From positions 1-34,365 of the forward strand of contig VFKD01000177.1 in the NCBI GenBank assembly GCA_009885735.1: a stretch of 34,365 nucleotides of DNA, given 5' to 3'. The translations under genes and the position numbers were made by a program. Below, piece by piece: positions 1 through 34,365 of this stretch (positions within the stretch are counted from its first letter, which is position 1; the number at the start of each line of letters is the position of its first letter). The notes under the pieces were generated by a model. The model had not been told where the DNA came from, did not search any database, and saw only the letters and a list, made by a program, of their open reading frames with translations. Source of the DNA: a bacterium. GTDB lineage: Bacteria; Armatimonadota; Chthonomonadetes; Chthonomonadales; CAJBBX01.

Positions 1-93
1 CGGCTGTGGACGTCACGAAGTCCGCCTTCGCGGACTGGATCGTCAATCCACGAAGGTGGATTTTGTGGTCCTTACAGCCGCGACTTTAGTCGC
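1..93. repeat. Nested palindromic intergenic element, possibly cut by the left window edge
   Basis: Outer CGGCTGT (1-7) pairs with ACAGCCG (74-80). Inside are two perfect 7-bp tetraloop hairpins: AGTCCGC-CTTC-GCGGACT (19-36) and AATCCAC-GAAG-GTGGATT (45-62). These are followed by GCGAC-TTTA-GTCGC (80-93). Confidence 0.75.
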
Positions 94-170
94 ACGTTCA
101 ACAGCGATCGTTTTTCATCACACTTCTAGTCACACAACCGCATTCCGAAGGACCAAGCATCGCCATGGGG

Positions 171-737
171 CTATGAATACCTGTACTTCGGCTCCCAACC
201 GCGTACGCCGTCCGCGAGGAGCTCGAAGAGTGGCCAGGGCGGGCAGAAGTCGTCGCCGGGGCCGAAGACCGCCTTGGCGACTCGCACAAGTGTGCCGTCA
301 TTCTCCATATGCAGGCCGGAGACCCCGGGCCAGAGCCCGTCTGGACCGTCGAACCCAAGATCCTTGGTGAAGCTGCTTTGGGCCGCGCTAGCCATCTTGA
401 AGCGCCAGCCTCTGTCAGCCGCGAATCGAGCCTGATCCTCCGGACTGTCCGGCGAGACCAGCACCAGCGCCGTTCGGCTGAGTATGTGGTTTAGGTAACC
501 GTTTAGGCCATCCGCCCACAGGGTGCAGTAGGGACAGCTCCGCCCCATGTTGTGAATCACCAGAAGGTCTGTGTGGTCCCCGAAAAGCTGCGACACCAGG
601 ACCGACGTTGATCCGGGCCCAAGGAGTTCGTAGTCCCGAACAATCTCACGAGGCTGTTGTCGGCGCAGTGCAGCGAGCTGAGCCTTCAGCACGTCGATCT
701 GCGTCACAAGTTCGGTGATCTGAGGGTTGTCTTTCAT
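171..737 (-). CDS. DUF899-like / thioredoxin-fold protein
   Basis: Contains MGRSCPYCTLWADGLNG...RTALVLVSPDSPEDQARFAADRGWRFKM, typical of DUF899-like proteins. The start at 737 has GGAGG 8 nt upstream. The longer ORF start at 809 would run through a 13-bp hairpin. Confidence 0.8.
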   Translation of the reverse strand: MKDNPQITELVTQIDVLKAQLAALRRQQPREIVRDYELLGPGSTSVLVSQLFGDHTDLLVIHNMGRSCPYCTLWADGLNGYLNHILSRTALVLVSPDSPEDQARFAADRGWRFKMASAAQSSFTKDLGFDGPDGLWPGVSGLHMENDGTLVRVAKAVFGPGDDFCPPWPLFELLADGVRGWEPKYRYS

Positions 738-759
738 CTTGTCGGCCTCCACAAATAGG

Positions 760-797
760 GAGCGCTCTTCCCTTCGTGAGTGATGGGAAGAGCGCTC
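760..797 (-). terminator. Intergenic hairpin between the metalloprotease and the DUF899-like gene (terminator-like)
   Basis: Perfect 13-bp inverted repeat GAGCGCTCTTCCC (760-772) / GGGAAGAGCGCTC (785-797) with a 12-nt loop. It lies just downstream of the metalloprotease stop. The T-tract is weak. Confidence 0.6.
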
Positions 798-820
798 AAT
801 CTTTGCCACAGAGTTCCGGT

Positions 821-3800
821 TTACCTCTTGTCCGGCTGCTCTGCGCCGCCCAGTAGTTGCTGCAAAAGGCTCGGGCCGCTCGCCGATGGACCGCTAATGG
901 TGAGAGACGCATTCAGCGCCCGGTTCACGCGCATGAGACTTTCGGCGACGTGAATCCGCGTGTAGTCGTCCAGATTCCGGGTCTTCGCAGCCGTCAGCTT
1001 CGTCTTGAGGGTGCCGAGTTGGTCCCAGGCAAGCATCCGCGCGTCCTCTGGCGCGCCGCTCCGCACGAGCATACTGACCATCGTCTCGAGGTGAGACCGC
1101 TGTAGCTGCCGGCGAACCGAATTCACAGCTTTACCACTATCAAGCTCCGACCACACGGCGGAGCCGATCGTGCCGAACAGTGTGGTCAGCTTCAGCGCCT
1201 TGGATGGGTCCGACGCTTTGAACTCGTTGTTAACGACCCTGCCGATGGTTGAGCCGCTAAACACCACCGCGAGGGCCTGCCTCTGAGCATTGGCTATCGA
1301 GTCTCGAATGGGATAGTCGCCCCCCGAGCCCAATGTGAACGACGAGAGGTTTGGAAACGGATTTGTTGTAAGCTTCCCGAAGTAGCTCTTCGGGAAAGTA
1401 AACGCGGTTTCCGAAAACACGTAGCGATTCAGAATGTCCAGCGCTTTCCTCTGCTTCGCACCGTCCACCGGCTGCATCACTGGCTTCTCACGTGCGTCAC
1501 CCTTGTGATTGCGGTTGAGGTGAATGCCCCCAATGTAGCGGGTGACGTCTGCAGCCGAACTACTGTAGACTTGCAGCATGCCGAAAAGAGTGCGCGTGAA
1601 GTCCCAGTAGCTCTCGCCCTTCTTGGGGTAGCGAGCGCCATTCGTTAGAATTAGGTACCTGCTCAACTCCATCATCTTCTGGGAGTAGGCCAGCGGGTCG
1701 CTGCCGAGATCACCTCTGCTGATGTTCGGGTCGAACGAATCCGCATAGAAGTCGTTCTGGAAGGCATGACCCGGCAGGCCGCTTTTCGATGCTATCTGCT
1801 TCAGCTTGTGCAGTTCGCCGTTCGGTGTGGCAGCTTCGATTGGGGTGTACCCATACTGAATCACCCAGTAGTCGTATGCGCCGAGGTCCTTCGGGTAGAA
1901 GACGCCTTTCTTCTGCTTTAGCGCCGACACGTTGAACGGGAAGTAGTCCATCACCGAACCGGTTATGCCGGCGGCGGCAATCTTCGGGTCCTTCAGTTCG
2001 GCGAGCGAGTGTTGTGTGCTGGCCACGAAGTTGTGCCATAGGCCCATGATGTGGCCCATCTCATGCGCTACGATTGAGCGGATGAAGTCGTTTGTGTAGA
2101 CCAGCGGGCTGACCTTGTTTCCGGCAACGTGCGTGGCCTCGATAGCCATCTGTCCGAACCACGCATTGAGCAATGAGCCGTGTGCAAACTCGCATCGCGC
2201 AGGGTTGAACTTCTTCGGGTCGAACGCGCTGTTGAGCCGCTGCGCAAACGCAGTGGCCGGCTCGACCGCGCGCTTGTACTCGATCTTGCCGGATCTTCCC
2301 AGTATTGCGTCTACGGTAATCCCGGCATTCAGAATTTGCCCGGTCATCGGGTTCACTCGGAATAGGGCAATTGCACCGTAGGGCGGAGACTGCGTGGTGG
2401 ACCACCGAATGACGTTGTAGCGCATGTCGGCGTGGTCGAAGTCTGCGTTGTCCGGCATCTGCTTCACAACGATTGCTTCCTTGATGCCGACCTTCTCAAA
2501 GGCGCGATTCCACCAAAGGATGCCGTCCTTGACAGCGTCGCGGTATTCGAGCGGAATTGCATTGTCCAGCCAGAACGTGATAGGCTTCACGGGAGCCGAC
2601 ATGGCGGCCTTCGGATCTGCCTTGCGAACGTCCCATCGAAGGATGTATCGAACCGTCTGATCGTCCTTGGCGTCGTCGCTGAAGTCCTGGTATTCGGTAT
2701 AGAAGAACCCTGCGCGAGGGTCGGCGAGCCTCGGTCTGTATCCAGTGTCGGTCAGCGCGAATAGATTGTAATTCACGCGAATGGGACTGCTGCGGGTGTC
2801 GGCAAGGGCGCTTAGGCCACCGAAGATGCCGCCGCCTCCTCGAGCGCCTCGCGTGAAGTTGTACTGCGTCTCCACCACCAGGTTGTCGGGAAAGTTCTTG
2901 ATGGAGGCAATGTAGGTCTTATCGCGGTCCATGGAGAAGCCGCCGCCCGCGCCGCCGAGGATGCCGCCGCCGCCGCCCATTATCTGGCTAATCTGGGAGA
3001 CATCTCCGCGGAACAGGTCGCTCACGTTCAGAAGCAGGCTCTTGCGCTCCAGCTGCTTGGCCTCTACCTTATAGGCATCCAAGTAGGCGTCCGCAAAGGC
3101 CCGTTTTACCGAGCGCGAAAGTGGAGTGCCTGCGGTGGCGCGGAAGTTCATGTTCGGGACAACCATCAGGATGCGCTCGTCGCCGCTCTTGCTAAACTTG
3201 AACACCAAGTCATTGATGGGGTCGCCTGCGATGATCTGCTCGCCGTTACCGGTGGCCGCCGTACACTGGAGCATCATGAGCTGGTCGAGCTGGTCCTCGC
3301 GAAGCTCCATATAGATGGTCTCGCGGCCGCTGTCCTTCTTGCGGTAGAGGGTCACTATGCCCGGGACCTTCTCGAAGTCCTTGACGGTCTCATCGATCGT
3401 CTTCTCTTTCTTCGGCTCCGGCTTTGTGTCTCCCGGCTTCACTTCCGCGGGCTTTCCGCCCGGCATGGGACCTCCGGATATTCTCTCCTGCTTGATCTTG
3501 CCCGAGGCCATCGCCGGTCCAAGGGGAATGTTCTCCACTTCGTATTCGGACACAACGGAATCTCCGGAGGTCTTCTCCACCCACAGGTTGCCGGTGGCTC
3601 CTAGTTGGGGAGAAGAATCGCTCTCCTTGTAGGTCATCTTGATCTTGAGCGTGTCTACACCGGCTGCCTTCTCTGCAGCAATCACCTCAAAGTCTGCCTT
3701 GCCGCTGTGGGTGCCTATGGCTGTGTCGGCCTTGAACTCGCGGCTCCACTTGTCGCCCACGCCTATGCCTGTGGCCGGAAACACCACGTTAGTGGCCTGA

Positions 3801-4204
3801 AACAGGCGAATGGCTGTCTTCGTCTGCTCCTCCATGTCGGAGGTCGACTTGTACGATACCAGGGTTCCGTCTGCCTTGAAGACCGTCGTCGACTTGTCCT
3901 TCTTGTCGTCATCGTCCGGAAGCTTCTGGCCATTGACAGTCACCTCGGACGACTCGGTCTCCCGTTCGACAGTGATGTCTCCATTGGCTGCGACCGCCGT
4001 GAAGGTGATCTTCTCAATCTCGTTCAGATCCATCGTTACCTTAGAGCCCATGGCGTCGAAGTTCAGCGTGCCGGTGCTCTTGTAGCGGCCCGATTGGCCG
4101 GCCTGGGCCTTGTAGCTGATGATGGCTTTGTCTTGAGCCGCCCAGGCAACAATCGAGAGGGCAGCGAGCAAGGGCATGAGAGTCGCGCGTAGGTATCGCT
4201 TCAT
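821..4204 (-). CDS. Secreted zinc-dependent metalloprotease (DUF5117/DUF4953-like) with an extra N-terminal beta-rich domain
   Basis: 1127 aa with an N-terminal signal peptide and HEMGHIMGLWHN zinc motif (HEMGH at 2051-2065). Also contains MRYNVIRW, GSVMDYFPFN and the DUF5117-like region DKTYIASIKNFPDNLVVETQYNF. Confidence 0.88.
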   Translation of the reverse strand: MKRYLRATLMPLLAALSIVAWAAQDKAIISYKAQAGQSGRYKSTGTLNFDAMGSKVTMDLNEIEKITFTAVAANGDITVERETESSEVTVNGQKLPDDDDKKDKSTTVFKADGTLVSYKSTSDMEEQTKTAIRLFQATNVVFPATGIGVGDKWSREFKADTAIGTHSGKADFEVIAAEKAAGVDTLKIKMTYKESDSSPQLGATGNLWVEKTSGDSVVSEYEVENIPLGPAMASGKIKQERISGGPMPGGKPAEVKPGDTKPEPKKEKTIDETVKDFEKVPGIVTLYRKKDSGRETIYMELREDQLDQLMMLQCTAATGNGEQIIAGDPINDLVFKFSKSGDERILMVVPNMNFRATAGTPLSRSVKRAFADAYLDAYKVEAKQLERKSLLLNVSDLFRGDVSQISQIMGGGGGILGGAGGGFSMDRDKTYIASIKNFPDNLVVETQYNFTRGARGGGGIFGGLSALADTRSSPIRVNYNLFALTDTGYRPRLADPRAGFFYTEYQDFSDDAKDDQTVRYILRWDVRKADPKAAMSAPVKPITFWLDNAIPLEYRDAVKDGILWWNRAFEKVGIKEAIVVKQMPDNADFDHADMRYNVIRWSTTQSPPYGAIALFRVNPMTGQILNAGITVDAILGRSGKIEYKRAVEPATAFAQRLNSAFDPKKFNPARCEFAHGSLLNAWFGQMAIEATHVAGNKVSPLVYTNDFIRSIVAHEMGHIMGLWHNFVASTQHSLAELKDPKIAAAGITGSVMDYFPFNVSALKQKKGVFYPKDLGAYDYWVIQYGYTPIEAATPNGELHKLKQIASKSGLPGHAFQNDFYADSFDPNISRGDLGSDPLAYSQKMMELSRYLILTNGARYPKKGESYWDFTRTLFGMLQVYSSSAADVTRYIGGIHLNRNHKGDAREKPVMQPVDGAKQRKALDILNRYVFSETAFTFPKSYFGKLTTNPFPNLSSFTLGSGGDYPIRDSIANAQRQALAVVFSGSTIGRVVNNEFKASDPSKALKLTTLFGTIGSAVWSELDSGKAVNSVRRQLQRSHLETMVSMLVRSGAPEDARMLAWDQLGTLKTKLTAAKTRNLDDYTRIHVAESLMRVNRALNASLTISGPSASGPSLLQQLLGGAEQPDKR

Positions 4205-4533
4205 GGTGGGTAACTTCTCCTGAAATTGGCGTGGCGGGACGGCGAGATGGTCGGACCAATGAAGACCATTCTACCTCGGTGAGAGCACGAGGTGATAGCC
4301 ATACATACGATTGGCATGGTGGTGCTTGTTCCACACTCGTCTCGCGTACTTGGACAGCCTAGGTTAGACGAGGAGGCACATCGAATCCGCGACGCGTCCC
4401 GATGCATGTAGGTGTCAGCCGATGGGCGTGCTATGAGTTATCGGTATCAGCCATCACATCGCGAAAACGGAGGTACAGTAGCACTTAGTGTTGCATTCGA
4501 TGGCGCACACTGCGCCTGGAGTTACTACCTAAC

Positions 4534-5652
4534 TTGCTACACCTCTTCTTCGGCCGAGCGCTTTCCAAGTGGCTCTCGACATCGTCCAATACTCCCTCCT
4601 CCATGCCTTCCGAGGTTGCCGCCGCCGCGCCGGTCTCGGCTACCGTGTTGTTGAGTGAGCGCGAGGTCATGGAGCCGGTTCGGGCATCGGCCAGCGGTGC
4701 GGCAAAGCTCGTTTATTCTCGCGTTGAGCGTCCCGCGATGGGTTCGCTCTTTGAGATATACCTTGCGGGTACGGACCGAGACGCCCTCATCGGAGCGGCA
4801 AATGAGGCGCTCGACGAGGTAGAGAGGCTCGAGGCGCAGCTCAGTCACTATCGTCCAGACAGCGACATATCGCGTCTGAACGCGAATGCTCACGCGAACT
4901 GGGTTCGCCTCGAGCCAACGCTCTTCAACCTACTGAAGCGCTGTGCGAACTGGTCCGCCGAAACCGCTGGCGCCTTCGACATCACGGCCGGATCGTTGGT
5001 GCGGCTTTGGGGGTTCTTCTCCGGGGAGATGCGCGTGCCCTCGGACGAGGAGATCGACGCAGCTTTGGCAGGTGTCGGGAGCCAGAAGGTCTGCTTCGAT
5101 GACGAGGATCATCTGGTCCACTTCTCCGTGCCCGGTATGGAGATCAATCTGGGAGGGGTGGGCAAGGGCTTCGCGCTCGATGAGGCGATCGAACGGCTGA
5201 GGTTCTATGAGGTATCGAGCGCGGTGCTGAATGCAGGAAGCAGCAGCATCTACGCGCTGGGTTCCTCTCCTGGCGAGGAGGGCTGGACCATCGACCTCAA
5301 GGATCCGCGGGACAAAGCGACCATCATCCAGACCATTGTGATGAAGGACGAAGCGCTGTCAACGTCTGGCGGCTATGAGGATTTCTTCGAACACGAGGGC
5401 AATCGTTACTCGCACTTGCTGGACCCGCGCACCGGCAAGCCCGTTCAGGGTATGGTTAGCGCGTCGGTCGTGGCCCCGACTGGCGCCGAGGCCGAGGCGC
5501 TCTCGACCGCGTTCTTCGTGAACGGCGTTGACTGGGCTCGCGATTATTGCCGAAACAGAATGGACGTTCGAGCAGTAATCCTAGAAGGCGCGCCGAATGA
5601 AGAGATGGTGGTGACGCGCATTGGATTTGCTGCACCCACTCCTGGGTCGTAG
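4534..5652 (+). CDS. apbE: FAD:protein FMN transferase (ApbE family); start uncertain, possibly 4603 or 4669
   Basis: Contains MGSLFEIYLAG, DSDISRLN, FDITAGSLVRLWGF, INLGGVGKGFALDEA, DEALSTSGGYEDFFEHEGNRYSHLLDPRTGKPV and ASVVAPTGAEAEALSTAFFV. Confidence 0.9.
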   Translation: MLHLFFGRALSKWLSTSSNTPSSMPSEVAAAAPVSATVLLSEREVMEPVRASASGAAKLVYSRVERPAMGSLFEIYLAGTDRDALIGAANEALDEVERLEAQLSHYRPDSDISRLNANAHANWVRLEPTLFNLLKRCANWSAETAGAFDITAGSLVRLWGFFSGEMRVPSDEEIDAALAGVGSQKVCFDDEDHLVHFSVPGMEINLGGVGKGFALDEAIERLRFYEVSSAVLNAGSSSIYALGSSPGEEGWTIDLKDPRDKATIIQTIVMKDEALSTSGGYEDFFEHEGNRYSHLLDPRTGKPVQGMVSASVVAPTGAEAEALSTAFFVNGVDWARDYCRNRMDVRAVILEGAPNEEMVVTRIGFAAPTPGS

Positions 5653-5679
5653 CTTTACACTCTGTCGAGGAGGAACAAG

Positions 5680-6555
5680 ATGCTTAGACGTCTCGCATTG
5701 GCATTGGCTGTCTGCACGCTGGTAGCGACAAGGGCTCAGAGCCAGGACCTTGATCTCAAGGAGATACTCGCCGGCACGGTGGCGCCGGTGACGATGAACC
5801 TGAAGGACCTAGACTCCGCCTGGAGACGAGTAGGAGTTGGAGGGTCCGACAGTTCAAACCCGATTGGAGCGCTAGCGGCGCTCTACGGCGGTGGAGGGGG
5901 CGGAAGCTCGTTCTACACGCTGGGCAGAACCGTCAAGATTGGCGACGAGACCTATATCGTAGCCTATCGAGCGGCCTCGAAGCCAATCGACATTATGGCC
6001 ATGTCGCGAATGAGCGAACCACCGAAGCCGGAGAAGCTCAAGCCGGACACAAAGCTCTGGCTCTGCCTGCTGAACGTTCGCACCTCAGGAAGCATCATGG
6101 ATATCCGCGCCTTCGACCTGGCGACGGAGATCAAGGAGAGTTCCGGCGCCGCGGATGGCGTCACGGGAGCGCTAGACACCGCCCACGACAGCGCTGTCAC
6201 CACCTCATCGCAGTCAAACATGAAGCAGCTCGCCCTGGGAATCCTGATGTACAGCCAGGACTACGACGAGGTGCTGCCGCCCATGAAGACTGCCGCGGAG
6301 CTGAAGAAGGCCATCATGCCTTACGTCAAGAACGAGGCGGTCTTCGTGCATCCACAGACCAAGGCGCCGTATATGCCCAACCCAATCTTGACTAACAAGC
6401 CGATGCGAAAGATTGCGAATCCGGCACAGTTCGTGTTACTCTATGAGCCGGCTGCATCCAACGGCAAGCGGTGTGTGGCCTTCGCGGATGGTCACACCAA
6501 GGTGATCCAGGAATCTGAGTGGCCGAGGCTGAAGAAGGCATGTAAGATACCTTGA
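5680..6555 (+). CDS. Secreted protein with a C-terminal prepilin/DUF1559-like (H-X-DG) module
   Basis: Signal peptide MLRRLALALAVCTLVATRAQSQ. C-terminus has QSNMKQLALGILMYSQDYDEVLPP and CVAFADGHTKVI. RBS GAGGAGGAACAAG precedes ATG. Confidence 0.75.
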   Translation: MLRRLALALAVCTLVATRAQSQDLDLKEILAGTVAPVTMNLKDLDSAWRRVGVGGSDSSNPIGALAALYGGGGGGSSFYTLGRTVKIGDETYIVAYRAASKPIDIMAMSRMSEPPKPEKLKPDTKLWLCLLNVRTSGSIMDIRAFDLATEIKESSGAADGVTGALDTAHDSAVTTSSQSNMKQLALGILMYSQDYDEVLPPMKTAAELKKAIMPYVKNEAVFVHPQTKAPYMPNPILTNKPMRKIANPAQFVLLYEPAASNGKRCVAFADGHTKVIQESEWPRLKKACKIP

Positions 6556-6561
6556 CCTTTT

Positions 6562-6594
6562 CCCCGGAACTGCGGCCGCGCCACAGTTCCGGGG
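6562..6594 (+). terminator. Hairpin downstream of the 5680 gene
   Basis: Perfect 11-bp stem CCCCGGAACTG (6562-6572) / CAGTTCCGGGG (6584-6594). No clear T-tract follows. Confidence 0.5.
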
Positions 6595-6620
6595 ATGACG
6601 GATTTGAGAGAGGGCATGAC

Positions 6621-7949
6621 ATGGAGCAACTGCACGGACGGCCTCAGATAGGCTTTCAGCCCGCTGGAATGACTCGGCGCGACTTTGTACAGGGTGGGGC
6701 GGCGGTGGCGGCCGCGCTTGGGCTAAGCCTCACTGAGGTGGCGGAGGCGAATGCGCGCCGGGAGGCGGCCTCTCAGGATTCTCGACCGGTCAATGTTGCG
6801 ATAGTTGGCGTCGGCTCACAAGGCTATGGGGTCGATTTCAAGCGCGCGCTGAGCGTTCCCGGCGTCAAGATGAAGGCCGTTTGCGACATCTACGAGCCGA
6901 ATCTCCAGCGCGCGCTCAAGGATGTTCCTGGCGCCAAGGGCTACAAGGACTATCGCGAGGTGATGGACCTCAAAGACATTGAGGCGGTGATCATTGCCTC
7001 TCCTCTTTATCTCCACGCTCCGATGGCGATTGCCGCGCTCGAATCCGGCAAGCACGTCTTCACCGAAAAGATGATGGCCTACTCTATCGAGGACTGCAAG
7101 AAGATGGCGCGTGCGAGCATTGATGCAAAGAAGGTGCTGCAGGTGGGCCACCAGCGCAGAGCCGATGTGATGTACAACCACGCCTGGGAAATGGTCGCTC
7201 AGAAGAAGGTGTGCGGGCCTATAACTCACGTGCGCGCGCAGTGGAACCGAAACGGCTCGTGGAGGCGAACTCTCCCGAAGGACACGACAGACCGGCACTG
7301 GAATTGGCGCATGTATCGCGAATACTCCCGCGGCTTGATGGCCGAGCTGGGAACGCACCAGATTCACGCGGTCAACTGGTTCCTTGGAGGTCCTCCGGTA
7401 GCGGTCGTGGGAATGGGCGGCCTCGACTACTGGAAGGACGGCCGCACCATCTTCGACAACGTCGAAGTGATCTTCGAGTATGCCAACGGAGTCAAGCTGA
7501 ACTACACGTCCCTCACAACGAACCAGTTTGACGGTTACTACGAGCAGTTCATGGGCAAGGACGGCACGCTCATCATCTCGGAGGAGAAGGCGACGCCGAG
7601 CTCCTACTACCGAGAGCCGACCGTCGAGGCCGAGGACTGGATGAAGGCATCGGCCACCACGCACCAGGGCAAGCACAAAGAGGTCGGGCTGAAACTCGAC
7701 CCGGAGGCGACGAAGAAGCTCAACAAGAGCGGCGTAAAGGTCGGCGAACGAACCCTCACCGGGGCAGTCGCGGGCAAGGACAGCTACCTCCTCGAGATGG
7801 AGGACTTCTTCAACAGCGTGCGGACCGGCGCTCCGGTCACTTGCGACTGGAAAGAGGGCCTTGCTTGCTGCGTGGCAGCTATTCGCGCGAATGAGGCGAT
7901 GGAGAAGCGGACACGCATCGACATCAAGCCCCAAGACTACATGCTCTAG
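6621..7949 (+). CDS. Gfo/Idh/MocA family oxidoreductase with Tat-like signal
   Basis: MTRRDFVQGGAAVAAALGLS is a Tat-like leader. Contains VNVAIVGVGSQGYG (Rossmann), VIIASPLYLHAPMAIAALESGKHVFTEKMM and MAELGTHQIHAVNWFLGGPPVAVVG. Confidence 0.92.
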   Translation: MEQLHGRPQIGFQPAGMTRRDFVQGGAAVAAALGLSLTEVAEANARREAASQDSRPVNVAIVGVGSQGYGVDFKRALSVPGVKMKAVCDIYEPNLQRALKDVPGAKGYKDYREVMDLKDIEAVIIASPLYLHAPMAIAALESGKHVFTEKMMAYSIEDCKKMARASIDAKKVLQVGHQRRADVMYNHAWEMVAQKKVCGPITHVRAQWNRNGSWRRTLPKDTTDRHWNWRMYREYSRGLMAELGTHQIHAVNWFLGGPPVAVVGMGGLDYWKDGRTIFDNVEVIFEYANGVKLNYTSLTTNQFDGYYEQFMGKDGTLIISEEKATPSSYYREPTVEAEDWMKASATTHQGKHKEVGLKLDPEATKKLNKSGVKVGERTLTGAVAGKDSYLLEMEDFFNSVRTGAPVTCDWKEGLACCVAAIRANEAMEKRTRIDIKPQDYML

Positions 7950-7955
7950 CCGAGT

Positions 7956-9623
7956 ATGGCACGGTCCGACATGTCGCCTCCCACGGTGACGGCAAGATGG
8001 CCCTCTATCGAGGAGGTCGACCGATCGGGGGCTATTTCACGCCCGATTTCTGAGCTGCCCTTCCGCACGGACCTTAGAGAGGCAATCCGCCTCTCCGCCG
8101 TTCACCTCACGCGCCTCTTCGACGCGGACAAGGACGATGAGCCCTACTTCTGCGCCAACCTACGCGCCGACGGAACCGGCGAATTGGTTCACTATGTCAA
8201 CATCGGCATTCCCCATGTGACTGGACGCTGCCTACTTGGAGTCTTGCTCGCCGAGAAGACCATTGCGCTAAACATTGAGCCAAACGCGCTTGCGGTGCTG
8301 GAACGTTATCATCGCGCCTCGTTTGACAACGAAGACAGCCTCAACTCCTACTACGATCCGGCGCGTGGCGGGGCACGATTCGTCGAGTTTCACAATCTGC
8401 GGGAAGGTCTCTACGGTCTGGTCGTTCTGATGCGCGTTCGCAATTCCGAATGGGCAAAATCGACGGCTCAGAAGATGATTCATACACTTGTGGACCTGAC
8501 CGATCCAGACGGAAAGTGGTCGGCGGACCGGGCCATCAAGCTTGGAATGGCGGACAGGTGCGAGGGGCTCACCGAAGCGAATGCGGCACGGCTCGTTGAG
8601 CCTCTGCTGGAGTATCACCAACTTACGGGAGATCCGGTCTCGCTGGCGCTTGCACAGCAGTATGCTGAGGTGGGGCTGCGAACTCTCTTCGAACCCGATG
8701 GCACTTTCGCAGAGATGGAGCGATCCTCCGGCCACGTCCACTCGATCACGTCGTCTCTTGCCGGAATCACCCGGTTGGCCTTGTTCTTGGAAGACCGTGA
8801 GACGATTGATGCCTGCAGGCGAATTCTGGACGTGGGTGTGCCCGAGTACTTCTCAACATGGGGCTGGGGCGACGAGGTCTACCCAGACCATTCCGCAAAC
8901 GAAGTGGGAAGGGGAGAGATCAATCAGACTGGCGACGTCATTCGCGCCGCCCTGGCGCTTGGCCTCGCAGGTCACACGCGCTACCTTGATCTGGCGGAGC
9001 GGTACATGCGAAGCATGGTGATGCCTACTCAGCACCGAGAAGCGGAGTTGCGCGCCTTCATGAGAGAGAACCTCAATCCAAGCGACGACTCTGAATTTGA
9101 CGTGCTGAACCGATCAATCGGCGGGTTTGCCATGCAGCTTCCAAACGACCGCATGCAGGAGGGCGCGTGGCCCATCACGACCCTGGACATCACGTCCGGC
9201 GCAGTCCACGCCATGTGCGACTTTCACAAGGCCGTGTTGACGGGGCACCCGTTCGAGAACCGAGTGAACCTCATGCTCTCGTGCGGCAACCCAGACTTCG
9301 ACCTTGTGAGCCACTTGCCACGGCGAGGCCTGCTTGATATCACAGCGCACACAAGCAAGACCCTTTCGATTAGATTCCCGGAATGGGTACGACGGCTCAG
9401 CGTGCGAGTTCGAGTTGGCGAGTTCGACAAGCTGGCGACCTGGGTGGGGGACACTCTTGTCGTAGCATGTCTTACGCCTGGCGTTCGGGCTCAGATAGAG
9501 TTTGATGTTGCCTGCAAGGCCGAGCGAGAGATCGTGGACGGCACAGAGTACTCCACAACCTGGGTCGGCAGCCAGGTTGTGGAGATACTTCCTCGTGGCG
9601 CTGTGAGCCCGCTGCCGTTCTAG
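7956..9623 (+). CDS. Uncharacterised protein, six-hairpin-glycosidase/DUF1680 (GH127)-like fold suspected
   Basis: 555-aa continuous ORF starting 6 nt after the MocA gene. Internal segments such as NLREGLYGLVVLMRVR, SSSLAGITRLALFLEDRETIDACRRILDVG, LDITSGAVHAMCDFHKA and a C-terminal beta region (LSIRFPEWVRRLSVRVRVGE) resemble alpha/alpha-barrel glycosidases. Confidence 0.65.
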   Translation: MARSDMSPPTVTARWPSIEEVDRSGAISRPISELPFRTDLREAIRLSAVHLTRLFDADKDDEPYFCANLRADGTGELVHYVNIGIPHVTGRCLLGVLLAEKTIALNIEPNALAVLERYHRASFDNEDSLNSYYDPARGGARFVEFHNLREGLYGLVVLMRVRNSEWAKSTAQKMIHTLVDLTDPDGKWSADRAIKLGMADRCEGLTEANAARLVEPLLEYHQLTGDPVSLALAQQYAEVGLRTLFEPDGTFAEMERSSGHVHSITSSLAGITRLALFLEDRETIDACRRILDVGVPEYFSTWGWGDEVYPDHSANEVGRGEINQTGDVIRAALALGLAGHTRYLDLAERYMRSMVMPTQHREAELRAFMRENLNPSDDSEFDVLNRSIGGFAMQLPNDRMQEGAWPITTLDITSGAVHAMCDFHKAVLTGHPFENRVNLMLSCGNPDFDLVSHLPRRGLLDITAHTSKTLSIRFPEWVRRLSVRVRVGEFDKLATWVGDTLVVACLTPGVRAQIEFDVACKAEREIVDGTEYSTTWVGSQVVEILPRGAVSPLPF

Positions 9624-10639
9624 GCGGCAGTCGCCGCCAGGTCAAGGTAGATGCGGTTGGCCGCATGTGGGTCGAGCGGCTGCGCGGCGTTCGGCGCGTA
9701 GAAGAAGTAGAGCGCGTCGAACTCTTGGCCCGGCAGCGTCTCGAGTATGTTCAGCGCAGTTATTGCCTCGCTGCCATCGCCGCTCTGCAGAGTGCCTAGA
9801 GTCGCCTTACGAAGCGTGAGAAGCAGCACCACCACACAGGCTTGTGCATCCTCCACAGTGCGGTCGTTTGCCGGTGCGTCGATCTTCACCGTGCGGCCCT
9901 CTTCGTTCGAGACATTCACCGCCTCCGCCTCGACTCCCACGTACGCCATCTGCCTTCTCGCCAGGTCCTCGGACTTCTGGCCCCATTGGTCCTTGTTGAG
10001 CGGCTGCCTGTCAATCCGAACGAATCCCTCAACCACATCCTGCGGCTCAACGAGCTTGCATAGCCTATGCAGAGCACGCGCTCGACCGCTGGCCGACGTA
10101 AAGTCTGAGTCGTTCACAAGTCCATCGAGTCGCTTAGCGTATCGTTCTCCGTCACGAAGATTGAGCGCGACATTCACCATTGCAAATCGCGACAAATGCC
10201 AACTGTTGGCAGCGACGGCAATGACCACCACAAGGACCACTCCGAAGATGACGAGCAGGGCAGTGCCCGAGCCCGATCCGCCGCCAAAGAAGAAGAACCT
10301 GGGACCGTAGCTACTCCGGTACCCGCCCCCGTATCCTCCGCCGTAGCTGCTGCTTGAGCTTCGAAGGCCGCCGAAGCCCCCGCTTGAACGGCTCGACCCA
10401 CCGCTAAAACCGCCTCGGCCGCCTCCGAACCCACCGCCGCGACGTTGAGCCGCTGCAGGACCGGAGATGAGCACGCAGAAAACTATCAGCGTACACGCAA
10501 GTGCCGCCAGGGCTGCCCGAACAAGTGACCTTCCACGCCGGCTAGAGACCCGTGGGATGATCGATAAACGTCGTTTCGAATCCAAATTGCTGCTCCAGGT
10601 GCAGGGCAAGCGCCTTAACGCCCACTGTTTCAGTGGCAT
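9620..10639 (-). CDS. DUF1517-like Gly/Ser-rich membrane protein; start uncertain
   Basis: Hydrophobic N-terminus AALAALACTLIVFCVLISGPAAA, then a Gly-rich segment (GGGFGGGRGGFSGG...), a second TM LLVIFGVVLVVVIAVAA, and LSRFAMVNVALNLRDGERYAKRLDGL typical of DUF1517. The ATG options at 10639 or 10684 both overlap nif3. Confidence 0.7.
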   Translation of the reverse strand: MPLKQWALRRLPCTWSSNLDSKRRLSIIPRVSSRRGRSLVRAALAALACTLIVFCVLISGPAAAQRRGGGFGGGRGGFSGGSSRSSGGFGGLRSSSSSYGGGYGGGYRSSYGPRFFFFGGGSGSGTALLVIFGVVLVVVIAVAANSWHLSRFAMVNVALNLRDGERYAKRLDGLVNDSDFTSASGRARALHRLCKLVEPQDVVEGFVRIDRQPLNKDQWGQKSEDLARRQMAYVGVEAEAVNVSNEEGRTVKIDAPANDRTVEDAQACVVVLLLTLRKATLGTLQSGDGSEAITALNILETLPGQEFDALYFFYAPNAAQPLDPHAANRIYLDLAATAA

Positions 10640-11294
10640 AGTGCCCTGCGTAGAATACGTTGAGTCCAAGGTCTTCGGCTTCAAAAAATGTGTGGTGCTG
10701 GCCCTCGCCGGTTATATAGGTGTCGCAACCTGCGGACTGAGCGCGGGCGATCCAGTCTCCAGCACCTCCAGAGATGATACCAATGCGCCTGCACACGGTC
10801 GGACCAAACAGCATTGCGTTGCCCTCGGAGCCAAGCAGTGCGCGCAATCTATCGACCAGATCATCCCGCTCGATCTCACTGTCGCACCACACTCCGAGAG
10901 GCACTCCCTCAACCTCTCCAAATCGACCGCTTACAGTAAGTCCCAAGCCGCGGGCCAGCACATGATTGTTGCCGACCTCCGGATGCGCATCCAGCGGAGT
11001 GTGACTGCTATAGAGGGCTATGCCCGAACTGATGAGCCCAGCCATGCGAGCGTACATTGCATCCACGATCCGGCGCTTCGGACCCCAGAAAAGACCGTGA
11101 TGGACGATGAGAAGGTCGGCCGACCACCGAGCAGCACGTTCAATTGTGTAGGCGCAAGCGTCTACGCCAACCGCCACGCGCTGAATCTCTCTTGTGCCCT
11201 GCACCTGGAGCCCGTTCAGCGCATCCGGCCAGTCAGGAACGTCAGAGACGCAGAGGTAGTCGTTGAGGTACCGAACCAGATCGTCGGATTTCAT
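10542..11294 (-). CDS. Nif3-like dinuclear metal center hexameric protein
   Basis: Contains DALNGLQVQG, VAVGVDACAYTIERA, ADLLIVHHGLFWG, LYSSHTPLDAHPEVGNNHVLA and YITGEGQHHTFFEAEDLGLNVFYAGHYATETVGVKALALHL. Confidence 0.93.
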   Translation of the reverse strand: MKSDDLVRYLNDYLCVSDVPDWPDALNGLQVQGTREIQRVAVGVDACAYTIERAARWSADLLIVHHGLFWGPKRRIVDAMYARMAGLISSGIALYSSHTPLDAHPEVGNNHVLARGLGLTVSGRFGEVEGVPLGVWCDSEIERDDLVDRLRALLGSEGNAMLFGPTVCRRIGIISGGAGDWIARAQSAGCDTYITGEGQHHTFFEAEDLGLNVFYAGHYATETVGVKALALHLEQQFGFETTFIDHPTGL

Positions 11295-11372
11295 TATCTA
11301 GCCTCTTCCGAATAGCCCTGATCCAACAGATTGAGGGACCCATCTGCTGCGACGATAATGCCATTCGCGGTC

Positions 11373-11402
11373 TTGTCATCGGACGTACCCGTATGTTATA
11401 CT
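11373..11402 (+). promoter_or_regulatory. Predicted sigma70 promoter for the DUF1844 gene
   Basis: TTGTCA (11373-11378), 18-nt spacer, TATACT (11397-11402). It lies just upstream of the preferred TTG start at 11454. Confidence 0.55.
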
Positions 11403-11453
11403 CTGCCATTCGACATTGTGCTGCAAGTGACAGTCATCACGAGGGAGCGAGTA

Positions 11454-11903
11454 TTGCCTGAGGACGAGAACGAAGGGATCAACTTCGTCGACAAACGGCA
11501 TGCATCCAGTTCCTCGGCGGGTGAAGCTCCGGAGCAAGCGCCTGCGGCCAGCCAACTCTACGCTTCGGGATTGGATGAGGCTGATACAGCGGACCTAGGC
11601 ATTGATCCGTTGGACCCCATGGCGCACCTCCCTCACCTTGGTGTGATGCAGCGCCTACTTATGAGCGTGGACATTCTGCAGCAGGGTGCATGGATTGGCT
11701 TAGGTCTCGTGTCCGACCCTGCCACCAACGAGGTCAAGAAGAACCTGGATGACGCCAGGGTAGCTATCGACGCGGTTGAGGCCCTGTGCAAGATCGTCAT
11801 ACCGCTCGTGGAGCCGCAGATGGCTGTTGAGATCCGCAACCTTTTGAAGGACCTTCATGTCAACTTCGTGAATCAGTCAACATCTTCTGCCACGGCGCCG
11901 TAG
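11454..11903 (+). CDS. DUF1844 domain protein; TTG start preferred
   Basis: MAHLPHLGVMQRLLMSVDILQQGAWIGLGL...KKNLDDARVAIDAVEALCKIV resembles DUF1844. GAGGGAG lies 6 nt before TTG at 11454. The annotated ATG at 11331 is upstream of the predicted promoter. Confidence 0.75.
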   Translation: MPEDENEGINFVDKRHASSSSAGEAPEQAPAASQLYASGLDEADTADLGIDPLDPMAHLPHLGVMQRLLMSVDILQQGAWIGLGLVSDPATNEVKKNLDDARVAIDAVEALCKIVIPLVEPQMAVEIRNLLKDLHVNFVNQSTSSATAP

Positions 11904-11938
11904 CTCAGTTCAGGCTCAATTCGACTAAGGACCGCACA

Positions 11939-12514
11939 ATGATTCGAATCGGACCGCCAAGTGGAAGCATTGAGCATGTTCGCGCTCGTGCTGTTCTAGC
12001 TTCAAAGTGCATCTCGTTTGGCGCCGTCAAGGCTAGGAGTACTGTTATCACGACCATTCGTCAAGACTTGGATGTTATCGCTCGTATCGCGGTTCAGATG
12101 TCGCCAAAAGTCTTGTCGGCAGCCCGCTCAGCCTCGGCTCGCCGCCTTCGGATCGAGGCGTTCGACGAGAGATTCCAGCTTCACGTAGACCTTCTGTGCG
12201 AGGCCGCTAAATATGGTCCCGCAGCAGGGGACGCTGTTCGATACGATGCACAGCGAGCCTGGTTCCTTGATCACTACGAGCCTATCCGTACAGAAGTCCT
12301 CGCCTATCTGGAGGATCACGAGGAAGACGACCTCTCCACCCCTTGCCTTCTTGTGCCACGCGATGCATTTGAAGCGCTCTTCTTGCCAATCGACCTCGAT
12401 TCCGTCATCCATTCTTCCTATGCGCTCTCTCGAATCATGCGAACCCGTGCTGCGCTGGATTTCTGCATGGCCAATCTTAACTGCGGCCGAGACCGCTTCA
12501 GTCTCCACGCCTGA
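11939..12514 (+). CDS. Hypothetical protein, 191 aa, no family recognised
   Basis: Plausible RBS AAGGA upstream of ATG. Fits snugly between the DUF1844 gene and rdgB (6-nt gap to rdgB). Confidence 0.6.
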   Translation: MIRIGPPSGSIEHVRARAVLASKCISFGAVKARSTVITTIRQDLDVIARIAVQMSPKVLSAARSASARRLRIEAFDERFQLHVDLLCEAAKYGPAAGDAVRYDAQRAWFLDHYEPIRTEVLAYLEDHEEDDLSTPCLLVPRDAFEALFLPIDLDSVIHSSYALSRIMRTRAALDFCMANLNCGRDRFSLHA

Positions 12515-12520
12515 GCGAGA

Positions 12521-13150
12521 ATGGACACTGCCTGTGGGTTCGCCCTCAACCTGCTGATTGCGACAGGCAATGCAAGCAAGGGGCGGGAGATGGCCGAGCT
12601 TCTGGTAGATACCGGACTGCGCCTCCTCACGCTGGAAGACTTCCCAAACGTGCCCAATGACGTAGAAGAGACCGGCACAACCTATGCGGAGAACGCCGCC
12701 ATCAAGGCTCGGTTTGCAGCCCAATCAACCGGAGTAGTATCTATTGCGGACGATGCGGGGTTTGAGGTAGATGCACTCAATGGTGAGCCCGGCCTGTATT
12801 CACGAAGGTATCTGGGCGAAGAGACGACCTTCGCAGACAAGATGGACTACATCCTTCACGCGCTGCGAGATGTGCCCGACGAGATGCGCGGCTGCCGCTT
12901 TCGCTGCGCAGTCGCAATCGCGGTTCCAGCAGGCAAAACGATAATCTGCGAGGCTGTTTGCGAGGGCAGGGTCGGCGTGGAACGGCGCGGCGCCCACGGC
13001 TTTGGTTACGATCCAATCTTCCTGCTTCCATCAATCGGCAAGCACATGGCGGAGCTGCCCGCCAAAGAGAAGCACCTCATCAGTCACCGTGGGATCGCAA
13101 TGGCGTGTGCGCGCCGCGAACTGGCCAATCTCTTCAACCCGACCTTCTAA
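12521..13150 (+). CDS. rdgB: RdgB/HAM1 family non-canonical purine NTP pyrophosphatase
   Basis: Contains LLIATGNASKGREM, ETGTTYAENAAIKARFAA, SIADDAGFEVDALNGEPGLYSRRYLGEE, GRVGVERRGAHGFGYDPIFLLP and LPAKEKHLISHRGIA. Confidence 0.95.
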   Translation: MDTACGFALNLLIATGNASKGREMAELLVDTGLRLLTLEDFPNVPNDVEETGTTYAENAAIKARFAAQSTGVVSIADDAGFEVDALNGEPGLYSRRYLGEETTFADKMDYILHALRDVPDEMRGCRFRCAVAIAVPAGKTIICEAVCEGRVGVERRGAHGFGYDPIFLLPSIGKHMAELPAKEKHLISHRGIAMACARRELANLFNPTF

Positions 13151-13926
13151 AAGGTCGAGGATGTCGCGGCGAATACGGTGTGGACCCCGCCGTCGTCGCA
13201 CCTCAGAATGAGCGCACCACTGTCGTCAATACCAACGGCAACTCCCACGATGGTTCCGTTTGCAGAGTCAGCGGTGTATGTTCTTCCTGCCGTGTCATCG
13301 CGCAGGCGCCATCGAGCCATTGTTTCGCCGTGCGTTTCCGTTCTCAGCAGTTCAAACTCGGCGCCCAGGCAGTTGTGGAGGCTTCGAGCAAGCGCGTGCA
13401 GGCCGAAGCGCCCCGATCGAGGGCGCTCTATCCTCACTGATGTGGCAGATGCAGACAGTGCCTGGGGCATCTGCTTGGCGTTGACGTTGATCCCGATGCC
13501 GATCAGCGCAACACACTCTCCAGAGACGTGGTGCGCCATCTCTATCAAGATTCCGGCGCACTTGAGCCCCCCAAGCAGCACGTCATTTGGCCACTTTAGG
13601 GTAGGGGAAATGCCGCACAGCGACTCTATAGCTGTGGCAACGGCCATTCCTGCGGCGAGAGGAAGACCGTGCGTCGAGGCGCCGGCCCACTCGCTCGATG
13701 GGACAATGAACGTAGCAGCCAGCGCATCGCCCGGCGCCATCCACCATTGAGTGCCTCGCCTGCCTCGACCCGCGGTTTGGTTAAACGTATAGACCACCGT
13801 TGGGCAGCGCTCTGGAAGCGCAAGAAATCGGCGCGCCTCGTCCTGTGTCGAGTCGATGGTCTGCAGATAGTCCGGTCGGAATGCGCACGGTCCTGTCGCA
13901 AGGGGTGGTTTACCTGCAGCATTCAT
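13147..13926 (-). CDS. birA: Biotin--[acetyl-CoA-carboxylase] ligase
   Basis: Contains TIDSTQDEARRFL, TFNQTAGRGRRGTQWWMAPGDALAATF, LKWPNDVLLGGLKCAGILIEM and GIGINVNAKQMP. Confidence 0.93.
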   Translation of the reverse strand: MNAAGKPPLATGPCAFRPDYLQTIDSTQDEARRFLALPERCPTVVYTFNQTAGRGRRGTQWWMAPGDALAATFIVPSSEWAGASTHGLPLAAGMAVATAIESLCGISPTLKWPNDVLLGGLKCAGILIEMAHHVSGECVALIGIGINVNAKQMPQALSASATSVRIERPRSGRFGLHALARSLHNCLGAEFELLRTETHGETMARWRLRDDTAGRTYTADSANGTIVGVAVGIDDSGALILRCDDGGVHTVFAATSSTF

Positions 13927-14783
13927 TTTGTCACTTCGAGGCTGATATCCATCGCAGGAGCGGAGTGCGTCAGCGCACCGACAGAGATTCGATCAACTCC
14001 CGTTGACGCGATTCCGGCCACCGCTTGAAGCGTGATCCCGCCGCTGGCCTCCGTCTCTACAAGACCGTTGCACAGCACAACTGCAGCGGCCAGCGTAGTC
14101 AGATCCATATTGTCGAGCAAAATGCAGTCTGGGCGGCACTTCAGGGCTTCGGCAACCTGCTCCAAGGTGTCGCACTCGACCGTCATAAGGATTCCGGATG
14201 GAACGCCTTGGCGGCAGCGCTCAATGGCCTGGGTGATGCCACCGGCAATCGCGATGTGGTTGTCCTTGATCATTACCTCGTCAAAGAGGCCGAATCGATG
14301 ATTGCAGCCGCCTCCCGCGCGCACGGCGTACCTCTCAAGTGGTCGAATGCCTGGAGTGGTCTTGCGCGTGTCGAGTATCTGAACATCCAATCGACCGGCA
14401 GCGTGTACGAATGCCGCCGTGAGTGTCGCTACTCCGGATAGCCTCTGCAGAAAGTTGAGCGCAGTTCGCTCGCCGGAGAGGATGCCCGCTTGGTCGCAGT
14501 CGAACTCCGCTATGCGATCTCCACACCCTACGACGGCTCCTTCCTGTACGGTAGACCGGATGACCATGTCCGCGTTCGTTTGCCTCAGGGTCTCGAAGAA
14601 CACTGGAAGTCCAGCGATCACGCCTGCGGACTTGCACACAAGGGTAGCATGGGTACGCTTGCAGGAGATGACGATCGCTTGCGTGGTGAGATCTCCCGAG
14701 CCAAGGTCCTCGGCAAGTGCCCGCGCGACAGTCTCGCGTAGCCACTCGGTATCGACGTCGAACAACAGCGCAGTGTCAGCCAC
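13923..14783 (-). CDS. nadC: Nicotinate-nucleotide diphosphorylase (carboxylating); GTG start overlapping radA stop preferred
   Basis: Contains LAEDLGSGDLTTQAI, GERTALNFLQRLSGVAT, ILDTRKTTPGIRPLERYAVRAGGGCNHRFGLFDEVMIKDNHI, TVECDTLEQ, ILLDNM and EASGGITL. GTGGCTGA overlaps the radA stop. Confidence 0.95.
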   Translation of the reverse strand: MADTALLFDVDTEWLRETVARALAEDLGSGDLTTQAIVISCKRTHATLVCKSAGVIAGLPVFFETLRQTNADMVIRSTVQEGAVVGCGDRIAEFDCDQAGILSGERTALNFLQRLSGVATLTAAFVHAAGRLDVQILDTRKTTPGIRPLERYAVRAGGGCNHRFGLFDEVMIKDNHIAIAGGITQAIERCRQGVPSGILMTVECDTLEQVAEALKCRPDCILLDNMDLTTLAAAVVLCNGLVETEASGGITLQAVAGIASTGVDRISVGALTHSAPAMDISLEVTK

Positions 14784-16164
14784 GCTTGGCTCCGATGCTG
14801 CCTCGGCGCAGCGCTTTGGCAAGTGCGTCGTCTAGGCTCGACACCGTTTCCACCGTGATTGAGGTCCCTCGCGCTGCGACCTTCGAGTGTGCAGGCACGA
14901 TTGCTCGCGAGAAGCCCAATCGAGCAGCCTCCTTCAGCCTCAGTTCAGCCTGCGGCACGGAGCGCACTTCGCCGCTAAGCCCGACCTCTCCAACGACGAT
15001 CACCTCAGGATCTACTCTCTCTTCGCGAAAGCTGGATGCCACCGCAAGCGCGACTGCAAGGTCCGTGGCCGGCTCAATAACCCTCATGCCGCCTGCAACA
15101 TTGACGTAGACATCCTGATCGCCCAACCGAAGCCCAAGGCGCTTCTCGAGAACGGCGAGAATCATGTGAAGCCGGTTGAGGTCGATGCCCGTCGCAGTCC
15201 TGCGCGGATTCGAGAGAAAGGAGCGGGCCACGAGTGCTTGTATCTCCACGAGGAGAGGGCGCGAGCCATCTAGCGTTGACGTGACCACCGAGCCGTGCGT
15301 CGAGGCGGATCGCTCAGCGAGAAGCGTGGCAGAGGGGTTCTCTACTTCACGCAGGCCCTCACCTCCCATCTCGAAGATGCCAATCTCGTCTGTAGAGCCA
15401 AATCGGTTCTTCACCGCGCGAAGAATTCGGTAGTTGTGATGCCGGTCTCCCTCGAAGTAGAGCACCGTGTCCACCATGTGCTCGAGCACTCGTGGGCCGG
15501 CAAGTGTGCCCTCCTTTGTCACATGGCCAATGAGGAGCAGGGGAATTCCCAGCTGCTTTGCTGTGCGCGCAAGCTGCATGGCGCAGTCGCGTATCTGAGT
15601 GACCGAGCCTGGCGCGGAGTCCAGCGAGCTGTCGTAGGTGGTCTGAATCGAGTCGACGACAACCACCGCAGGATGAATGGACTCTACGAGACTACAAATA
15701 GTTGCGACGTCGGTTTCACTGGCCACCAGCAGGAATTCGGAGAGGGCGCCTAGCCGCTCGCTTCGCAGCCTTACCTGCTGGGGGCTCTCCTCGCCGGAAA
15801 CATACAGGACTGTCTTGCCTCCCCCGGCGACTTTGAAGGCCATCTGTGTGAGGAGGGTGGACTTGCCTATGCCGGGGTCGCCGCCAACGAGCACTACGCC
15901 TCCATCCACAAGGCCGCCGCCAAGCGCGCGATCAAGTTCGGATATGCCTGTGGTTAGCCTGCCGGAAGATCGTGCTGCAATGCTGGTGATGGGTACGGCT
16001 GAACCCGAAGGCACCCGGTTTGAGGCTGCGCGAGCCGAGGGCGAAGGTGCGGTTCGCTCCTCTTGCAGGGAGTTCCACTCGCTGCAGTCGGAGCACTTTC
16101 CCATCCAGCGAGGGAATACCGCGCCGCAGGACTGGCAGACGTAGCGAACAGAGGTCTTTGCCAT
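14776..16164 (-). CDS. radA: DNA repair protein RadA
   Basis: Zinc finger CQSCGAVFPRWMGKCSDCSEWNS, Walker A GGDPGIGKST, KNRFGSTDEIGIFEM and the Lon-like C-terminal domain (DVYVNVAGGMRVIEPATDLAVALA). Confidence 0.96.
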   Translation of the reverse strand: MAKTSVRYVCQSCGAVFPRWMGKCSDCSEWNSLQEERTAPSPSARAASNRVPSGSAVPITSIAARSSGRLTTGISELDRALGGGLVDGGVVLVGGDPGIGKSTLLTQMAFKVAGGGKTVLYVSGEESPQQVRLRSERLGALSEFLLVASETDVATICSLVESIHPAVVVVDSIQTTYDSSLDSAPGSVTQIRDCAMQLARTAKQLGIPLLLIGHVTKEGTLAGPRVLEHMVDTVLYFEGDRHHNYRILRAVKNRFGSTDEIGIFEMGGEGLREVENPSATLLAERSASTHGSVVTSTLDGSRPLLVEIQALVARSFLSNPRRTATGIDLNRLHMILAVLEKRLGLRLGDQDVYVNVAGGMRVIEPATDLAVALAVASSFREERVDPEVIVVGEVGLSGEVRSVPQAELRLKEAARLGFSRAIVPAHSKVAARGTSITVETVSSLDDALAKALRRGSIGAKRG

Positions 16165-16191
16165 TGCGTGAATTAGACAGGGACCAGGTCC

Positions 16192-16983
16192 CTATCGCAT
16201 CTCCTGGCCACCGGTCACGTTAATGGCCTGACCGGTCATGTAGCTAGACTCATCGGAGCAGAGGAATGCCACCACATTGCAGACGTCTTCGTAGGCGCAG
16301 CTTCGTCCAAGGGGCACCTGCGCTTCATACTTTCGCCGTACCTCCTCCGCACTTAGGCCCTGCGTCTTGGCATACTGTGCATAGAGACTCTCCTGCCAAA
16401 GCGTTCCATCCAGTAGGTTGCCGGGACACACGGCATTAACTCGAACACCATGCGGCGCGAGATCGAGCGCGATTGACTGAGTTAAGCCAACCCCTCCGAA
16501 CTTGCTTGCCGCATAAGCACTGTTGCGAAAGCTGCCCTTCTTGCCGGACTTGGAGTTGACCTGGACAATGGACCCTGACTTGTTTGGAATCATGGCTCTG
16601 GCTGCGGCCTGCGCGCAAAGAAAGTAGCCCGTGAGGTTGACGTCGATGACAGCTCGCCAATCGGCGGCAGGGAAGTCGACCAGGTCGTGAGCTTTCAGGA
16701 TGCCTGCATTCGCCACAAGCAGGTCGAGGCGCCCGAACGCATCGGTTGCGGCCTGCACCATTGCGGCCACGTCGGCTTCGTCCGAGACGTTTGTACGGAC
16801 TGCGATGGCACGGCACGAAGTCCGCGACGAGATTGCACTGGCAACCGCCGTCGCTTTCTCGACGTTCATGTCGGCGACGACGAGCCCCGCGCAGCCCTCG
16901 GCTGCGAGGCGCAGAGCGATGGCTTCTCCCAAGCCCTGCGCGGCTCCCGTCACAATGGCGATTCGTCCTTCCAGCCGCTTCAT
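16192..16983 (-). CDS. SDR family oxidoreductase, SrlD-like (sugar-phosphate dehydrogenase-like)
   Basis: Contains IVTGAAQGLGEAIA, NAGILKAHDL, SAYAASKFGGVGLTQSIALDLAPHGVRVNAVCPGNL and MTGQAINVTGGQEM. The upstream part of the ORF (to 17040) looks like leader sequence. Confidence 0.88.
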   Translation of the reverse strand: MKRLEGRIAIVTGAAQGLGEAIALRLAAEGCAGLVVADMNVEKATAVASAISSRTSCRAIAVRTNVSDEADVAAMVQAATDAFGRLDLLVANAGILKAHDLVDFPAADWRAVIDVNLTGYFLCAQAAARAMIPNKSGSIVQVNSKSGKKGSFRNSAYAASKFGGVGLTQSIALDLAPHGVRVNAVCPGNLLDGTLWQESLYAQYAKTQGLSAEEVRRKYEAQVPLGRSCAYEDVCNVVAFLCSDESSYMTGQAINVTGGQEMR

Positions 16984-17051
16984 TCTGTCTCCTGTTTGAG
17001 CATTAACCTGCATTGGACATGTCTCTCGGGCGAGTGGCACAGGCTTCTAAA

Positions 17052-17152
17052 CCGTCATTCCCGCATAGCCTGCCCCGTTACGACTTCAAACGGGGTCCTT
17101 AGCGGGAATCCAGTTTCGCTCTTCTGGATTCCTGCTTTTGCTGGAGTGACGG
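17052..17152. repeat. Nested palindromic intergenic element (CCGTCATTCC...GGAGTGACGG type)
   Basis: Outer CCGTCATTCC (17052-17061) / GGAGTGACGG (17143-17152). Inner CCCCGTT/AACGGGG and GCGGGAATCCAG/CTGGATTCCTGC arms. Confidence 0.75.
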
Positions 17153-17195
17153 CTAAGGGCCGGTACCTTCAGAAATAGATAGGGCTAAACTCAAA

Positions 17196-17288
17196 ACTGT
17201 TCACTTAGCCGAATCCGTTCGTCCTGAGCGCGCCTCAGCCGTATCGAGGCGCGGTCGAAGGATGCGATCCAAGTTCTTAGTGAACAGT
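17196..17288. repeat. 93-nt nested palindromic element with 13-bp terminal inverted repeats
   Basis: ACTGTTCACTTAG (17196-17208) versus CTTAGTGAACAGT (17276-17288), 12/13 complementary. Inner GCGCCTC/GAGGCGC. Flanked by GGGCTAAA direct repeats at 17182-17189 and 17293-17300. Confidence 0.7.
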
Positions 17289-17328
17289 ATTGGGGCTAAA
17301 GTGACCCTACATACGACACACAGAATGC

Positions 17329-19032
17329 CTATGGCGATGCCACTCGAAGGAACTCGTCCTCTGCCGCTTGAGTCCAGAACTGACCGTCCTTCAGCAGTGC
17401 ATGCACGGTTGGATAACTGTCCTTCAGATCGGTGAGAGGAGTGAGCGGGAGGTCCGGTATCAGCGGGAAGATGAGCGTCTTGCCGGGAAATCGGCCCTCT
17501 TTGACGGCTGCAAGCCCCTCGCGGGCCGCCCGCATCCCGCCAATTGCCGCAAGAGAGGAGTTCGTGCTAAGTTCTCGACTCTCGACCTTGGCAAGCGTCT
17601 CGCGCATGTCCGCAATGCTGCTTCCGCTGCTGCCCAGGTACCTAACGCGCCGCGCGACCACTGCATCCGCATCCAGATCGGCCATGGTGCCGCGCGCTAC
17701 CCCGGCGAAGATGTTGAACCAGGCGCCGTCGGCAAGATGATTCACAGCGTGCTCGATGAGAACTGCGACAGGAACGAGCGAGACCACATCATCAAAACCA
17801 CACCCCTCGGACAGTCGGTTCAGTTCAGCGTCAAAATCGGCAGCGCTCATTGTCTTCGGGTTAATCACGACGAGCTCCACGCCGCGAGCAGCAGCGTCTG
17901 CTCCGAAGCGATCCGCCACGCTTTGGAGCCGCTCTGCATCGATGTCCGTGGCCACAATCGTCCGAGGCGGTCTCGGATGCTGCACAGCTCTCTGCACATG
18001 CATCTGGCCCATCGGCCCTCCGGCTCCAATAAACCAGGCCAAGCCTCCAGCCTTCAGGTCGGCGCCGCGCTCCTCAACGTAGCCGTCCGCGATGCGCAGC
18101 GAGGGCGTTCCCACGTAGTGATGCCAGTTGTAATGAATCCGGCCGATATCGAGATTAAGTTTGCGCCCGAAACTAGGACACCCAACCAGGTTCATGATGC
18201 CGTGATTTGCAAGTGTCGAGGCTGCCCGTTCAACGATCTCGGCCGGCACTGCGCCCAGAATCACAATGTCGTCGAAGCCCTCGCCGCTTGTGTGTGCTGC
18301 GTTCAACTCTGCCCAATCCGAGACGCTCTCGCGTGTCACGGCAGTTTTAGCCTGCAGTTCCGGCAGACCAGATTCATCCGTGCCAACGACCACGACCGAG
18401 GACGGATTACCCGTAAAAGCTCCCGACCAATCCAGCGCTTGGTCGGTTTCGCCGACAATCACGAGCAGTCGTCCATCAGCGCGAATTCCGGTGCGGTGAT
18501 CCTGGTTGTACGCTGCTACCACGCATGCCCACGGCTCCACGAGGGCCGTCTCGACATACCCGTCCGAGGCCGCAAGGGGCAGGAGGTAGCATCCCTCGTC
18601 TCCATCGATCATCGCTTTGGGGATGATGCTGTACTCTGCGAGACCGCCCGAGATGGCATAGCCATAGGCCATCGACACGCCTTTGTAGAAGACATCTGCC
18701 TGCACGATGAACCGATCGCCAAGACTGAATCGACCTTCTAGTTCAGCCCCAACGCCGATTACGGTGCATGAGACCTCGTGGCCGAGGGTAACAGGGTTGG
18801 AAGCGAGGTCGCGTCCCACCATTCTGGGGTGGTCCTTGCCGAGAGCGATCACCTTGGTGTCCGAAAAGCAGAGGCCGCAGGCATCCTGGCGAATGAGCAG
18901 TTCGTCCGGCCCGTGCTTTGGCACATCGACCTCCTCTACCCGGAGGCTGTCCAGCCCGTCACCATAGAGGTGCCATCGAAGCATGCGGCTCGGCAAGACA
19001 TCTGTTGGATTCACGTCGGTCGAGGTTGTCAT
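17329..19032 (-). CDS. Zinc-binding medium-chain dehydrogenase, SorE (L-sorbose-1-phosphate reductase)-like, with duplicated Rossmann half
   Basis: Contains CGLCFSDTKVIALGKDHPR, NPVTLGHEVSCTVIGVG, FIGAGGPMGQMHVQRA and GVELVVINPKTM. At 567 aa it is about 150 aa longer than the usual family size. Confidence 0.82.
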   Translation of the reverse strand: MTTSTDVNPTDVLPSRMLRWHLYGDGLDSLRVEEVDVPKHGPDELLIRQDACGLCFSDTKVIALGKDHPRMVGRDLASNPVTLGHEVSCTVIGVGAELEGRFSLGDRFIVQADVFYKGVSMAYGYAISGGLAEYSIIPKAMIDGDEGCYLLPLAASDGYVETALVEPWACVVAAYNQDHRTGIRADGRLLVIVGETDQALDWSGAFTGNPSSVVVVGTDESGLPELQAKTAVTRESVSDWAELNAAHTSGEGFDDIVILGAVPAEIVERAASTLANHGIMNLVGCPSFGRKLNLDIGRIHYNWHHYVGTPSLRIADGYVEERGADLKAGGLAWFIGAGGPMGQMHVQRAVQHPRPPRTIVATDIDAERLQSVADRFGADAAARGVELVVINPKTMSAADFDAELNRLSEGCGFDDVVSLVPVAVLIEHAVNHLADGAWFNIFAGVARGTMADLDADAVVARRVRYLGSSGSSIADMRETLAKVESRELSTNSSLAAIGGMRAAREGLAAVKEGRFPGKTLIFPLIPDLPLTPLTDLKDSYPTVHALLKDGQFWTQAAEDEFLRVASP

Positions 19033-19072
19033 CTCTTGCTTGGTCCAGTTCCTTGTGGTGTGAGCAGCGACA

Positions 19073-19846
19073 TTAGCTGCCGATCTGCGCCTGCCGATAG
19101 TGCTCGTCTGGCCGCGTGTGAATGCGGTCTACGTTCTGCTGCGTGAGGAATCGAACTCCTCCGAAAGCGCAAGCGCCCAGGAGAATCTTTGCGGCTTTCA
19201 CGTACATCAGCGTTGCCGTCATCACGTCCTTGGGTCTCTTGCCGAGCGTGATGAGGCCGTGGTTCTCCATCAGAATTACCTTTGGCGCCATGTTGTACTC
19301 AGTGATGAAGGATTCCACTTGGTCGCGCAGCGCGCAAGCGAGCGGAAGGCCGGGATCTGTGTACTCCACATAGCAGACCGCCGGTCCGCAGCAGACAATT
19401 TCGTCGGGAAACGTGCGGCCCGCAACCAAACTTCGGGAGTGGACTGAGCAGAGAATGGAGTTTACCGCCACCGGATGCGTGTGGCCAACAAAGGCGATGC
19501 CTGGAAGCGTAAGAAGGTAGGCATGCAGGAAGGTCTCGACCGAGGGCATCGTGGCGCCGACATCGCCAATACGCGCATCCACCAGAGCTTGCCGAACCTC
19601 CGCATCGCTGAGGTTTGAGCCGCCGAGCGCGGCCAGCGCGTGCGCAAACGACACCTCCACGAACGTACCCTCATCCGCCGTTCGCAGCTCTTTGCCGCTT
19701 GCCTTCACCAGAAACGACTGGTCGGAGAGCTTGGCGGAGGTGTTGCCCTCGCCGAGAATCGCCAGGTCGCGCGCCGGATCTCCCAGCGTCTTCGAAAGTT
19801 CGATGAGTTGAGCCACAATCTCACTACGGGTAGACAAAGGGATCAC
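19073..19846 (-). CDS. Class II aldolase/adducin family protein
   Basis: Contains ILGEGNTSAKL, FLVKASGKELRTADEGTFVEV, FVGHTHPVAVNSIL, VILMENHGLITLGK and AKILLGACAFGGVRFLTQQNVDRI. Confidence 0.88.
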   Translation of the reverse strand: MIPLSTRSEIVAQLIELSKTLGDPARDLAILGEGNTSAKLSDQSFLVKASGKELRTADEGTFVEVSFAHALAALGGSNLSDAEVRQALVDARIGDVGATMPSVETFLHAYLLTLPGIAFVGHTHPVAVNSILCSVHSRSLVAGRTFPDEIVCCGPAVCYVEYTDPGLPLACALRDQVESFITEYNMAPKVILMENHGLITLGKRPKDVMTATLMYVKAAKILLGACAFGGVRFLTQQNVDRIHTRPDEHYRQAQIGS

Positions 19847-19984
19847 GGCCTCCTAGTAACTTCTGCACCTTCATTCTGACACATCAGCGCCTGTGACCGA
19901 ATTCTCACCGTGTCCAGCGAAACCGCGTCGGGCACTGTCAGGTAGTAGCAGTGTGGTGGCGTTGGCCGCGAGAGGAGAGACAAG

Positions 19985-20518
19985 ATGGGGATGCCCTATT
20001 CGATAGGTGATGTACTGGCGATGCTGAGTCTCATCATGGGAATCATGGTCTCCGGCTGGACGCTGCTGGTCATCGTCGCTCTCTTCTTTGGGAGAAAGTG
20101 TACCCAGGCGCAGTCGGTCATTGAGATGACGCCTTGGAAGGCCTTTGGCCGCGGGATTCTAGTGGCTGCCACAGCGGGCTTCCTCTCCACAATCTTCATC
20201 GCGCAGCCATCCGGCGTTATCAAGCTCGTCGGAATCGTCCTGTTCTCGAATCTGCTCGCAGCCGGAGCCATTGGGGCAAGCGGCATGGCGAAGATGCTTG
20301 GTTCAAGAATTAGGATGATGGACGCAAGTCGATCTGAGTTCAGCGCTCTTGCGCGCGGCGCCGGAGTGCTCGTTGTTGCCGGACTGGTGCCGCTCGTGGG
20401 ATGGTTTGCGTTCTTTCCGATTGGGTTCTTGATGGCGCTTGGCGCAGGAGTGACCGCCGTCCTGACGCGCACTCATGCCGGCTCCGTCGCTGCGGATGCG
20501 TACGGTTTAGTACGGTGA
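19985..20518 (+). CDS. Hypothetical multi-pass membrane protein
   Basis: 177 aa with several hydrophobic segments (VLAMLSLIMGIMVSGWTLLVIVALFF, GVLVVAGLVPLVGWFAFFPIGFLMALGAGV). Its stop overlaps the GTG start of the next gene. Confidence 0.65.
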   Translation: MGMPYSIGDVLAMLSLIMGIMVSGWTLLVIVALFFGRKCTQAQSVIEMTPWKAFGRGILVAATAGFLSTIFIAQPSGVIKLVGIVLFSNLLAAGAIGASGMAKMLGSRIRMMDASRSEFSALARGAGVLVVAGLVPLVGWFAFFPIGFLMALGAGVTAVLTRTHAGSVAADAYGLVR

Positions 20519-22023
20519 AGGTTGCACGTCGGGATGCACTTGGGCTGGCCGCGGCAGCGGGAGCAGGCGTACTTGCGTCGGGCTGTGACCGACTGACTCG
20601 CGGCCTTACGCACCCCGCGGCGCCGGCCAGCATTGCACTGCCCACAGGCGCTGTTGCACCTCTTGCCAGACTGCTGAACAGGGTGGGGTACGGTCCGCGC
20701 CCAGGCGAGATAGAGGCGCTTGGCAGGCAAGGCCGCGAGGCGTTCATTGAGGAGCAGCTCCACCCAAATGACGAAGAGGAACCGTTCCTTGCGCTGAGGC
20801 TTAGGGCCATCGAGGCGCTTCGGAGCAACGGTCTTGAGCTTGCGGATCTCCCCGAATGGCACATTCTGGCGCAGCTTCAGCAGGCGGCGCTGCTCCGCGC
20901 GGTCTACAGTAGGCACCAGCTCAGAGAGCGCATGGTGGAGTTCTGGACCAATCACCTCAACATCTACGCTCGCAAGGGCCAACTTACCTATTTCCTGCCG
21001 ACCGACTGCGAGCAGGTCATTAGGCGGCACGCCCTGGGCAGGTTTCCGGATATGATTCGGGCCTCGGCTCACAGTCCCGCCATGCTCGGCTACCTAGACA
21101 ACCAGGTGAATCGTCGGATCGACAAGTCCGGCGGGGGCGCGAACGAAAACTACGCCAGAGAGCTGCTGGAGCTTCACACGCTGGGCGTTCATGGCGGGTA
21201 TACGCAGAAGGATGTTCAGGAGGTCGCGAGGTGCCTGACTGGCTGGACTATCGAGAGTCGGTTCTGGAGACAGCGCGGACGCTTCAGGTTTGATCCGGAT
21301 TTCCACGATGACGGGCCGAAACGTGTTCTCGGGCAAGACATCGCCGCTGGAGGGGGTGTGAAGGACGGCGAGCGCGTTCTCGATATCCTATGCGCGCACC
21401 GATCGACGGCAAAGTTCATCAGCGAGAAGCTAGTTCGATACTTTCTCGGGCGCGATGACGCACCGTGGACAAACAAACTGGCCGACGTTTACATGAAGTC
21501 CGGCGGGGACATTCCAAGCATGCTCAAGCCGCTGCTCGTGTCGGATGACCTTCTCTCTGGTCCAGCGATATTGAAGCGACCATTCGACTTCATGGTCTCC
21601 GCTCTTCGGGCCACTGCCGCAGAGACCTCTGGTGGAAGGCCTCTCCAGGAGCATCTCGCAAAGATGGGGCAGCCGCTTCACCAGTGGCCGATGCCGGACG
21701 GCTATCCACAGAAGACTTCCGCGTGGACCGGCACGGTGCTTGCGCGATGGAACTTCGCGCTCGCCCTTGCAACCGGGTCGATAGCCGGGGCGACCGTGAA
21801 TCTGACGGACCTGCTCAAGGGCTCGAACTCGGACGACGCAAGTGCCGCGTCGCGTTCACTTGTGGAGGTCATTCTGGGAGACCGAGCCGAGTCGAATTCT
21901 GGGCTGGTGGAACTTATATCCACGCACATTGGGGCGCGAGAAGCCACAGGGGCACCGGGCGAGACGATAATCGCCGAGGCAGGAGCGCTGGTCCTGTCGA
22001 CTCCGGCGTTTCAGTGGCGCTAG
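20515..22023 (+). CDS. DUF1800 domain-containing protein; GTG start
   Basis: VKVARRDALGLAAAAGAGVLASGC leader. LLNRVGYGPRPGEIEAL, ERMVEFWTNHLNIYARKG, DNQVNRR...NENYARELLELHTLGVHGGYTQKDVQEVARCLTGWTI and FISEKLVRYFLG are DUF1800 hallmarks. Starts inside the upstream stop (GTGA). Confidence 0.92.
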   Translation: MKVARRDALGLAAAAGAGVLASGCDRLTRGLTHPAAPASIALPTGAVAPLARLLNRVGYGPRPGEIEALGRQGREAFIEEQLHPNDEEEPFLALRLRAIEALRSNGLELADLPEWHILAQLQQAALLRAVYSRHQLRERMVEFWTNHLNIYARKGQLTYFLPTDCEQVIRRHALGRFPDMIRASAHSPAMLGYLDNQVNRRIDKSGGGANENYARELLELHTLGVHGGYTQKDVQEVARCLTGWTIESRFWRQRGRFRFDPDFHDDGPKRVLGQDIAAGGGVKDGERVLDILCAHRSTAKFISEKLVRYFLGRDDAPWTNKLADVYMKSGGDIPSMLKPLLVSDDLLSGPAILKRPFDFMVSALRATAAETSGGRPLQEHLAKMGQPLHQWPMPDGYPQKTSAWTGTVLARWNFALALATGSIAGATVNLTDLLKGSNSDDASAASRSLVEVILGDRAESNSGLVELISTHIGAREATGAPGETIIAEAGALVLSTPAFQWR

Positions 22024-22044
22024 CCGAGAAAAAGGAACAAGACA

Positions 22045-23418
22045 ATGCCCAACGATTGGTCGAGCTGCGATGGACGCGGGTGGGCGAGCACAAGCGACTC
22101 ACTCCAAACCGGGCCAAACATGACTTCCGGTGAATCGCAAGAGAGAGGGTTGTCGCGGCGGCAAGCGGTGCTTGGCGCTGCTCTTGGCGGTTTGGCGTGG
22201 GCAAGTGCGCCTAGAACGTCTCTGGCCCAACTTGCTGTGCGGCCTAATCGCGCGGAGAGTGAGGCAGACCTGCTGGTGTATGTGTTCCTGCGAGGCGGCA
22301 TGGACGGGCTCAACGCCGTGATTCCGTGTGCGGAGGACGACTATCATCGGAGCCGTCCCGCTCTTCGGCTTGCTTCGCCGAAGGACCGGGGCGCAGCGCA
22401 GGCAGATCGGGCCATCGATCTGGACGGGTTCTTCGGCCTGCACCCAGCGTTGGCGAGCCTGCATCCAATCTTCGAGCAGGGACGGCTCGGATTCGTTCAC
22501 GCCGTGGGCAGCGGCGACCAGACCAGATCCCACTTCGAGGCGATGGCGACCGTCGAGCGCGGTCAGCCGAACGACCTGACAGGGTCGGCCGTCGGATGGC
22601 TTGCCCGACACCTGGCATTGAGCCCGACAGAGAATGGATCGCCCTTACGGGCGGTTGCGCTTTCGTCGATGATGCCGGACTCGCTTCGCGGCGCCACCGG
22701 TGCCTCCGCGATCACGAATCTGTCCGAGTTCAGGCTTGATGTTCCTCGCGTTGCCGGAATCTCGTCCGAGAGGAGCCTTCGCGACACGCTGGCGAATCTC
22801 TATGGCCATGGCACAGACGCCATCGCGCATGCTGGCCGAGAGACCCTCAAGGTGATTGATTCTCTGGCAAGGGTGGATCCTGCGCAATATCGGCCTCAGA
22901 ATGGCGCTGCCTACCCCGCCAGCGAGTTGGGCGGGGCGCTCAAGCAAGTTGCCTGCCTTATTCACGCAAACGTGGGACTTGAGGTGGCGTGCCTGGATCG
23001 CGGCGGCTGGGACACCCATTTCGCCCAGGGCAGCGCCGGTGGATTGCTCGCGAGCCAGCTTGCGGATGTGGGAGACTGCTTGGCAGCATTCGACCGAGAC
23101 ATGGCTGCTCGAATGAAGCGAATATCCGTGGTTGTGATGACTGAGTTTGGCAGGCGGCTTCACGAGAACAGCGCCCTCGGTACGGACCATGGACGCGGCA
23201 GCGTCATGATGCTGATGGGCGGAGGAGTACGAGGAGGGAAGGTTCATGGAGCATGGCCAGGCTTGATGCCGGACAAGCTGGACGGCCCAGGCGACCTGCG
23301 CGTTACGACGGATTATCGTGACGTGCTCTCGGAGCTCCTCGCAAAGCGGCTTGGCAACAACAAGGCGTCTGAAGTATTTCCCGCCCATCTGCCTCGAAGC
23401 ATTGGCGCATTCGCCTAG
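22045..23418 (+). CDS. DUF1501 domain-containing protein
   Basis: SRRQAVLGAALGGLAWA leader. LLVYVFLRGGMDGLNAVIPCAEDDY, GFFGLHPALASLHPIFEQGRLGFVHAVGSGDQTRSHFEAM, WDTHFAQG, VVVMTEFGRRLHENSALGTDHGRGSVMMLMGGGVRGGKVHG. Confidence 0.93.
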   Translation: MPNDWSSCDGRGWASTSDSLQTGPNMTSGESQERGLSRRQAVLGAALGGLAWASAPRTSLAQLAVRPNRAESEADLLVYVFLRGGMDGLNAVIPCAEDDYHRSRPALRLASPKDRGAAQADRAIDLDGFFGLHPALASLHPIFEQGRLGFVHAVGSGDQTRSHFEAMATVERGQPNDLTGSAVGWLARHLALSPTENGSPLRAVALSSMMPDSLRGATGASAITNLSEFRLDVPRVAGISSERSLRDTLANLYGHGTDAIAHAGRETLKVIDSLARVDPAQYRPQNGAAYPASELGGALKQVACLIHANVGLEVACLDRGGWDTHFAQGSAGGLLASQLADVGDCLAAFDRDMAARMKRISVVVMTEFGRRLHENSALGTDHGRGSVMMLMGGGVRGGKVHGAWPGLMPDKLDGPGDLRVTTDYRDVLSELLAKRLGNNKASEVFPAHLPRSIGAFA

Positions 23419-23591
23419 CAATGCTTTGCCTCAGACAGACGAGCGGTAGAGGTGTCTGAAGACTGACTTACTCTGGCGAGGCTTAGCCTCAGACCGACGA
23501 GTACTACTGGCTCCAAACGTTAACGAGATGCAAGCAGTCTGTAAGTCGCGTAGACGCTTCCAGCAAAGTCTGCACTTCGTAGCAATTGTAC

Positions 23592-23719
23592 TGTCATGCT
23601 GAGCGGAGGTTCAGCCGTTCCGAACCGCAGCCGAAGCATCCGGTCACACATAAACGGACAATTACTACCGGACCCTTCGACTTCGCCACGATACAGCTGT
23701 GGCTCCGCTCAGGGTGACA
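23592..23719. repeat. Palindromic intergenic element, copy 1
   Basis: TGTCATGCTGAGCGGAG (23592-23608) versus CTCCGCTCAGGGTGACA (23703-23719), 15/17 complementary. Shares CCGGACCCTTCGACTTCGCCACGATAC(A/G)GCTGTGG with copy 2. Confidence 0.85.
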
Positions 23720-23829
23720 ATTTCCGTGTTCGCAAGACTTGACACAACTACAACATCTTTTCGGACACAAGACATCTAGAGGCGCACTCTTAGTGTCCTT
23801 GCTGCGCCGGAAAACGCAGGTCTCTGTAA

Positions 23830-23977
23830 TGTCATGTTGAACGGAGCTTCGGCCGTTTGGATGCGCGTCATTCCCGCATGCCGTCAGCAGGAACGAGACA
23901 TCCGGGCGTATCCGATGTGACGTTACCGGACCCTTCGACTTCGCCACGATACGGCTGTGGCTCCGCTCAGGGTGACA
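23830..23977. repeat. Palindromic intergenic element, copy 2
   Basis: TGTCATGTTGAACGGAG (23830-23846) and CTCCGCTCAGGGTGACA (23961-23977). Contains CCGGACCCTTCGACTTCGCCACGATACGGCTGTGGCTCCGCTCAGGGTGACAAT, nearly identical to copy 1. Confidence 0.85.
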
Positions 23978-24097
23978 ATGAGTGAGCTGTTGAGATGTAC
24001 TGATCGTATGCACCGGTTCTCGAAACTTGACACGTTGACAACACCTTTTTCGGCTCAAGTCATCTGCACACACAGCCATGCTGAGACTCTTGGCCCT

Positions 24098-24125
24098 CGG
24101 CCCGCGACATGTCGTGGGCCGTTTT
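24098..24125 (+). terminator. Rho-independent terminator
   Basis: CGGCCCGCGAC...GTCGTGGGCCG stem (one G-U wobble) followed immediately by TTTT. Confidence 0.65.
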
Positions 24126-24215
24126 CGCGTGCTGCTACCAGCCACGCGGACTGACAAGAACACCTGATTCCACGAGATTCACGAGAAAAAGATTATAATG
24201 TAGACAAAATTGTAC

Positions 24216-24244
24216 TTGATTGTGCATTTTTCTGTCGCTATACT
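24216..24244 (+). promoter_or_regulatory. Predicted sigma70 promoter upstream of the prepilin gene
   Basis: TTGATT (24216-24221), 17-nt spacer, TATACT (24239-24244). Lies in a locally AT-rich segment. Confidence 0.5.
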
Positions 24245-24522
24245 GCATGCATTCATTGGGTTCATGCGGCCGTATCATGGTTCGAGTATCGCAATCTTGG
24301 CCGCATGCTGTTGAAGTCAGTCAGTCCGGGAGTGCAATGGAGCTCTCCACGGCCGGGTCGGACACTGGGCACCGCAACGATCGGTGCTCGCGCGGATGGC
24401 GACAGGCGGAACAAGCGTAACCGTCTCGTCGTCTCGCAGTGTACGGAGGGTCGAGTAATCGACCTGCAAGTTGTTAAATGTCGAGTCGTTCTCATCAATC
24501 TGTCGTTCGGAGGATCTCAGAA

Positions 24523-25332
24523 ATGTTGTCACGCAAGAAGGGTTTCACGCTCATCGAGTTGCTTGTCGTGATCGCTATTATCGCGATATTGGCTGCAATT
24601 CTGTTCCCGGTGTTTGCTCAGGCTCGTGAGAAGGCCCGCGGCATCACCTGTATCAGCAACGAGAAGAACGTTCTCACCGGTATCCTGATGTATGCTCAAG
24701 ACTACGACGAGACCATCATCCCTTGGCTCACCCGGCGTGAGTACACCGGACAGCCTGTCAAAGAGCGAAGCTGGGTCTTCAAGCTGCAGCCGTACATCAA
24801 GAACGGCGACATCATCCCAAACCAGAAGAAGCCCCGCGACATCATGACCTGCCCGTCATTCAACCAGGGCAACTACCTCAAGGCAGCCGATGCAGCTGAC
24901 TGCGATGGTAACGGCACCCCCGGTTCGTCCGGCCTTCAGGACTGGCTGAACAATGTTCGCGAGTTCCAGGCCCAGTTCGGCATCGCGTTCGACATGCCCA
25001 CGCTTGTCGGCAGCGGCACCCAATCTGACCCGTACTTCCAGTTCCCAGGAAGCCGCGGCTCGTATGACGGCCGACCGACTCGAAGCTTGGCAGACATTCT
25101 TCGCCCGGCAGAGACGGCCATGATGTCCGACGGTATCTCCCTCGTGTTCGAGCCTGGCTTTATCGGGATCTCGATGGGCTGCGAAGCAGCTTACATGCAC
25201 CAGGAGGGCGGCAACCTTGGCTTCCTTGATGGTCATGCCAAGAGAATCGCCCGTAACAACGAGCGCTACCTCGCACAGCGATCTGGTGATGGCGCGTGGT
25301 ACAAGAAGTATCATACGTTCTCAATCGAGTAG
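24523..25332 (+). CDS. Type IV-like prepilin / DUF1559-type H-X-DG protein
   Basis: [69 protein letters not shown]-terminus has [22 protein letters not shown] at 24509-24513. Confidence 0.95.
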
Positions 25333-25345
25333 GAGATTGACCTTG

Positions 25346-25558
25346 ATGTTTAAGCAAGCGGTTGGTAGGGTACTAGCAGCTAGTCTCGCGATGGGAGTAG
25401 TACTCCCCCTTATCGCCGGGTGCAGCAGCAAGGAAGAGTCGCCGAAGGTGAGCGGTGGGACCTACTACACGGGTCCCATGAAGAAGAAGAGCGAAGCCTC
25501 CGGCGCAGACGCAGCCTCACAGCCTGGGAAGGGCGCCGACACAAAAGAAGGCAACTAA
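25346..25558 (+). CDS. Small lipoprotein with GG-YYTGPM motif
   Basis: MFKQAVGRVLAASLAMGVVLPLIAGCSSKEESPKVSGGTYYTGPMKKKSEAS..., with lipobox LIAG-C. Starts 13 nt after the prepilin stop. Confidence 0.8.
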   Translation: MFKQAVGRVLAASLAMGVVLPLIAGCSSKEESPKVSGGTYYTGPMKKKSEASGADAASQPGKGADTKEGN

Positions 25559-25575
25559 CCAGGTGCATGTTCTAT

Positions 25576-25616
25576 ACTTCCGGGAGCGGCAGCCGCCGCT
25601 CCCGGAAGTTTTGCTT
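25576..25616 (+). terminator. Rho-independent terminator after the prepilin-lipoprotein unit
   Basis: Perfect 15-bp stem ACTTCCGGGAGCGGC / GCCGCTCCCGGAAGT with a 4-nt loop AGCC, then TTTGCTTT. Confidence 0.93.
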
Positions 25617-25672
25617 TGGAGTACTCATACATTGCGCGCCCAGTAGTGTAGTATGGGCGCAGGAATACTAAC

Positions 25673-25972
25673 ATGGATTCTAGGTCATCACTGAAGCGCC
25701 TAACAGGCGTTATGGTTTTTCTGATTGCTGTTGCAGGCTATGTGTGGTGGAATGCGTCTCAGCCGCCTCCCAAACCCAGGCCAGAAGGCGGATCTGTTTA
25801 CTACACGGGACCCATGCGAAACAAAGGCAATCCAAATCTGTATGGAACGGACGACGGTAAAGCTGCTCCCGCTCCGCCTGGCGACCTGCCGGCAGCGAAA
25901 CGCGACACCGGCATCACCGGTGTGCGCGAGGTCATGACGACCGAGGCAAGCACTCCCAATACCGGAAAGTAG
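25673..25972 (+). CDS. Small membrane-anchored/secreted protein with GG-YYTGPM motif
   Basis: N-terminal TM LTGVMVFLIAVAGYVWW, then PEGGSVYYTGPMRNKGNP. Terminator follows at 25979. Confidence 0.75.
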   Translation: MDSRSSLKRLTGVMVFLIAVAGYVWWNASQPPPKPRPEGGSVYYTGPMRNKGNPNLYGTDDGKAAPAPPGDLPAAKRDTGITGVREVMTTEASTPNTGK

Positions 25973-25978
25973 GTCTCT

Positions 25979-26013
25979 GCCCGCCGCAAGACCTGCGGCG
26001 GGCGGTTACTTTG
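25979..26013 (+). terminator. Rho-independent terminator
   Basis: Perfect 10-bp stem GCCCGCCGCA (25979-25988) / TGCGGCGGGC (25994-26003) with loop AGACC, followed by GGTTACTTTG. Confidence 0.75.
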
Positions 26014-26061
26014 CCTTGTACCACGCAGAAACACTGGCTGTCGCGGTAAGATGAACTTGAC

Positions 26062-27417
26062 ATGCCACGAGCGAATCGAACTGTTCAGGATACGTCGCAC
26101 GAGGGACAAACCAGCGTTGGTGTGGTGAGCAAGCGACGGCGTGTCGCCCTTGCGCTAGCATTGGCCGTGGTTGGTGGGGCGCTCTGGATTAGGTTCGGGG
26201 GCGCACTCTCGTCCCCAGAGCAGCTCCTCAAGCTGTCCAATGAAGTTCGGCTCGTGGCTGCACCGGACGTTCCAGCATCCGATGCCCCCGACGTTCGCGA
26301 AAAGCTCGCGAAGCTCTCCGTGGAGGCCCTCCCTGTTGCGCCAGAGGAGCTTGTGGCGGCAGCGCGCAGGCGTCTCGATCTAGGGGATCTCCTCACTGCC
26401 CGAGCGCTCATATTGAAGGTCTCTCTCGGTGGCGACGTCCAGGTGTATGGCGCGGCACAAGAGACGCTGGCCCTCACCTGCAAGAATCTGGGACTTCTTG
26501 ATGAAGCCCGTACGGCGTGCGAGCGACTCATCAAGCTAGACCCTCGGGGCGCCGCCAGCCGGATATCATTGGCCGATACTTTGGACCTGATCGGGCAGAA
26601 AGACGACGCGGCAGCCGCGTTGGCTGATGCCCTCGATAACCTTCGCCCACGCGACATTCACGGGATTCTCGCGCTTTCTCGCGCCTACAATAGGCGCTAT
26701 AACAACCCAAAGGCACTGGAACTTGCGTTGAAGTCGCTCGATCTTGGTCCCACGGAGCCAGAAGTGGCCGTTTACGTCGCCGCCCTTGAGATCAAGCAGG
26801 GTAGGATTCTTGACGCGGAGAATCGGCTCAGCGCGCTGATACGCGGTGGAGCCAAATCCGCCCGTACACACCGACTCATGGCGGAACTGCTGGCCGCCAA
26901 ACCAAACGCTGATTCTCTCGCTGGCAGGCGTGAACACCACCTACTTACCGCGCTCCAACACGACCCTGCCGAAGTACGTGCCGCCGAGGAGTTGGTCAAG
27001 CTCTACAATGCTGCCAGCCGCTGGAAGGAGTGCGCGTACGTAGCGGCGCTGGCCCTCGTACACGACCCGCGCAATGGCTCGCTGCGCATGCTCTACTCGT
27101 CGGCTCTCGGCAAGCTCGGAAATCAGTCCGAGGCCCAACAACAGCGAGACATCGCCCATACGGCACTGGCGCTTGACCGTGAGATTAGTCAGCTCGTTAC
27201 GCTGAAGAACAACCGACCGTATGATCCGGCTCTGCGTGTTCGCCTCTCGGCGGCTTATCGGAAACAGGGTCGGTACACTGCTGCGCTGTCCGAAGCCCAG
27301 GCGGCTTACGTAGTTGACAGGCACAAAGGGGTAGGTCGCCTCGCGCTCGAAGTAGTTTCGCGTGAGCTGGGAATTGAGATGCCAATCGTCAAAATGCCGG
27401 CAAAGACCCACCCATGA
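26062..27417 (+). CDS. TPR-repeat protein
   Basis: N-terminal TM (VALALALAVVGGALWI), then repeated helical TPR-like segments: TCKNLGLLDEARTACERLIKLDPRGAASRISLADTLDLIGQKDDAAAAL, LRVRLSAAYRKQGRYTAALSEAQAAYVVD. Confidence 0.8.
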   Translation: MPRANRTVQDTSHEGQTSVGVVSKRRRVALALALAVVGGALWIRFGGALSSPEQLLKLSNEVRLVAAPDVPASDAPDVREKLAKLSVEALPVAPEELVAAARRRLDLGDLLTARALILKVSLGGDVQVYGAAQETLALTCKNLGLLDEARTACERLIKLDPRGAASRISLADTLDLIGQKDDAAAALADALDNLRPRDIHGILALSRAYNRRYNNPKALELALKSLDLGPTEPEVAVYVAALEIKQGRILDAENRLSALIRGGAKSARTHRLMAELLAAKPNADSLAGRREHHLLTALQHDPAEVRAAEELVKLYNAASRWKECAYVAALALVHDPRNGSLRMLYSSALGKLGNQSEAQQQRDIAHTALALDREISQLVTLKNNRPYDPALRVRLSAAYRKQGRYTAALSEAQAAYVVDRHKGVGRLALEVVSRELGIEMPIVKMPAKTHP

Positions 27418-29111
27418 AATTACGATTCCTCACCGTGCTCTGCGTGGTTCTCTTCGTGCCAGGGTGCAAGAGAGGAAACTCAGGTCAGCCACCCACCATT
27501 CGGCAGCCCGCTCCCGAGGTGCGTTTTCGCGACGTAGCCGCCGAGGTTGGCCTAACTGCATCTCGGCACAATGGAGCGTTTGGAGAGAGGTGGATGCCGG
27601 AGTCGATTGGCGGAGGCGGCGCCTTCATCGACTATAACGCGGATGGATTTCTGGACGTACTGGTGGTAAACGGAGACTGGTGGCCGGGGCACCCATACAA
27701 AGGCACCCGTCCAACCTTGTTGCTCTTTCGCAACGAAGGCGGCAAGCGCTTCACCGATGTAACGAAAGCCACCGGTCTCGCGATCTCGCTTCAGGGAATG
27801 GGAGCGGCGGTTGGAGACTATGATGGAGACGGCTTCGACGATCTGTTCATCAGCGGGGTGGGCGAGTGCAGGCTGTTTCACAACGTACGAGGAGAGAAGT
27901 TCAAAGATGTCACATCGGTTAGTGGGCTGAACGACCCTGGGTGGTCGTCAAGCGCCGCCTGGCTCGACTATAACCGAGATGGCCGGCTAGACCTGTTTGT
28001 GTGTCACTATCTGCGTTGGACTCCCGCGCTGAATGTTCGATGCGGCACCACGTTTCCCACCTACTGCAGGCCGCAGGAGTATGAACCTGAGACATGCCGG
28101 CTCTACAAGGGCAGCGGAGACGGCCGTTTTCAGGATGTCACCAAGGCCTCGGGCATTCAGACGGAGGATTCGAAGGCGCTTGGCGTCGTGGTTCGCGACT
28201 TCAACCAGGATGGCTTTCCGGACATCATGGTTGCAAACGACATGACGCCGAACAGGCTTTTTATGGGTACTCGTTCCGGCAGGTTCGAGGAGCAAGGAAT
28301 GCAGCTTGGAATCGGGCTTACGGAAACTGGACAAGTGCGAGGTTCGATGGGAATGGATGCCGCCCAGTGCTGGCCCGATGGCGGCCTGGGAGTCGCCATT
28401 GGAAACTTCTTTGGTGAAGGAGTGGACCTCTACCGTGCAGGGACCTCCGGTCTGTTCACGGAACTAGCGACGCAGGCGGGCCTAAGGAAGCCATCACAGC
28501 CCTATGTAACATTCGGGCTGCTGTTCCTGGATGCGGATAATGATGGCGATCAAGACCTCTATATCGCGAACGGGAACATCTATGACAACGTAAAGCTCAT
28601 GGACCCGAAACAGACCCACGCGCAGCCGGGCCAGCTCTTTGCAAACGATGGCAACGGCCAGTTCACCGACGCGGGTCCAGCGGGTGACATCGGTCTGCCC
28701 TCGGTTGGTCGAGGCGCCTGTCGAGGGGATTTCGATAATGATGGCAGGGTGGACCTGCTGCTCGTGCCGAACAGCGGACCGGTGCGTCTCCTCCGCAACG
28801 AGACTCTAACTCCGAACCATTGGCTCTCGATCGAACTCCTGGGCGTACTGCGCAATACTAATGGTCTTGGCGCACAAGTACAGCTTGAAGCCGGCACTCT
28901 GAAACTCACCGCAGAGGCAGCGAGTGGCTCCAGCTACTTGTCAGAGAGCGATCAGCGTCTCCACTTCGGCTTGGGAGGCGCGACTCGAGTGGATACGATA
29001 CGGGTTACCTGGCCGGACGGCTTAGTCTCGGTCATTAGGGACCAACCCGTGGATCGTGTCATTCCAGTAAACCATCCAACGGTCCATTACAAGACATTGG
29101 GACGTACATGA
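27414..29111 (+). CDS. CRTAC1 family protein (FG-GAP/VCBS repeats plus ASPIC/UnbV)
   Basis: Lipobox-like FVPGC. FIDYNADGFLDVLVVNG, GDYDGDGFDDLFISGVG, DFNQDGFPDIMVAND and DADNDGDQDLYIANG repeats. C-terminal GLGAQVQLEAG...SYLSESDQRLHFGLG...IRVTWPDG. ATGA overlap with the TPR gene. Confidence 0.92.
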   Translation: MKLRFLTVLCVVLFVPGCKRGNSGQPPTIRQPAPEVRFRDVAAEVGLTASRHNGAFGERWMPESIGGGGAFIDYNADGFLDVLVVNGDWWPGHPYKGTRPTLLLFRNEGGKRFTDVTKATGLAISLQGMGAAVGDYDGDGFDDLFISGVGECRLFHNVRGEKFKDVTSVSGLNDPGWSSSAAWLDYNRDGRLDLFVCHYLRWTPALNVRCGTTFPTYCRPQEYEPETCRLYKGSGDGRFQDVTKASGIQTEDSKALGVVVRDFNQDGFPDIMVANDMTPNRLFMGTRSGRFEEQGMQLGIGLTETGQVRGSMGMDAAQCWPDGGLGVAIGNFFGEGVDLYRAGTSGLFTELATQAGLRKPSQPYVTFGLLFLDADNDGDQDLYIANGNIYDNVKLMDPKQTHAQPGQLFANDGNGQFTDAGPAGDIGLPSVGRGACRGDFDNDGRVDLLLVPNSGPVRLLRNETLTPNHWLSIELLGVLRNTNGLGAQVQLEAGTLKLTAEAASGSSYLSESDQRLHFGLGGATRVDTIRVTWPDGLVSVIRDQPVDRVIPVNHPTVHYKTLGRT

Positions 29112-29138
29112 TTCCTGAATACTGGGGCAACCTTCAGC

Positions 29139-30257
29139 ATGGCGGATAACCAACCTGGAACTGGGCGAAGGGGCGAAGGCGCTTGGACCGTGCGCCTGTG
29201 TACCGTCAGCGGCATACCCATTCGCCTTCACTTCACGTTCCTGGTTCTGCTTCTTTGGCTTGGCCTATCTGCGTCGAAAGTGTCGGGCGGCAGTTGGCAG
29301 GGATTTGCCTTCATCGCGAGCGTGTTTGGCTGCGTCATACTTCACGAGCTTGGCCACAGCCTGGTTGCACAACGGTTCGGCATCGGGGTCGCCGAGATTG
29401 TTCTCTACCCCATGGGAGGAGTGGCTCGCCTGGAGCGCCTGCCCAAGCCTCCACAGGAGTTTTGGATCGCGCTGGCAGGTCCCGCGGTCAACGTGGTCAT
29501 CGCCGGCATTCTGTGGCCAATAATCGCTGCTCGCGGAGGTATGTCGCCGTGGGAACAGTTGTCACCGGTGGGCGGGAACTGGCTTCAGCAGCTCATGGGT
29601 GCGAACCTTGTGCTGGCTGCGTTCAATATGCTGCCGGCCTTCCCGATGGATGGTGGTCGCGTGCTTCGCTCGCTGCTCGCGTTTCGCATGGGCGAGGTGA
29701 AGGCCACCGAGCTGGCTGCATCGATTGGTCAGTTGGCCGCGTTCGGGCTCGGCCTTGCCGGACTGGTTTACAGCTCAATCATCCTTCTGTTCATCGCTTT
29801 CTTCGTCTACATTGGCGCGGGCCAGGAAGCAGCAATGTATCGCGGAAGAGCGCTTGTGGGCGGAGTTCCTACCAAGGAGGCAATGATTACAGAGTTTAAG
29901 TGTCTCCCTGCAGATGCCACTATTGGTCAGGCTGCGGACCTGCTGCTCGAGACCTCGCAGCAGGACTTCCCCGTGGTCCATGGCAGCGAGATACTCGGCG
30001 TTCTCAGCAGGCAGGCGCTGCTGCGCGGGTTAGCCGTTGAGGGACCCTCTGGATACGTGGTCGGCGCGATGACACGTGACTATCCCCGCGCGGAACCCGA
30101 CGACGACCTGGAGGAGACCGTGGCAAGGCTGCAGGCCTCGGGCCAGTCCTGCATGCTGGTGATGGAAGATGAGACGATCAAGGGGCTGCTGACGATGGAG
30201 AACCTTGCTGAGTTCCTGGTTGTCCGACAGATCACCGCGTCTCGTCGACGCACCTAA
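29139..30257 (+). CDS. Site-2 protease (M50 family) with CBS domains
   Basis: HELGHSLVAQRFGI (HELGH at 29343-29357), NMLPAFPMDGGRVLRSLLA, and a C-terminal CBS pair (LPADATIGQAADLLLETSQQDFPVVHGSEILGVLSRQALL). Confidence 0.94.
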   Translation: MADNQPGTGRRGEGAWTVRLCTVSGIPIRLHFTFLVLLLWLGLSASKVSGGSWQGFAFIASVFGCVILHELGHSLVAQRFGIGVAEIVLYPMGGVARLERLPKPPQEFWIALAGPAVNVVIAGILWPIIAARGGMSPWEQLSPVGGNWLQQLMGANLVLAAFNMLPAFPMDGGRVLRSLLAFRMGEVKATELAASIGQLAAFGLGLAGLVYSSIILLFIAFFVYIGAGQEAAMYRGRALVGGVPTKEAMITEFKCLPADATIGQAADLLLETSQQDFPVVHGSEILGVLSRQALLRGLAVEGPSGYVVGAMTRDYPRAEPDDDLEETVARLQASGQSCMLVMEDETIKGLLTMENLAEFLVVRQITASRRRT

Positions 30258-30260
30258 CAA

Positions 30261-32408
30261 ATGCGCTGGACGCTCGCGCTTCTGGCGTGCCTTCTATGCG
30301 GGGCTGCTCGTGCTCAGCCCGCTCCGGAGATTCGCGCATTCTGGGTGGATGCGTTTAACCCTGGCGCTCGGAGCGCGTCCGAGATCGATCTTCTCCTCAA
30401 GCGAGTACGGCAGACAAACTGCAATGCTGTGTTCGTTCAGATGCGCAAGGGCGCCGATGCCTATTATCTCTCCCGCTACGACCCCTGGGCCAGCAACAGC
30501 AAGCGCTTCGACGCACTGGCCTACCTGATCAGGCAGGCTCACTCAAGTGTGCCCAGAATACAGGTTCATGCGTGGCTCAACACGTTTGCCGTTGGCAAGA
30601 CCCGAGGCAACCCGATGCACATCGCAGCTCGTCATCCCGATTGGCTCAGCATGTCGGACACGGGTGAGAGCTACGATAATGAGGCTACTAAGGTAGACCC
30701 GGGTCATCCAGGCGCGTCGGACTGGACAGCGAGGGTCTATCTGGACGTTCTTCGACACTACGATGTGGACGGAGTTCACTTCGACTTTGTCCGATACGGC
30801 TCAACAGGTCGAAAGGGCAATTGGGGCTACAATCCGGCGAGTGTGGCGCGATTCAACAGAAGGTTCGGACGCACCGGTAAGCCGCCTGCGGACGACCCCG
30901 AATGGATGCAGTGGCGACGCGATCAGGTCACCCAATTCGTGCGCCGGGTCTATGCTCAGGCACAGCGGGTCAAACCAAGGGCGATGATATCAGCAGCTAC
31001 TATCACATGGCAGAACGGGCCGAAGAGCCGCGCCGAGTATGCTGCTAAAACGGCCGGTATGACGAGGGTCTTCCAGGACTGGCGTGCCTGGATGCAGGAG
31101 GGCATCCTCGACCTGAACTGCCAGATGAGCTACTTCTCCGAACAGCGTCACCCAGACTACTTTCGCAACTGGACAGCCTTCGGACGAGCAAACAGGTATG
31201 GCAGGTGGGTCACTGCAGGCATCGGTTTGTGGATGAACACGATTGCTGGAAGCATGCGTCAGATCCGGACTGCCCTCGCGAGTGTCAGGGCAGGTGCGGC
31301 ACAGGGTGTCTTGCTCTACTCGTATGCAGGCACCAACGCAAACTCTCGCGGCTCCGAGCAAAACTATGACGAGCACCTCTACTCCGCGCTCGCAACAGAC
31401 TCCACAAACGCACTTCCGGCGCCATTTGCGAGACCCGTGGCTTTTCCAGCAATGCCTTGGAAGAGCAGTCCCAAGACCGGGACAGTGATGGGCTACGCTG
31501 TCGCGGGGCCTGATCTTGTGCCCGCGGATGGCGCGCGGATTGTGCTTAGTGGACCTGAAACGAGGGTGATACGCGCAGATGCGCTTGGTTTCTACGCATT
31601 CGTGGGCCTGAAACCGGGCTGGTATCGGGTCGCGTTGGAGTCAAGCGGCAACACGAAGGGAATCATGGTTCAGGCCAAGGCCGGCGTCGCTGAGATCGTT
31701 CCAACGTTGCTGGGTGCGCCTCTGTCTGGCTTGCGGAATTCGGTGGAAGATGCGTACCTGGCGCCGATGGGAAGCCGCGTAGCTCTGCTTGACGTCGAAA
31801 CCATCATCGGCACGGACGTCACCGAGAACGTGCTCTATGTGTCAAGCCCGAACACTGGCGATACACTGCGCGTAATTCTGCCTGATTCGCCCGGCATAGC
31901 GATTCAGCAGGGAGATCGAGTAGCGGTCATGGGTGAGGTCGGGGAGGTGCGGGGCGAGCGGGCCCTCCTCAACGCGAAAACGATGTACCTTGGACCTACA
32001 AACGTCGAACTTGATGGTGGCAAGCGATGGCGACGGATTCAATACAGCGGCATCGTAAGCAGGGTAAGTGCCGACAGCATCACTGTCAAGACAGGGGCCG
32101 GCGCAGTGGAAGTGCTGCTTGCCTCGCGAAAAGCGCCCGGAGTCGAGGATGAACTCGTGGAGGCGCACGTACCGGAGATGGGTGCGCGAGTTACGGTGCT
32201 GGGTATCCTCATGTCCACTGCGGACGCTGCCGGTGTACGGGCGCTTCGCTTGGTACCCGGCGGCCCAGGGGATATTGTGACGATTGGAGCGCCCGTGAAG
32301 TCCAACCCGAGCTTGGGGCTGGACTGGATCGTCGTCGCGCTTCTTGTTCTGGTCATCCTTCGGGCGGTCTTCAACGGGCTCAAGGCAATACGCTCCGACA
32401 GGGCGTGA
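30261..32408 (+). CDS. Family 10-like glycoside hydrolase (GHL10/DUF187) with C-terminal TM
   Basis: EIRAFWVDAFNPGARSASEIDLLLKRVRQTNCNAVFVQMRKGADAYY, IQVHAWLNTFAVG, DVDGVHFDFVRYG and LDLNCQMSYF. C-terminal helix LDWIVVALLVLVILRAVF. Confidence 0.88.
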   Translation: MRWTLALLACLLCGAARAQPAPEIRAFWVDAFNPGARSASEIDLLLKRVRQTNCNAVFVQMRKGADAYYLSRYDPWASNSKRFDALAYLIRQAHSSVPRIQVHAWLNTFAVGKTRGNPMHIAARHPDWLSMSDTGESYDNEATKVDPGHPGASDWTARVYLDVLRHYDVDGVHFDFVRYGSTGRKGNWGYNPASVARFNRRFGRTGKPPADDPEWMQWRRDQVTQFVRRVYAQAQRVKPRAMISAATITWQNGPKSRAEYAAKTAGMTRVFQDWRAWMQEGILDLNCQMSYFSEQRHPDYFRNWTAFGRANRYGRWVTAGIGLWMNTIAGSMRQIRTALASVRAGAAQGVLLYSYAGTNANSRGSEQNYDEHLYSALATDSTNALPAPFARPVAFPAMPWKSSPKTGTVMGYAVAGPDLVPADGARIVLSGPETRVIRADALGFYAFVGLKPGWYRVALESSGNTKGIMVQAKAGVAEIVPTLLGAPLSGLRNSVEDAYLAPMGSRVALLDVETIIGTDVTENVLYVSSPNTGDTLRVILPDSPGIAIQQGDRVAVMGEVGEVRGERALLNAKTMYLGPTNVELDGGKRWRRIQYSGIVSRVSADSITVKTGAGAVEVLLASRKAPGVEDELVEAHVPEMGARVTVLGILMSTADAAGVRALRLVPGGPGDIVTIGAPVKSNPSLGLDWIVVALLVLVILRAVFNGLKAIRSDRA

Positions 32409-32584
32409 TATCCACTCTGTTTGTCACCGAGGAGGTGCCCAAAACCGATGAATTGCACTCCGGAGCCGCCAATCAGGCGCATTTTCTAAGATATATGCGG
32501 AATCGTGCTCATTGGAGAAGGATTCGCTGAGACCAAGGCGAACTTGGCGCTAGTGTCGTTCATACGTTCAACGGAGGTCATGTG

Positions 32585-32722
32585 ATGGAAGCCTATTGCG
32601 TCAAGTGCAAGTCGAAGAGAGAGATGAAGGATGCGACCGCCATTACCATGAAGAATGGCAAGCCCGCAACGACGGGCACGTGCTCCACCTGTGGCACCAA
32701 GATGTTCAAGATAGGCAAGTAG
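32585..32722 (+). CDS. DUF5679 small zinc-ribbon protein (45 aa), absent from the supplied ORF track
   Basis: My translation: MEAYCVKCKSKREMKDATAITMKNGKPATTGTCSTCGTKMFKIGK. Two CxxC knuckles. GGAGG RBS at 32573-32577, 7 nt upstream. Confidence 0.93.
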   Translation: MEAYCVKCKSKREMKDATAITMKNGKPATTGTCSTCGTKMFKIGK

Positions 32723-32750
32723 CTCCGGCTCTTTTTGCTCGTTGTGAGTT

Positions 32751-32778
32751 GCGGGCTGGACGGCACCGTCCAGCCTGC
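32751..32778 (+). terminator. Strong hairpin downstream of the DUF5679 gene (terminator-like, no T-tract)
   Basis: GGCTGGACGG-CA-CCGTCCAGCC perfect palindrome (32754-32775), extendable to 13 bp with one G-U pair. Confidence 0.5.
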
Positions 32779-33006
32779 CTATACCCCTCCCGGTTGAGCA
32801 GGTCACCTGTCTGCACGGCCGTGATGGACCCATTGAACCGGTCCACGAGGGTCTTTGCAAGGCAGTCCTGCGTTGCAGACGGCGTCTTGTCGTCGGCGAG
32901 TCTCCACGGGAACCTCATGCTTGGATGGCCACGCTCCATTGACGCGATCCAACGTCGGTTCCACCTATGGAGCCACATGATTCCGCGCCAACGATTCGCA
33001 TCCGAT

Positions 33007-33035
33007 TTGACACCCCGAATAGGTTGCCCTATAAT
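33007..33035 (+). promoter_or_regulatory. Perfect-consensus sigma70 promoter
   Basis: TTGACA (33007-33012), 17-nt spacer, TATAAT (33030-33035), upstream of the gspE/pilB-like gene. Confidence 0.8.
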
Positions 33036-33160
33036 TGGGAGCTTCGGAGCGGATATACCCGATTTGCTGGAACTGAATTCGATCCTTGGTCGTCGATCTA
33101 CTTGTACGGTTTTGACCCGGTAGTGGAAAACCCTCGGGGTTTTCGGAAAGCAGTACGGAA

Positions 33161-34365
33161 GTGGCGGTAGTACAGAATCGCACCACCAGACTGGGTGAGC
33201 AGCTAATCCAGGATGGCGTGATAAACGAACTTCAGCTTCGTCAGGCCCTCGAGCGCCAGCGTCAGACAGGCGCCTTCTTGGGTGAGACCCTTGTTAGCCT
33301 GGGAATGGTTGATTCTCCTGGACTTGGCCGCTACCTTCAAGGCGCCACAGGGTTTCCGTATGTCGACCTTGGCGACATTCCACACAATCCCGGGATAGCG
33401 TCGAGCATTCCAGAGCAAATGGCACGCCGTAAGATGGTGCTGCCCTTCGCTGAGCGCGCCGGCGAGGTTCATGTTGCGATGGCGGATCCTCTGGATCTTG
33501 CCACTGTCGATGAGCTTCGGGCCCGCCTGAATCGTCGGATTGTGCCCTTCTTGGCCCTTCGGGCCGAGCTACAAGAGGCAATCAACCGCACGTTTGACGT
33601 GCGCCAGAAGGCGCTCTCGGTCTTGGACGAGCTGCAGGGCGCCGCTCTCATTGAGGCCGAGCTGTCGGTCGATGAACTCGTTGGGCTTGCCGAGGACGCC
33701 CCGATTGTGCGCCTTGTGAATGGACTTATCCAGGGCGCGGTGACCGCGGGAGCAAGCGACATCCATATCGAACCACAAGAGCACGCCGTGCGGGTGCGTT
33801 ATCGCGTGGACGGAATACTCTTCGATCAGATGACGGTTCCACGGCATCACCAGGCGGCTGTTGTGTCCCGAATCAAGATTATGTCACACTTGAATATTGC
33901 GGAGCGGCGCAGGCCGCAAGACGGGCGCGTGACGTATCGCGACAACGTCGGCGCCGAGTTCGACCTGCGCGTGAGCGTGATGCCGCTGATCTACGGCGAG
34001 AAGGTGGTCATGCGCATACTCGAGAAGTCCGGTTCGTTCGCCGGCCTCGAGAAGCTTGGGTTCTTCCCCGAGCAGCGTAGCGCGTTCGAGGACTTTATCC
34101 GGCGTCCTCACGGCTTGGTGCTCGTAACCGGCCCCACAGGCTCCGGCAAGTCCACTACGCTCTATGGCGCGCTGAATCGGCTCAACGAAAACACTGTTAA
34201 TATCAACACAATCGAAGATCCCGTTGAGTATCACCTAAAGGGCGTTAATCAGGTTCAGGTCAATCCAAAAATTGGAATAACGTTCGCAGCGGGCCTGCGG
34301 ACACTGGTGCGCCAAGACCCGGACGTCATCATGGTTGGCGAGATTCGGGATGGCGAGACGGCCGA
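33161..34365 (+). CDS. Type II secretion/type IV pilus assembly ATPase GspE/PilB, truncated at window edge; GTG start
   Basis: My translation: MAVVQNRTTRLGEQLIQDGVINELQLRQALERQRQTGAFLGETLVSLGMVD... (MshEN-like), DAPIVRLVNGLIQGAVTAGASDIHIEP, RPQDGRVTYR, LVTGPTGSGKSTTLYGALNRLN, NTIEDPVEYHLKGVNQVQVNPKIGITFAAGLRTLVRQDPDVIMVGEIRDGETA. Open to the right edge, so missing from the ORF track. Confidence 0.96.
   Translation, partial: MAVVQNRTTRLGEQLIQDGVINELQLRQALERQRQTGAFLGETLVSLGMVDSPGLGRYLQGATGFPYVDLGDIPHNPGIASSIPEQMARRKMVLPFAERAGEVHVAMADPLDLATVDELRARLNRRIVPFLALRAELQEAINRTFDVRQKALSVLDELQGAALIEAELSVDELVGLAEDAPIVRLVNGLIQGAVTAGASDIHIEPQEHAVRVRYRVDGILFDQMTVPRHHQAAVVSRIKIMSHLNIAERRRPQDGRVTYRDNVGAEFDLRVSVMPLIYGEKVVMRILEKSGSFAGLEKLGFFPEQRSAFEDFIRRPHGLVLVTGPTGSGKSTTLYGALNRLNENTVNINTIEDPVEYHLKGVNQVQVNPKIGITFAAGLRTLVRQDPDVIMVGEIRDGETA

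Follow-up and report, generated by a model that had tools for sequence, protein, structure and literature searches.

A conserved Armatimonadota cassette of one prepilin lineage with a tiny lipoprotein and a tiny membrane protein that share a YYxGPMxxK motif

Genes and features of the locus

The window, i.e., the whole stretch of 34,365 nucleotides that was analysed, contains a prepilin gene followed on the same strand by two very small genes whose products carry the same short motif. The features are as follows.

24216..24244, + strand: possible sigma-70 type promoter of the cassette, TTGATT-17-TATACT (consensus scan only; weak, 2 found against 1.3 expected in shuffles)
24523..25332, + strand: cassette-lineage prepilin, 269 aa, with N-terminal methylation motif, DUF1559-like, H-X9-DG
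25346..25558, + strand: tiny lipoprotein, 70 aa, with lipobox LIAGC at residues 22-26 and YYTGPMKKK at residues 40-48
25463..25489, + strand: motif copy 1, YYTGPMKKK, in the 70-aa lipoprotein
25576..25609, + strand: 15-bp GC-rich hairpin between the two small genes, candidate attenuator (gap energy z = -5.4)
25673..25972, + strand: tiny single-helix membrane protein, 99 aa, with YYTGPMRNK at residues 43-51 and a second, weaker element, NLYGTDDGK
25799..25825, + strand: motif copy 2, YYTGPMRNK, in the 99-aa membrane protein
25977..26005, + strand: 12-bp GC-rich hairpin 3' of the membrane protein gene, probable cassette end

The two small open reading frames described by the sequence-only reading are both present, with the lipobox LIAGC in the 70-residue product and one hydrophobic helix in the 99-residue product. 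The coupling of the lipoprotein gene to the prepilin gene is also as described, the prepilin stop at 25332 lying 13 nucleotides 5' of the lipoprotein ATG. A strong terminator was claimed behind each small gene; the hairpins of 15 bp and 12 bp exist, but their T tails are poor. The DNA of the two motif copies is indeed identical at 17 of 18 positions (TACTACACGGGTCCCATG at 25463-25480 and TACTACACGGGACCCATG at 25799-25816). This identity is not special, as many synonymous codons code for the motif elsewhere. A riboswitch search of the 275-nt leader gave no Rfam match up to E 1.

Downstream of the cassette, a TPR protein gene overlaps the gene of an FG-GAP/UnbV-ASPIC protein by 4 bases (window 26062-29111). 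These genes were not seen beside other cassettes. They are therefore ruled out as part of the system, and the 12-bp hairpin is taken as its probable end. A PilB/GspE-type assembly ATPase (window 33161-34363) lies on the cassette strand about 7 kb 3' of the cassette and runs off the contig end. It is one of several PilB/GspE ATPases in the same genome, and none was recognised from N-terminal sequences near other cassettes.

The two small proteins

The alignments cover lipoproteins from 20 loci, 21 membrane-protein homologues, and 25 prepilin homologues. In the lipoproteins, the lipobox cysteine behind the hydrophobic helix is invariant (20/20), and lipidation is predicted. The residue after this cysteine is never aspartate in the aligned lipoproteins, and is serine in the lipoprotein of the window. 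By the +2 rule of E. coli, which may not be the rule of Armatimonadota, the lipoprotein would be sorted to the outer membrane. The positive-inside rule predicts that the membrane protein has its N-terminus inside and its C-terminus outside, with a periplasmic tail. Its AF2 model comprises a confident helix at residues 3-28 and a mostly unstructured tail, with the motif at middling confidence. A tail of this kind would suit a linear motif.

Neither small protein matches a family above cut-off in Pfam or NCBIfam, and no PDB family covers either of them. The lipo-invert C-terminal anchoring domain (NF058595) reaches 20.4 bits at best against a cut-off of 37, through a partial match to the hydrophobic stretch. 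An LPXTG/sortase substrate is ruled out, since only one of the 21 membrane proteins matches, at E 0.001 and below the cut-off, and the anchor is N-terminal in all of them.

Conservation of the motif

Y1, Y2, and G4 of Y-Y-x-G-P-M-x-x-K do not vary among the 41 aligned members, of which 20 are lipoproteins and 21 are membrane proteins. P5, M6, and K9 occur in 18, 15, and 18 of the lipoproteins, and in 17, 19, and 19 of the membrane proteins, respectively. Position 3 is occupied by E, T, D, or Q in the former family and by T, S, or E in the latter. In each family, motif columns carry 3.5 bits of information on average and the remaining columns 2.0, and in both small proteins the motif lies 10-20 residues outside the membrane anchor. 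Across 69 distinct copies the motif codons vary synonymously, with all four glycine and all four proline codons in use. Together with the high conservation of the peptide, this indicates that selection acts on the peptide and not on the DNA.

The leaders and tails of the two small proteins had been called unrelated. This is correct at the level of individual sequences, but the profiles of the two families align over the motif and the N-terminus. Removal of the motif from the profiles leaves a weak hydrophobic N-terminal match alone, which could reflect composition only. As judged from these sequences, the two families may share an ancestor.

In many of the membrane proteins, a weaker conserved element, Y-[AT]-T-[ED]-[DEA]-G, follows about 7-15 residues after the motif, and then a proline-rich stretch. 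The EYTGQP of the prepilin itself is ruled out as a relative of the motif, its orthologues having EYPGQP, EYAGQP, or unrelated sequence.

Recurrence across genomes

The degenerate DNA pattern TAYTAYACNGGNCCNATG has no match in 100 shuffles of the window and two in the whole 4.99-Mb genome, both in the window. This strict pattern is found in 18 of 101 related genomes, where, with two exceptions (G045 and G052), the matches fall in small open reading frames that encode either a lipobox or one hydrophobic helix, or in their remnants. A relaxed pattern, TAYTAYNNNGGNCCNATGNNNNNNAAR, in which the third residue is loosened and the lysine is required, occurs at 66 places, which are spread over 40 of the 291 Armatimonadota genomes; the reversed control occurs at 2. 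The places that were read are again anchored small proteins or remnants, except those in G253 and G257, which were rejected as a large unrelated protein.

When 84,980 species were scanned for YYTGPM together with a basic or polar residue and lysine, anchored small motif proteins appeared in Armatimonadota only, in records labelled Chthonomonadia, HRbin16, and SZAS-2, and in some mislabelled bins that belong to this phylum. Five strict-motif matches outside the phylum (L049, L053, L057, L058, and L064) are unanchored fragments or unrelated proteins, at chance level.

Recurrence of the motif in many small exported proteins beside prepilins, with Armatimonadota searched first, was the test set beforehand, and nearly all of the places found lie directly 3' of one prepilin lineage. 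Absence of the motif elsewhere is excluded by this recurrence. A recent local duplication is excluded as well, because the pair is present in other families of the phylum and the codons differ.

Two proteins with different anchors carry the same short sequence, in which both Tyr and the Lys are among the most conserved residues, and the tail is unstructured; such a sequence could also be a recognition signal. It would then be read by an enzyme or sorting factor of the envelope whose gene lies elsewhere (for modification, cross-linking, proteolysis, or lipoprotein sorting), and the pilin would only be co-expressed. PEP-CTERM and LPXTG tags, however, usually occur on many unrelated proteins, whereas the strict motif is found in the cassette only, beside one prepilin lineage, and the LPXTG and other tag models all fall below cut-off. 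A recognition tag is thus considered unlikely.

The prepilin lineage and its companions

The prepilin of the window matches PF07963 (N_methyl) above cut-off (E 6.4e-10), and has the GFTLIE cleavage site and a hydrophobic helix. Its match to PF07596 (DUF1559) is at E 1e-4, with 22.9 bits against a cut-off of 23.3. TIGR04294 gives 14.6 bits against a cut-off of 19, and the H-X9-DG block sequence is present. Among the 25 cassette prepilins, all match N_methyl and 24 match PF07596 at E <= 0.001. In the AF2 model (mean pLDDT 87), a long helix at the N-terminus is joined to a mixed beta domain, and a PDB fold search with this model returned nothing at E <= 0.001. In a tree that also included 25 other Armatimonadota prepilins (23 from the genome of the window), the cassette prepilins form one clade (support 100/99), and the lineage has an RNxERYL C-terminal block. 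It occurs in 24 of 101 genomes, usually in one or two copies. The genome of the window contains 40 N_methyl genes, yet only a single cassette-lineage prepilin and two motif proteins are encoded in it, and these three lie together at this locus.

Nearly every motif locus that was read has this same prepilin lineage directly upstream. The link is reciprocal, as a search with the prepilin leads back to the motif protein. With residues 60-269 as query, which avoids the common N-terminus, a motif protein was found immediately 3' of the prepilin in 27 of the 30 loci fetched by the prepilin C-terminal region alone, and both companions in most. The three loci without a motif protein near the prepilin are L119, L125, and L126, the last at a contig end. 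The flanking genes differ between genomes, which identifies the cassette of prepilin, tiny lipoprotein, and tiny membrane protein as the conserved unit in Armatimonadota. The sequence-only reading did not recognise this fixed arrangement, the regular pairing of a lipoprotein with an inner-membrane protein, the recurrent hairpin between their genes, or the variable third residue of the motif (T, E, D, or S). Linkage to one prepilin lineage strengthens the earlier suggestion of a pilus-associated motif, and linkage alone would also fit co-expression without contact.

A lipoprotein together with an inner-membrane partner is the rule in the cassettes. In most of them the prepilin gene is followed after 4-22 nt by the lipoprotein gene, then by the hairpin, and then by the membrane protein gene. 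The lipoprotein is the only companion 3' of the prepilin in G036, G081, and cassette a of family f6, and the membrane protein the only one in cassette c of f6. The order of the small genes is reversed in three lineages (G095 and its genus, G002, and SZAS-2), in which they overlap or lie 20 nt apart with no hairpin between them. G029 and G063 carry the membrane protein gene unlinked, on a different contig from the prepilin-lipoprotein pair. One f6 cassette, L100 (G071:C1:424677-425282), has an in-frame TAG in the prepilin gene, which may be broken or contain a sequencing error, and an intact lipoprotein.

In four genomes of one f6 genus (G047, G060, G071, and G222), the cassette-c prepilin is deleted or fragmentary. 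The same deletions remove the start and anchor of the companion, and their right-hand breakpoints differ. No intact companion persists where its prepilin is lost, which is weak evidence for dependence, as the same deletions explain both losses.

The hairpin between the small genes

A stable GC-rich hairpin is present in 18 of 20 distinct gaps between the lipoprotein and membrane protein genes, with z scores of -2.2 to -6.2 against dinucleotide shuffles. Its sequence varies by locus and its structure recurs. A hairpin next to an accessory gene is a known arrangement in the pilA cassettes of Pseudomonas and other bacteria, where attenuation of the accessory gene has been proposed (PMC11841053). 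By analogy, the hairpin may lower expression of the membrane protein relative to the pilin and the lipoprotein.

The small proteins could also be structural parts and not assembly helpers, incorporated into the filament or placed on it as a cap, or anchoring its base between the inner and outer membranes. Their opposite predicted membranes, shared motif, and fixed linkage to one pilin are in keeping with this, and the distance of 4-22 nt between the prepilin and lipoprotein genes in most loci is compatible with similar dosage. However, a pilin-like signal is absent from both small proteins, the position of the membrane protein gene behind a hairpin suggests low dosage, and several cassettes have one companion only. 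A structural role is accordingly regarded as rather improbable.

Other prepilins with small neighbours

DUF1559/H-X9-DG prepilins are numerous in Armatimonadota, and also in Planctomycetota. No published function for them was found, nor any study of the prepilins described here, and YYTGPM is not mentioned in the literature searched. In the genome of the window, a tiny anchored protein is encoded within 250 nt downstream of 6 of 14 H-X9-DG-type prepilins, against 1 of 13 other prepilins, and 2/27 and 1/27 in two controls; these numbers are small. Five H-X9-DG prepilins of this genome (L070, L075, L076, L078, and L081) are followed by different tiny anchored proteins that lack YYxGPM, e.g., MRQSAAIPTVIIAIIAVVVFLGFLAKK... 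and MRRPRLLLPALVVAAGVVLSGCSNDPGS... The prepilins of L076 and L081 are sisters, both with small lipoproteins. At L026 (6032-10749), three prepilins stand in a row, each with a tiny lipoprotein and two also with a tiny membrane protein, and the YYxG motif occurs in the first set only. Having companions may be a general habit of prepilins, of which the YYxGPM cassette would be the best-conserved case.

Neighbours of this kind without the motif could instead suggest that the small proteins are envelope-stress or signalling peptides that answer pilin overproduction, or that their function is unrelated to the filament and they share the prepilin promoter. The tight linkage to one lineage, the joint loss with the prepilin, and the strict conservation of the motif all argue against such peptides, and this explanation is judged very improbable.

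Proposed function

The preferred reading is a pilin-accessory cassette, in which a DUF1559/H-X9-DG-type prepilin is served by two dedicated membrane-tethered microproteins whose motif docks to the pilin or to its assembly machine; this is given an even chance. The motif would be displayed at the inner membrane by the membrane protein, whereas the lipoprotein would display it at the outer membrane or the outer leaflet. The motif would be a short linear docking element for the globular domain of the cognate pilin, or for its assembly platform. Docking may stabilise the pilin before assembly, and may guide or tether the filament in the periplasm. The motif would dock to one partner, most simply the cognate pilin, and such binding is about as probable as its absence.

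The residues that flank the motif were compared between partners within loci. Their matching is significant only through cassette b, in which PKS[QE]R follows the motif in both partners (families f6 and f35). Without cassette b, p = 0.09-0.44, depending on the stretch compared, and the other cassettes show no such co-variation of the motif flanks between partners.

More tentatively, the display of YYxGPMxxK from both membranes toward the same site on one pilin lineage may form a two-sided periplasmic guide, an assembly or tethering device not described before. It is possibly one example of a wider rule by which DUF1559-type prepilins have private anchored microproteins. The cassette suggests that a so far undescribed set of helpers assists in the construction of a filament on the cell surface, and it singles out one prepilin lineage among about 40 prepilin-like genes of its genome. 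The microprotein pair and its sharply defined motif offer a testable handle that predicts binding partners. The nine-residue signature can also be used by annotation pipelines for two families that are missing from Pfam and NCBIfam.

Comparison with known systems

The closest parallels are with TfpX, TfpY, and TfpZ of Pseudomonas aeruginosa and its relatives, whose accessory gene likewise lies directly 3' of a particular pilin gene and has a terminator-like hairpin that is thought to attenuate it (PMC11841053). In the cassette, the hairpin is placed behind the lipoprotein gene and not behind the pilin gene. Both systems have an inner-membrane protein with a periplasmic part. TfpY-like proteins, in contrast, cross the membrane with three helices and have a globular domain in the periplasm, whereas the small proteins described here have 55-110 residues, one anchor, and an unstructured tail, and form a pair of lipoprotein and membrane protein with a motif in common. 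With one helix (residues 3-28) and an unstructured tail, membership in the TfpX/Y/Z group is ruled out; the two systems are analogous, not homologous.

In Geobacter, the short pilin chaperone Spc adjoins the truncated PilA, and is a small partner encoded directly downstream that stabilises the pilin. Spc is taken to supply the C-terminal half that its pilin lacks, whereas the prepilin of the cassette is full length, and each of its partners is a microprotein with a membrane anchor and a linear motif.

LptM (YifL) is a lipoprotein of about 60 residues in which a short conserved element closely follows the lipidated cysteine, and is a dedicated chaperone of the LPS translocon. Its NCBIfam model (NF047847) matches one of the 20 lipoproteins weakly (E 0.007), with 16.5 bits at best against a cut-off of 27.7. 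Identity with LptM is ruled out, as the match covers the signal peptide and lipobox only, a CGLKGPLY-type element is absent, and the neighbour is a prepilin.

The first gene of the cassette probably belongs to the DUF1559/H-X9-DG prepilins (PF07596, TIGR04294). The cassette lineage differs from the others in that it forms a distinct clade with the RNxERYL block and has companions of its own.
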